Positions 1 through 64,000 of a stretch of 64,000 nt of DNA are shown in pieces. This DNA is from Macrophomina tecta (taxonomy: Eukaryota; Ascomycota; Dothideomycetes; Botryosphaeriales; Botryosphaeriaceae). Location of the stretch: positions 806,001 to 870,000 of the forward strand of contig JAKSGN010000033.1 of NCBI GenBank assembly GCA_024180945.1, read 5' to 3'. A program made the translations under genes and the position numbers. The notes beneath the pieces were generated by a model. It did not search any database. It was given only the letters and a program-made list of their open reading frames with translations, and was not told where the DNA came from. Position 1 is the first letter of the stretch; each line of letters begins with the position of its first letter.

Positions 1-3000
1 GGCCGGGCGAGGTCGCACAACAGCAGAGCTCTGCAGCTGGCAAATTGCACTGGCCGCCGCGGCAAGCGACGCGAACCACTGCTCACGGCGCAGCTTCGGC
101 AGCTTCGGCAGTCGCGGTGTTTTGGATGTCTCGCGGTGGGAGCACAGCCGGGAGGAATGCATGATCTGATGCTGTCGGCGCGAGACACGCGGCGGCGGCG
201 GCGGAGGAGCAGCAGGAGGAGCAGGAGCAGGCGGCGGCGGCGCCAGCTGCTCGCGCTGCTCTGCCCGGCGCTGCGCTGTGGGCCCCGGACAGCCGTGGAC
301 GCGCTCATTCTCGCGGGCGGCGGACGGGAAGGCTGGCGGTGGTGCTGGCGCGCGATGGGGCGTTTGAGAAGCTGCAAGATGGAGCATCTCTCGCCGGCCC
401 CTGCATGCGGCGCGCCAGCTAGCCCGGGTTGCCGACGGGAAGATGCAGCTGTCAACGCTCCTCCGCACTTCGCCGAAAGCTAAAACATACGCGCTTTGCG
501 CCATTGCGCCGCGGCGCTGTGGCTTTGCCCGCGCGCCTCTCTCGCCAGCTGCCTCCCAGCTCCAGCGCCCGCTCGAGCACCCGCTCCAGCCCCATCCTCT
601 CGAGTCTCTCCCAGATCCCTCGCTCCTCCCTCCCTGCCCTGGCTCCGCTGGGCCCGCTCTGGCGCGCCCCGTCCGTCACGCGTCTGGCCCCGTATCGCTT
701 GTGCCACCGCCCGCCGACGCGCCCTCCAAGCCGCGCAAGAGGCCCTGCCAAGCCGCGTCTGGCTGTGTCCTCCCGTGTCGGCTGATCGACTGCGCTGTGG
801 GGCGGAGGGGCCCTGAGTCGATCTCCAGCTCTGCTCCCCACGCCCACCATGAAACGCCGTGATAGTCGCACACGCCGACGACGCTGGGCTTGATAAGGCC
901 TCGGTCCCATTGCTCCAATGGCCTGCCTACCACAAGCAGGTCAGCTCCATCGCCGGTTCATGCGTTGCAGCTCGCAATCGCACCAATCGATCCGCTTCCG
1001 TCTCCGCCGCCAACACCTGCCTCGACCCCATTCCCATTCGGGCCCCCCTGCTTGCTGTCACCACCGCGTCAGCGGCCCAGTCTCGAGCCCGGCTTTCCGG
1101 CCCTCCTCTCAACCAACGCCCATCGTCGCACTGCATTAGACGCGATCTCATCATGGGGGTCCACCAAGCATCCAATGTTGCCTCTGCCCGCCTGGCCCTC
1201 CTGACACCATCTATCCGTTCATGCTCCGCATCGGGCCCGGCATTCCACCATCATTTCCCTCTCTAGCTTGCGAAGCACCCTGCCGTCTTTTTCGGGACGT
1301 TGGGGCTTTTCTCTGCTCAACACACATGATGCAGATGCCTGCGTCAGTTCGGCTGATCGACCGAGCTGGCCACAGCGCCATGTCTTGCACCTAGCACAGC
1401 AGTGAGCTTTTTTTCGGCGCGCAAAGCTTCGCCACTGTCCCCATCTCAAAAAACAAACCCCCCGCAAGGGGCGCTGCCGTTGCTGCTCGCTGGGAGATGA
1501 CCCGGTCTGATGCACCAGGCCAGCCGTATCGCACGCCAATGCGAAAAATCTTTCCTCCCGAGTGCCGTGTGAGCTCATCATGCAGCGCGCACTCAATATC
1601 GGCCCGTCAGCCAAACACTGTGCAGCTGCCTGCATCGGCTCTCTCGTCCGGCATGGTGGAGGGCAAGGTTAGCCCGGCCTGCACTAACAACCAAGATGCG
1701 CAGCCGTGTATGCAAGATTACTGCTCACTTCCAGCGGGCAGCGGGTACGCACATTTGCCCAGACGCAGCAGCCTGGCTCCAGGAGCCTCTCTGGCCCAAG
1801 CTTGGCCCCAGCTTCGGTCAGTTGCGGGTATCTGCAGATGCCTGGATGTGACTTCCTAGATCCAACCCCAGTCGCTTCTCCACAATGCCCCTGGCCGCCC
1901 GCGATAATCCTATGCCCCCCGGTCTTGCGACTCACCGCTTCTACCGTCTACTGTCGATCAGTCATATCTCAGCAAACGACTTGTTGGTGGAATCATACCA
2001 CATGCCAAGTTTGAGACTGCAAACAGCCATCCGCTCATCGTCTGTAGGGTCTGTGCTAGATCTGCTGCCTATGACGATCACGGCCCGCCCATCCCAAGTC
2101 GCCGTGGTGACTCTCGATCCAACAAGAATCACTCTCCCGCCAACATGGTATCTATTGTCCACGCTATTCTTGAAACCGCAAACGGTAGGACACCCGACGG
2201 GATGCGCTTCTTGACAACTCACAGGCCATGTGCGAGATCTCGCCGTGGTCGCCCGCCGGCTCAAGAGCATCCAATCTTGCGTGTCCAAAGATAACAGTGG
2301 CGGGGAAAGCTACCCGTCACGAAAACAGCCTCTGAAGCTGCCACGCGGCAAACGCCACCTGCGAATCTCGTGGATCCACCAAGCCGTAGTGTTCTTTGTT
2401 CAAGCCTTAACGGCACTCGATTTTTCCGTCTGGTACTTTAAAAGCCACAACTACTCCAAATTGGGCCTGTGAGGCTATTTCCACCACGTCGCCAAGTCTC
2501 ATAGGGCCGAAAGTCACCTGGCGATAAGACGGGAAGAGTTCCGGAGCAACTGAGGAGTACCACTGAAAGGACGCCTAGGTGTGCTCTATCGCCGACGGTG
2601 ATCCGTTGATCTCTTGGACCGCGCCTGTATAGGCACCCACTCGTGGTTAACGGAAGTTTCCAGCTCTAGCAAGCCTCGACCAAGTAGCGCCTCACAGAGA
2701 TTGAACGCGACCAAGCCTCAGCAGCATAGTCCAACCGTTTGCCCGGGCGCTGCTTGATCGTCCCGCTGCCGACTCTATTCTGTTCGCCAGCCACCACCTG
2801 ACCCCACATTCACCAAGCACTACACCAATCCCATCGCGTACAAGCGCTATCGCTTACGATCTCTCAGTCTGACGAAAACAGCAAGAAGACCGACACTACC
2901 ATCCAGCTGAACTTGGAGCCTAAGGTGAGGATTGTATGGGAGCGGCCCGCTGCCTCGGGTCCTTGATTGCGCACTTACACTCGGAGCGTCCGGTCTCGAG

Positions 3001-6000
3001 TCCATATCGCTCTATTCGAGGCGAGTGGCCCGATCTGTGCGGCGGACAACGTGGGTCTGCCACTCCCAGATACGCGCCTCCCTAAAGCCGGCGCCAAGCG
3101 ATAACGTGAGATCGAAATAGCGGACAGGGTCGGGGCATACTAGAGGCTGACGGACCACCCGCTCGAACGCGTTAGCGAGGCACAAAGGCCGCTCGTGGAC
3201 AAAGGGATCAATGAGGTTCGTTAGCCGCCATGCCAAGCGGGGTTCACGATGATACCAATGATTTGTATTTATCAGCGGGAGGATCGTGGGATGCGCTGAT
3301 GAGGCACACCAGGCTTCCCTTCACACGATATGGAACGCGCAGTGGATAAACCGCGCTGATCGTGGCCAATGGAGGGTATTGCCTAAGGTGTTGCCCACGA
3401 CGACAGAGGTAAATCAAAGCGGCATTCCGCGGTATTGGGAGTTCATGATGCTCCCATGGTGTCGGTTTCGCCGATAGGTTTTCATGGTAGGTTGACAATC
3501 TGCGTGGTTTTCCATTGAACTGCTTCGAGAATCCGAGAATTCGAAGCAGCAATGACGCGGGCAGCACGTGAACAACCACGGATTCAGCTTTCCTCCGGGA
3601 TTTGCCTCATCCCTGCCTATCGTCCTCACGGTTCTCTGCCAGGCCGTTTCTTTGTCTTTTTCGCTGTCTTCCTGCCTTCCTTTCTTCCATCCATCCTTCC
3701 TTCCTCCTTCCTTCCTTCCTTCCTTCCTTTTTCCCACGTGCCTCCTGCGCCCTTCCACCGCTGTCAAGGCGATTCCCCCTGAAGATCAGGGCCACCGTCT
3801 TCAGGGTTCTTCGAGTCTGCCGCAAGGATTCAAGGAGCCGCATGTTTGCTCAAAGGGAAATTCCCGTTTTCTATCCCACGCAGGCATCTCGAGAGGGTGG
3901 GGGTTTAGTCATCGCTTAGCACGTGCGCCGGCCTAGTGCTGGAAAAGACCCAGCGCTGCCCCATAGACTAACGACGTAGCTATTTGTCACCAGTGAGCTC
4001 TTTCACGTCGTTCTGCTAGCGATGTCCCGTTTCAAGCTACCTGTAGCTACTTGATTTTAGAATGCCATCGTCTCCCACGTCTCTCCTCTCAGCACATGTG
4101 AACGTTCTCCCTAAATGTAACTCCACCTTGACTTGAGACAAAATCCATGACGCTCACCTTCCCCAGGCTATCCACTGGATCAAAACTCCAACCATTCGCC
4201 TCTTTCGTTCCCTGGTTCTTTTGTCTTGTCCTATCTTTTTCCCTCTTCGATTCAACAACTATTCTTTTTTTCCTTCCCTGCGAGCAATGCGGGCAAATCC
4301 GCACCCTTTTCTTGGTAAAAGACTCAATCAAAGCGTAGTACAGCTTTCTTTTTTTTTTTTTTTTTCGCTTAGCATATCCGATATAGACAGGTGTCCTGTT
4401 ATCCAGATGCGGGACAACTCTCTCTCTCTCTCCAAGCGTCTGCCCACCATGATGCTGGAATTCTGCCCCCCCTTTTGTCTTTTTGATTTGAGTTCCCAAC
4501 GGGACTGTGCTGATTTGACGACGGTTGGGGATTCTTTTTTGGTGCACTGTAGTGAAGGCGTGGAAATACGGCGCCAATAAGCCAAACATCGCGTACCGCC
4601 GCTCTGGATGGCGATGAATCCCTTTCGGCGCGTATTATTAATCAAGAGAAAACGAAGTGCCTTTTCATGCCTCCGACCTCCGAGTTGAGCCCGATTCAGG
4701 GTCTGGATTTGTGGATTTCATATTACTTGACAGGACCCTGACCAGTTTGGCATGTCCACCTTACCACATTCAACGAAATTTGCAAGTCATATGACGGTCA
4801 TATGCGGGATTGGGGGTGCGGCTCCGCATCTCCGCGGACAAGCGGAGACACTAGAGTGTTTGAGAGTCTCTCGTGGGCCTCTTGTGGTAACCTTTACAAA
4901 GATAAAGGCCTCCTTGCTTGTATCGATGTATGTATTTTCTTTCCACCTGAGGTGGGGAGTTGCCATATCTGTCACCCCATCAGTCGTCCTCCTCAGTGAA
5001 AGAACTTTGCTGAGACGCCCGAACGTGATTGTATTGCAATGCTTCACTCCGCAGAAAGACGAAGAAGCTAGCATGCACAAAGCAGGCATGTAGGAAGGAA
5101 TAGCAGGCTTAGATCCTGCATCCATCTTTTCCAACAAGTACCATAGTGATGCATAACGTGGACTACTTATCCGGCACGGAGCCGGCATTCGGCCTCACGC
5201 TGTGAGGGTACCAGGAAAACACACAAGGAGGTTAGTAATGAAAAACTTTGGTAAATTATGAGTATGGATATCATGAGCTGCCCCCGAGGGCTTACATATC
5301 CTCCCGCATTCCTTCCTCCTACACTCGGCTTTCGAATATTGCCAATTGAGACCATTTCTGAACCGTCTTGCACTGTTCCAGCCCGCCAATGTCTCCGCGC
5401 TATCGGCAGCGGTTGATAATTGCAAAATTTTCAGTCACTTCTGGGTCCGCAATACTTCGCGAATTCGCCTCTGCAGGTAACAGTGACATCGAAGCCACTC
5501 CCGATTGGCAGGCAACCGCGGATGTCTGAGGCCGCCGACGATCCAGGCAGCAGCATCTTTTGTTTCTCGCCTCCAATACTGGTTTCTGGTTCTTCAGTTG
5601 TACCGATGGTGCTCGAAAACGGTTCGGTACCATGGATATGAGGCTTTGATTACTGGAGCTCAGAAATGCTGCTTCGGGCCGGAATCTCTCGCGCGCAGGA
5701 CGTAGACTAGATCCGCGAGCCGAAAGATATGGGTCTGAGAATTCGAAACTGTGGATTGTATGCTTCAGGGTCTCTTAAAGAATATGAAAGTTTACTGTGA
5801 AGATCAGGTGCGCCTATTTCGGAGGAAAAGCCTCCCGGTGGGAATTCCGGATCCGGAGGATGTCCGACCGGCAAAAAAAAGGAAAAAAAAGAAAAATAAC
5901 TGCGGTGGAGGATGGAAGGTAAAGGGCTAAAGTTTAATTTTCCCGGACCCTTTGAAACAGCTAAATGCGGGGATATGATGATGTGGGTGGAGAAAGAGTA

Positions 6001-9000
6001 GCTGTGGTAAGTAGTATGGCGGAAGAACAGGATGCGGGTTCATGTGTATAGGCAATTAGAAGCGTACATCGTCAAGAGATCAGAAATCAGTGATCCGGAT
6101 CGCCCTGCATTAGACTTTTGGGAAGACTCTACTGGATGACCTGGATCATTCGCCTTCTTTTCCTTTTTTTTTTTTTTTTTGGTTTTTCTTTTTTTTGGGG
6201 GTGGCGGGTTTAGCATTGGGTGACTGGGGTACCAGGGTCTCGAAAGTTGGCTGTGAAATTCGCTCTGGGGTTCGAAGGTCAATGCTACAACACTATAGGC
6301 AATTCCGATATTTCTGAACCATATTTTCATGTATGGAACTGATCATAGAGATAGACTACGCTGGCAGTCCTTGCAATACTTAAAGAGGTCGATGTACCTC
6401 ACTGAACGAACAATTTAACATACATAGTTCTTCCTAAATAAACATGACGCACTGCTAACCAAATCCAGGAAAAGCTAACACCGCACAATATAGTAAAATC
6501 TGTGTAATCCATAGCATGGGATTGAAACCAGTCGCTCACCACCAGCAGGGAACCCCCGTATATCCGTTCGTTACCCAACCGTTCCCGGAATGTTACCACA
6601 TTCACGATACTGTCTTTGAGTAACATATGCTTGCGTAGGAATAGGCTCTATATATGAGAAAAGCGACACCAGAAAAGAGCACGACCTTGCGGCTAAAGAT
6701 TGCGTTGAATTTGCGAACAAACTCCTCAAATTGACGAAGCAGATGCAGAGATAATAGAAACATGCGTTTTCCCAGAGCTGAGAGCTCCAGTAAACAGGAT
6801 GCTACGATGGGGAATTATGGTCGAATTTTATAAATTTTGTGGCAGCACTCGAGCTCTGGTACGAGGATGAGAATTCAGAAGCTCCGCGCGGAGGAAAAGG
6901 GACGCCTCAGCACTGAAGAATAACTCACCTGCCTTTTTACTCAGACTTACTGGCACCCGTGATTCGAATGAGATTGAGTATTTTCTGATGATTCATACTA
7001 GTTTTGTTCTCAAAATCGATTTAGTGCTTGGAAAAAGAGTCACAGGTCTATGCTGCAACGTGATACGCTTCGAAGAGATTTCTTCCCAAATTCGATTGCT
7101 GCAATTCTATACACATCGCCGTCGGTGCGCGTGCAACCTGGCCTGAGCACCACGTCAAGCCAAGACGTTCGGTTTAAGTTCGTGGCACCGTTACAGGCCT
7201 GACGCCTCACGCTCCCCTCGTGGCATCCCTAAAAAACGACGACAACGACGACGACGACGACAAACAATCACCCCAAACACCACGCCAACGTCCTTACAAC
7301 CACGCATACTCAACAAAAACCCCAGACCGAAGTGGCTTAGGCTATCGGACGTGGCACGTAAATCCAGCTCCCCAACCATTCAAGTCCCGGGCATCCGCCC
7401 CCTGCTACTCCGTCTGCATCCTGCATCCCGCTAACCGACCCTGCCCCAGTCCAAACCACACAGCACATTAGCGCGCTCATTCTCCCCCTCCATCACGCAC
7501 GCCACGCATGCCCACCCAACCGGATCTTGATCATGCAATGTTCATCCCGCTGCTGGAACAAGAAAAAAAAAAGAAAAGCGCCCCATGCGCAAGCCTGCCT
7601 GACAGCCCGGGATCTGCCATTCATAGCCCACCATCACTCCCCGGATCAACGGTACCCAATCACGCAACCCCGGCTTGATCCCCCTTCCGACTCCGCGGAG
7701 GCGGGAATGCGGCAAGTAGTATAAGGGTAGAGGAGGCCGAAAAATTTAAAAAAAAAAAAAGGTTTAAGGAAGCCCAGGTTTACCTGTTCGAGTAAGCGAG
7801 GCTGACTGCAGGATTTCCCTTTTTTTCCTTTTTCGCCCCTCCGCTTTTTCTTTCCTTTCACTCTTTTTCCTCTTCGCATTTCGCCTATGCATGCGAGTCG
7901 GAAGATCATTTTTTTTTTTCCCTCCCCTCCTTTCGTTATCCGGGCTTTTACGGGGTAGTCAATCTCGCAGTACGGGGGCCTCACGACCACGGGCGGTGAA
8001 GTAGCACTCTCACCCGCACCGCCGTTCCCTCCCCCTCTCACAGGTCCCAGCATCGCTCGCCTGCCCGCGCGTACCTGCAGTCTACAACGACAGCAAGCGC
8101 ATCGCCCCGTCCTCTCCTTGCTCGTGCCGCGGCCCCTCCCTCCCGATCCCTGCATCAGTTGGCCGAGCGTTGGGCCATTCGCGCGTGGGTAGTGCTGACG
8201 AGGGGGGCGCCTGTCGTCGGCTCGGGGGTTCGGCAGAGCCCTATATTCCTTGGGCCGAGGGGAGCTCCTCGTGCTGTTCTCGTTGGTCCGGACGACTGAT
8301 GAGTGGTGGCGGCGGCAGCAGGGGTAGGGGGGGTGGGGAGGCGCCTCACGCCAATCGAGTCCCCCCACCCCTGTTTCTGCCCAGCGTCCCCAGCAGTTGC
8401 TGCAGCAAGCGGCCGAGAAAAAGACCACCCCTCGGAAGCGGCCGATGAGGCCACCATTGGGACGCGTAAAGAACGCATGCGTGCGATCAAATGCCGAGCC
8501 GCGTGCGCAATTCTTTCTTTCGTTCTGCCTTTTTTTTTTTTTTTTTTTTCAGGCACATTGGGGAGATTTGTTTGGAGTGGGATAGGTCACTATGAGAGGA
8601 AGAGCGTGTGTGGGGTTGAGGAACGACATGTAGAAGCTCTGAATATGGTACGCGCGTGCCGCGAAGCACGGCGCCCATTCTATTTGGATTCTTTTTTTTT
8701 TTTTTTAGCGCAACGCTTTTGTCTAGTCTAGTCTAGCCATCTTCTCGATCTTAGACGGACTTTTGTGTGGATGCATGCGTGTGAGCTCTAATATGAAACC
8801 CGAAAAATATGCCAGATCCGACTCCCATGATCTCCGCCACCAACGCCTGAGAAAAGAAATGGTTGATGGAGAAGGCAGATAAGAAGATGTACAAGAGAAA
8901 TTGAAAGCGAGTATCCAACGGATCGTTGGACGGGAAGAAAGATCAACAATCAAAATCGAAGCAAGAAGTTCCCAGTTTCCGAATTGCCGATGCAGATTCA

Positions 9001-9415
9001 AGATTTGCGCCTGTGAGTTTTCCGAATGTGGAGTAAAAGAGAGAATTCCGGACCTTTGTATGTAAATGCATGCTGCCGTTGAACGTATAGACGTGTCCTG
9101 CGTTGATCGATGCAGTTAAATATGTATGAGAGATGACGAGGAGGGTCGAAGTGCAAGTATTTTCAGAAAATGAAAGCGGATCCACAAAAAATGTCCTCGG
9201 AATGGTGGCAGGATGGCTGCCTTGTCTTGAGAAGAGGTTGAAAGAGGAAAATAGAGGGGGAAAAGCCGGGCGAGACCGAGTCAAAACGCACAGCAGCAAC
9301 AAGCACGGCTACGCAAGAGGCGTCGAAGCGTTAGAGCGGATGCAAGTGCCTAGGAAACATGAAGACATCCGGACAACTGCAGGGCCCTTGAGGCTTGCAC
9401 CCTAGACGGCGCATC
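1..9415. other. gene-poor region, no supported gene
   Basis: I see no convincing gene in this 9.4 kb. The first ~1.2 kb is GC- and pyrimidine-rich and includes a GGC/AGG/AGC trinucleotide-rich patch near 190-243; it resembles promoter or 5'UTR DNA of a gene outside the window. From about 4000 to 7200 the composition is more AT-rich, and open frames are short and unlike any family I recognise. Simple sequences include a TTCC tract (about 3670-3730), a CT run (4418-4432), T tracts (about 4348-4365, 6164-6180, 8529-8549, 8692-8706) and an ACG run (7236-7262). Short reverse-strand frames at 1962-2288 and 3012-3236 look mildly protein-like but match nothing I can name. Confidence 0.5.
3670..3730. 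repeat. TTCC-type microsatellite
   Basis: The tract is a near-continuous run of CCTTCCTTTC and TTCC units on the plus strand, all pyrimidine, in non-coding DNA. Open frames across it translate to Phe/Leu/Pro/Ser runs and are artefacts of the repeat. Confidence 0.85.
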
Positions 9416-10052
9416 TTATGAGGTGGGGTGTGGGACCTCAATGCGAGAGCGTCTGAGAGCATGATTAAGGTCCTGCTGGGTGAAGGAGTGGCCGAGTGTG
9501 GTACTGCTGGTGGTGGTGGCAGAGCGCGGCCGCGAGCTGGTCTCGGGCTCGGAGCCGTGCTCAGAGCCAGAGGGGACGGAAGGGAGGCGAGACTCGTCAC
9601 GCGCGCGTTGAGTTGAGCGGCCTACTTGACGTGACAGGATGTCAGCATCAAGATCCCGTGGTGCTCTCTGAGCTGGAGCGCGACGTACCGTTGGCGGTGT
9701 TCCCAGCCTGGTCCAGGTCCTCGACGACTTGACTGCGCGGCACGTTCATGCTCTTGCGGCTGGTCAAGCTATTCCTGCGGCTGGGAATGCGGCTGCCCAT
9801 GGGGGAGTAGACGCTCTGCTGGCTCCGCCTGCGCCAGGCCTTCTCGAAATTAAAGGCCTCGAGCTTCTCCTTGTGCTCTTTCGCCACGGGGCGACGGTAC
9901 TTCATGGGCGGCATCTTCTCGCCGGGCAGGTAGTATCGATGGTTCTCGTCCTCGGCGCTTTTGGAGGGTTTCTTGGAGAGCGACGACGAGGAGGACGACT
10001 TGGAGGACGAGTTGCGGCCCAGAACACGCTTGACTCGCTCACGGAAGGCCAT
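9416..10052 (-). CDS. small basic Ser-rich conserved fungal protein (two exons)
   Basis: Exons are 10052-9689 and 9621-9416, giving 189 aa. The intron 9688-9622 (67 nt) has donor GTACGT, a GCTGAC branch-like site and a TAG acceptor. Without splicing the frame ends at 9648; splicing keeps it open for 68 more codons. I chose the ATG at 10052, which opens with MAFRERVKRVLGRN, because the upstream part of the frame is Pro-rich and looks like 5'UTR. The N-terminal quarter is basic with a polyserine stretch, the middle contains YYLPGEKMPPMKYRRPV, and the rest is Ser/Arg-rich and probably disordered. No catalytic motif or membrane segment is visible. It resembles short conserved Pezizomycotina hypothetical proteins and its function is unknown. 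It diverges from the LEA-like gene at 11198. Confidence 0.7.
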
Positions 10053-11197
10053 GGTGGGAGGGGGAGAGGGCGTGAAGGGGGATTGAAGCGAAAATGAGGC
10101 GGGCGGGCGCAGAGGTCGCAAGTGGGATCCGGCGACCGTCAGGTGAGGGCTTCGGCGGGACGGCGGCGGGGCAGCAGGCGGCTGGACGGGCTCAAGGGCG
10201 TTGCAGCATGGAGCGTCGTGGCGGACGGGCAGTCGTGGGAGGGAGAGCGGTGGTGTCCGGGGCAGAAGCGGGTGTTGTGGGAGGGAATGGGGCTGGCACA
10301 GTGGTTAGATGTCATCGGGAGGACGGGTGCGCCGGGAGGCACGGCGCCTGGGCGCTTGAGCGAAAATCCATCGGGTCTGGATGGCCAAGCCGCGCGGAGT
10401 GGCTGCTGGGCCATGGCGGCTCCCATGCTTGATGATGGAAGCTGCCGGCTGCCGGCCGAAAACAAGAGTCTGCCGAGCGGGTCTCTGGGGATGATGTGGG
10501 TGGTGGTGGAGGTGGTGATGATGGTGGGGGTGAGACTGGGATGCAGGCAGGGCAGCGGCATTGGCATGCGTGTGTGACTCGCATGCACGCGCCCGTGAGG
10601 CCGATCCTCCTGCGCGCGCTGTCGCTCGCCGTCTTGTCTCGCTCGCAGCCTCGCGGCCACGGTCTGCGACGACTGCCGCGGCTGGAGGCTGGGCCGGCGC
10701 GCTGTAGAGGGCTTTTGGCGGTCAGGTGGGCGGCTTCTGGGCCCCCGCGCATGGGCGGCGATCTGGATCTGCGCCTGGGCTTGGGCGGCGCGGGCGCGGG
10801 TGCGGGCTGGGCGACACACACACACACACACACACCTCTGCCTTTCCCGCCTTGCTGGTGGCGGTGCGTCGAAAGCCACACTCCGCCGTGGGCGAGCCGC
10901 TGCACGATGATCGCGACGCGCTCTCGACTGCGTCATCCACGCACCCAGCGCTCTAGCGCCCGCTGCGAGTCTGCTTCGGGCTGGTGATGCCCTTTGGTGC
11001 GAGTGCAGCGCGGCCCCATGCAGCCTGGCGCCTCCCCCAGACACAGCAATGACGCACTGGCGTGCCTGCTGCATGACCTCATGCTCAGCTCGAGCAGCCT
11101 CCCCTCAGCACCCCAACTGCTGCTCTTATACCCCATTGTCTCCCGCAGCCCCCTCCCTCTCGCCCTGGCCGCAGTCGAATTCACCTCCCCATCCGCC
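10053..11197. other. divergent intergenic promoter region
   Basis: This 1.1 kb separates the start codons of two divergent genes and probably holds both promoters. It contains a CA microsatellite around 10814-10834. The long reverse-strand open frame across 10139-11074 is Arg/Pro/Ser-rich and looks non-coding. No TATA box stands out. Confidence 0.5.
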
Positions 11198-14100
11198 ATG
11201 GACAAGATCAAGGACATTTTGTGAGCCGAGCCCACATCCTGCATGCGGATCACCCGCCTCCCGCTTCCAGGATCGCCGGCCTTGCTGACCCTGTCTGTCT
11301 ACAGCTCGCCCGGCCACAAGCAGGATGCCGACCTGCTCTACGGCTCCCCCCAGTCCGGAAATCCTGCTACCCACGCTGCGAACACCGGCAAGCTGTCTGG
11401 CGAGGGCAGCCACCTTGCAGGCGCGAGAGACCCCGCTCACGCCCAGTCTGCGGCAGCGCCTGGCTCCGGCCCAGCAAGGTGCATTTGAGACCGCCCTCCC
11501 GCGCATGCTCGACTGACACCCCGTCCAGCACCGTCGGCACCACCAAAGCCCACGCCAAAAATGATTCGCTCGACCCTGCTAGCTCTCGTGTCTCGGCAAT
11601 GCCGTCGAACCCTGTTGCCGAGAAAGACACCGGCTTCGCTAGTCAGGTGGTAAACCCGGATGGAGCAAAATATGACGAAGCACGGTACGGTACCCGGGAA
11701 TCCGTTGCAGCGGCAATGACAGCCCTGCCAGATCGCCCAAGCCACCGTTCATTCTATCCCGACCGCTGCGAAAGACACTGGGTTAAAGAGGCAGATTGCG
11801 TAGGTCTATACCTGCGTTGCTTGCTTCCTTGCCCGGCCTTTCCGCAAACTCCTCTATACTACTTTGAGCATATCAAAAACATGGAATGACCCAGCCCTAA
11901 CTGTTTTCCAGGGACCCTGGCGACCAAAGGTACGATGAGACAAGATACGGCAACACCGGGGCCGTCGAGCCTACGCCTACTCGAAACTCCAAGGGCGGCG
12001 TCCTCGAACCCGTCGGCGGTGTCTCGCGCAGCTCCGAGCGCGGCCAGGGCATTGTAGGGGCCGAACCCAGCGCAGGTAATCTCACACCATCCGAACACGC
12101 CGATGAGGACGACATTACCGTGGCTAGTGTCAGATCCGGCGTCATCGGCGATATACCACGTTCCAAAGAGCTAGCTGATTCCGATATCCCAGTCGGCCCT
12201 GGCTCTCCCTCAAGGTCTACTGCAGGTACTAGTCATGGTGCTACTGCTGCCGATGCTGCCAAAGCTGCTGGGTCTGCCGCAATTCTCGGCTCAGGCACCG
12301 AGCGCTCCTTTCCTCTCTCTGGGGGCACGGCGAAAAACACTACTACCCAAGACCAGCAGTCCAATCTCGGGAGTACTTCTCACACTACAACTGGCGACCA
12401 CGGCACTGGAAGCGACTACAAGGGTCTTGCCGCAGCGGCAGCTGCCACTGCCTTTGCCGGTCACGAACACGGTGGCCATGGTCACAGATATGACGGTCCC
12501 AACACTGACAGCACGAACGCCGGACCCACATTCACATCTGGACCTCATGCGACAGAGACTGCTAACCGCCTTGATCCCCAAAACTCAAGTGCCCTAGGCT
12601 CCTCAAGTGAGACCACTATTCCATCGCCTCTAGGGGCTGCCGGAGCAACCCACGCCCGGACGACCTACGATGATCAAAGAGCCCCCGCGCCCCACACATC
12701 AAGCACAACCCACGCCTCGGGTGTTGGCATGCCGGGAGCTTACCCCGATTCTGCTGCTGCGACACCTGCCTATGAAGAGCCGACAAACACCACTGACACA
12801 TCTCGTGAGCATCACTATGCCCGTGATGCTGCTGTCGCTGGAGCAGGAGCTGCCGCTGCCGGAGGGCTTTATGAGGCACACAATAAGGGTTCTACGGAGA
12901 CTGACCCGGCAACCTTCACTCATGGCCCTCACAAGAGCAACATTGCTAACATTGTCGACCCCCGTGTCCTCCCCGATCCCTCCAAGATGAAGGGCCACCA
13001 CGCCCAGTCCACCGAGACTGACCCAGCTTCCAAGACTGTCGGTCCCCATTCGAGTAATGTTGCCAATGTGCTTGATCCGAGGGTTTTGCCAGAGCCGGAG
13101 AAAATGAAGCAACACACCACCGCCGGCCCCCACCATTCTGATACATTGAACCGCGTGGATCCTCGTGTGGACTCTGATCTATCTAAACAGACGAGCCAGC
13201 ACCATGACGGTCGTGATGCTGCAGTTGCCGGAGGTCTCAGTGCCGGTGCTGCCGGTGCCTATGCCGCTGCTCAGCACCAGGGCGAGAAAAACCCTTACAC
13301 GTCCCATGCCGTGGACCCGAGAGTTCATGGAAGCACTGCTACTTCAGATGTGCCATCGAGAACCTCATCAACCAAGGCAGGTTGGTTCGCAGGTCCGACT
13401 GGCTCTGCTGTTGACCCGAGCAAAGACTTGTCCGCTACGTCCGCCAGGAATGCAGGCTCCACTGGATTTGGCGGGCCTGGTGCTACTCAGTCTCCTCAAC
13501 AGCACAACCACAGCCACGACGCTGCCGTCGCCGGCGGTCTTGGTTTTTCTGGAGTGGGAGCTGGCCATGCTTACGAGCAGCATAAAGCAGATAAGGCTGC
13601 AGAGCATTACCCCGCCACGACTGCTGCCCAACAACAGACCTCCACATCCTCTACTGAGCCAAGTGGCCAACACCATTATGGGCGTGATGCTGCTTTAGCT
13701 GGTGGTGCTGGTCTGGTTGGCACTGGGGCCGCTTACGAATACCAGAAGAGAGAGGCTGAGAAAGCCGAGCGGGAGCATCCCTACGGTACCACTACTCCTG
13801 TCTCGGGCGCCACAGGCACTCAAACCAGGGCGTCTGGTGATCCTACAAGAATCTCGGGAGAAGCCAGCAAGCACCACTACGGTAGGGACGCCGCAGCTGT
13901 AGGTGCGGTCGGCGCTGCCGGTGCAGGCGCTTACGAGTTCTCCAAACAAGATGCGGAGAAGGCTGATAAGGAGCGCTTAAAAGAAGCTGCGACAGCTGAG
14001 AAGGAACATTTGAAGGAGGCAGACCAGGACGCGAAGGCCCATCAAAAGGAGTTGGAGAAGGAAGAGAAGAAGCACCTTAAAGAAGTTGAGAAGGAGGAAA

Positions 14101-14794
14101 AAAAGCACCAGAAGGAGCTCGAGAAGGAAGAGAAGAAGCATCAGAAGGAGCTCGAGAAAGAGGAGAAGAAGAAACGTGGTGGCGGACTTCTTGGATTCCT
14201 TCACCGTGATAAGGACAAAGACAAGGCCAAGGGGGAAGAGAAGGTAGTCGATCCGACGACTACCGCCGATAAACGTCATCGTGCCGAGGAGGCCGTCGGT
14301 GCCACTGGCGTTGCTGGAGCCGGAGCAGCTGCCTATGAACATCATGAGAATGGCAAGCATGACCGTAACAGGCTCCACAAAGACCCGCCAGCGGACCATG
14401 TCCGTGGACATGGTGGTGAGCATTACGGCACCGATGGCCGTACTGGACGGGCTGGTGCCGTGTCTGGTCTACAGTAAGTACCCATCGAACCCCAAGCAAT
14501 CCTGTGTCTTTGACGAACCTCGATAGGGGAGCACGTGCCGGCGAGCCTAGGGCCGTTCAATCCGGTGAAAAAGAGGGCGTTGTTGTCGAGCCGCACACTG
14601 GCTTACCCATGAACGTCGGCAAGTACGGTCCTGGCGCTGGTGGCACTGATGGTAATGAGACTATCCATGGTCTTCATGGTCATGGTCCTGGAACTGATGA
14701 GCCTGGGGTCAATCTTGCTTCTCAGGGCAGCGCCCAGGGGGGCAACATCGGTACGGATTGGCAGGGCATCAAGAAGGCAAATACCCCTTATTAA
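11198..14794 (+). CDS. long modular hydrophilic LEA-like protein (five exons)
   Basis: Exons are 11198-11220, 11305-11478, 11529-11684, 11912-14473 and 14527-14794, giving 1060 aa. Introns are 84, 50, 227 and 53 nt with GT-AG ends and matching phases. The N-terminus MDKIKDIFSPGHKQDADLLYG is created by splicing and is typical of a Pezizomycotina family often annotated as LEA-like or cell-surface protein. The protein has no membrane segment. It carries about four GPH-x-SN-x-AN-x-x-DPR motifs, about six Ala/Gly-rich blocks of the form HHYGRDAAxAGGxG...AYE, and a Lys/Glu helical block near residues 690-760 built from KELEKEEKKH units. The end is Gly-rich (GTDWQGIKKANTPY). By analogy with LEA-type proteins it may protect cell components during drying or other stress; that role is inferred. 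The long third intron is the least certain boundary. Confidence 0.8.
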
Positions 14795-15233
14795 TTGAAG
14801 CTGAATGAGGTGGAGTAAGAATGGTTACCAACTAGCAATATGATGGACAGGAGAAGACTAATGACTTTGATACCTTTGCAACATTTTACTCCTTCGTGGT
14901 CTGCTTTCAGCGTTAGCCTCTAGTAATACGGAACAAGATCTGATTCCGAAAATGAATGCGCTGGTCATTTTTCTTTCCATGGGTTGAAGGGACAATAAAA
15001 TGCTGGATAAGCATACATGCGTACTCTGTGCCTGGCACGTGGCACTTTTCATACTTGAACAGAGAAATACAAGCCTTATTTGCCAAGAATGGGGCGTTGC
15101 TGCTTCACCAATGTCAGATAGGGACAAAATCTCCGACCAAAAACACATGCCAATTGGCCCGATTCGCGCTTTCTTCGATCCGGTGTCGGTTAGGGTCAAC
15201 CAAGCAGCTCGCTAACTAATCACGACAACTCCT
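14795..15233. other. intergenic, no gene seen
   Basis: This is the 3' flank of the LEA-like gene and the 5' flank of the broken regulator. It is moderately AT-rich. I see no gene, repeat or clear regulatory element. Confidence 0.5.
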
Positions 15234-17045
15234 GTGAAGGCCTCCTCGGCAGGGCATTTTTCACCACCGGCCGCTGCATGTATTCACCCCATGTTTAGCT
15301 CACGATTAGCCGATGATGACCAGCACCCGCGGCAGGTATGCCTTTCAGCACTCCCAGGATACGGAAGTTATCATACTGACTCGTTGCCAGAGGGCAACAA
15401 GGGCATGCACCATTGTGCCATTCGCGGAAAGTGAGATGTGACGCTCTCGACGTGTACCCCTGTACGAGGTGCAACAATGCGAATCTTCAATGCATACTCC
15501 GATCTTCGCGGCGCCGGCAGAACACACTGTACGATATGCCGGTACCAGTTGCATGTGGCTGTGGAAGGCTCACACCAGAAGTCTCTCCTGAAGTCAAGGA
15601 AATCGACCAAAGGAGCAGGCACCCCAGCGTCCGCCTCCTGCAAGACCGGCCTCTGGCAACGGCACAGGCCCGTCGGGGGGGCCCCGTCTCATCCACGTGG
15701 AGCCGCTCACCTGCTACGCACAGCGGCCCACCCTTGCCTCATGGGACAGCCGTCGCCTCCTTCGTGATGGACTCCGCCACCAGCGAGAACATCGACCGCG
15801 CCATCAGCCACGTGGATCAATCTACCGCCGCACAGGCGCAGAGCAACATCGTCATCCACGTCGACGAGAAGGCTGCCATGGCCCACGTTCTCCAGAGCAT
15901 GTCGCCGCCGCCGCCGCCGTCGAGCCCCGGCAAGAAGCACGCCGCCCAGAACTACCACCTGCGCCTCCGCGACTCGCCCGGCCCGACGGTCGACGCGGAC
16001 TGGTACTCGAAGGCCCTCTCCAGATGCGGCACGTCGACGCGCATCTTCCTGTCCGACCAGGGCGTCGCTACCGGAGTTGGTGCTCCCATGGTCATTGCGG
16101 ATGGAGTTATTGAACAAGACCTACACTCTGAGCAACACTATTTCGAGAGCTGTATGGACCCAGAACGCGCGCCATACTCAGCTGGCGGTCCATCTAGCGA
16201 ATTGGAGTTCATGGCGACTTCCGTATCTCTTGGAACTTTGCGTATGTGGTCCGCAAACAGAAGGCTGGATTGGAATGTACATACACTAAAAGAGACAGTT
16301 CGGGACATCTTGAAAACTCTTCACTCAGCACGGCCTAAACAGGCCGAGAGGGAGATGTTGGATCCCATCGAAGCCCAGTTGTAGGCCCGCAGGCTCCGCT
16401 AAATACAGGGCCGCGCGACCTTATACCACCCCCGTTACTCCGGCTGAAATTATTGTTCAACTTTCTACTTTACTACCGTGTATTGGCGCTAAAACGGGCC
16501 GAATACGAGAAGCGCGTTTCTAACCAGGAGGCCCTCCTCTCGACGGTTGTTGAGGTACCCGAAGTGGTGGGCTATCTAGAGGCGCATGGGCTCTTGCCTT
16601 TCTGTCCGGCCTGGGTGTAAGTAATGAATGCCCCTGGACAACGAGAATCGTGACTACTGAAATTGGCCTCGTCTACACAGCTAACGTCATCTTTCAAACA
16701 TCGGCTGTTCTCCTAAACCTGTTCGCTTGTCCTACTTCCATTCTAACGTCTCCTGCGGCAGTCGATCCACCTACTCTTATCACCCAATTCCTGGCAAACT
16801 TGGAGAAGCTGGGCGAAACATGGAATGTCGCTGTGTGGGTGCGCAAACCGGTGAGCATCACCCTCAGTTCAATCGAAAGAAAGAGGGAGCAAGAGCAACA
16901 AGAGCAAAGTGCACTATCACTGGCACAGGATGGCAGCCATTCGGGGATGCCTGACAACTTGAAGTTTCCGTCACCATGGAATATGCCGCTTGACGAGAGC
17001 TTCATGACTATTTTTGGCTGGCATACAACAACTCCTGATTTATAG
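15234..17045 (+). pseudogene. Zn2Cys6 transcription factor, frameshifted in the zinc cluster
   Basis: A GAL4-type binuclear zinc cluster is recognisable. The first exon (ATG at 15234 or 15291) runs to 15335, followed by a good intron 15336-15390 (GTATGC donor, ACTGAC branch, CCAG acceptor). The next exon encodes RATRACTI in frame; one extra base at 15415 then shifts the frame into CHSRKVRC followed by PCTRCNNANLQC. Removing that base would restore C-x2-C-x6-C-x7-C-x2-C-x6-C. The shifted frame stays open to 16384 but has no continuous regulatory domain. Downstream pieces, an open stretch at about 16455-16620 and a frame at 16650-17045 containing QTSAVLLNLFACP and FLANLEKLGETW, resemble a regulator C-terminus but do not join in phase at the apparent intron. 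A sequencing error could explain the single base, but not all of the breaks. Its neighbours are also broken. Confidence 0.7.
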
Positions 17046-17131
17046 AAGTCGAAAGTAGTATCGACTGAAGGATAGAGTGGTAGCAGACTACAAAGCCGTG
17101 GCGCAGCTTCCTCTCTCTGCATGCCTAGTTC

Positions 17132-17538
17132 TTATGGGATACCCCCTCTTTTGCCTTCGCAACGTTGTCTCCCGATCCGCGTGAGTAGTCTCGGTTTGCC
17201 CTCGGTTGACAAGTCCTTCGTCGCGGCGTGGAACTGCACCATGTACTGTTTCTTGAAGATAGCCTGAAATGTGTGTTCGTGAGTTGAGGATCCTAAGTGC
17301 AGTAGGAAGTCTTACATACGTTCCTTAATCACTGTGCATCCTTCGACCAGTTCTGGATCAAGGCGATGCGGTTTGGCTGCTGAGGACCTCCCAGCACGTC
17401 CGAAGAGAGGAATTCTCTCTCTCGACTGGCCTTCTGGATGACCTTGCTCAGATCTTGGACGAAAGAGTCTTTCAATTCGGGACAGACGTAGAAATCGATG
17501 AGGAGCGTGGCGCCTCGAGCGGCGGTTAGTGATACCAT
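17132..17538 (-). pseudogene. small ABM/dimeric-barrel-like protein with in-frame stop
   Basis: The frame starts at the ATG at 17538 (MVSLTAARGATLLIDFYVC) and continues with a pattern typical of antibiotic-biosynthesis-monooxygenase or dimeric alpha/beta-barrel proteins: ELKDSFVQDL, then NRIALIQNWSKDAQ. A TGA at 17331-17329 stands where this family usually has an aromatic residue, commonly Trp, after the W-x-x-x-A-x motif. The frame then continues through LRN into a good intron, 17319-17264 (GTATGT donor, TTCAG acceptor), and a second exon 17263-17132 beginning AIFKKQYMVQFHAATKDL. A TGG to TGA change alone would produce this stop. Family assignment is moderate because the domain is short. It lies tail-to-tail with the broken regulator, 87 bp away. 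Confidence 0.55.
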
Positions 17539-18251
17539 GATGTATAGGGTCTTTTGGTGGGCCTTTGGTGGATCTTGCCTCGTTCTTTGTTGCTAACAGA
17601 CTGAACTCCTCGCGGCATCGAGGGCTCCGGGGGTTCTCTATACCACCAGTTACATGCTCCTGCGGAGGCGTGGTAGGGTGGCTGGTCTTCTGGAGCCGCA
17701 TCCCGTAGACAGACAGCCGACAGCCGACGCCCGCAAGCCTGTGGCCGCCAGCCACGAAGATTGACGACGCATACTTTCACGAAGCTCACAAATCAGTTTG
17801 GAATCTAAGCCTAATGGCGTTTTCCGCAGCAACCATAATGGCTGAACGCCTATGTAGAAGAGTCACTGATGCGTGCTGCACACTAAAGGTTACGGACTAC
17901 AATCCATGTTCGTTGCTGTCGCAACACTTTACCACCACTTTCGTCGCCTGATGCGACCGGTCTCTGCTGTGCTAGAAAATGATTGCTCTTCAGCGCCTTA
18001 TGGAGCCGGGCCCTTGTAGACGCCGAAGCCGAGTATTTATTCAGCTAATCTTCATCACACAGGTCTGCGAGTACAGAATATTGGCCTATAACGAGTCAGA
18101 TCTTGCTCCCGACAAAAGAATGATTTCTGAGCGTGTGCTTTGGCTATATCGCAAAGCGTGTGACGGGATGATTTAAGGAGGACTTTCTACGCAATAATGC
18201 GGCATTGATACACTACCATCGCGTCGTGTTCTCTACCTATCTCGGGACACC
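17539..18251. other. intergenic between pseudogenes
   Basis: About 0.7 kb separates the start regions of two divergent broken genes and would have held their promoters. A plus-strand frame at 17979-18176 (65 codons) matches no family I know. No repeat or other element is visible. Confidence 0.45.
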
Positions 18252-18698
18252 ATGGCACCAAAGCTCAAAGTCATCTTCGCCGGAGGATCAGTTGCCGGCC
18301 TCACTCTCGCAAATATGCTTTAGCGAATTCGCATGAACTATGTGCTTCTCGAGGCTTACTCGGACATCACGCCACAGGTCGGTGCCCGCATCAGCCTTTG
18401 GCCATATGGCTTGCGTATACCCGACCATTTGGGCCGCTACGAGACTATTGGATCCCTCATCGAGAAGCCAGCGGAGCACGGCATCATCGTCGGTCCGGAT
18501 GGCAAGCCCATGAAGACCAGATACAACTTCATCCGCCCCGGCGTCACGCTCGGCTAAACCCTTCCAACCGCCTGCCTGCTCCTGCCATACACCGATCCCA
18601 CCACCGCCCAAAACATGATCGCGCTGTGGCAGTTCGCCCCCGTCCTGGCCTGCGCGCTCACATAGCTGTTCGCAGAGCTGCCCTGGGAAGAAGACAAT

Positions 18699-18733
<35 letters not shown>

Positions 18734-19196
18734 AAAACAGCCACCTCGCCGTGCACAGCAAAGCGAAAGGCCCTCCCCTCCGCACCGCCTACCTCCTCAC
18801 TACCGCCCTCTCCTTTCTCGTCCACGCCGCCACGCTCATGTTCGCCGCCGTCGAGCCGCGCGTGTCTCTACGCGCTGCCCTCGCGCTAGTGCCTCCGGCC
18901 GCGATGAGCCCCGGCGACGATTTCCTCGCCGTCGGGGTCTCGCACTTCTGGCAGGGGGCTCCGTGCTCTGTGTCCCGAACGTGCTCGTCGGGTGCCTGCG
19001 CAGCGTCTACAACATGAGGCGCAGCGGGTACATCACGGCGCGGCAGGTGGGCGGGGCGGCGGTCGCTGTGCTCGTGGGGCAGGTGGTGGTTGGGCCGGGG
19101 GCGGTGTATGCGTGGCTGTGGTGCTGGGGAGAGGGAGAGAGAGCGTGTTGGAGAGGGGGTGTCGAGGTAGAGTGCGGAGGGGGAAGGGGGCTGTAG
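18252..19196 (+). pseudogene. FAD-dependent monooxygenase with C-terminal membrane domain, multiply broken
   Basis: The N-terminus has the dinucleotide-binding pattern of class A flavin monooxygenases (VIFAGGSVAGLTLANML, then YVLLEAYSDITPQVGA), as in fungal meroterpenoid epoxidases. A TAG at 18321-18323 replaces the expected Gln codon after ANML. The frame ends at TAA 18555-18557 after about 100 codons; at that point most of the catalytic domain has been deleted and sequence typical of the membrane-embedded C-terminal domain begins (ALWQFAPVLACALT, then TAG at 18663-18665). A CAG repeat (18701-18732) follows. Beyond it the sequence continues in another frame (TAYLLTTALSFLVHAATLMF) and then a third (VYNMRRSGYITARQ, VVVGPGAVYAWLW) to 19196. 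An intact relative would be several hundred residues longer. Enzyme family is confident; the exact substrate is unknown. Confidence 0.75.
18701..18732 (+). repeat. CAG trinucleotide repeat
   Basis: About ten uninterrupted CAG/AGC units lie inside the broken FAD-monooxygenase gene, followed by an A run. They would encode polyserine. The gene's homologous frame changes across this tract, so slippage here is a likely cause of one frameshift. Confidence 0.9.
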
Positions 19197-20846
19197 GTTA
19201 TTGAAGTGTGTGGGTGCGGTGCGAGTGGTTGTTCTTTTCTTTTCTTCGATCTCTTTTTTTTTTCATTTGTAGGTCCTCTTGGGAAGTGACCACGGATTGA
19301 AAAGAGCTTTCTTGCAATTTATTGTGTCTCAAGGATGAGTTTACTTCTCACAAGCCTTTCAAATATTGTTTCATGCCCCAATTTTCGCACTCCTTCATGA
19401 GGGGTGCAGTCATGCATGCTCTTTTGGACCCCGCCGTGCCTCTTACCATGCGCCCCTTTTCCAGGGAGCTCAGGAAATTGAGGGGACTCCTGTGATCCGA
19501 GAAATATGCGTATTTTCTGTATACATATAGATCAGCCCTGGTAGACTTCTCGTTCCTAGCTCTGACCCTTGCCGTAAACCGGCCCAGCTTGTGGCGGGTC
19601 ATTTTATTGCCTCTCGATTTTCGCGTCCCTTACTTGGGGGCGCAGCTTTCAGACCCCTCTGAGCACTCAATAATCAAAAGTTTTTTCGCCCCTTTTTTCA
19701 GGCAACTCAGAAATACGATTCTCTTGCTTAGTCCACAAGCCGTATGCACGTACTCTCTGCCGGGCAGATTCAGCCCCGACAGGTCTCTCGATTTTCGCGC
19801 CCCTTCTCTAAGGGCGCAGGAATCGGGGTGAGACTTTCTCGGATCAGCTCACGAACCTGCACCCTCTTTCTACAGAGCTCGCAAAGTTGGAGGTACGTAC
19901 GAGCTGGTCCTGTTTGCGGATGTACATACTCCACACACAGTCGCTTTAGCCTCGGCAAACCTTCATGTTTTCTGAATTACGTCCTAACAGGATGCGGGCT
20001 GTGAGCCTAATTGCCTCTGCGCTAGCGGATGCCCTGGCTCTCTCCTGCACCCTTCTAATCAAAGACCCAGAAAAAATTGGGAGGCAGAGCCCCTGAGGAC
20101 GGGTGCATTCCCGGCAAGATGAGTCGGCCGCCGAGCAACTCGCCTCCCCACCCTCTACTGGAACCGGACGTTCTGCCAGGGACCGAGAGAGCCCGGCAAC
20201 TCCATGCTACCTTTTCCTTTTAATCGCCTTACATTCACGGAATGCTCGATCACCACACATCTCATGAAAACAACATACATAGCATGCCAAGAAAGACAAC
20301 CCACGACCCCCCAAAAGAGCGCCAAAGTAGAGAGAAATCCGAAGTATTTATCAAGAATAAAACGAGGGTATCGGTATACGTGGCAAGACTCTCTAAATAC
20401 CAGGAAAAAGAAAAAAAAAAAAAAATATGGACACACTCACAACACACGTCCCAAAATAAACCAATCAATCCATCATACCGCTCGCGTACAAACCCTCAGA
20501 ATGATTCTCTCTTTCTCTTCCATATATTTTCTCATTCCCATCCACTCATCCTTCCAGAATGGTAAAAGAAGAGCAAGGCAGGCAGAACACGCTACGCTAG
20601 AGTTGACCCAATCCCCAAAAAGAAGCAGAATGAAAATTGGAGGGGGGACTGAAGGTACGGAGGATAAGGAGAAGAAAAAGAAGAAGTGAAAACAAGAAGA
20701 TCATCAACGTTATCCAGCACCCCCTTATACCCGAATTGTTCATTCCATTCTGCCTTTTCCATTTCTTCTCATTTTCGTCGCCGCTCGTCGATGAGGTCCA
20801 TGCCCCAAGACAAAGCAGATCAAATACCTCATCTACACCACAACGC
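19197..20846. other. intergenic region with diverged tandem modules
   Basis: There is no gene. The left part holds a T tract near 19250-19263 and the two-part repeat annotated separately (19381-19893). The right part (from about 20150) is the 3' flank of the Gln-rich gene on the minus strand and contains an A tract around 20406-20425. Confidence 0.55.
19381..19893 (+). repeat. three diverged copies of a two-part repeat
   Basis: Module A has the core ATTTTCGC, then CCCTT...AAGGG, then CGCAG, and occurs at 19381-19409, 19611-19645 and 19785-19819. Each is followed 40-45 nt later by module B (CGCCCCTTTT, CAGG, then CTCAGRAA) at 19450-19483, 19687-19715 and 19860-19893. The second and third A modules are nearly identical for their full ~35 nt and contain a near-perfect inverted repeat (GCGCCCCTT and AAGGGCGC around a short loop). 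Order and orientation are constant and the remaining sequence is diverged. I do not recognise the element. Confidence 0.65.
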
Positions 20847-23723
20847 TCAGGCGGTGGGGAAGACCGTCGCCTTCCAAAGCACGCCCTTTCCATAGATCCG
20901 CACACTCATGCCCGTAGCAATCCTTACGCGAGGCGGCTGCTCCTCCTTCGGTGGACCGGATTGCAGGCTGACTTGACTGCCGCCGTTGTCACCCGCACGG
21001 GCAGCACCTAGCTGCTGCTCGCGTTCGCGTTGACGCGCTTCACTCTGCTGAAGCTTCTTGCCACCTCCACCCATGAGGTTGGCCAACATTCCACGGTTCC
21101 GCTTGGGCTCCTGCTGCTGACTCTGTGGGGAGCTCTGCTGCGAGTCTGCCTCATCTCCACCAAGGCCAGCAGAAGCAGCGTCCTTCATATCGCTCGCTGT
21201 GCTGGTCAGGCTGGCACGCTCGGCCGCATCGCCATCGCGGTGTTGCAGAATGCCCTCGGCGCAAGGTGTCACGAGCGCCGGAATACCGCTTTCCACAGTC
21301 ATCTGCTCGCCCATGATGCCATGCCCTGGCGGATAATGTTCGATTGCGATCTCACGGCTCTCCATGGGCAGGTGGGAGAGAATGTTGACCGCCAACTCGA
21401 TGATCGGAGGAACGTTGGCTTTGAGCTCCTTGAAGTCTTCGTGATTAGGGTCAACGACATACAGCTCCATGGTGGCAGTTAGTGACTCGTTCAGTGATGT
21501 AATTAAGAGCTCTCGGTTTGTCAGAGCCTGGGGTCCCCGCAATTGGTCGGCAAATCCTTCCGTTGTGGCGAGGCGCCAGTTGATGAGCTTGGCGGTCAGC
21601 GCTTCCTCTTCCTCGGCGTTCGCGGCCAAAGGCGCATTCTTGCGAATGTTGATGTGGCAATTCTTGAGCTGCCTCGACAAGTGTTGGTCTAGATCAGGGT
21701 GAAAGAACTTGTTAAAGATCTCATCGAGAAGCCATTTGCTGATGACGGCGCGGCCAACAGCGGTCATTTCACGTTGACCGATCTTGGCTGCGTCTGCGTT
21801 CACAGCAGTCTGCAGCCAGTGCGGAATTTCCTTCCAAATCTTCCTAATGGCGAAAGCTGCTTGCTTGACGAGCCCATGAAGACGCTCAAAGCGGGCGCTA
21901 TACTCGGTGTCGTCGAGCGAGGTGCGCGATTGCGATAGGCGTTGGTGAGCCAGGGTGTTTTGCAGAGAATGAACCTGGGATTGCTGCTCGAAAAAGTATC
22001 GCTTGACCTTTTGGTACTTCTCACCTACGAACAGCATTAGTTTCGCTATGTGGCGTCTTTCGAGGCGAATCCTTACGCAGAACGTCGTGCTCCTTCATTA
22101 ATTGCGCCACATCCTCGTCACTCATGTCACTGACAGCGCGCTTAGGCGGTGGGGTGCCACGCCCGGACTCATTGTCCCTGTCGTTGCCGTTCTTGCTGCC
22201 TCGGAAGCGTTGGTCCTGCGAGCCGGAAGGGACTACATCTGCGGGGAAAGCTTGCCGGTTAGAGGATTGCTGAGCGAGGTTGGAGTTTTCCCTGGACGGA
22301 GGACCCATACTTCCTTTCGGAACCTCCGAAGCGCGCTTGTTCTGCCCGGGCGGCGGCATTTGCTCGGTAGTTTGCTGATGCTGTGATTCCTGCACAGGGG
22401 TGACGACAAACTCTTGTGTTGTCTGCGGGGCTAGATTTTGACTTTGGTGGCTTGGAGCAGGGGACGGTGGAATGAACTGCTGCTGAATCGGATGCGGCTC
22501 CTGCTGGGAAGGGCGCCGTGGCTGTGTCTGTACCGCAACACGTGGAATTGGCCCTCTGTACGCGTCTGGCTGCTGCGACTGGTGTTGCTGGGGCAGAGGC
22601 TGCTCAGGCGGCGCAATGAATTGAAGGTCTTGTTCCTGCTGTTGCCTAGAGCCTGGACGACCTTGTTGCGCCTGTTGATGCTGTTGTTCCTGCTGCTGGA
22701 GCCGCTGGTATGCTTGGAAGTCGGCTTGCTGTTTGATGTAGGCTTGCTGAGAGTCCAACTCCTGCAGCTGTTGCTGAGTCTGCGAGCCGGCGCTGTCAGC
22801 GGAATGCGGGTTGAAGGCTTGGTATTCCTGGTTTTGGTTGGCTTGTACCTGAGGCTGTTGCGCGTGATAGTGGTAATGTTGTGGGGGCGGATTATGGGCG
22901 CTCAAGCCACCGTTGCCGGGAGGGTGGGGGCTATTATGGTATTCACCCGAATTTTGGCCACGCAGACTTTGCTGGAAGCTCTGCTCGGTGTTGACGCGGG
23001 CAAGCGACGGCCTTCGATACTCGTTCGGGTCGGGGCTTTGGCCAATGGCAGGATTACTGGCGTCGAAGTAAGGTTCCTTCGCTGGCGGGACAGGCGAGCG
23101 TTGGTCAGGCTGAACCTGCAGGAACGGATCGAGGTGAGATTCAGACTCGTCAGCCTCGTGTGAGGGCGCTAGGTGTTTTCCTTGCCAATGGCGTTGGTCG
23201 TCGACAATGCTCTGCGGGCGATGGCTGGGCGGGACTTCTTTCCTTCTTGTGGACGCGCGTCTGCTGATCTTGGACTGCTGCTCGGCACCGTCCTTGGAAG
23301 AAGAGCCCAGGCCGAGTCTGCTGCGCAAAGACTTCTTCTCGTGTCCGTTGTTCACGCTCTTGTCGGGGTGCGGGCTGTAGGAGGCATAGGAGGGCGGGGC
23401 GGGGCTGTCGATGGGCGTCGCGGGCAGCTCGTTGGCGCTGACAGCAGCAGCAACATTAATGGGCGGGTGCTCGAGGGAGAGGTTGGAGGGCCGGCGGCCA
23501 GGCGGCGGCGGCGAGTGGTAGGGGGGCTGCTGAGAGTCGTCTGGGAGGCGGTAGCGGTGGTCTGCAGGTGGGCGTCAGCGCTGGATGAGGGCCGTCGCGC
23601 GCGGGGCTTGGCGGGATGGGAGGGCGGATTACCTGACGAGGCGGAGGAGGCGAAGTCGGTGGTACTGCCGACAGAAGTTTGCGACCTGTTCGACTTGGGC
23701 CAGAAAGAAGGTTTCGAGGGCAT
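20847..23723 (-). CDS. Gln-rich conserved fungal protein with helical C-terminal domain (three exons)
   Basis: Exons are 23723-23633, 23561-22077 and 22024-20847, giving 917 aa. Introns are 71 nt (donor GTAATC, GCTGAC branch, TGCAG acceptor) and 52 nt (GTAAGG donor, ACTAAT branch, GTAG acceptor). The start ATG at 23723 opens with MPSKPSFWPKSNRS; an upstream GTG is not needed. Residues ~1-480 are low-complexity, rich in Gln, Pro and Ser, and probably disordered. The second intron joins HDVL to REKYQKVKRYFFEQQ, which begins a conserved, mostly helical region (TLAHQRLSQSRTSLDD, FAIRKIWKEIPHWLQ, AVGRAVISKWLLDEIFNKFF, LINWRLATTEGF, IIELAVNIL). The tail is again charged and Gln-rich and ends with RVRIATGMSVRIYGKGVLW. 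I know similar uncharacterised proteins across Pezizomycotina but no assigned function. It has no signal peptide or membrane segment. Confidence 0.8.
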
Positions 23724-25041
23724 GGCAGGCCTCGGGGACGACACGAGTCTGCGTGCGGCTTTCGACAGCGAGACGGCGGCGGCTAGTGTGGGGCTGCGAG
23801 AGGATCAGCAGAGATGCTTCGGAGCTGCTAAAGATAGGCCGGGCGCGCGCTGCGCTCTGGAGGCAGTGAGAGGGCGCGCGGCTCTGCACGCGAAGAGGCT
23901 CTTCTCAGGAGGGTTGTGCGAGGCGCAGAGTCAAGACGTATAATCGCGGGCGGGAAGTGGGTAAGGTATCTCTGCTCTTGCGCGCTCCCGGCCGTCAGCC
24001 TTGCACGTGTGCCCGAAGCAGACCTAGTGCTTCAGGCGGACGCGGAAGAGCCGCAGACCCACCAGGGCCCGAAAGACTGAGAGCCGTATAATCCATGCGC
24101 AATCTCTGGAGCTTGGTGGTGGCAGTGCCGCAGCGCAGCGAACGAGCGGCCCAAGCAGACGCCCGCTGGCCCTGGACCCTGAGGCTAGGACGACGCGTTG
24201 TCGCGCCTGCTCCGCCGGCCGACGCGTTCTCAGCCGTCGCGGTCCCCGCAAGACTCAGTTACTGTGGGTGCCCTCGCGCTGCTGTTGCTGCAGCCCCGCG
24301 GCTCCCGGGCCCTCTGATGCGCTGCTGCACAACATGACTCTTGCCCGCCTATTTTTAGCCGCCAGCCGTGCGGAGCAAACACGGCAACCTAAAATCCACG
24401 GCCTCAGCGCTGCTGCACCTGCGGCACACCCATCGCCCGATCCGGCCGGCGCACCTTGTCGGCCCTGCTCGAGCTCCTGCAAAGGGCCGCCCATGCGCTC
24501 TCGCAGCCTGCAATGCGACACACTGGGCCGTCTGTCTCTGCGCGGATTCCGCGCTGGCGGTCTGCCAGCCGCCGAACGGATTGCACGGCGCAGCACCGTC
24601 GCCTTTGCCGCAACCGAACGCCTGCCCTGCTAACTTTCTCTGGCCAGCGCACACCGTCGTCCATCCGCCAAGCCCAGATCTCACCCATACTTTTCAGGCC
24701 AACTCCGACTGTACCCGCCATCCGCATTCCGCCCGCTGCAACCGCGTCCTTGGCTCCCACACGGCCTGTGATATGCCAGTCGCGACTAGGTTCCGTAGCA
24801 TCACCCTTCGCCCCAGGTCTCCAATAATTTTTTGCCTCACCCCGTTCTGTTCGTGAATCCTTGGTACCACACCGGATCCTGCTCAATCGCGTTGTCCATC
24901 CTAGGCTTGTGCGGCCTCGTTTGCACATATAAAGCCTATTCTTCTGTCCGGTCCTCTGCCTTTCCGTACCCACAGTCGTGAATTCGCGAGGTCTACCTCT
25001 GCTACTCTTACACGCCAACTTCTCAATTGACACCAATTGTG
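23724..25041. other. divergent intergenic promoter region
   Basis: The region lies between the starts of the Gln-rich gene (-) and the secreted protein (+). It is GC-rich. Overlapping open frames on both strands are Ala/Arg/Pro-rich and show no family similarity. I see no gene. Just before 25042 the sequence is pyrimidine-rich with CAATTG elements, typical of a short 5'UTR. Confidence 0.5.
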
Positions 25042-25661
25042 ATGTATCTTCCTATCCTCCTCACGAGCCTCTTTGCTCTCGCCGTCTCCGCCATTCCGCT
25101 TTCTGCCCACGCCGCGAGAGACGTGATATGCGAGAAGCCCAGCCAATGCCTCCGCATCCTGAGCCTCAATACCAGCATGGACAGCGCCAACCAGATCAAC
25201 TTCAGGTTTGCGCTCCAGTACGGCCACGACACATTAAACGAAAGCACCTCCTGCTCAGCGTCCTGGCAAGCTGGTTCAAACGGCTGGCCCGCCAACTATG
25301 TAAGTCCCGAGGACACACGCGGCGGGGCCCGGAACACTATTTAACGCGGAGTTTTGCAGATCAACTGTGACAATGAGGACTATCGCTGGTCCTTCTCGAA
25401 GTTTGACAGCCTCACCGAGTGGCACATGGAAGCCACGCATGAATTCGTAGACGAGTGAGGATTCCCCGAGCCCTCTCCCCATCCCATGCATGTGTTTTCG
25501 GCACTAACCACAGTCGCCTCAACAGTGGGTATGGAGGCCGCTACTACGCCAATGGCACGGCGTCCTCAGCCGACTTCGACTGCGAGGGACCCAATGACAC
25601 GGAGTGCAGTTTGCGGTCCTGGCACGTCATCAACCTTTTATTCTATGCTGCAGTTCTCTAG
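25042..25661 (+). CDS. small secreted cysteine-containing protein (three exons)
   Basis: Exons are 25042-25299, 25360-25454 and 25526-25661, giving 162 aa. Introns of 60 and 71 nt have donors GTAAGT and GTGAGG and acceptors GCAG and ACAG, with matching phases. The protein opens with a clear signal peptide (MYLPILLTSLFALAVSA, cleavage probably by about residue 24). The mature part has cysteines in VICEKPSQC, TSCSASW, NCDNED, DFDCEG and ECSLR, and several N-glycosylation sequons (NTS, NES, NGT, NDT). Tyr/Trp-rich strands such as NEDYRWSFSKF suggest a beta-fold. The general pattern recalls small secreted fungal proteins of the AA1/Alt a 1-like kind, but I cannot confirm the family. It is a reasonable effector-type candidate by size, secretion signal and cysteine content only. 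Confidence 0.75.
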
Positions 25662-27416
25662 GCGCGGTGGCGAGTGGAAGGCGTTACACCTTCCTGTGGC
25701 CTGCTAGGCTAAGGCTGACAGCATAGCCAAGGCGGTGCCACGCGGAGCTTGGTGATCCCGCGTGAACGACTCGGTGCCTTGCATGAAAGCACATGCCAAG
25801 TTTTGTGTAGCTTTCCAAGGCAGCCGCCTATCTTCTTCTTCTTTCCTCTTATTCATGACCTCAACGAAATAAGACAATACGGCCGTCCGCTCCAGATCGG
25901 GAAAAACCTTAATGTGTACTTTAAATAAATCGCTCCGCGTATTCATATATCATGCAAATCTTATCCACACAAGCTCCTTCCGCTCGCCACACGTTGCCTA
26001 GCAGGCAGTCGTGGTTTCGTCGGCTGATCAGCCTTTCGTCGGTGCTCCCTCCTACCAGAGTTGAGCAGTTTATCCGGTAGGCAACCACGCCACGCCATAT
26101 CTGCCACTCATTCCAAGCGAGTCTGCGAGTTCTGTCAGCTGTAGCAGCCGGAGTACTGGCCACGGCCATGCAACGACGATGTTCCTTGTTTTTTTTGCTC
26201 TTTTATTTTTCTTTTTACTGATGGTGGCTGTTTGCTGCGGCCCGAGCGGTGGTCACATGGGTCGCGGGCCCAATTCGGTAATTTTTTCTGGCCTTCCGCC
26301 TTGGAAAGGGGTGGAGTGTGGCATTATATTCCCTTTTCGGGCGAAGCCAGGAGTGTACAAGAGAGACCTCCCTTGTGATGTGTGCATCACTATGAATAAT
26401 AATGCGATCCTGCTGGCCAGCTCGTCCAACTAAGAAACGCATGGGCGGGTACCAGCTGACGAGAGGTGGTCGGGCAGAGAGACGGAGTCTCACGCCTGAG
26501 TGTGAGTGGCAGAGTGGTACGTACCAACGAGTGGAGTGACATCAGCCGTGGTGAGCCACGTTGTAAAGGGCTCCGGAAGCAAGGCAAGCAATAGCGCGCC
26601 CGCCGTTCCCAGGGAGTTTGCGTCAAACAGTCGTCGCGCTCGTTCGTCAAAATGAAGTTACGACACGTCGGAGGCGCTTCTGGGCACGGCCAGCCCTGCT
26701 TGGCTTGTACCTCCTCGGCCGAGTTGGCATTTGTAAGGAATGAAAAAAGGGAGGTCGCTTCGTGACACCGAGGCTCTGCTCAGCAAGAGAGCTCGAAGTG
26801 CCGGATGAGCGAGCGACAGGGCGATGATGATTGTGTCTGATGAGTATTTGTTGAGATGAGTGGCCTCAGGCAAGCGTCAGGCGTTTCACCGGGTGGCGAC
26901 GGAACCCGACCACGTCTCCCGTTTGGCTCCGCATGGAGTCATCGATTCGCTTTCGCTGCCCAAGAACACGCCGAGGTGGATCGTCCGCCCACATAGAAGG
27001 GAAAAAATAAAGGGATCGTCTGAACCGGTGTACGGAGACGCCGTATGATAGGAAGACACGCACCAGGCAGGCGAGCAATGAATGCGAATGCGATCGGTTG
27101 GGTAGCGCTCCGGAGGACTCGTAGGGCTGCCTGCGCCACTTTGTGGCGCACTCAATTGGTCAGCCACGGAGATATGACGATGATCACCCGCCGTGTGAGT
27201 CAACGACAGCCTCGCGTGGGTGACTGTATCGCGTGCTTCCGTTGTCGGAGTCGCCGCCCACTTTCTTTCACCCCGGACCCCGCGATATATATATCTCTTC
27301 GCGGATCGCTGCTATATGACTTCAAGTCTTCTTTCATCAGGAGCGATCCCCGCCCTCTCACACTCTCTCAACAATCCTCAACACCACTCAACCCTTCCAA
27401 CCTTTCTCTGAACAAC
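25662..27416. other. intergenic, promoter of the 127-aa gene at right end
   Basis: No gene is visible. The right end carries a good TATA box (27284-27294) and a CAAC/pyrimidine-rich leader upstream of the next gene. An open frame running into that gene from 27045 has no protein-like features before its ATG. Confidence 0.55.
27284..27294 (+). promoter_or_regulatory. TATA box
   Basis: GATATATATAT lies 123 nt upstream of the start codon at 27417 and is followed by a leader rich in CTC and CAAC before AACAACATGG. Position and composition fit a TATA-driven promoter with a ~90-nt 5'UTR. Confidence 0.6.
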
Positions 27417-27800
27417 ATGGGCCAAAGACACAATCGAAAGCGCACGAGGAGTCGCCCGCGTAACCGCCGTTCAAACAACCACACGCGCGACTCCTCGGTC
27501 GACAGTTCCTTTTCGACGTTTTCAACCTTTTCTTCCGAGTCCTCTTTCGCCGGCATGCCATCTTACCCGCAATACCAGCGTTACCCGGGCTTCGCCAACC
27601 CACCCGCGGCGCACTGGCATCAGCAGTACTCAGCCTGGCACCTCCGCCAGGAGCTGGAAAGGAAACAGCAGGAAGAAGCGCTGGAGAAGCAGCGCCTCCG
27701 CCTGTTCGGCGGCGAGGCGACGGACGGCGCGGAGCTGTGCGGGCCCATGCTCAAGGTCGTGATGGACCTGTTCGACGACATCGACTACATTGATCCCTGA
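27417..27800 (+). CDS. small conserved Pezizomycotina protein, 127 aa
   Basis: This is a single-exon gene. The start at 27417 is favoured by its leader, the TATA box upstream, and the conserved opening MGQRHNRKRTRSRPRNRR. The N-terminus is strongly basic (a likely nuclear-localisation-type patch), followed by a Ser/Phe-rich segment. After a Pro/Tyr-rich linker comes a helical region (SAWHLRQELERKQQEEALEK) and a conserved end with RLRLFGGE, LCGPMLKVVMDLF and DDIDYIDP. I recognise this domain order from uncharacterised short proteins in other filamentous ascomycetes. Function is unknown. There is no signal peptide or membrane helix. Confidence 0.8.
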   Translation: MGQRHNRKRTRSRPRNRRSNNHTRDSSVDSSFSTFSTFSSESSFAGMPSYPQYQRYPGFANPPAAHWHQQYSAWHLRQELERKQQEEALEKQRLRLFGGEATDGAELCGPMLKVVMDLFDDIDYIDP

Positions 27801-28952
27801 AATGTCGCTCTGTTCCATCGCACTGCACATCCCTCCACACTTCCGCGCCAGCCCCGAAGCCATGTCTTCGCCCGCTCATCCTGTTCGAGCCTGTCAATAA
27901 GCCACAGCACCGCGTGGTTACCGGATAACGATCACGACACGATACGGCGTTTCGGACGTATATGAAACCCTTTTCTCTCAAGCATTCCTGGAGTTGAACA
28001 ACAGGCGGCGCAAAGCATTTCAAGAACGGGCGTTTCGAGCTCTTTTTTTTTTTTCCCTTCTCATTCCTTCTGTTCTAATGTACTACTATTTGAACGATGA
28101 CGCCGCTCAACCTTTCCTCATCGAGAACGGTTTCTCGACCAAACAAAAAAAAACTCAGACCGGAGGCGTGGGACCAATTACCCGAGCCAGGACTTGTAGC
28201 AGTGAAGGCAAGGCTGCTACGCTTCTCTCCAGCAGACGCAGTCTTGCTGGATCGGTTCGAAAGTGCTCGGGCCTTAGGACTCTGGTTATCTCTGCATTTT
28301 GTGTGTATAGAGTGGCGGAAGAGAAGGATACATAAGGACGGAGGCGGTTTGAATTTTTCAGCTTGATGCACGCATCTCATTTTCCTAATCTGGGTTTGCT
28401 CGAGCGTCGCTGTTTTGGTGCGGAATTCGGAAGTATGTGCGGAGCGAGTTTTTTTTGGAGAAATATCTTGTGATGGCGGAATTGGCACGGTTTATTTTGG
28501 ATACGGCAAAGCATGGAAAGGAGTACTCAAAGGGCATTATCATGGTCGGCTTTTTTCTCATTTCTACCAAGATACCCCGCTGGATAGCGTTGGAAATGGT
28601 CTCGAAGATTTTTTTTTTTTTTTTTCTCTATTCAATCGTCTGCCCCCCATTCAGTGACCACTATGACTGCTTCGTGCTGCTGCTGCCTCCTGGGACAGTC
28701 GGACTCAACCAAATATAAGAGTCACTTCCAGGATATGTGAACCACGTCAAAGCACTAATAGTATCGAACATGCACAGTCACAAACGAGTAAATCCATCCA
28801 TTCTCAAGCCCCCCACACCCCTATACACACAAATCAATAACAATCCCGGGGTATGTCTGCACCAAGAAGAAAAAAAAAAAAAAAAAAAAAGCCCTGACCC
28901 CTCCCATCAATACGCCAAACTTCACATCACTTGCATTCAGCTCCCCTCAAGC
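27801..28952. other. intergenic, no gene seen
   Basis: The region holds the 3' flanks of two convergent genes. It includes T tracts near 28044-28055 and 28609-28624 and an A tract near 28868-28889. Short open frames show no family features. Confidence 0.5.
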
Positions 28953-29204
28953 CTACCTCCTCTCATGCGAACAAGACGAACTCCTCGACGACCGGCCATC
29001 GCCGCAGCGGTCACGCTCATCGTCATCATACAACTCGGCCCCCCTCCTCGGCCCTGAAGTGAAGTTGTACCCGCTGCCGTGCATGCCGTGGCGCGAGCCG
29101 GAGGTGAAGTTGTAGTCGTCGTCGTCGTCGTCGCGGGCGGCGAGCAGGACACGCCAGTCCTCCCAGCCGGACTTGAGCGAGGCGAGGAAGTTTTTGAAGC
29201 CCAT
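28953..29204 (-). CDS. small Asp/Gly-rich protein, 83 aa
   Basis: The single-exon frame starts at the ATG at 29204 in a good context (GACACAATGG) and opens with MGFKNFLASLKSGWEDWRVLL, an amphipathic, coding-like segment. It is followed by a run of acidic residues, two copies of YNFTSG-x-R separated by 14 residues, and a basic Arg/Ser tail. A TATA-like element lies at 29475-29487, about 270 nt upstream. I know of no function. Support comes from the start context, promoter and internal repeat; a non-coding origin is possible because the frame is short. Confidence 0.5.
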   Translation of the reverse strand: MGFKNFLASLKSGWEDWRVLLAARDDDDDDYNFTSGSRHGMHGSGYNFTSGPRRGAELYDDDERDRCGDGRSSRSSSCSHERR

Positions 29205-30196
29205 TGTGTCGCGTGTGTGTGTGTGTATGTTTTTTTTTTTTTTTTTTGGGGGGGTTGTTTGTAGAGAGGCGTGAAAGAGTGTTTATGCAGCAGTGTGGTA
29301 GAAAGGCCGCGATGGCTATCAAGTGGAGTAAGAGGCGGAGATGTGTTGATGTGTATTCTTTTGGAATGGTTTGGAGGGAGTGATGGGCCCTTTTGATTTG
29401 CGGGGCCAGCGGCGTTTGAAGGATACGAAAGTGGGCTGGACAGCTGGAGAAGGGAGCTTGGGCGAAGGAAGGGGCATATTATATATCGCACACTGTGTGC
29501 ATCAAGCAAGCGCTGTTTTTCTGTTGCATTCGAGGGGGCGTGGATGAAGGCCGAGCGAAGTCCGAGGAAATGATCGTCGGGGGAGGTCGGTAAACATTAT
29601 GATTGGCGGGCACTCCTGTGCGAACCGATAGCGTGGGAAGGCGCAGATATTGCTCAATTGTGATGCTCGATTATAGCGCGAGGCAATGCTCAGGGTTTTG
29701 GGGCTAAGTTGGGCAGGTGTCGGTGGTTGCTGTGCGAGGATCGATGAGACGTTGACGTAGTTTTGCATCGTGATTTGAGTTTTTCTCAGCATGCGCTGTC
29801 TTCTGCGTACGGGCAGGGCCTACAAGCGACCGCACTGATAAGCCCAGATCGTCAGCCAGGCTGCGAAATGGGGCTCGCAACACATCAAGACGCTTGTTCA
29901 TAGCAGAAAATCTGGAACATGAGGATGAACAACTGCATTCTATTCCAGCGTTCATACGCGGTCGCTACTACCATTGCCCCACCTCGCATGCCGAAAGCAT
30001 GCAAACAAGGAATATCAGGAATAGTCGTAAATCATCCGCAAGCTACTGCTGCGCCGGCCCACTGCGAGCCTAAACTGCGAACCCGAATATCGAATGTCGA
30101 TACTGGCCTTGTGAAGCAAGCCAGATCCAGCAACTGAACCGGATAATTCTGAGCAATAATAGAATACCGGGCGGGACGCGGCGCGGTGTAGGCGGC
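29205..30196. other. intergenic, promoter of the 83-aa gene
   Basis: The leader of the small gene on the minus strand contains GT-repeat, T and G homopolymer runs (29213-29255). A TATA-like element is at 29475-29487. The rest is the 3' flank of the eIF1 gene. No other gene is seen. Confidence 0.5.
29475..29487 (-). promoter_or_regulatory. TATA-like element
   Basis: On the minus strand the sequence reads GATATATAATATG, about 270 nt upstream of the ATG at 29204. The distance implies a leader of roughly 200 nt or more. Confidence 0.4.
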
Positions 30197-30759
30197 TTAG
30201 AAACCGTGAACCTGCAGGGTGTGTCAGCCATATGCCAGAGTGGCTTGTGCGAGTGCGGCCAAGTCGCCCCAGGCGGATTCTGCGGAGGCGGGCTTACCTT
30301 GATGGTTTTGGCGTCTAGCTCGAGGCCCTCCTTCTTGTCGGTGAGGAACTCCTGGACATCCTTGCGCTGGTCACCCTGGAGCTGAATCACCTCGCCCATG
30401 GCAGTGTCGTTGACGATGGTGCCATTGCAGGCGAACTTCTTCTTGATGACCTTGAGGATCTTCTTCTGGTCGAACTTCTTGGGCAAGCCCTGGACGGTGG
30501 TCAAGGTCTTCCGGCCATTGCGCTCTGTCGGGCATCGGTCAGCTTACGCGTCGTGAAAAGTGAGAGGTCGGTCGCTCCGGCGACGCAGGCCTTCGCGACA
30601 AGACCTGCGCCCGCAGGAAGCGACGGGAGGAGGGGGTCACGCACGCTGGATGCGTATGTGGATATAATCCTGAGTTTGCCCCTTGATCTCGGAGCTGTCG
30701 TCATCTGCCTCCGCGAACGGATCAAATGTCTTAAGGTTCTGGATATCCGGTGTGGTCAT
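30197..30759 (-). CDS. sui1: translation initiation factor eIF1 (SUI1)
   Basis: Exons are 30759-30645, 30524-30298 and 30211-30197, giving 118 aa. Introns of 120 and 86 nt (donors GTGCGT and GTAAGC, CAG acceptors) join HIRIQ to QRNGRKTLTTVQGLPKKF and KTIK to VHGF. The protein covers a short acidic N-terminus (NLKTFDPFAEADDD) and the complete SUI1 domain, with the conserved basic loop QRNGRK, the FACNGTI segment and the GDQR turn. Length matches the family. eIF1 binds the 40S subunit near the P site and enforces accurate AUG selection in the cytoplasmic preinitiation complex. The last coding exon is only 15 nt. The frame is open upstream of the chosen ATG, but eIF1 proteins begin near this point. 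Confidence 0.96.
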
Positions 30760-31691
30760 GAACTCGGTTGGGGCGTCTCGAACGGCGGTGAAGATGGATG
30801 CGTGAAGCAGAAGTGCGGGGCTGGTCTGACGGCGGGTGGTGTTGATGAGCAAGGCGGGAGAAGAGGTGGCCGTGGTCTTGTGAAGTGGGGCTGCGCCTGA
30901 CGCCTCTCTAAGCCGCTTCTGGCTTAGCCTACGCCTGCTCAGCTGAGCCTGCGGTCTACCTATCACGGGCTGGAGCCTCACTCGCCCACAGCAGCATCTC
31001 CTTGCGGTGTTGATATATTTCACGCTCTTCTTCCACTGCTAGTGTTGCAGCTCAAACAACGCAAACACTCTGTGCATGATTCCGATCTTCAAACACCGGC
31101 AGGGTGTTAAGCTGGTTCGAGCAGGCGCCAAGTACCACCTGATACTGCCTAAGGCCTATCGACCACCGAAACGGAAGCTCGCTCGCCCCCCATGGACGCT
31201 TCTATGCCTCGATTATCAGAATGACATAGCCGTTGCCCTGCAACAACCAGCGCGTCTTCTGCTACCACCCAGGGCCGTCAGTTGACGTTGCTCTGCACCA
31301 ATCAGGCGGGAGAGGCAGGCGGCGGTCTGCAGCTTGCCGAGGGGACGGTGCTTCGCAGCTGTTGTTGGTTCACCGATGAAGCAAAGATGATGGTGCCAAG
31401 GGAGTGACTTGCAGGAGGGTCTTCTTCTAAGGGCATGACCAGGCGATGACGGTGCCACAGCTGGAGCGTCTTCATGTCCCGCGCGGGCCAGTGACAGTGC
31501 GCGATCGCTAGCGCCGAATGTCGTCGTCTTCGATACAACCAGCGCCTGAATTCGGCGACGCGACGGCTCTTTTTCTCTCACGCGCCAGCACCATGCCCGG
31601 AACTTCTGCATCTCCACAAGGCCCACCATGAGCTGATATCGCGCGCCCATTCTCATCACGCCCTCGATCACCAATCTCCATCACCGCCCGA
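30760..31691. other. divergent intergenic promoter region
   Basis: Lies between the starts of eIF1 (-) and ALO1 (+) and probably carries both promoters. The leader just before ALO1 is CA- and TC-rich. No other gene or clear element is visible. Confidence 0.55.
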
Positions 31692-33431
31692 ATGTCTGCC
31701 TCTGAGCTGCCTGCTCGCGTCGGCGACGAGCTCTCCAAGCTCGACCCCGCCGTGCCTTTCCGCGCTTCCAAGACTCACACTCACCACACCTGGGCCCGCA
31801 CCTTCCATTCCTATCCCGAGCTCTACATCCGCCCCGAGTCCCTCGCCGAGATCCAGAAAGCCGTTATCCTCGCCCGAAGATGTCGCCGCCGCATCGTTCT
31901 GGTTGGCTGCGGCCACTCGCCCAGCGACCTGACCTGCACCTCGGCCTGGATGATGAACCTGGACAAGTTCAATAGGGTTTTGCGCGTCGATCGCGAGAAG
32001 GGTGTCATGCTCGTCCAAGGTGGTATTCGCCTGTACCAGCTGAACGAAGCCGGAAAGGAGTATGGACTTACAATGCCGAACCTGGGCAGCATCAACCAGC
32101 AGTCAATCGTGGGTGCTATTTCAACTGCCACCCACGGCAGTAGCATGAGCCACGGCCTGCTCTCTGGAGCTGTACGAAGCCTGCGCCTGGTCTTAGCCAA
32201 CGGTTCCACCGTCTTGTGCTCCGCTGAGCAGAACGTCGACCTCTTCCGTGCAGCTCTCGTCTCCCTGGGTGCCCTTGGTATCATCGTGGAAGTTGAGTAC
32301 CAGATGATCCCTCACGCCAACATCGAATGGCACCAGACATTGAAGCCTTTGAGCTACGTTCTGGATAAGTGGGACAAGGGTCTCTGGACTGAGAAGGAGT
32401 TCACCCGTGTGTGGTGGTTGCCGTACATGAAGCGCGGTATCATTTGGTCCGCTGAGAAGACCGAGAAGCCTGTCCGTCCACCAAAGTCCAGCTGGTACGG
32501 TGGATCTGTGGGCTTCCACACCTACCACATCCTGCTGTGGATCGCCAACTACGTCCCACCGATCCTACCGGCCATCGAATGGTTTGTCTTTGGCATGCAA
32601 TACGGCTTCAGCGACGATGCTCTCACATCTGCCGTCGAGCCCATGCGCACCGGTCTCCTCATGAATTGCCTCTACTCGCAATTCGTCAACGAGTGGGCCC
32701 TCCCTCTCCACAAGGGCCCCGAGGCCATCACCCGCCTCTCCGCCTGGATCAACGGTGACGAGGAGACGGCCCGTATCCCCTTCTCCCCGCGCGGCCTCTG
32801 GGTGCACGCGCCCATCGAGGTCCGTGTCGCCGACACCTCGCGCCACCCGCAGCCTCGCCCTTTCCTCGACCCCACCGTGCCCGACGGCCCGACCCTCTTC
32901 CTCAACGCCACGCTCTACCGCCCCTACCATCTGGACCCGCCGTGCCACGAGCGCTACTACGAGGCCTTCGAGTGGCTCATGAAGGAGATGGGTGCCCGCC
33001 CCCATTGGGCCAAGAACTTCCGCACCATCGACCACGCCGTCCTGGACGGCATGTACGGCGACGACCTTCAGCGCTGGCTTGCCGTCCGCAACGACGTCGA
33101 CCCCGACGGCATGTTCGCCGGCGCTTGGCACCGCCGCACCGTGCTGCCACCCGTCCAGGACTTCTCCCGCATGGCGCTCGAGGAGAAGGAGGTCGCCCGC
33201 CGGTCGAGGCGCTCTGGCGGCGTCGACTGGATCGGCGAGCAGGCGGTCTGGAGGAGCCCGCGCAGCAGCTCCAGCCAGGAGAGCTTTGATATCTTGCACG
33301 GTGCGGAGGCGGAGGCGAGCCAGCTGTTGGAGAGCGCAAGTGAGAAGGACCAGATTGAGGAAATGATGGAGGAGGTCCATGGAAGTGTTGCAAGGGGCGT
33401 TACTGGGACGCAGGTCTTTAATAAAATGTAG
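31692..33431 (+). CDS. alo1: D-arabinono-1,4-lactone oxidase
   Basis: This intronless gene of 579 aa encodes the enzyme that oxidises D-arabinono-1,4-lactone to D-erythroascorbic acid with O2, normally at the mitochondrial membrane. The N-terminal FAD-binding (PCMH-type) domain spans roughly residues 35-210 and includes VGCGHSPSDL; His75 is the expected covalent flavin attachment site. ATHGSSMSHG and SLGALGIIVEVEY follow as in the family. A hydrophobic stretch near residues 276-308 (YHILLWIANYVPPILPAIEW) fits membrane association. The C-terminal ALO domain contains the diagnostic HWAK near residue 438 and ends around HRRTVLPP. The final ~85 residues are a charged, low-complexity extension. 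The start at 31692 gives the usual length. Nothing looks broken. Confidence 0.96.
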   Translation: MSASELPARVGDELSKLDPAVPFRASKTHTHHTWARTFHSYPELYIRPESLAEIQKAVILARRCRRRIVLVGCGHSPSDLTCTSAWMMNLDKFNRVLRVDREKGVMLVQGGIRLYQLNEAGKEYGLTMPNLGSINQQSIVGAISTATHGSSMSHGLLSGAVRSLRLVLANGSTVLCSAEQNVDLFRAALVSLGALGIIVEVEYQMIPHANIEWHQTLKPLSYVLDKWDKGLWTEKEFTRVWWLPYMKRGIIWSAEKTEKPVRPPKSSWYGGSVGFHTYHILLWIANYVPPILPAIEWFVFGMQYGFSDDALTSAVEPMRTGLLMNCLYSQFVNEWALPLHKGPEAITRLSAWINGDEETARIPFSPRGLWVHAPIEVRVADTSRHPQPRPFLDPTVPDGPTLFLNATLYRPYHLDPPCHERYYEAFEWLMKEMGARPHWAKNFRTIDHAVLDGMYGDDLQRWLAVRNDVDPDGMFAGAWHRRTVLPPVQDFSRMALEEKEVARRSRRSGGVDWIGEQAVWRSPRSSSSQESFDILHGAEAEASQLLESASEKDQIEEMMEEVHGSVARGVTGTQVFNKM

Positions 33432-34346
33432 GACAGTGAAGCAATACATTTATGAATTGATACTTTATGTCCTTATCTCTCTCCTCTCTTTTTTAAAGAA
33501 GAAGGGGTGCGGGGTTTGGCTATTACTCGATGCTAGGCAGGTCAGGCCATTCATGGAACAAAGCAGAAGTCGAAAGGCAGTCTTGGGCTAAGACTTCAAC
33601 AGCACATGGGTGTCATCCCGTTGAACTGTTGATGTGCTTCGGATTTACGAGGCCCGTGAAAGGAGTGCGCAGGATGTCAGCTTTGGGAAGAGCGGGAGGG
33701 GATAAGGGCGAAGAAAAATGACATGGAGAACGCATGGCCGAGCCCGAGTTCGGCCTATTGGCCGCAAGTGAGTGGATATTCCTCAATGACAGTCTTTGCG
33801 GGACATCTCATTGGTTACAGTGTAAATATCATGACCGAATATGTGCCACAGCCTGCCTTGATTCAAGCGAGAAGGTGGGGAAGTCTGTCAAAGCTTCTCA
33901 GCATCCAAACTCAATCAAGTCATCATAGGTTGACGCAGCCAAGTCCACAAATTCACGCGGCCCTGACGGGTAGGATAGAGCTGATCCATTTCAAAATCAC
34001 TATCCAACATCTTTCCTGAAGTCCCGCGACGAACCAACTAACGAGCGGGAAAGGAAATGATGTCCTGACCAAAAAGTGATCCGCCCGGAAACAGACAGCC
34101 ATAGAAGTTGGGATACCGAAAAACTGGCAATCAACCGAAATGCTTCCATCATAGAGGGTTGCGACGACTCGCTCCCCTCAGACTGATGATAGTGAGAAGT
34201 TAGGACCAAATACCTTCTTACCACTGCAGGTGAATACCAAGTCTTATTTTTGCAGGCAATTAATGCGCGAAAAGACAACTCGCAAAACACGCCCAGGGAG
34301 AGAGCTGCTTTCTGAAGACGCAAGCCAGGACCAAAGTAGAGAGGTA
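33432..34346. other. intergenic, no gene seen
   Basis: The 3' flanks of two convergent genes. Short open frames without family features; no repeat noted. Confidence 0.5.
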
Positions 34347-34841
34347 TCAGAACTCCGGCGAAGGAACACGCTTGGCCCTGTTCTTGGCTGCAGCTCTCCT
34401 GGCATTCGCAGCAGCAGCTCGTTTCTGCTTGGACGGCTTCAACGCCTCCTCAGCGGACAGGAAGTCGTCAAAAAGCTCGCCGTAGTCCCTCTGGGCGGCC
34501 TGAAGAGCCTGTTCCAAGCCCTCCTTGTATCCCAAAGGCGGTAGACGGGACTGCGCGAAGTTCCAATCCTTCGGGTACTTGAAGCTACTGGTCTTGGCCT
34601 TCGGATGGTACCAGAAGTACCAGTGGATGGCTGAGGAGTCCTTGTTGTGCTCCAGAGCCACCCAAGATGGCTCACGGCAGCTCTCCCACTTGATGAGCGC
34701 GTCCCAGTTGATGGTCTTGCACTTGGGCCTCTTGCGTACCGTCAGGCACCATTCGACCGCGTGCATGCCATTGCCGACAGGCACGCCGCGCTCGGTATCC
34801 TGATCATCGTTGGAAGTGGCGGTGGTGTCTCCGGCAGACAT
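34347..34841 (-). CDS. hypothetical protein, 164 aa
   Basis: A single frame starts at the ATG at 34841 (MSAGDTTATSNDDQD). The body contains CLTVRKRPKCKTINWDALIKW, SWVALEHNKDSSAIHWYFWYH and FAQSRLPPLGYKEGLEQAL, a mix of charged and aromatic residues typical of a real folded protein. The end is a Lys/Arg/Ala-rich helix (KQKRAAAANARRAAAKNRAKR), a possible nuclear or nucleic-acid contact. I do not recognise the family. It lies 56 nt downstream of the stop of another minus-strand frame; a spliced fusion would require a weak GGAG acceptor inside this frame, so I keep them separate. Confidence 0.6.
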   Translation of the reverse strand: MSAGDTTATSNDDQDTERGVPVGNGMHAVEWCLTVRKRPKCKTINWDALIKWESCREPSWVALEHNKDSSAIHWYFWYHPKAKTSSFKYPKDWNFAQSRLPPLGYKEGLEQALQAAQRDYGELFDDFLSAEEALKPSKQKRAAAANARRAAAKNRAKRVPSPEF

Positions 34842-34897
34842 GGTAATCTTGTTGTTATCGGCGGGAGATGGCGCCGATTGGGGTTGAGTGTCCTCAG

Positions 34898-36028
34898 TTA
34901 GAACGCCGCTGCTTTTGGAAGCTTTGTTACATCATTAACCATTGATCCAATGAGGAGAACAGGTGACTTACAGCGGGCGGTATTTTCAGCGGTGTCACCG
35001 GTCTGAGTGTTGCCAGAAGCCCTGTTCACGTTGATCACACGTTCATGGGCCATCTCTTCGACGGGATCATCACCGGCGTTGGCCATGGCGACATCTTCCT
35101 TAGGAATAATATGAGCGACTTGTTCTGCATCGCCACAACCTGGAGAGTCTGGGATGGAGCATGGCGCACTGGCGGAGCTCATTCCAGAAGCATCATGGCC
35201 CTGAAGCTGATTGAATTCGTGAGCGTCCTCATAGGGTCCATGAATTCCAGTATCCGCGTCTTCGACCCCTCCGCTGAGGACCTCCTCTGGAGGTCCCTCA
35301 GTGATGATGGTTATAGTAGGGATGCCACGAGAAGGTTCCTTGCCCACGTGGCCGTTGTGTGAAGCTGCACTGTGACCGGAAAGGTCCTCATGTCTATCGC
35401 CCATGGCAACGTCTTCACCCGCGCCACCGGTTTCAAGACCCTCGCCAGAGAAATCTTTGGTGGCGACAGTTGTAGCGGCCGAATAAGGGGAGGGACCCTC
35501 GGGTAGTTCCTCTGAATGGGCGACGCTGAGACTGCTACGAACGGTGGTAGAACGCGCAAGAGTGGGATAAGGCGCAGGCGTTGGATTCAGATAGTCAAAG
35601 GTTTCCCTAACCCACCGCGGCGTACGCGGTTCGTGACGCGGGTTCTGGATATGTGAAGTACTCTTCACCGAGCGGCTAGGACGGGTAGGTGCGCGAACGA
35701 CGTCACCAGCGTGGGTGTGCGAGGGACCAGGAGGATGCGTTTCCGAGACGCGGCCATGGGAAACTTGCCGGAGCGGGCTCGGACTGTGTTTTGTGAAGGC
35801 GGCAGCGGGTAGGTCGGAAGGACGGGGCAGGACTTCACCGAACACATTTTGGGGAGAGCGCGGTGGTGTGAGCGAAGGCCGATCGCGCCGTTTCGTAGTG
35901 GTCAAGATACCGAAATTGCTGCCGCGACGGTGAGGGATAGAGGAAGACCTCGAGAAATCATGGTATGGAACTGTTTCCTTGGAAGCACGCTTCGAGGATA
36001 TGTTGTGCGCGTGTTGCATGGGAGCCAT
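34898..36028 (-). CDS. disordered Ser/Pro-rich hypothetical protein
   Basis: The start is the ATG at 36028, in an ideal context (GCCGCCATGG) and opening MAPMQHAHNISSKRA. An upstream ATG at 36091 lies inside a probable 5'UTR intron (donor GTATGT, acceptor CCCAG just before the chosen start). A likely coding intron, 34971-34909 (63 nt, GTAAGT donor, GCAG acceptor), would give 355 aa; if retained, the same stop at 34898 is used. The sequence is low-complexity, with Ser/Pro/Arg segments, then an acidic Gly/Glu/Asp region. One better-ordered motif, RTPRWVRETFDYLNPTPAPY, may be a short binding site. No domain is recognised. Confidence 0.6.
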   Translation of the reverse strand: MAPMQHAHNISSKRASKETVPYHDFSRSSSIPHRRGSNFGILTTTKRRDRPSLTPPRSPQNVFGEVLPRPSDLPAAAFTKHSPSPLRQVSHGRVSETHPPGPSHTHAGDVVRAPTRPSRSVKSTSHIQNPRHEPRTPRWVRETFDYLNPTPAPYPTLARSTTVRSSLSVAHSEELPEGPSPYSAATTVATKDFSGEGLETGGAGEDVAMGDRHEDLSGHSAASHNGHVGKEPSRGIPTITIITEGPPEEVLSGGVEDADTGIHGPYEDAHEFNQLQGHDASGMSSASAPCSIPDSPGCGDAEQVAHIIPKEDVAMANAGDDPVEEMAHERVINVNRASGNTQTGDTAENTARCKSPVLLIGSMVNDVTKLPKAAAF

Positions 36029-36681
36029 GGCGGCGTTCTGGGACGACGGAGGTAAGTTATAGGCCAGCGGTAGTGAGCGCGTCTCGCACATACCTTTTGC
36101 CTTTTACGGAAACTAGACCAGCTATCTGCCCAAACCGGCGTATCGCGTAGATCCTAAGGCTACATACAGTTGCGTTACTCTGTGAGATGCCAGAACGGGA
36201 TGAGGTGTTGACGCGCAAGTGTTTGGAAAGGCGGGTGGAGATTTTTTTTTTTTTTTTAAAAAAAAAAGCATTCAGAAGTAGCTTTGCGCTACAGCTGACG
36301 GCTTGGAAGCTATGGCATTGATGCCGAGAATTCTACTGCGGCTGTGAAGTTCGGTGATGTCGTGTGGCTGAGTTTGCGGCTGGGCGAGCGTCAAGTTGCA
36401 TCAATCTCTACCAAGCTTTTACGTTTGACTTCAGTGCTATCGGTTTCGATCTCACACACCTCTTAGTCTAGTTTCTGTAGATATATACGAGACAGTAGGA
36501 GAACACCCCTGGGTGGATGGTCAAGCTGTTGGGGGGGGACCACCACGCAGTTTGAATTATTGTCAATATGGGGCTGTGTAGAAAAGCGTCCATCTTCAGC
36601 AACCCTTTCCCAACATCGGCGCAGAACCATCAATCCCAGTCCCATCCCTAATAACCGCCCACAAACTGCTCAGCCATCGAT
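36029..36681. other. intergenic, no gene seen
   Basis: The left end is the promoter and probable leader intron of the preceding minus-strand gene. A T tract directly followed by an A tract lies at about 36242-36268. No gene is visible. Confidence 0.5.
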
Positions 36682-37036
36682 TCAAAGGGTGGCCGTAGTC
36701 GGCTCGCCCGTAATGCCCCTCGCAACGGCCTCTTCCATAATAGCCACCGTCGCCGCTGCTCCAATCTTCGTCACCCCAAGTACCATGATATGCAGAAGAT
36801 CATCCAGCGTCTCACGGCCCCGCATGCTCCCCCATGAGCTTCAATGACGCACCGTCGACGTCTTGAAGGACGCGACGCCGAGATCCGTGCAAATGCGACA
36901 TTGTGGTGCGTGGCTATGGCAAGGCCGGCAAGGGTGTCGGCATCGGTCATGGTCGGGTGGAGGAGGGAGTGGTCGATCATTTGGGAGATCTGTGACGGGT
37001 TGCGGTGATGGAGTTAATAGGAGAATTGTTGGTCAT
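36682..37036 (-). pseudogene. deoxyribose-phosphate aldolase (deoC) remnant
   Basis: The first ATG (37036) opens MTNNSPINSITAT. After a frameshift the classic N-terminus QISQMIDHSLLHPTMTDADT appears. Most of the beta/alpha-barrel is then missing. CTDLGVASFKTST follows in another frame and contains the KTST motif with the Schiff-base lysine, and after a further gap LKLMGEHAGP and ETLDDLLHIMVLGVTKIGAAATVAIMEEAVARGI lead to the stop at 36684-36682. An intact enzyme is about 220-260 aa, whereas this locus retains about 110 codons in three frames. DeoC cleaves 2-deoxyribose-5-phosphate to glyceraldehyde-3-phosphate and acetaldehyde. Identity is secure from the terminal blocks. Confidence 0.85.
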
Positions 37037-37748
37037 GGTGCTGGACAGTGAGGTCTGTGGTTGAGCTTTTCTGATAATTCTGATTGCGATGCAGCTCTGG
37101 GTTTAAATATCGAGGCTCTGCAACTTCTGCTGTCGCCTTATTATGAACCTCGGATGACTGCTTTCGGGCTTCAGAGCTGCCAAGGAAGCGTCTATCATCT
37201 GCTGGAAATAGTGTATGTCCGATGGAGAGGTGCAGTTCCGGTGGAGCGTATGCAAGTCTACTGGAGGGGCTGTGATGAACAGTCATCTTGAACGAGAGGA
37301 AGGGCCTATAGATCAAGGTCCTTGCGTTCTCGAACCCGAGCTTCAGGGAGAGTCCTTGAAGCTCGAAAAGATGGTGTTCGAAGGCGTCGCGGTGAGTCTC
37401 ACCCAACGGGGTGGTTCCAGTATCCATGGCAAGCTCTCTACTATCGGTGAACTTCGGCTGCTCAGGAAGAATGCTGCACCATCTCTGAAGCCTGGCTTCT
37501 AAGCTAGAGACACTGCAGATCGTGTTCTGCAAACGTGTTCCATCGCCTCTCGCAGAAGAATCCCTGGTGACTATACCTTTACCAAGCCCGTGCAAGTCCC
37601 CAATGCAGACTTGACAATGATCGAGAGCTTCACCATGGAGTATTTGTAGGAGAGCAGAGCCACAAGTCCCCCATGCACCATAACCAGCTAGATCGGGCGG
37701 TTGAGCCTTCGGGAGACCGGAATCTCTCACAGCCAGACCAGTGAGCAA
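37014..37748 (-). pseudogene. fungal transcription-factor-domain fragment
   Basis: The 244-codon frame includes LDHCQVCIGDLHGLGKGIV, TRLQNTICSVSSLEARLQRW, FEHHLFELQGLSLKLGFENA and RTLIYRPFLSF. This succession is typical of the middle homology region of Zn2Cys6 regulators. The N-terminal half with the zinc cluster is absent upstream, and the part after RPFLSF is unrelated low-complexity sequence running into the deoC remnant. I read it as a truncated, non-functional remnant. It overlaps the first codons of the deoC remnant on the same strand. Confidence 0.6.
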
Positions 37749-40530
37749 AATGGCAGGGTGCCGATCGGGTCGAAACCCAAATTCGTCTCACACGGGTCGA
37801 CCGCTCACCGCGCCATGAACGCAAGGTATATGCCCGTAGCCACTGCGTTCCATTGAACGCAAAGAAGTGGTCTCCAAAAGGGCCAACGGAAGTTCCTGGA
37901 AGCTCTCCGGTCCTGGCGCAATGTCTAAATTCCGTTCCTACCGCTTTCGGCAGCGGGCCGAAGCGATTTTGGGAACACTTCTTTTTTCTTTCTTTTTTCT
38001 CCAGGGTTGATCCTGTTTCGACCGCAGAAGCTTAGCGCGTGAATAACCTATGGCTCCAAACATATCGAGTAAGGAGCAAAGGAAACAGTCATAGCAGGCG
38101 GCGGAGTGGGCGAGCGGTGAGACGAGGTATCGAAGGATGCATGGCGCAAGGTGGTGTTGGGGGCTTTATGAGGCTATTGTCCAAAGAGTTGTTGTGTAAG
38201 AAAGACCCTGGTAATTTTTTCGACGCATTAAACAATTGGAGGATTGAAAATCATATACTTATAGAACTCGGACGCTGAGGACTGGTCAACGTCCATTGAG
38301 GATGAGGTGGTAGCGGATCTAGACGCGCGGGAAAGCAGTGGTTGCTCGGGCAAGTACCTGCGGCTGCATGATTCGCAAGTACTCTCCAGATCCGATGGAT
38401 TGGATACTTTGCAGTATGCAGCCTGACACAATCCCGGCACACGTGAAGGCTGTCTGCACAAGAAAAGTTATGTCGGAACGGATGGGATTTGCGGACCCCT
38501 GCAGCGCAGAAGTCGTTGCCGCTCAACACCTCCCGCGCCTTTCTCATCCGCGCGCACACCTGCAAGCAGTCAGCGCCGGAAGGAACAGGAGGAACGCATG
38601 CGCGCAGCCAGCCAGCAGCAAGCAGCCACATCCAACGGGCCATCCGCATCGGCTAGAGGAGCAGTCTCAGAACGTGCTCGTCTACGCAAAACCAACCGCC
38701 TCTCGCAGCGCTCCCGGCCCCCGCTTTCCCGCCGCCTGCCGTTTGCCTCCTCCTCCACCTCTTTTTCTTCCTTCCGCTGACATCGCATGCGCCTCCAGCA
38801 ATTGCCGAGTCAGTGGTCCAAAACCCTTGAACCCCGAAGCAGCACCCATCTGCGCGGCCGGGCATGGTGCATGGCGCGCCTCTCGTCCATGCGGCGTCGG
38901 CAGCGCGGCTCCATCCCGCCGGCCGCAAACCGGCCACTAGCACGACGACACGGGTGTCCCAGCAGCACCATAACCTGCAGCAACATCTTCCACCAAACAC
39001 TCCACCCCGGCGACAGAACACCAAACGGAGCAAAGCCTCTCTCTATCTCTGCTCTCTGACTCGTACGAGCGTGATATTTCCCGGAGCCCATCCCGCATTC
39101 GCGAGAACATGTCCTCCCACACCTTGCCTGCAGCGCGAGCGTTGCCACACTGCTCCGTGGCTACCGGGCATTCCCCACAGAAGTCGCCATCCGGCGCCCA
39201 GATGTGCCCGCACGCGCGCGTGCGGAAGATCCGTGTCACGACGAGCGATGCCCCGTCGCGGCGGTTCCCCCCCACCCCCCACCTCTTTGCCATGCTTCCT
39301 CCTTTGCTTTCCTTGCGCTGACCCGGCCGGCTGGACCCAGGCCTCTTGAACGTATCTTCCCTTCTCTTCTCAAAAAATAATCCCCCATCGCTGCCTCTCC
39401 GACACGTGTTGGTTGTTTTTTCTTTTCCCCGCCACGACAGGACACGACACGCGATGCTGCAGTCACCAAAAGCGCTTTCCCGCTGCACCTACCTCGTTTC
39501 ATGTAGTGTACATGCAAACGCGGGCAGCTCAGTCCAGGCCCGTCTGTACATGCAGCGGACACGGCACTTCTAGCCGCTCGGAGGCCGTCTCTACAGCCAT
39601 CGCCGCTAGATCGGGCCCCCCATGCTTCGAGAGAGGGAGCGCGTGTGAGGAGGCGAGCTGTCTGTTTGATCGCCGGAGATTGGACGCTAGATACTGCACG
39701 TACACATATGTGGATCTCATTCCTGTCCTCCCCGAGAGGCGGAGGGGGGTGGGGGGTGGTAAGACGACTGGCCAACGACGGCGTCAAAAAAGCGCGTGGT
39801 TGGGAGCTAAGTATGTATGGATGTACGTGTACGCGAGGGCATGTTTGTCCCGACCCGAGAAGTGAGTGTAAAAGAAAAGAAGCGAGGATGGATGTGTAAG
39901 TGCATTGCAGCAAGCGCAAGTGCAGTTCTTTCATTGCCAGCCAGCCAGCGAGTGGCGTAGATTAGGCTTTTTTCTCTCTTTCGCTCTACGGTAGCCAGGG
40001 TAGCCTCTTTCCCTCCCTTTTGCCTCCCCCTGTCTTTCATGTCCGACGAGGAGGCAAGGGGTTGGTTGCGGCGGCCAGCCAGCTAGCAGCGCGCGTAACA
40101 AACAGCATAACAGCATGGAGACTAAGTCGCGTGTAGTTGCGAATTCCAAAACAAAGTTCCAGCGAGCAGTAGACGGGATAACCAAACGTGAGAAAACAAA
40201 GGCGCGAGCGGGTAAGACAAGAAAAGAAAAAAAAAATCACAAAGCGCCGTGAACAAGGGTAGTCATCGAAGTGGTTGCCCTGTCTCAAACGTCAAGCCGC
40301 CCCAGAAGCATAAGATGCTGAAAACAAAAGGCGCTAGAGCAGGGGAGTGGGGAAAACGCGAGCACACAATAATCCAGAGTTGTCCTCGCTCAGATATGGC
40401 GGTGGCCCGGCGCACCTCTGTGCGTCATGCGCTTGCCTGGAGTGATATGCAAGCATCGAGACAACTGCTTTGGTGATAGAGCAGTAGTAGAGGTCTCAGC
40501 TGCTCTGCGAGTGGGAGGGCGCGATGGCAT
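37749..40530. other. intergenic, no supported gene
   Basis: This 2.8 kb contains many overlapping open frames, especially at 38300-39900, that are Arg/Pro/Ser/Cys-rich on both strands and lack family features. I see no gene, no large repeat and no clear promoter, apart from the 3' flank of the gene that ends at 40531. Confidence 0.45.
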
Positions 40531-41136
40531 CTAATCCCACCACGTTGTCGGCTGGATGCGGCCGTGCTCCTGCAATATGCCGAGCACGGCGGCGCTATCA
40601 ACGTCGAGGCCGTATAGCCGTTGGAGCGGCTCGGCGATCATCATCCAGTCCAGGCGCTGGATGTCGAACAGCTCGAGCACGATCTTCTCGAGCACCGTGC
40701 GCGGCTCTTTACGAGGAGGAGGCTCGGGAGCATATGGAGGGGCGGCCGGACCGTGGTGGTAGCCCGGGCCATGGTAGCGGCGCAGGCGGCGGCGCTTGAT
40801 GATGCCGGCATCCGTCCTCTGCGGCGTCCACGCTGTGGTGATATTGGAGGAGGTGGTTGAACCGCAGGTCGACGGCGAGGAGCAGCCGACAGGGACGAGG
40901 CTGTCGTCTGGTGTACGCGGCGGCTGGGGCGCCACTGGTACTGGTACTGCGTCACCGGCAGCGGAGGGCGGGATGGTGAAGTCGTTGGAGATCCAGGCTG
41001 CCGTGGCGCCGGTCTTGGAGTAGGTCGATTGAGCCGATGACGGCCGCAGCAGTCGTGTTACGGCATCGAGGACCGGTGAGAGGGGTCTTAGGATCTGGGA
41101 TCGAGACTTGGAGAGAACTAGTCCCCGGGAAGACAT
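40531..41136 (-). CDS. hypothetical protein, 201 aa
   Basis: I chose the ATG at 41136 (MSSRGLVLSKSRSQILRPL) in a CACC-ATG context; an ATG nine codons upstream is possible. The N-terminal two-thirds is Ser/Thr/Pro-rich with a basic patch (IIKRRRLRRY). The C-terminal ~65 residues are ordered and helical: RTVLEKIVLELFDIQRLDWMM, then IAEPLQRLYGLDVDSAAVLG, ILQEHGRIQPTTWWD. The pattern suggests a small helical interaction domain, but I cannot name it. No signal peptide or membrane segment is convincing. Confidence 0.6.
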   Translation of the reverse strand: MSSRGLVLSKSRSQILRPLSPVLDAVTRLLRPSSAQSTYSKTGATAAWISNDFTIPPSAAGDAVPVPVAPQPPRTPDDSLVPVGCSSPSTCGSTTSSNITTAWTPQRTDAGIIKRRRLRRYHGPGYHHGPAAPPYAPEPPPRKEPRTVLEKIVLELFDIQRLDWMMIAEPLQRLYGLDVDSAAVLGILQEHGRIQPTTWWD

Positions 41137-41850
41137 GGTGATGGGGATTTTTAGGGTCGGCAAACAAGAATAGCAGAAAAATGATCGATTACATTGAGTG
41201 TAGGAGAAACGGGTTCACCGGTCAGTAGTACAAAAAAGGCACCGGATGGCCTGGCAGTAAGGCAGAGGGCTCGTCGGGCTCCCGCACTTACTTATCGTAA
41301 ACGCATGCTGCGTCTCAACGTGAGAAAGCAATGCACTGCAAGGCCAGCGGGTGCAGGCGCGCATTGTTGAAAGGCGTCGGGAGGCCAATCAGCCGGGATG
41401 GGGCATCGGGGAACAGGAGCCTACGCAGAAATAGAAAACCGCGGGACTGGCGAGCGGCGTCGTGCCTCGGTGGATTTTGGGAAGTGCTGCACTGTATATT
41501 GACGCCGGACCGGGGGGTGACGTGGACCGCTTCTGCAACCTGCTGGAGCCAAGCCTGCATCCTATTTGAACGTTAAACAGCCCTGCGCCGCCCGGAGTTC
41601 CAGAAACGGACGAAAAATTGGCAGACAGATTGAACGCGGACCCGCACAGAGTGACTTGCAAAAATGTAATATTTTTTGAGGGATGCCTGCAGGTATGTTG
41701 GATTGCATGTCCGGCCGTGATAGCCGGCTGACAGCCTCTCATTGTCCGTAACAACGCAACATCGCAATTGTTGCCATGCGTAAAGCCATTGCAGACTCCC
41801 ACCAGAACCCAATGCCCACGCCGATAATCCCACACCGAAACCGCAAATCC
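41137..41850. other. intergenic, no gene seen
   Basis: Between the start of the 201-aa gene and the 3' end of the S18 gene. Short open frames only; no repeat recognised. Confidence 0.5.
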
Positions 41851-42440
41851 TTAACCCTTCTTCTTGGAGACACCGACGGTGCGACCACGGCGGCCGGTGG
41901 TCTTGGTGTGCTGACCACGGACGCGGAGGCCCCAGTAGTGGCGGAGACCACGGTGGGCGCGGATCTTCTTGAGGCGCTCGAGATCCTCACGGAGCTTGGA
42001 GTCGACACCGTTGGCGAGGATCTGGTAGTCCTTGCCGTCGACAATGTCGCGTTGCCTGTTCAGGAACCAGGTGGGGATCTTGTACTGGGTCGGGTTCTGC
42101 ATGATGGTGACGATGCGCTCGAGCTCTTCCGAGGTGAGTTCACCAGCACTGTTCCACAATATCAGCCTCCACTCTGCACTCCCGCAATCTTCAATAACTG
42201 GCGCTTTACCGCTTGGTGAGGTCGACATCGGCCTTCTTGCAGACCAGGTTGGAGTAGCGGCGGCCAACACCCTTGATCTTGGTCAGGGCGTACATGACCT
42301 TCTGCTTTCCATCAACGTTGGTGTTGAGGAGACGCAGAATGTACTGGAAGTTGCTCTTCTCTCCGGAGACGAGCGCTGGTATCCTGATTAGCTGGATGGC
42401 ATCGCGAGGGCGAGGCAGGGCGCATTCGGCACGTACACAT
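41851..42440 (-). CDS. rps18: 40S ribosomal protein S18 (uS13)
   Basis: Coding exons are 42440-42437, 42375-42210 and 42148-41851, giving 155 aa. Both introns are 61 nt (donors GTACGT and GTAAAG, acceptors CCAG and ACAG). The first coding exon holds only ATG plus one base; splicing creates [18 protein letters not shown]. The rest is a canonical uS13: [16 protein letters not shown] (helix-two-turn-helix), [27 protein letters not shown], the [20 protein letters not shown]-binding segment and the basic tail [15 protein letters not shown]. The protein sits in the 40S head near the intersubunit bridges. The intron right after the start codon is common in fungal ribosomal protein genes. Confidence 0.97.
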
Positions 42441-43538
42441 GGTGGGCAACTTGTCGTCGTCGGCTGTCGGGTCGTCGTCGTGGTTGTCGCTGGGCGGAGG
42501 CGAGTAGGAAGGGCTTTTTGGAGAAGTGTGGGCGGCCGCTTAGTTTTTCCGAAGTTCGCCCAAGCGCTTTGCCGTTTCGGGCCGTGACGCCGCTCAATCC
42601 GCGACACTGCCTGCTTCTTTCAACCTCGCTTTACTCTTCGTGCACTCGAAAATATTCACTCACCTCGCATAGGCAGTGCCACGCATGCACTCGCTCCTCT
42701 CATGCCCTCCTCAGTTCCTCGGTAGACTCTTGGGAGGAGGACATCCCAGGTCTTGGCGCGACTGTCATTAGACTTCGGCCACCATAGCAAGGAAGCAGCA
42801 CACGTGGCTAGCAAGGGTGGCAAGAGAGCTGCTTTATATGCCAATTGGTGGAAGAACGGGCGGATCAGTTGAGTCTAAGACGTGTTACAGTTCTTATCAG
42901 CGGGCAAGCGATCAAAAACAACCCGGGGGGATAACAAGAGAATACTGCGAACAGCTCCTGGCTCCCTTGAATTCCTGCAGTAGTGAGGGAATAGTGTTAC
43001 ATGTTCTGCGAAGCTGTAGATGCCAAACATTTTTTTGGAACTTGGGATGTGGAGGGATCTGCGGGCGTCAAGACCGTGCTCCGCAAGGCTTCGCGCGTGG
43101 GACAAAATCAAAGCGTTCAACGTCCTGCGACTCGCTGCATTGGCGCTAGGAGATGCGTAGGAAGTGCGGACAGAGCGGCATGAGGGGCTGTGATATCAGA
43201 TAATCCGCCCCAGAGGCTTTTCGTGTTTGGCGGCCAGCGCAAACTTCTTTCGGCGGCGCGACGATGAATGCGGGCGCGCCATCACGTGGGCGAATCTTGG
43301 CAGTGCTAGGGCTGTAATTCGTTGGCGGAGCTCGAGCGCAAGACACCTGTTCAGTTGGAGGCGCAACTTCCCGGTCCCCTTCGATACGGCTCCCAGAACA
43401 TGCCACATCTCCGGCCCAGCTCCGCCTGATTTCTTCTGCCATCCCTCGCGCGTACAGTCGCCGCCTGCAAGCCGCTTTTGCACGCCTGAGCTTCGTCGCT
43501 TCCGCATCGCCGTCCCTCTGGGACCCCCGCCGTTCATT
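42441..43538. other. divergent intergenic promoter region
   Basis: Between the starts of rps18 (-) and sec63 (+). The rps18 side is rich in CCGAAA/CAACCAC-type pyrimidine stretches. No gene is seen in the middle. Confidence 0.5.
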
Positions 43539-45790
43539 ATGTCCACCGACTACAACTATGACGAACAGGTACGCGCCGTTTGCGCCCGGCGCCCGCACAA
43601 CGCCTGCCCACTGACTGCGCCAACAGGGACAATTCTTCCCCTACTTCGTCATCACTATCACCGGCCTGGTCACCATCCCGGTAACCATCTCGCTGCTCAC
43701 CCGCAGCAAGGATCTCGAGAACACCGCCCCGAGAATACAGTCCGACTTCACTCCCGAACATGTCGATCTCATCGATGGCCAGCGCAAGAAACTGCGCCGA
43801 CAGGAGCGCAAGCTGGGCAAGTTTCTGCTCGCCCTCGGCGGCTGGGTAGTCATGGCTTGGATGGCCTACCTCATGGTGGTGACCGCGCGCACCGTTCCCA
43901 AGATCTGGGATCCCTACGACGTCCTCGGAGTTTCTAGGGTAAGGTTGCAAGCTGCGTACTGGCCGACCTGTTACTGACTGCCTGCAGTCTGCCACCGAAA
44001 AAGAAATCAAGTCGTTCTACCGCAAGCTTTCCATCACCAACCACCCCGACAAAGTCCAGCCCGATCCGTCAAAGAATCTGACCATGGAAGACATCAATGA
44101 AAAATGGGTCGAATACACAAAGGCGTTCAAGGCGCTTACTGACGAGGAAGTCCGCAACAACTACTTGCAGTATGGCCACCCCGACGGCAAGCAGAGCTTC
44201 AGCATTGGCATCGCACTGCCCAAGTGGATCGTCACCGAGGGTCACGGCAGATACGTCTTGCTTGGTTATGGAATCGTCCTCGGCGTTTTCCTGCCCTACC
44301 TGGTTGGCAAGTGGTGGTACGGTACTCAGCGTGTCACCAAGGAAAAGGTTCTGGTCTCTAGCGCAGGCAACATCTTCAAGGAATATAAGCCTGATCTGAG
44401 CGAGGGTGGCGTCCTTTCCGCTCTCAGCACTGGAACTGAATTCGAAGAGGCGTTCAAGGGACACAAGGCAGAGGCTGGTCTTTCCAAGATCGAGTCGAAG
44501 CTCTTCCAGGAAGGCGAGCTGTCTGCTCTCGCTGGAGGTCTCAGTGCCAAGGACCGTCAGACCTTGGAAGAGCTGGATGAAGGACCGCGCAGGAAAGCTC
44601 TTGCTTTGCTTTGGGCCTATCTTGGACGCGTGGAGCTTGACGACCAGACCCTCAATGCCGAAAAGTTCGAGGTTGCACCTATCGCTCATAAGCTCAACGA
44701 CGCCTTCTTCGCTGTCGCACTTGCTTACGGCAATACCCAACCTCTCCTGGCATCCTACCACACCTCCCAGAATATTCTCCAAGCCATTCCTCCGCAGTCA
44801 TCGCCTCTACTTCAGCTCCCTGGTTTCACTCCTGCCGTCGTTCGTGCAGTCGAGGGTGAAAGCGCGCGAGTTCGTATGACCGTTCTGGAATACTTGAGCC
44901 TTCCGGCTGAGGAGAGGCGCAAGCGCGCAGTTGGTCCTGGTCTTCTGTCGGAAAGCGAGTATGCCAACGCTGAGAAGGTTGCCCGTCAGCTCCCGCATCT
45001 GCATGTCGAAAAGGCCTTCTTCAAGGTCCTCGGCGAGAAGGTCATCATTCCCAGCAGCTTGGTTCAGTTCGTTGTCAAGGCTCGTATCATTCCTCCGGGT
45101 TCTACCAATGTTCCCCCGGTCAACGAGAAGGATCTCGAGGATGTTGATCCCAAGGAAGGTGATCTGGACGCTCTCCACGGCCGCAAGAAGGGTGTTGAGG
45201 CGGAGGAGGCCAAGAAGGCCGAAACCGCTGGTCAGCCTCCGCTCGCGTATGCTCCGTACTTCCCCAGGGATCACTCTCCCAGGTGGCACGTTTTCCTCTC
45301 CGATACCAGGCAAGGCAAGGTCGCGGTACCTCCATTCACCTTCACCAAATTCGATAAGCCGCTTTTTGATGAGCAGGGCAACCCAACCTACAATGTCCAG
45401 ACGCTGAAGATGCAGTTCGGTGCTCCTCCCCAACCTGGCCAGTACAAGTTTACCATGAACCTTGTGTGCGACAGCTACGTCGGCATGGACACGAAGATGG
45501 ATGTCGTTCTCAACATTGACCACCCTTCGAAAGCGGCCGAGATTGAAGAGGAAGAGGATATCAGTGAGCCGGAAGAGGGTAAGGATTCACCACACAGCAA
45601 CCATGTTCACAGCATCGCTAACACAAGAGTAGATACCATTGCAGGGCAGATGGCTGCCATGAAGGGCGGTGAGACTAAGAAGCCTAAGGCCCGTAAGGTC
45701 GAAGAGTCCAGTGGCAGCGACACCGAGGGTGATGAGGACCTGTCGGATACGAGCGAGACCGACACCGACACCGATACCGATGAAGAGTAG
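43539..45790 (+). CDS. sec63: ER protein-translocation subunit Sec63
   Basis: Exons are 43539-43568, 43627-43938, 43988-45578 and 45633-45790, giving 696 aa. Introns of 58, 49 and 54 nt have clear splice sites; the last has a GCTAAC branch and its length is divisible by three, so retention would not break the frame. Three membrane segments are visible (YFVITITGLVTIPVTISLL, LLALGGWVVMAWMAYLMVV, LLGYGIVLGVFLPYLV). Between the second and third lies a J domain facing the ER lumen (WDPYDVLGVSRSATEKEIKSFY, then the HPD motif in TNHPDKVQPD). The rest is the cytosolic Brl domain and a very acidic tail (TDTDTDTDEE) that in yeast binds Sec62. Sec63 recruits the lumenal Hsp70 to the Sec61 channel for post-translational import. 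Confidence 0.96.
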
Positions 45791-46860
45791 TGGATCAAGA
45801 GCTGCGGCCTTTTTTAAGTGTATGATTTGTATGCATTGGTTAGGCGTTTACGAGTGAAGAAGGCTGCTGCCCTGCTCTGCTCTTACTGGATACTTCCTAC
45901 TCGTGTTGTGCGTCCCCTTTTGAAGGGCGGCATTTCTATTCAGCTTTGAAGACTTGGGAGTAGTTTTTCGACCGCAAAAGAACATTGTACAGAACCGGGG
46001 AAGGGAAGTTGGTTGCGGAATCTTCCTTTTCGAAAGCTCTAATGCAAATTTCAAAGCCGTGTAGTCAGGACCATTGTCGCAGCGGTGTTCGTGCCTCAAG
46101 CCTCAACGTGGACGGGAGCTCGACATTTCTGATGCATTGTCGGCGTGGAGTGGTCTAGACTTCGCTTTTTGGTAGCAGCGCAGCAACGCCATCACCAACC
46201 ACCCCCTCACTCGCTATCCTTTTCTGGTGACGTACCCGGCAAGGTACAAGCTAACGGCTCCTCTAGAGCGCCTCATAAACAGCCAAAGGCCATCGGGAAC
46301 AAAGCCACACACGTGTTCAATCCACGGAAGCTTTCCGAACCATGGCGCTCTCAACTTTGGGGCGCTTGGATTCGCTAACCCATTGAAGTATCTATATCCC
46401 CAACACATGCGTATTGAAAAGCCACTGTGAAACGATATCGTTAGTTACCACCACGGTCCGTTTCGCATTTTGTCGATCGATAGTGGCTTTTTCTGGTCGT
46501 CGCCACTGCTAGGCTGGAGTGGGCTTGATGGCCCGGCTGTTTCCCCGGTGGGCGCGCGTCGCCTTTTCCTCGGCCTGCCTCTTCGCATCCTCTCCCCTTT
46601 TCCATCCTTGGGTCAAGCTATTATAGTTGTCCCGTTGGCAATAAGTACCCACGTTCCGCCGCTCACTTTGGCGCTAGTAAGGAGGGAGGAGGGGGAAGAC
46701 GCTCGAGCAAGGTTCTGGAATCCTGCCGGCGCCACGACGGCGCGTGGGACTACAGTAACGGGGGCACTCTACATCACCGCGAGGGCTTAGCACACGTGCC
46801 TTCGTCTTCTCTGGTAGATCGCGCGAGGCTTTTTTTTGTGTTCTTTTTGTTGTTCTGGTA
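45791..46860. other. intergenic, no gene seen
   Basis: The 3' flank of sec63 followed by about 1 kb without recognisable genes or repeats. Confidence 0.5.
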
Positions 46861-46934
46861 GGATTCGATGGATTCGATGGACTGGTGTGATCGAAGGATG
46901 AAGGATGCTGGATGCTGGATGCCGGATGCCGGAA
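46861..46934 (+). repeat. GGAT-based minisatellite
   Basis: Short units are repeated in tandem: GGATTCGAT twice, GAAGGATGAAGGATGCT, then GGATGCT and GGATGCC units ending near 46934. It lies about 40 bp before the first box of the dispersed-box array. Confidence 0.75.
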
Positions 46935-46971
46935 TTCTTTCTGGCCACAGCTAAAAAGAAGGGAGTTGACG

Positions 46972-49900
46972 TTGGACGTCGCAAAGAATCCTTCCATTGA
47001 CGGGGTTGTTCCTTTTTGCTTATTGTGGCGGCTGGCGATTCGTCAGACTTTCTTTTCTTTTCGTTCCCGAATCCTGCTTCGTGTTCTCGAACACGCCAAA
47101 CCACCCCATGAGCAAGAGAAAAGCCATGTGCGTCTGGTGGCTTTTAGAAGCGTTCTTGCTTTCTGCTCATGCTCGGACGTAGGAAAGAATCCTCTGACTG
47201 CACCAGGGTGAAGTGGCTGGCGGAGTGACTTGCACACACGGTGCGTACATGTACCGTCTCGAACTTCGTGAGCGGCTACGGTACTTCTTGGGCCCCTTCG
47301 TGGTCCATGCCAGGCCCCATTGGAGACTCGCTGCTGTTAACTTTGAACGTAGCAATGGATCCTTCCATCGCTGTGGTTCTGGGTAGCTGCGGAGATCGGG
47401 GACTGGTTGTCCACTGTTCACAAAAGTACATGTGCTTCTGTGGGGTTGAAGCATGGAGCCATGGTTATGCAGGCTTCAGGGCTTCCCATTGTCCTCTGGC
47501 TGCCCGGAGAGTATCTTCAGACGTAGCAAAAAATCCTGCCATGGAGTCTTACGCGGTGGCTGACAGCCCAGGGTGTCGGAAGCCACTCCGTCCATGTATC
47601 AGAGCCATCTCAAGGATTCTGGATCATTTTGGACCCTCGAGCGCAGACCATCTGGAAAGGTGAACAGACTCCACATTGGACGTAGCAAGAAATCCTACCC
47701 GAATATGCGGTCACCAGTGCCTCCAACCCGTTGAGTCCTGGTTATGCTGTCTCGCAATCCGGGCCGACAATAGTTTAAATCGGCTTATCCGAGAGGCGGG
47801 TCGGGGATGCGTACTTTAGTCGTCTCACGGACTAGAGAGCCGGGCAGAACTACGACAGGCTGACGGCACCGCGAGTTAGCTGCATTAACCCTCCAGCCCG
47901 TCCCATTTTCCCACGGGTTTTTTGCCACTATCATTATCGCCTCATCAATAAGGCAGGGGGATTCATTACAAAATCGAACGCAGGTAGGAATTCTCTCCGG
48001 AGTTCACCGTACTATGGCTTCTGCGGCTGACGACCATTGGTTACATCTACGCTCCACTGCAGGCTCTTCATGGTTCGATAGCTCATCCGGAAGATTGTCC
48101 AAGAGGTGCTTGGGTACCATCAGTGTTTGGTTGACCTGGGACCCTCGAACGTAGGAAAAATCCTGCCCATGTTGATGTAGCTGAAAAATTCGTGGGACCC
48201 TAGTCGTATGGATGTTCCAGTGCGTGGGCCACACTGTCAAACGTGCCCAGCCTCGTACTGCTACTATATTCGCCTTTCTGAAGGCCCGAAAAAACAGAAC
48301 TTTGGACGTAGGAAATAATCCTGCCGAGTCCACCGAAGCGTTGCGACGAGTTTAGCAACGCCACCCCCCTGGATTGCGTATAAAACTTCTAAATCAAGAC
48401 GGAGGTTTGGCCCATGTCCGGGCCTGCTAAGTGCGTTGTTTGATGTATCGTCAAACGTAGGAAAGAATCCTTTCATATGACGGTGTGTCATGGAGCCTGT
48501 AGGCGTCAACCATGGCGGAGAACGGGAGAAGATTGGACATAGGAAAAAAAAATATCCACGAATCGCCACGAGCCTCTTCCTGTGAGGCTCAAGACCAAAA
48601 ACGCCGCCCGTATCTTCCCACACACAGAGAAGCTAACGCCGAACCCTCTGTCGCTTTCTCATATGCTGATTGACAGAACTTTGAACGTAGGAAAAAATCC
48701 TTCGCATGCAATCACTATCCCAACTCTTGACGGTTCCGACGCCGGAGCAGCCTCTACACATTCTTCCACGTGTATGGCGCATGGAAGCACAAGCCCCTTC
48801 GCTTCGACAAGACCAAAGCGAAGAACATTGAACATAGCAAGATACCGTCCCTTGTCAGTATTTCCCGCCATCGAACCCGTTATTCCCCTGCTCCGGACGG
48901 ACAATCCACTTTCTCTTCCGAAACAGGAAAATGGTACGGCTCCCCGGCAAACACCTACACGCAGTTTCATAATCGACCCCGCATAAATGCCGTGGTGTAA
49001 TGAACATCTCCGTACAAACTCTGCTACAGCGGTCGGGCGGAAGCCAGGACGCGGCTGAAGTTACAGGACGGCGGTAGTCGTTGAGGCGTCCTGACCGGCG
49101 GTCTGCCGCGTCCCCTTTACACAGCACCATTCCTTCCGTTCCAGACTTGGCTAACATTGGCCGCCTCAGCAAACATCTCGGCGTTAATCAGCTGTCAGGG
49201 CTGCTAACACGAAGGCAAAGCGTGCGAATGTCCCCTGATTCCTCATGGTGCTGCTGGGAAACATCTCAGTATTTCCAAGGGTATGGTGGCTTCCGCGCCA
49301 GCTAGGGACTCTGGCATCGCCGTTGGCTTTGCAGTAGGGTATTGATTCAAGACTGTCATACATGGGGGCCAGGAATACCTTCGAACGGCTGAGATCATCC
49401 TTCGATATCACCCTGAGCAGTGGCTGACAGGTCTACGCGGCGCTATCAACTTTAAAGTTATTCTGTCGATGACGGCTTCTCCGTAGTGCTCCTGATTTAA
49501 CTGGTTTGTGCGCCGGGCCATGGGACGTGGAGAACGCAAGACGTTCACTTCTTGTGGATCTTCTAGACTATACAAGGCTACGGACGAGAGCAACGGTGTC
49601 TCGTCCGGCACCACTCGATGCTAAGTAGAGACAATATGTGGGGAACTTTAAACGCACCGGCCGGTTGAAGTGAAAGCATGGTTGAACGTCCAAAAGACTC
49701 CTTCCGGCGGCCGAGGTCCACAGTGGCGCGGAGCGTTCAAACACGAGGCTCAGGCCACAGCTCTTTACCTCGACGCCATTGTGGGCTCCGCTGAGGCTTT
49801 GGTGCAACGCGGCTCACACCTGGCTGTTAGGTGCAACACAGGCCAGGTAAGATCGAACGTCTGAAAGGATCCTTCCGAACTGCTGGGTCTGCAGTGCTCG

Positions 49901-52900
49901 CGAGAGAGCGCGTGCCAGGCCTCGGCGCTCCAGCCACGTGGGATTGGCATGGGTGATATACTCGGGTTCCGCCTCACTCTTCAGCACTCTGTCCCCATCC
50001 TCGAACGTCGCGAGGAATCCTCTGCGCATCCAATAGATTAAATGGCCGAGACTATTGCCCATTCAGGCAGTCACAGAGAGGATACAGCTGCTCTGTCAGG
50101 CAAGCTCCAGGATCTGCAGGATCGCGCTCCTGGCCCTTTTAGCCTTTTTCCCGTCCGGCAGACGCAGACGGTGGGAAAAAGCAAAAATCCACGATAACAG
50201 AGCAACACTGTCGGACGTCTGAACCGATCCTTCAGGAGCGCTGAGTCGCAGATGCTGCTGCTTCTTTTTTCTCACCGCCACGCCAGGAAGCCACCTCACG
50301 CACCACCCTTTCCCCACAGGCCCCGGTCCGCGCCGGCGCGCCTACGTCGTGCTCTTCTTCTCACACGAGTAGCGCATCGCCTATCCTCGCACATAACGCT
50401 CTCCCCAGCGCTCCAGGTTGCGTATGTCAAGCGGTGTCGGCGAAATCCTCTCGGTGTTACTGATTTCGCCGCGAGGGCACTGCTACAAGGGGAAACGCCC
50501 TGGAGAGTTTGGAACACTTTGCGGCCGTACCAGCTGCGAACGCTGCGCCAACTGCTGGATTGTGCATCTCACACGGTTCACGTCTGCTGCCATAACTTCG
50601 AACGTCTACGTACCCTTGCATTCTCCCCATCCGGCATTGGCTGGAGTGCCTTAGTGCCCGACCACCACCGTAGCCCTTCGGTTGCGCAAATACGCACACA
50701 GCTAAACACCCTTTCCCTAGCGGGAGTGCATGCAGGGGGCTTCTTTTGTTCTTTGCTTTTGCCCCCGCCTCCGCAATCCGTCGTACTCCGCACAACTTCC
50801 AACGTCTAGGGGATTCCTTCGACGTATTTGTGGAAGAAGAGCGGTGCGCCTTGCTGGCCTGCCATCCGAATTGGGGATTGGTGTGCTGTGGTAGTCCCGC
50901 AGAACTGTCCGGTCCCTTCTAAACTTTGAACGTCTGGAGCTTCCTTCGGGGGGGTGCAGCAACCCGAATTTGGCCGCGGGCATGACTGCATTGAGCAGTA
51001 TACCGGGATGTCTAGATGCCAATCTCGAATCCTTGACGGCTCGCGCCCTGCATCTGTTCGGGGTGTACCCTGCTGAAAGCATGGGTGGCCTGCAGTAATC
51101 TTTTGTGCAGTGATGGGCGAGCGTAAGCTACTGGCTGTAGACATGGAGGGCGGCAACACGGACTCGGGACCAAGGCCCCTGCCAGCCACAGGGCCTTCAA
51201 TATGTCATCTTCATCATCTTCTTCGAACGTCTGAATTGATCCTCCCCAGGCACCATGCAAGAAACAGTATGACACGTTACTGTATCAAGCAACCACCGAG
51301 GAATATGTACGCCGCTCAACACTACCGGCCGCCTCGACCTTTGGCAGTAGCGGTTTCAGTCGCAGTATAGCGTTCTTCTAACGTCTGGAAAAATCCTTTG
51401 ATCCTTCTCGACTCCAAGCCCTGCTCAGCTCAGCTCCACTCACGACTCGATTTCCCGGTTACGCAGGCCGGAAGACGTACGATCTTCCCAATCCCTGGCA
51501 ACTTCGGACGCCGTCCCACCCCTGCCTGAGCCTGTTGCACGATCTAGGCAAGATTTACCGCAACCCAAGTGGGTCAACCAGGCTTTATTCAGACAATACC
51601 CCCTTCATGAAAACGCCGGCAACTATTCAAGGCGTATATTCACTGCACCTGAGTGCCCAGCCTCTGTGCTCCACATCAACATCGAACGTCTGATTGAATC
51701 CTTCTGAAGGTCTTATGCTTGAAATGAAAAAAAAAAAAAAAAAAGAAGAAGAAGAACGGTGGCTCCCGTGGTAATTCTATGCCTCAGTAGTCTCAGCAGC
51801 CACTATCTCACCAAGGCCGCAGCAAATATGGCTTCCGCCCGACTCTAGAGATATGACGCAGGAATGCGCGCCGGCGACAATCCTCCCGCCAGCCATCGAC
51901 GAGGTGGCGGTTCGCTTGTCTTGGTTCTCGAAGGCCCAGAACAAAGAGGACTGGAGCACGACACCTTCCACGCTTCCAGACACGCCCGCTCCGGACCAAC
52001 TACTGTCCGGTAGCGACGGACCGAAGCCGCTGCATGCGCAGATTGCCCAACCACCATCAAGCAGGAGGATCATTTGTGTAAATGGCCCGTGCGGTAGCGA
52101 TGCAAATGCCTCACAGTTGACGCTTCTCTTAGCTGGCGGGGCCGCCAGAAATCGCTACTCCTGCGACTGCCAGGCTTGTACCAGAAGTCCAGTCAACGAT
52201 CACTTTTGGCAGCCTCAGAGAATGGCTCGGCACACAGTGGTGACGCTGGTCTCATCACTTCAAACCGTTTGCCCCTCTCAACGGAGAGTCTGCCCGAGTC
52301 CCCGTGATTTGGACAAGCGCACCCAGGTGCGCGGTTTCTCCAAACGGCTCCATCGCGTTAGCGGACCAAAAGACGCTATTTGTGGGATGAAGGGGACGGC
52401 GCGCAACCAAGGGAGGCCAACCAAGGAAAACCAGACTCGGTAGTCTGCCGCCAAGAGTGCGGGCACTTCCCCACGAGAGAAGCCGCACCAACTCAAATCC
52501 TCCTCGATGCTGAGGACAGCTTGAGGGGCGAGGCGGATCAGCTTCGAACGTCTGAAATATCTCTCGGCGGTATTCCTTCTGCGCTCAATCACACTAGAAA
52601 AGACCGCCTCAAACTTAGACGCCCCCTCCATCACTCCGTCCCACGTGGCCGCGTGGCGTTTTTGGGACGAAGTATACTCTCACCGCAGAGCCATATCCCA
52701 CGTGTCCTCCGAGTTGGTAGAAGCATGAGCAAAAGGAGCTGCGGTAGAAGCAACCACGTGGGTCCCTCCGCAAGCTGTCTCGCCGCAGCTCGCTACTCTC
52801 CGCAGCCTGGGCCTCTCGCCAAAGCCACCATCTCATACAGCCCGGCTCGGTAACCTCCACCGTTCATTCCCCTTAACCATCGGACAATTCCGTATTCCAA

Positions 52901-53490
52901 AAAAAAAAAAAAAAAAATAGACCCCGAATACCAACCCTACTACCTTCCAGAAGCCTCGGCATAAAGTTATACATCCACAATGGCATCTTCCGGTTCTCCA
53001 ACACGAAACAGTCACACCACCAATACTCGCGAATCTAGATTCACCCTCCATGCTCGAACGTCTCATGACACCTTCCGATCCCCTACCTCTCACCAAATGT
53101 CGCCTGAAGGGGCACACGGCGCCGTCGCCCTCCCCACGAAACGTTTTAAACGCGTATTTCCTTCGAACGTCTGAAAGGCAACCTCCGAAGTGAGCCGTGC
53201 CCATCTCTTCACAACTGACACTACTAGAGAGGAAAAAAAAAAGAAAAAAAAAAGAGAGAGAGATAGAGAGGAACGCTGACCTAACAACGGCTCCTCTCCC
53301 CTGAGATTCCAGCGACCCGCTCCCCAACGTGACGCAGTCACTACCAGCACCGTACCAGTGACTGTCAACCAACCCGTACACCACGCCATCCAACCTCAAA
53401 CGCCCAAACACCCCCTACCGCCCTGCCGTCCCAAACAGGAAGCACAACCAACAGCAACAACAACATCGAACGTCTGAACGGCCCTCTCCG
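46972..53490 (+). repeat. array of degenerate ~24-nt boxes separated by unique DNA
   Basis: A box with the form TYGRACGT, then MKGAAARAATCC, then TTCC recurs on the plus strand only. Clear copies start at 46972, 47173, 47343, 47517, 47676, 48145, 48302, 48451, 48533, 48681, 48828, 49381, 49682, 49853, 50001, 50211, 50598, 50798, 50926, 51223, 51377, 51682, 52544, 53054, 53163 and 53466. Weaker copies start near 47974, 49000, 49170, 49258, 49521, 50427, 51005, 51504, 51852, 52663 and 53323. Distances are often 147-175 nt or about twice that. Many boxes are preceded by AACTT or AACAT. The intervening DNA is not visibly repeated and has no gene. Box positions fall in all three frames, so this is not a protein repeat. 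I know no named element with this structure. Confidence 0.8.
53226..53273 (+). repeat. polypurine tract (A runs with GA repeats)
   Basis: The tract is purine only except for one T, with A runs followed by GAGAGAGA. It lies within the last part of the box array, between the boxes at 53163 and 53466. Confidence 0.8.
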
Positions 53491-53807
53491 CCTCCACCCA
53501 CCTAAGCGCACCTAAGCGCTCTTACCACCTATAAGCAACCCACTCTCCCGGGAGAGAGGGGAAAAAAAAAAACCGAAACGAAACGAAACAAAACCACAAG
53601 CTAACCGACAACCCAAAGCTCCAGACCGAAACCGCACAAAACCCCTCGTATGTAAGGAACTGGCAAAACAAGCAGCAGCATCCGCGCATGAGTAAAAACA
53701 CAGGGCTGCGAGCGTGCACCGAGGAAAAAAACAAAAAAAAACCCCCCGCTCTCGAGCCGCACAGATGTCGCGCGCAGGACGCTCATATTGTGAAAACAAG
53801 ATCGAGG

Positions 53808-53816
53808 AGGAAGAGG

Positions 53817-53859
<43 letters not shown>
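53808..53859 (+). repeat. GA microsatellite
   Basis: An uninterrupted (GA)n run at 53822-53859 is preceded by AGGAGGAAGAGGG-type purine sequence, making a continuous polypurine strand. Confidence 0.9.
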
Positions 53860-53861
<2 letters not shown>

Positions 53862-54064
53862 GGGGAGGGGTGTGCCTACTGGGGTGGCAGGGGGCGAGCG
53901 GGTCAACCCGTCGCAGCCGGCCGTGCCGCGCCGCACCGCCATAATTAAAAAGTGGATAATATGGGCATCTGGTCATGCAGAGATGGGGAGATTCGGAGAG
54001 GGAGAGAGAGGGAGAGCGGGGGAAATTTTACCGTAATTGCGGTGGTCGTAGCGAGAGGTAGGAT

Positions 54065-54118
<54 letters not shown>
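54065..54118 (+). repeat. compound CA-GA microsatellite
   Basis: A CA run (54065-54078) passes directly into a GA run ending at 54118. Confidence 0.9.
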
Positions 54119-54122
<4 letters not shown>

Positions 54123-54463
54123 GTGTGTCATAGCGCCCCAACAATGCACATCCTTCATCGCCAGACTATCATTGCCGTCCGTCGGTTGAGAGAGCACAGG
54201 CGTCAAGGGCCGGTGGGGTGACGTATTTGCGCCGGATGGGAGAGAGAAGACGAAGAAGAAGGAAAATGACGGCGACGGCGACGTAGCTCTGCAAGAATAA
54301 AACTTCGATCTGGCACGTTGATAATATGCAACAGAAGTCTAATGAAAAGCAGAGGAAACGAAGGTTCCCTTGTGAAATAGCTCAAAGATGTTGATCGGGA
54401 CAGACACATCGCGTCTTTACAAGAACAGAAGAAGAGAAGTGAGGCTGATGTAACTGACGCGGC

Positions 54464-54477
54464 AAAAAAAAAGAAAA

Positions 54478-54526
<49 letters not shown>

Positions 54527-54530
54527 AAGG
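54464..54530 (+). repeat. A-run plus GA microsatellite
   Basis: Two A runs separated by a G are followed by GA repeats with occasional GATA units. It is nearly pure purine for 67 nt. Confidence 0.85.
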
Positions 54531-55267
54531 GGCCATCTGCTCGTTTCGTTTAGATGGTGTATGCGAAGACATAAAGAGTTGGGCATTACTAATAACGGGA
54601 TTTCTGATCGCGTTCGCAAGAAAATGGTTATCAAAGCCAACCTAGCTGTTGCAAAGTACCAAATCAAACAAGAGAAATCATCCATGCATGTGATGTTCGT
54701 CTGGTTTCTCCGAAAAAAAAAAAAAAAAAAAGAGAAATCTAGTGCTGAATTTTAATAACACGTTATAAAGCATCTCGCAAGTCTGCGTTGTGGATCAACT
54801 TCATCTGCACTGGAGCGAGGCACTTTGCGCAATAGATGGAAGGCCATGGAAAGTATGAGGTGGAAAATAGATATTGTAGAGGTAAATAGGAGGACCTCGT
54901 ATAGGACAAAGAATAAAAGGTAAGCCCGGGTTCCGCTATGAAACAGAAAAGATACATCAAACCCAGTCTTAATCCGTCGTACTTGCCCTTCCGGACCATC
55001 TCGTTCCCATCTTTCATATTCATTCCCGTTGCATCAAACCAGATAAACTGTAAGCATTCCACCTCCAGAACCTGTTAAACACCCAACTCTCTTATGCCTT
55101 ATGGAAACAGAAACTCATTGTTGCTCATGGTCAGAAAAAAAGAAGATAAAGGCCACACCGCCCCAGGCGGCATGGGGAGGTCCATGAAAGGAAAAATTTG
55201 TGCGTGCAAACGACCGTCTTCGCTTTTCTCGCCGGGTCCCAGATAAAACAAAAATCGTACAAGATGC

Positions 55268-57347
55268 TCATTCCTCAGCGGGAGGCGGAGGCGGAGCGTC
55301 TGAAGTGGCCGATGGAGTACCTTGAGGGCTCGAGACCGCATCGAGTGGAGCAGCGTGTAATGCAGGCTTCTGACTCTGTGCCAGCTTGCCGCTCCTCTTT
55401 TTCTCTAGCGCGTCAATGACCCATTGTGCGACTTCCGGATCCTCGGGCGCTTCCTTGCCCGTGTAGTCCACGTGGAGGCCGGAAGCCGAGGCGTCTTCCT
55501 CGTTTTCTTCCTCCTCCTCGGTAATTGTTGCGGGTTTTAGGAGGGGTGCTAGCCACGCGTGTTGGAGAAGCATGGCGTAGGTGGGGCGGAGGTTAGGGAT
55601 CTTGTTTAGACAGCCGCGTACAAAGTTCCGTGCGGCGTCGGAGAAGCCGTCGGCGGGGAGGTCCGGAGGCTCGCCGTCGACAATTGCCTAGTTTGACGTC
55701 ATTCGCTGATCTAGACCGCTTGGGCCATTTCACTAAACAAGGAAAATTCAGACTTACGCTGAGCTGGCTGAAAATGTTGTTGTACGTCTCGGGCGGGTAA
55801 GGGTATCGGCCCATAGCGCATTCGATGATGGTCAAGCCCAGACTCCAGATGTCGCTCTGCACGCTGTACGTGCCGCCGCCGGGGTTGGCGCCAGCCTGCG
55901 CAACGCCTCCGCTCGATATCCGCTCGGGGGCCATGTAACTCTGACAGCCGATATTTGTCTTCGCTATGCTGGCGACAAGATTGCCACTGACGCCGAAGTC
56001 GCAGATTTTGACTTGGCCCTTGGTGTTGATCAGGATATTCGTAGGCTTTACGTCGCGGTGAATGATGTTGTGATCATCCTTGAGCGACTTCAGACCCATT
56101 GTTGTGGCGAGCGTGATTTTCCGCAGCACATTCTCCGGAATTCCCTCTCCGTACAGCTTATCTATCGATCCGCCGTCCATGAACTCCATGCAGATGTATA
56201 CCGCTCCTTCCTGGAAGAAGGCTCCGTAAAAGTCGATGATGAACGGGGATATGCAACGATGCAGGATGTCGAGCTCCATGATGATCGCGGCAAACTTGGC
56301 GTCGTCCAGCTCCAAACGGATTTCCTTCATGGCCATGACCATGCCTGTTGTGCCTGCGGTCGCCTTGGTGGACGTTGGGCTCGAGTCAGTTGCGCCATCG
56401 AGTTTGTTTGCTGGCGAACCAGGAACAGCAGGCGTCGAATGGGCCTTGTTTCCCGCCAACCCAAGACCGGGCCGTCTTATCTGTGGCCGGGCATGCCTGA
56501 CCTTGTACACGGTGCCGTAGTTGCCTTTGCCGAGCTCGTCGAGGGTGTCCACTTCGTCGAGTGATATGCTAAAACTTGACCCGCTAGCAAACTCAACGCC
56601 CTTATTGGTGAGGGTTGCCTTTCCTGCGAAGCGCAAGCTTCCCGTCTCCTTGTCCAGAAATTCGGCGTACTTGTCCATCATCGAGCCGCCATTGGGCTGA
56701 GCCCCAGGATTTTGGGCACCGGCAGGCTCGCCTGACGACCCGTTGATATCTGACAACTTGAGGCCTGGTCTCTTCCTGCCGCCGGGAGCTGGGCTCGGCG
56801 TGCCATTTGGCTGCGAGCCGGGGAGACCGCCGGGCAACACCAGGCCGCGCTTCTCTGCCAATGAGGGCTTGTTCGCGCCGCCGGGGCCGCGCAGGCTGGG
56901 TACTGCAGGTGCCGAAGGGAAATGGCCGATACCAGGCTTACCAGGCTGGCCGGGCAGTTGGAAGTTCTTGGGGACGCCTCCAGCGAAAGCTCCGCTGGGG
57001 GATTGCGGCATTGAATTTTGAGGAGCGGCAGGGGTGGCGCCGCCCTGTGGCCGAGAGAGCTGCACGGCCTTCATGCGCTCAAGGATGTGCGGGGGGAGGC
57101 CAGCGCCGTGCCTGGAGGCTGTGGGAAGTTTCGCACCGGGCTGGCGAGCGGCGTTGAGGGCGCCCAAGGGCGTGGACGAGGCCGTCATGCCAGACATGGT
57201 GGGGGCGCTCGACACAGAACGGCCGATGGGCGGCTGGGCCACCGGAGACGAAGGCGTGGGCGAGGGGAGGCCGGGGCTCGAGGGGGACTCGAGCGGCGAG
57301 GAGACGTCGGACAGCTGGTCCTCGTCGGGGGTTGTGGCAGCAGCCAT
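55268..57347 (-). CDS. pbs2: MAP kinase kinase Pbs2 (HOG pathway)
   Basis: Exons are 57347-55758 and 55687-55268 (intron 70 nt, GTAAGT donor, CTAG acceptor), giving 669 aa. The first ~260 residues are Pro/Ser-rich and disordered. The kinase domain then runs from about residue 265: glycine loop GKGNYGTVYKV (~272), a ~50-residue insert before the catalytic Lys of VMAMKEIRLE (~339), HRDVKPTN (~430) and DFGVSG (~450). The activation loop VASIAKTNIGCQSYMAPERI has the Ser/Thr pair phosphorylated by upstream MAPKKKs and is diagnostic of Pbs2 rather than Ste7 or Mkk1. Splicing joins the domain to AIVDGEPPDLPADGFSDAA. The tail is acidic and Pro-rich. In fungi Pbs2 activates Hog1 under osmotic and other stress, acting in the cytoplasm. 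The open frame upstream of the ATG is Arg/Pro-rich leader. Confidence 0.95.
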
Positions 57348-58291
57348 TGCGACGGTCGCAGGCAGCAATTGGCGGGGCGGCGGAGAGGACGTGTCGCGCA
57401 GAGGAGGGATGGGCGGCGGGCAAGAGACTCGCCGAGGGAGGGCGTGGGGAGAGAGGGGGGGAGGCGAGGGAGCAGGAGAGAGGGTCGCGATATTCTGGAG
57501 CGGGAGGTGGAGTGTGGCGGTGCGAAGGGGAGTTGGTGGAAAAGGTGAGCCAGGCGTGACGTAGCGCGCGCGCGCGGGAGGTGGTGTTACGGAGTGGAGA
57601 GCGGCGGCGGCGGCGTGGGGACTTGGTGCAGCGACGACGCAAGCCGGCGAAGCGAGCAAATGGCAGCCGGGGCCGAGACGGCGGAGGCCAGCGCAGCCGG
57701 GGCAGCAGGCAGGTTTCCGGCAGCGGACGAGTCTCACCGCGCCTTGAAAGCAGCGCTGCGGCCTCACCACTGACTGATCGCCGCGTGCGCGCAGCAGCGT
57801 GCGACAATCGAGCCCAAGGCGGCGAGCGGGGCACGTGACTGCGCTCAACACGGGCGCGCCGGGGCCAGGCGGGAGCGCGGGCGCGGGCGAGGGCGTGGGC
57901 GATAGGGAGGCCGTGACAGGTGGGCCGTGGGCAGGCGATGGGCGAGTGGCGCTGCAGCTGGGCGTGGGCCTCTGCTGGCGCCGCCGAGCCTGCCCTGACG
58001 CCGTCGCACGCCCCGCCAAGCCCTGCGCTGCTCAGCGCGACCGACACCGTAATTCTTGATTCCTGCCTGCACCGCCGCGCGTCTAGTCCTACCTATAAAC
58101 CCTTTCTCGCCGTGTCGACGCCGCCTCCGCCGCCGTCCGTCGCCTCTCGACTGCGCCTGCCTGCCCGCCTGCCCCCGTCTCCCGCTGCAGCGCTCAAACA
58201 ACACCTGCGACACGCCAGCTTCCCGCCCTCCGCCGCCCTCCCCGGCTTCCACGCCCAAACGCCTCTCGCGCCAGAGCGGCGCGCTTCAAAA
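57348..58291. other. divergent promoter shared by pbs2 and a transporter gene
   Basis: This GC-rich 944 bp separates the two start codons. Open frames cross it on both strands but are Arg/Ala/Pro-rich and lack homology features. A pyrimidine-rich leader precedes the ATG at 58292. No TATA box stands out. Confidence 0.55.
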
Positions 58292-60126
58292 ATGCCGTTT
58301 ACCTCGCATCGCCTGCTGCGCTCTGCAGCTTCCGACTTCGCCTCCATGGCCAACCCTTCCGATTCTTCCCTGGCCTCCGGCATGCTCGACGCCATGAACA
58401 ACCACGCTTCGCACCCCGACTTTGGCCACCTGTGCCTCCTCGTCTTCGAGGCGGTCATGGAGGTTGTGTGCGTCAGTCTGCCGGGCTACATCGTCGCCCG
58501 CCAGGGCATGTTCGACGCCAATGCTCAAAAATTCGTCGCCAATCTGAACGTCCAGCTCTTCACCCCGTGTCTGAGTACGTCTCTTTGTCTGCGCTTGGCC
58601 ACTGCAACCGGGATAGCTAACCTTCACTAGTCTTCACTAAGCTGGCTTCGCAGCTGACTGCCGAGAAACTCATCGACCTCGCCATTATCCCGGCCATCTT
58701 CGTGGTTCAGACTCTGGTATCATGGCTGTCCGCCATCGTCGTTGCCCGCCTCTTTGGCTTCAAGAGACAAAGGCCCAGGAACTTCATCACGGCCATGGCT
58801 GTCTTCGGCAACTCAAACTCGCTGCCCATCTCTCTCGTTCTTTCGCTTTCCAAGACCATCTCAGGCCTTCACTGGAGCGAGGTTCCAGGCGACAACGACG
58901 AGGAGGTTGGCGCTCGTGGTATTCTGTACCTGCTGATCTTCCAGCAGCTGGGTCAGCTTGTCCGTTGGAGCTGGGGCTACCAGGTCCTCCTGAAGCCTGC
59001 TAGCGAGTATTCTGATGAGGATGCTGGAAGGACTGCTGCCCTGGAGCGCGGTGACTTTGACGACGCTAGCTCCATTGAGCGCCGCAATCTCCTTGACGAT
59101 GAAGAGGACGACGACCAGGACGACGAGCTCCGCTCAGCCAGCCCTGTGCCCGAATCTTCTTTCGCATCAGGAGCCATCACTCCGGTCAACGACCATCTCC
59201 GCGCCAGCACTGACGTGTCTCGTTCTTCGTCTACCTCCAACCTTACCAAGAAATACGCCCGTGACGAGGCCAACGGAAAGGCCACTGCAACTCCCACGAA
59301 CGGCAACGCTGTCACCTCGGGCCCTGGAAACTTTGCTGGCCATGACTCTGAGGAGGGCGAGGTATCGGAGCCTGAGGCGGAGCTTCCGACGGGATACAAG
59401 GGTTGGCCGAAGCGCTCGCAGCTCTGGATGAAGAATAAACTCATCTACGCCCGCAAGTCCATCTCGGCCGCGTCCGTCAAGGCTTTTGAGGTTCTTCCTC
59501 GGCCAGTTCAGAAGCTTCTTTCCAAGACTGCTTCCGGCATCAGGCGTTTCATGAATGGCGTGTGGGACTTCATGAACCCGCCGCTCTGGGCTATGCTGGT
59601 CGCTCTCATTGTCGCATCCGTGCCGCAGCTCCAGCACCTCTTCTTCGACCCGGGCACCTTTGTCAACAACTCGGTCACTCGGGCTGTGAAGCAATCTGGC
59701 GGCGTGGCTGTTCCTCTGATTCTTGTCGTGCTTGGCGCCAACCTTGCTCGCAACACTCTGCCTGAAGAGAGTGCGCAGGACCTTGAGGACAAGAAGGACG
59801 AGAAGAAGCTACTTTACGCTTCCCTCATCAGCCGCATGTTACTGCCGACTGTTATCATGGCGCCGATTCTGGCCCTGCTCGCCCGTTACGCTCCCGTCAG
59901 CATCATCGGCGATCCCATCTTCATGATCGTCTGCTTCTTGCTGAGCGGCGCCCCGAGCGCCCTTCAGCTGGCTCAGATCTGCCAACTCAATAACGTGTAC
60001 ATGGGCGCGATGAGCAAGCTTCTGTTCCAGAGCTACGTAGTGTGGATTCTTCCGTCTACGCTCGTGCTGGTTATGTTGGCGCTGGAGACGGTGGAGTGGT
60101 CTACTGGTGCTACCCTTCCCAAGTAA
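58292..60126 (+). CDS. auxin-efflux-carrier-family membrane transporter (Ecm3-like)
   Basis: Exons are 58292-58574 and 58631-60126 (intron 56 nt, GTACGT donor, GCTAAC branch, CTAG acceptor), giving 592 aa. The protein has the two-half architecture of the Mem_trans/auxin efflux carrier family. N-terminal membrane helices (LVFEAVMEVVCVSLPGYIVA, LAIIPAIFVVQTLVSWLSAI) are followed by the conserved AVFGNSNSLPISLVLSL. A hydrophilic, acidic loop of ~190 residues comes next, then C-terminal helices (WAMLVALIVASVPQLQHLFF, VAVPLILVVLGANLARN, LLPTVIMAPILALLARY, IFMIVCFLLSGAPSALQLAQ). Plant relatives export auxin; yeast homologues (Ecm3 and related) are ER or plasma-membrane proteins of unclear substrate. 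The start at 58292 is the first ATG of the coding-like part; a start at 58347 is also possible. Confidence 0.9.
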
Positions 60127-63100
60127 TGGATTGCCACACGTGGGGTCTTTGGTTACCGCAAAAGATTTACAACTCGGCAGAATTGCGGCTTCTATTCATT
60201 TTCCTTTATGATACACTGCATGCACTTGAGCGAGGCGTTTGCGGGTTGTACTTTTACAGAGGGTCTTGGCGTCCCTTTTGTTCGCAGTGCTGGATCACGC
60301 ATTTGGAAGGAGGCTATAGAGTCGATTGGAGGGGGGGGGCCTTACGGATTAACGATAACTCTCGTTCGGCATCACAGGCCGCCGATGTAACAACAACAAC
60401 AACAACAAGATGTTGAGCACAATGATGATATTGTAAAACTGGCATTGCATCCGTCTCGCTTGCGTCCCATGTGTTCAGCCGGCCATCGTCTTACACAAGG
60501 ATCGTCACTTGCTCGGTCAGCTCGCTTCGCGATTGTATACATGGCATCTTGTCGTTTGGCTTGGCACGCATCGCGAGCAAGCAAGAATTGTCGAGCAGAG
60601 TCCGAGCGCAAGGCAAACCCACACGTTGCTTCACCGGCTCGCTTGCAGGCGTGTCTCCCAGCGAATAAATGCCAGACAGCGCATCGGGCCTCAGGCACTA
60701 GATGAAACTTGATAGACGAAGAAAAGACGGCACAGCCCACAACACGGACCGCTGCTCTCCCCACACTTTTTGCTCCTCCTTCATCCGCCTTCCACAGCCC
60801 TTGAGCCCTTGGCGCAGCGCGGTGGGGGGGTTTTAGGGCTTTCCGACATGCGCACACCGTGTCCGGCGAAGAAGGAAGCCTCCCGGTCGAGCTAAAAGAA
60901 ACACTTCCAGTTGGAGCATGCCACGCTGGTCGCTCGAGAGAGCGGAGCAGCAGGAAGTTCCCCACATGAAGCAGGGAAGTTCCACCGCGCAGAAGAGGAG
61001 GGAGAAGAAGAAGAAGAAGAGAATCCACAGCACTACGTGCAGCTGCAAGGCACAGGTCAGCTCGTGCGCCGATGGAATCGCTGGTTTGTCCTTCTTCCCT
61101 GCCGCTCCAACGCCAAATGACTCGCATGGAAGGCTGTTCTTTGATGCTCGGCAAAAGAAAAAAATAACATCCGTACAAATGGCCGATGCAGGGAGCTACG
61201 GATGCGACGGGTGGAAGGCAAAGAAGAAGGCGCATGGGCCGCGGTGAGGGGTGCAGATAGAAGGCTCGATAAGGCACATAAACCTAGCAGGGCAAAGTAT
61301 GTCGAGCGCACTACTGGCGAAGACGTGCGAATATCATCTCGCCAATTGCCTGTCGGAACAGCTTCCGGCCGCGCCGGGAGGAAGACGAGAGCGAGCGGGC
61401 TGCGGACTTCGGCCGATCCTCGCTCGCTCGAGGTTCTTTTCAGCTGGCTGGCTGATGGCGCAGCAGCTGCTGTCCGCCCGCTGGCGTTCATCTGCTGCGA
61501 CGCGCCCTCCAGAGCCATCGGCCAGGCACCGAACCTCCGCCAGCCAACCACCTGCCCCTTTCGGCGGGCGGCGATCTGCGCACCGGCGCGTCTGTGGCTT
61601 TCGCGTCTCTTGCTTCGCCACAACTCTTCAGGCCCTCCTCCTCTTCCACCGGCCGCAATGCCTCTCGTCCAACGCCCGCCGCGCATGCGCCGGCCTCTCT
61701 CTCTCTCTTTCTCTCTCTCTCCACACGCTGACCGGTGATCGACACCAGCAGCGCTCCAAAACGCCCAGCTGTTTAGCCCGCCGTCCCCAGCAAAGTCTCT
61801 TTTTCTCCCCGGCACTTTTCTTTTTTTTTTTTTCCTTGCGCAAAGAGTGACGCATCCTGCGACGCGGTACGTCAAGGATCGTGCGGCTCCTCGCGCTGGC
61901 TTGGCACGAGCCTGCATCATCAATACGTATCCGGGGGATTGCTTTTGTGATCAGCACTTTGCTCAGAAACGCGCAATGTACCAAGAGTTGGGGGTTGGGG
62001 GAAAATAAATAAAAAAAAAAAAATGAAAACCTCCGGAGAGCAAGTCGTCGCGGGTCTTGGGGGCGCGTTTGCTTATTCCCTTTTGAGCTTTGATCGCTCT
62101 TGCCAGTGACGTCCGTCTTTCGCCCCAGGCCCGCGCCGTCGTTTCCATATTTTTTTTTTTTCCTTTTTCCCGCGCTTCGCGAGCGGCAGTGGTCGTCGTT
62201 GTCGTCGTCGTCGTCGATTTAGCAATAAAACATCCCTGCCGGGCTTGGCGCGGCCAAGAGCTGGATGGTGGAGGGGCCTGTGGAAGCCAAGAGATATGGT
62301 AACGCATTGTCGGGAATCTTTCCTTTTTTCCTTCGTTTCTGTTCGCAGAGAGAGGTGTGTGGCGGTGCGGGATCGTGTGGCCCTCCCTGCGTTTTCCTGG
62401 CGCAGGTTGAGGGAGGGGCAGGACCGCTCCGGCGGGATCTTTTTACCTAATGCCTTGCCTCTGTGGATTGAGGCTCTGCGGGACCTTTTTTTTTCAGATG
62501 GCGGGATAATGATCTTCCTGATTGCGGCCTGGAGACGAGCCGGAGGTGAGCCGGGTCGAGTATGTCGGCGATCGAGGGGTGCGTCAGCGGTCGTTGGCAT
62601 TCTTCGAGGACGTTGGACAGCTTCTGTGCGTCTCTCCAGCGCCTACACAGAGGCGAGGCCGGCTTCCGGCTGAGCGTTCAGGTCCAGCTGTTTGAGTTGC
62701 GGACGACGTGCTTGGATATAAGGCAGGGAACCTCTTGTGCCATCGCATCCCGAGAGTCTTCGGCCGGGTGTGTCTTGTCTTGCTGATTCTCGGGTTGGCC
62801 TGGTTTGAATTCCTCCATCATTCCTCACTCTTCTCCCGCGCTTCGTTACTGCCACCGACAAACACTGCAAACTGTCCCAGGCTGGATCTTTAGGTCCATC
62901 CGACGACAGGACCTGGCATCTGGAACATGCAGCTGGGGAGTTGAAGACGCTTTGTTGATGAGCGATGATGGGTAGCGAATCTGGACCCTGAGGTGCGGAG
63001 AGACTTTGTTCGACAGGAGTGGGAGGTGGAGTGTGGTCAGGAAAGGGAACTGGAACCACAACCCGAGTGCGACATGAGCCGCAGTAAGAAATGCCAACTC

Positions 63101-64000
63101 CCGGCTGTATAGTCGCACGCAGCCTCGTCATGTGATAGTCGTTGCACGAAGGCTGCACAGATAACACTGCAGGGCCCCGCTCTCAGCCGCTTCAACCATT
63201 TTTATTTCTCTATTGCATATTCATCCGTGTCTGCAACTGCCCTCATATCGATATGGCAGACCATCAATTCAGGGAGCATGGGAAGTTGCAGCTGCAAGGA
63301 GCCGGATCCTTTCCAAGATGACCATCTTGGAAGAATACACCTCAAGTGTGCTGGTGTCTTGAGTGAGGTAAGCTCTAGCCTTGTCAGGACGCATGCCTAG
63401 TATCATTAGGATCACCGAGTGCCCAGGTCCCACTCCTCAGCGACATGTCTGCACGCTCGTGCGCAGTTCTGCTTCGCCAAGTGCACTGTCGAGCCCCTGT
63501 CTCCCCTCGCAAAACATCCCCCGCACAGGGCGATGGCCTTTCCGGAGACCTGGAATCAGCCCCTCGGTGGAGCGGTAGAACTTGTGCTCCTAGCTTCTTG
63601 GTCGGTCGGAAGCTCGACATCACCTACCCTGTCTGTCCCCTCTTTGCCCTTCATCAACAAGTCTCAGTGACGTGATTTATTTCATTGAGGGAGCGTCCGT
63701 GCCTTTGATGCTGAGGTCGAGTGGAGAGGGCTCAGGGGTACGCGTCTTCGAGCTTGTAGGAGAGTGCTTTCGATTGTATTCAGGCACCCGAACGCTCCAG
63801 AAATTAAAGAGACATGTTGAAGCATATCATCTCGTTCTTCTGTTCCAACGTCGATGATTCTGCAACCAAGTATGAGCTTCTCTGGGAGACAACCCACATC
63901 AGATGATACTTTGTGCATCGGGCATACCGGATGCTCGAGCTTCTATTGGGTTTCAAGGATTCTCTCATTCATCCGTTGCTTGAAATTAAGCTGTGCGTGA
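60127..64000. other. no supported gene; simple repeats
   Basis: After the transporter's 3' flank I see no convincing gene up to the window end. Long open frames at 60372-61277 and 61057-61923 (minus) are Arg/Ser/Cys-rich with homopolymer runs and show no domain. Simple sequences include CAA repeats (about 60389-60408), GAA repeats (about 61000-61021), CT repeats (about 61696-61720), T and A tracts (about 61820-61833, 62007-62022, 62150-62162) and a GTC/GTT run (about 62190-62216). The last kilobase is more balanced and could belong to a gene beyond the window. Confidence 0.45.

Follow-up and report, generated by a model that had tools for sequence, protein, structure and literature searches.

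The box array between SEC63 and a MAP kinase kinase gene

The window analysed here is a stretch of 64,000 nucleotides (C27:806001-870000) of the assembly of the plant-pathogenic dothideomycete Macrophomina tecta, which comprises 54.1 Mb in 37 contigs. Within it, a 9.6-kb gap separates the 3' ends of two genes: on the left SEC63 (44084..45790, plus strand; an ORF of 568 amino acids with Pfam PF02889, 97% identical to the Sec63 of Macrophomina phaseolina and 85% to that of Diplodia intermedia) and on the right a MAP kinase kinase gene (55367..57530, minus strand; Pfam PF00069), whose product has MAPKKs as its best solved relatives and which we take to be Pbs2-like. Most of this gap is occupied by an array of short boxes, located at 853-859 kb along a contig of 2.49 Mb, which need not represent a complete chromosome. 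Because both genes end towards the array, it is the promoter of neither. Short GGATTCGAT/GGATGC repeats lie immediately ahead of the first box (46869-46933), three AG dinucleotide runs fall in the interval from the array to the kinase gene (53812-53859, 54078-54118, and 54486-54526), and a coding-type repeat of 33 nt is present at 14045-14171 of the window, inside a 785-residue ORF that has no Pfam match.

An iterated position weight matrix (PWM) locates 29 boxes, all on the plus strand and spanning 46967-53489 of the window; this is the largest array found. A 34-column PWM scores 28 boxes at 13 or above, 27 at 18 or above, and 24 at 22 or above. In leave-one-out scoring with a 29-column model, against a background formed by the rest of the window on the plus strand and the whole window on the minus strand (121,166 positions), 25 of the 29 boxes exceed the background maximum and 28 exceed its 99.99th percentile, the exception being the box at 50600 (2.8). 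The same-strand array of the original prediction is thus real, though its 26 clear and 11 weaker copies reduce to a supported number of 25-29, and the box is about 28 nt long rather than ~24 nt. Its strand bias also stands against shuffled sequence: TYGRACGT occurs within the array 19 times on the plus strand and once on the minus strand, compared with a mean of 0.8 and a maximum of 4, counted over both strands, among 500 dinucleotide-shuffled sequences. The outcome that would have refuted the prediction did not appear: nothing of comparable density is found elsewhere in the window, where the remaining 57.3 kb holds five plus-strand and one minus-strand TYGRACGT and the core PWM scores above 10 at no place in the other 57 kb.

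Two box sub-types meet within the array at about 49 kb, marked by ..CGTAGGAAA.. on the left and ..CGTCTGAAA.. on the right. In the PWM listing, the left sub-type (46967..48851; boxes mostly ..GRACGTAGSAAANAATCCTTCC) begins with box 1 at 46967..46995 (leave-one-out score 27.6, as for all scores in brackets below), followed by boxes 2 at 47168..47196 (29.0), 3 at 47338..47366 (32.9), 4 at 47512..47540 (28.4), 5 at 47671..47699 (25.2), 6 at 47969..47997 (17.1), 7 at 48140..48168 (23.1), 8 at 48297..48325 (30.4), and 9 at 48446..48474 (31.1), the weak box 10 at 48528..48556 (13.2), the best copy, box 11, at 48676..48704 (36.5), and box 12 at 48823..48851 (19.3). The right sub-type (49152..53489; boxes mostly TTCGAACGTCTGAAARGATCCTTCCG) starts with the weak box 13 at 49152..49180 (10.5) and continues with boxes 14 at 49376..49404 (23.4), 15 at 49677..49705 (25.8), 16 at 49848..49876 (34.6), 17 at 49996..50024 (27.8), 18 at 50206..50234 (16.1), and 20 at 50793..50821 (21.6). 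Boxes 19 at 50593..50621 (2.8; core alone 19.8) and 21 at 50921..50949 (13.0; core alone 21.2) keep the core and have lost most of the suffix. Further right are boxes 22 at 51218..51246 (29.0), 23 at 51372..51400 (23.7), 24 at 51677..51705 (29.9), 25 at 52539..52567 (21.1), 26 at 53049..53077 (21.2), and 27 at 53158..53186 (19.2), the weak box 28 at 53391..53419 (15.1), and box 29 at 53461..53489 (25.8).

The conserved columns extend from -7 to +21 around GAACGT; beyond these limits, the cut-off is passed by scattered columns only. Mean pairwise identity is 56% in the box, compared with 25.8% over the next and 25.6% over the previous 29 nt, and a flank identity of 26% is the chance level. The spacers resemble one another little more than shuffled sequence does (mean local score 10.5 against 10.1; 153 pairs from 18 spacers of 60-250 nt). 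A tandem satellite was rejected on these grounds, the spacers not being alignable above shuffles and TRF calling no tandem array within the box array. Codon-usage calling, rerun with the array left out after a first version had included it in the null model, gives no CDS with a score of at least 20 from 45787 to 54573, and Pfam matches are absent from ten ORFs (119-196 amino acids) that lie inside the array or directly past its ends. The intervening DNA is therefore unrelated and gene-free, as had been proposed, and the fall in identity at the box edge agrees with the further proposal that selection acts on a short box rather than the array being a uniformly diverged satellite; such selection we infer from paralogous boxes of one genome.

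Several established classes of element were compared with the boxes and rejected. In alpha satellite, CENP-B boxes (consensus TTCGNNNNANNCGGG) recur as short boxes at steps of about 171 bp. A short recurring box is shared with the array, but the likeness that had been drawn to alpha satellite does not extend further, since the array has no homologous ~171-bp monomers and the only window match to the CENP-B consensus lies outside it at 37782 (chance level 0.77). The Pol III B box, with consensus GGTTCGANNCC, is absent from the window, and ARAGORN finds no tRNA in the window or at 16 loci. Reading the box as a coding repeat (N-F-E-R) meets with stop codons (TAA in the core frame of the box at 51379), no coding bias, and no Pfam domain. 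Repeat-induced point mutation was set aside because the indices are ordinary, with a GC content of 0.545-0.64.

Sharp box edges, unique spacers, and polar growth would also suit boxes of ~28 nt that were inserted singly by a mobile or recombination process, in the manner of integron- or CRISPR-like growth. A weak similarity between the sequence before and after boxes points the same way (identity 0.31 against 0.257, z 3.9, for the 10 nt preceding the core and the sequence 36 nt further on in 100 boxes, this lag being the best of 50). Clean target-site duplications were, however, not found, and the spacers match no phage or plasmid records and nothing else in the genome except for a 35-nt simple stretch, which makes insertion of this kind highly improbable. 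A CRISPR-like array as such was rejected on the same lack of phage and plasmid matches and on repeats that are only 56% alike, and a transposon reading found no backing in the tests either.

The constant core and the typed second half across the genome

The first full-box patterns found little outside C27 and suggested a single-locus box; the original prediction likewise described one isolated array. Core patterns overturned this: the core is dispersed genome-wide, and the second half of the box changes by locus. Exact matches to the first half (CAAC.TCRAACGT and three further bases) number 51 in 54.1 Mb, compared with 4 for the reversed control, and other core patterns give 46 against 7, 150 against 62, and 85 against 30. 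Genome-wide, the constant half reads CAACTTCGAACGT followed by CTG, CGC, AGC, or AGG. About 0.3 Mb of the genome was read in sequence, and the remainder was scanned by pattern only.

Five arrays of at least five boxes are confined to one strand: the window array (C27, plus, 29/29 boxes), L026 (C6:2.226-2.230M, minus, 14/14), L044 (C5:3.986M, minus, 10/10), L054 (C5:874-878k, minus, 6/6), and L045 (C7:3.985M, plus, 5/5). Boxes lie on both strands at L023 (C5:879-886k, within the cluster C5:878.6-888.5k) and L027 (C6:3.307-3.311M), and small groups or singles are found on C2, C3, C10, C27, C31, C32, and C37. Adjacent boxes no more than 1.5 kb apart share their strand in 67 of 80 pairs (28 from the window). 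Around an MFS gene on C5, L023 and L054 together form a 15-kb stretch (C5:873.6-888.5k) in which boxes on both strands and with different endings are interleaved, in contrast to the one-strand arrays. Box spacings at L044:3663-4553 include 86, 86, 171, and 172 nt, multiples of 86, and a 31-nt match at 90% that is distinct from the box connects L022:4582-4612 with L026:417-447. Among 95 core boxes, one falls inside called CDS, which makes up 24.8% of the same stretches. No shared gene theme emerges near the box loci among Sec63, MAPKK, DNA ligase, NAD kinase, tRNA synthetase, and RGS genes, nor does one appear when two fungal transcription factors, MFS, dioxygenase, NIPA, and ATP sulfurylase are included.

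Of the 55 box spacings below 400 nt, 18 form a cluster at 140-180 nt. No helical or nucleosomal phase is supported among the 15 periods tried, apart from weak signals at 12 (p 0.03) and 80 (p 0.049). The cluster of spacings, the 86/172-nt steps in L044, and short repeats of 28-77 nt inside the loci L044 and L026 could be taken as traces of an ancient satellite or of duplication on a local scale, in which case the boxes would be a functionless remnant. Neutral decay would nevertheless not be expected to leave so sharp an edge to the box, where identity falls from 56% to 26%, and the same core is present at unlinked loci whose spacers are unrelated. We accordingly see hardly any likelihood that the boxes are merely such a remnant.

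The second half starts 2-9 nt after the core, and its sequence depends on the locus, whereas the core is the same everywhere. It is ATCCTTCC in the window array, CGGCCGT in all or nearly all 10 boxes of L044 (gap 7-9), and GAWTCG-like in L026 on C6, L054 on C5, and one box on C7. Endings at other loci are looser and, judged by eye, GTTCCG-, GCTTGGCTGC-, or GCCACA-like. Inside single arrays (L044 and L026), the gap between core and suffix differs by 1-3 nt. All 11 places matching the GAWTCG type with at most one mismatch fall in the C6, C5, and C7 loci; a scan at three mismatches totals 147 against 152 for the reversed control, the signal being present only at low-mismatch places. Since this type is found on both C6 and C5 in stretches that match over only 29 nt (local blastn), the suffix is kept without its spacers. 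The CGGCCGT and ATCCTNCS types each cluster at one locus and also occur singly outside their own arrays: CGGCCGT follows the core at 7 of 19 places in L044 and at 12 elsewhere, a total equal to the reversed control of 19, and ATCCTNCS at 9 of 71 places in the window array and at 62 elsewhere, with a reversed control of 38.

Over the 26 nt that follow the core, local-alignment similarity amounts to 7.01 within loci and 5.41 between them (z 16.6; 96 boxes, 16 loci), a value reached in none of 2000 label shuffles. Because L022-L033 were chosen for likeness to the full box of the window and their seed boxes lean to its suffix, the comparison was rerun without the window, seed boxes still included, giving 6.99 within and 5.45 between loci (z 11.8; 70 boxes). 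For the core, the same comparison yields z -1.9 with the window and 0.6 without it. The flanks give z -0.4 to 1.5 with the window and 1.4, 3.1, 1.7, and 2.3 without it (-28 to -2, z 3.1, p 0.0015; +70 to +96, z 2.3, p 0.013), a slight within-locus similarity that suggests some recent local duplication.

This typing also bears on whether each box might be the promoter of a short unique transcript, like the Ruby motif for nematode 21U-RNAs. Unique spacers, polar boxes, and same-strand spacings that are always at least 68 nt would fit such a role. Against this, nothing in the Ruby system corresponds to the typed second half, a second motif at a fixed distance is absent (no column cluster lies outside -7..+21), and T runs on the box strand are not enriched in the window array, numbering 16 compared with 26 A runs. 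We regard promoters of small transcripts as very unlikely.

Possible roles of the boxes

The main rival to a binding element places the boxes in RNA: the arrays would be lncRNA genes, and the box a motif in their RNA to which a protein binds repeatedly. In fission yeast, DSR motifs on meiRNA lure Mmi1. Five arrays with a strict same-strand layout are consistent with such genes, as are their independence as gene-free units, with the window array and L044 each sitting between two 3' ends, and a variable core-suffix gap, which suits single-stranded RNA. In addition, 12 of 17 box groups are oriented towards the next called gene's 3' end, a hand count (one-sided binomial about 0.07) that is suggestive only. 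Evidence at the level of RNA structure argues in the other direction. Across 100 boxes, the two flanks pair no better than after permutation, with z values of 0.1 to 1.3 that lie on the wrong side, and a hairpin loop carrying the box was rejected on this result; mean unit-folding z is -0.52 on the plus and -0.50 on the minus strand, with no strand difference (control 0.05). Intron and splice-site signals in the arrays are not in excess over shuffles, no Rfam family is found in the array, and the other loci yield one sub-threshold snoRNA match, at L045 outside its boxes. At C5 and C6:3.3M, moreover, the boxes are not confined to one strand. Taken together, we consider lncRNA genes a somewhat unlikely explanation, if a serious one.

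What the sequence shows is a box that is conserved while its spacers are unrelated, and that is polar within arrays, bipartite, typed, noncoding, and dispersed. The reading that we favour, with roughly even confidence, is that of a dispersed bipartite element with one common and one typed half, whose polar clusters are putative sites for a sequence-specific DNA-binding complex. Given that boxes lie on both strands at C5:878.6-888.5k and also occur as singles, a DNA site fits better than one long transcript. A common factor would read the constant half of the box, and the typed half could be read by a partner or by the variable domain of a paralogous family. The many copies in gene-free space between 3' ends might then load a chromatin focus at each locus, which could mark it for regulation, nuclear positioning, or pairing. 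The varying core-suffix gap would be unusual for two rigidly joined DNA-binding domains, and clusters of transcription-factor sites do not typically show such strict polarity. To our knowledge, the common core matches no known motif and has no known binding protein.

A more specific form of this idea, which we think quite unlikely, is a fungal chromosomal address system in which polar arrays would serve as barcodes, each with a universal and a locus-specific half, by which homologous or co-typed loci find each other or anchor in the nucleus. If real as read, the boxes would offer a concrete handle on locus marking along the chromosomes of filamentous fungi, and their sequence would be a ready bait for fishing out the binding protein. 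We know of no description in fungi of a universal half-site joined to a locus-typed one, in up to 29 repeats of one polarity in gene-free DNA, and no report of such arrays was found in the portions of open-licence PMC papers covered, Macrophomina genome papers included. Other Macrophomina isolates, 11-12 and Al-1, are publicly available, as is Hi-C for the species (PMC6829926).

Comparison with known systems

The pairing-centre motifs of Caenorhabditis elegans share a constant part. Among the boxes, the GAWTCG type is found on C5, C6, and C7. Pairing centres carry 12-bp motifs read by the HIM-8/ZIM zinc-finger proteins (PMC7140621) and share with the present arrays a clustered short motif whose type varies by locus or chromosome and of which one type can serve two chromosomes. 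They differ in that the boxes include several types on one contig and dispersed singles, belong to a fungal host, and, in the window array, lie at 853 kb of 2.49 Mb, unlike pairing centres near one chromosome end.

Clusters of homotypic transcription-factor sites likewise repeat a single site many times in noncoding DNA, but one orientation across 6.5 kb and a locus-typed half-site set the present array apart. With the C. elegans Ruby piRNA clusters, the arrays have in common a clustered conserved motif and unique sequence between copies; the features described for Ruby in PMC4015492, a core of 8 nt, a spacer rich in A/T, and a constant distance of roughly 40 bp, are all missing from the boxes. 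The meiRNA/sme2 locus of fission yeast (PMC6898681) is similar in being a fungal intergenic locus with a repeated short motif, independent of its neighbours. By comparison, the box is bipartite, much longer, and typed in its second half. Without claiming membership in either group, we would place the box arrays closest to clustered type-specific sites, as in the nematode pairing centres, or to the repeated motifs of an lncRNA locus, as in sme2.
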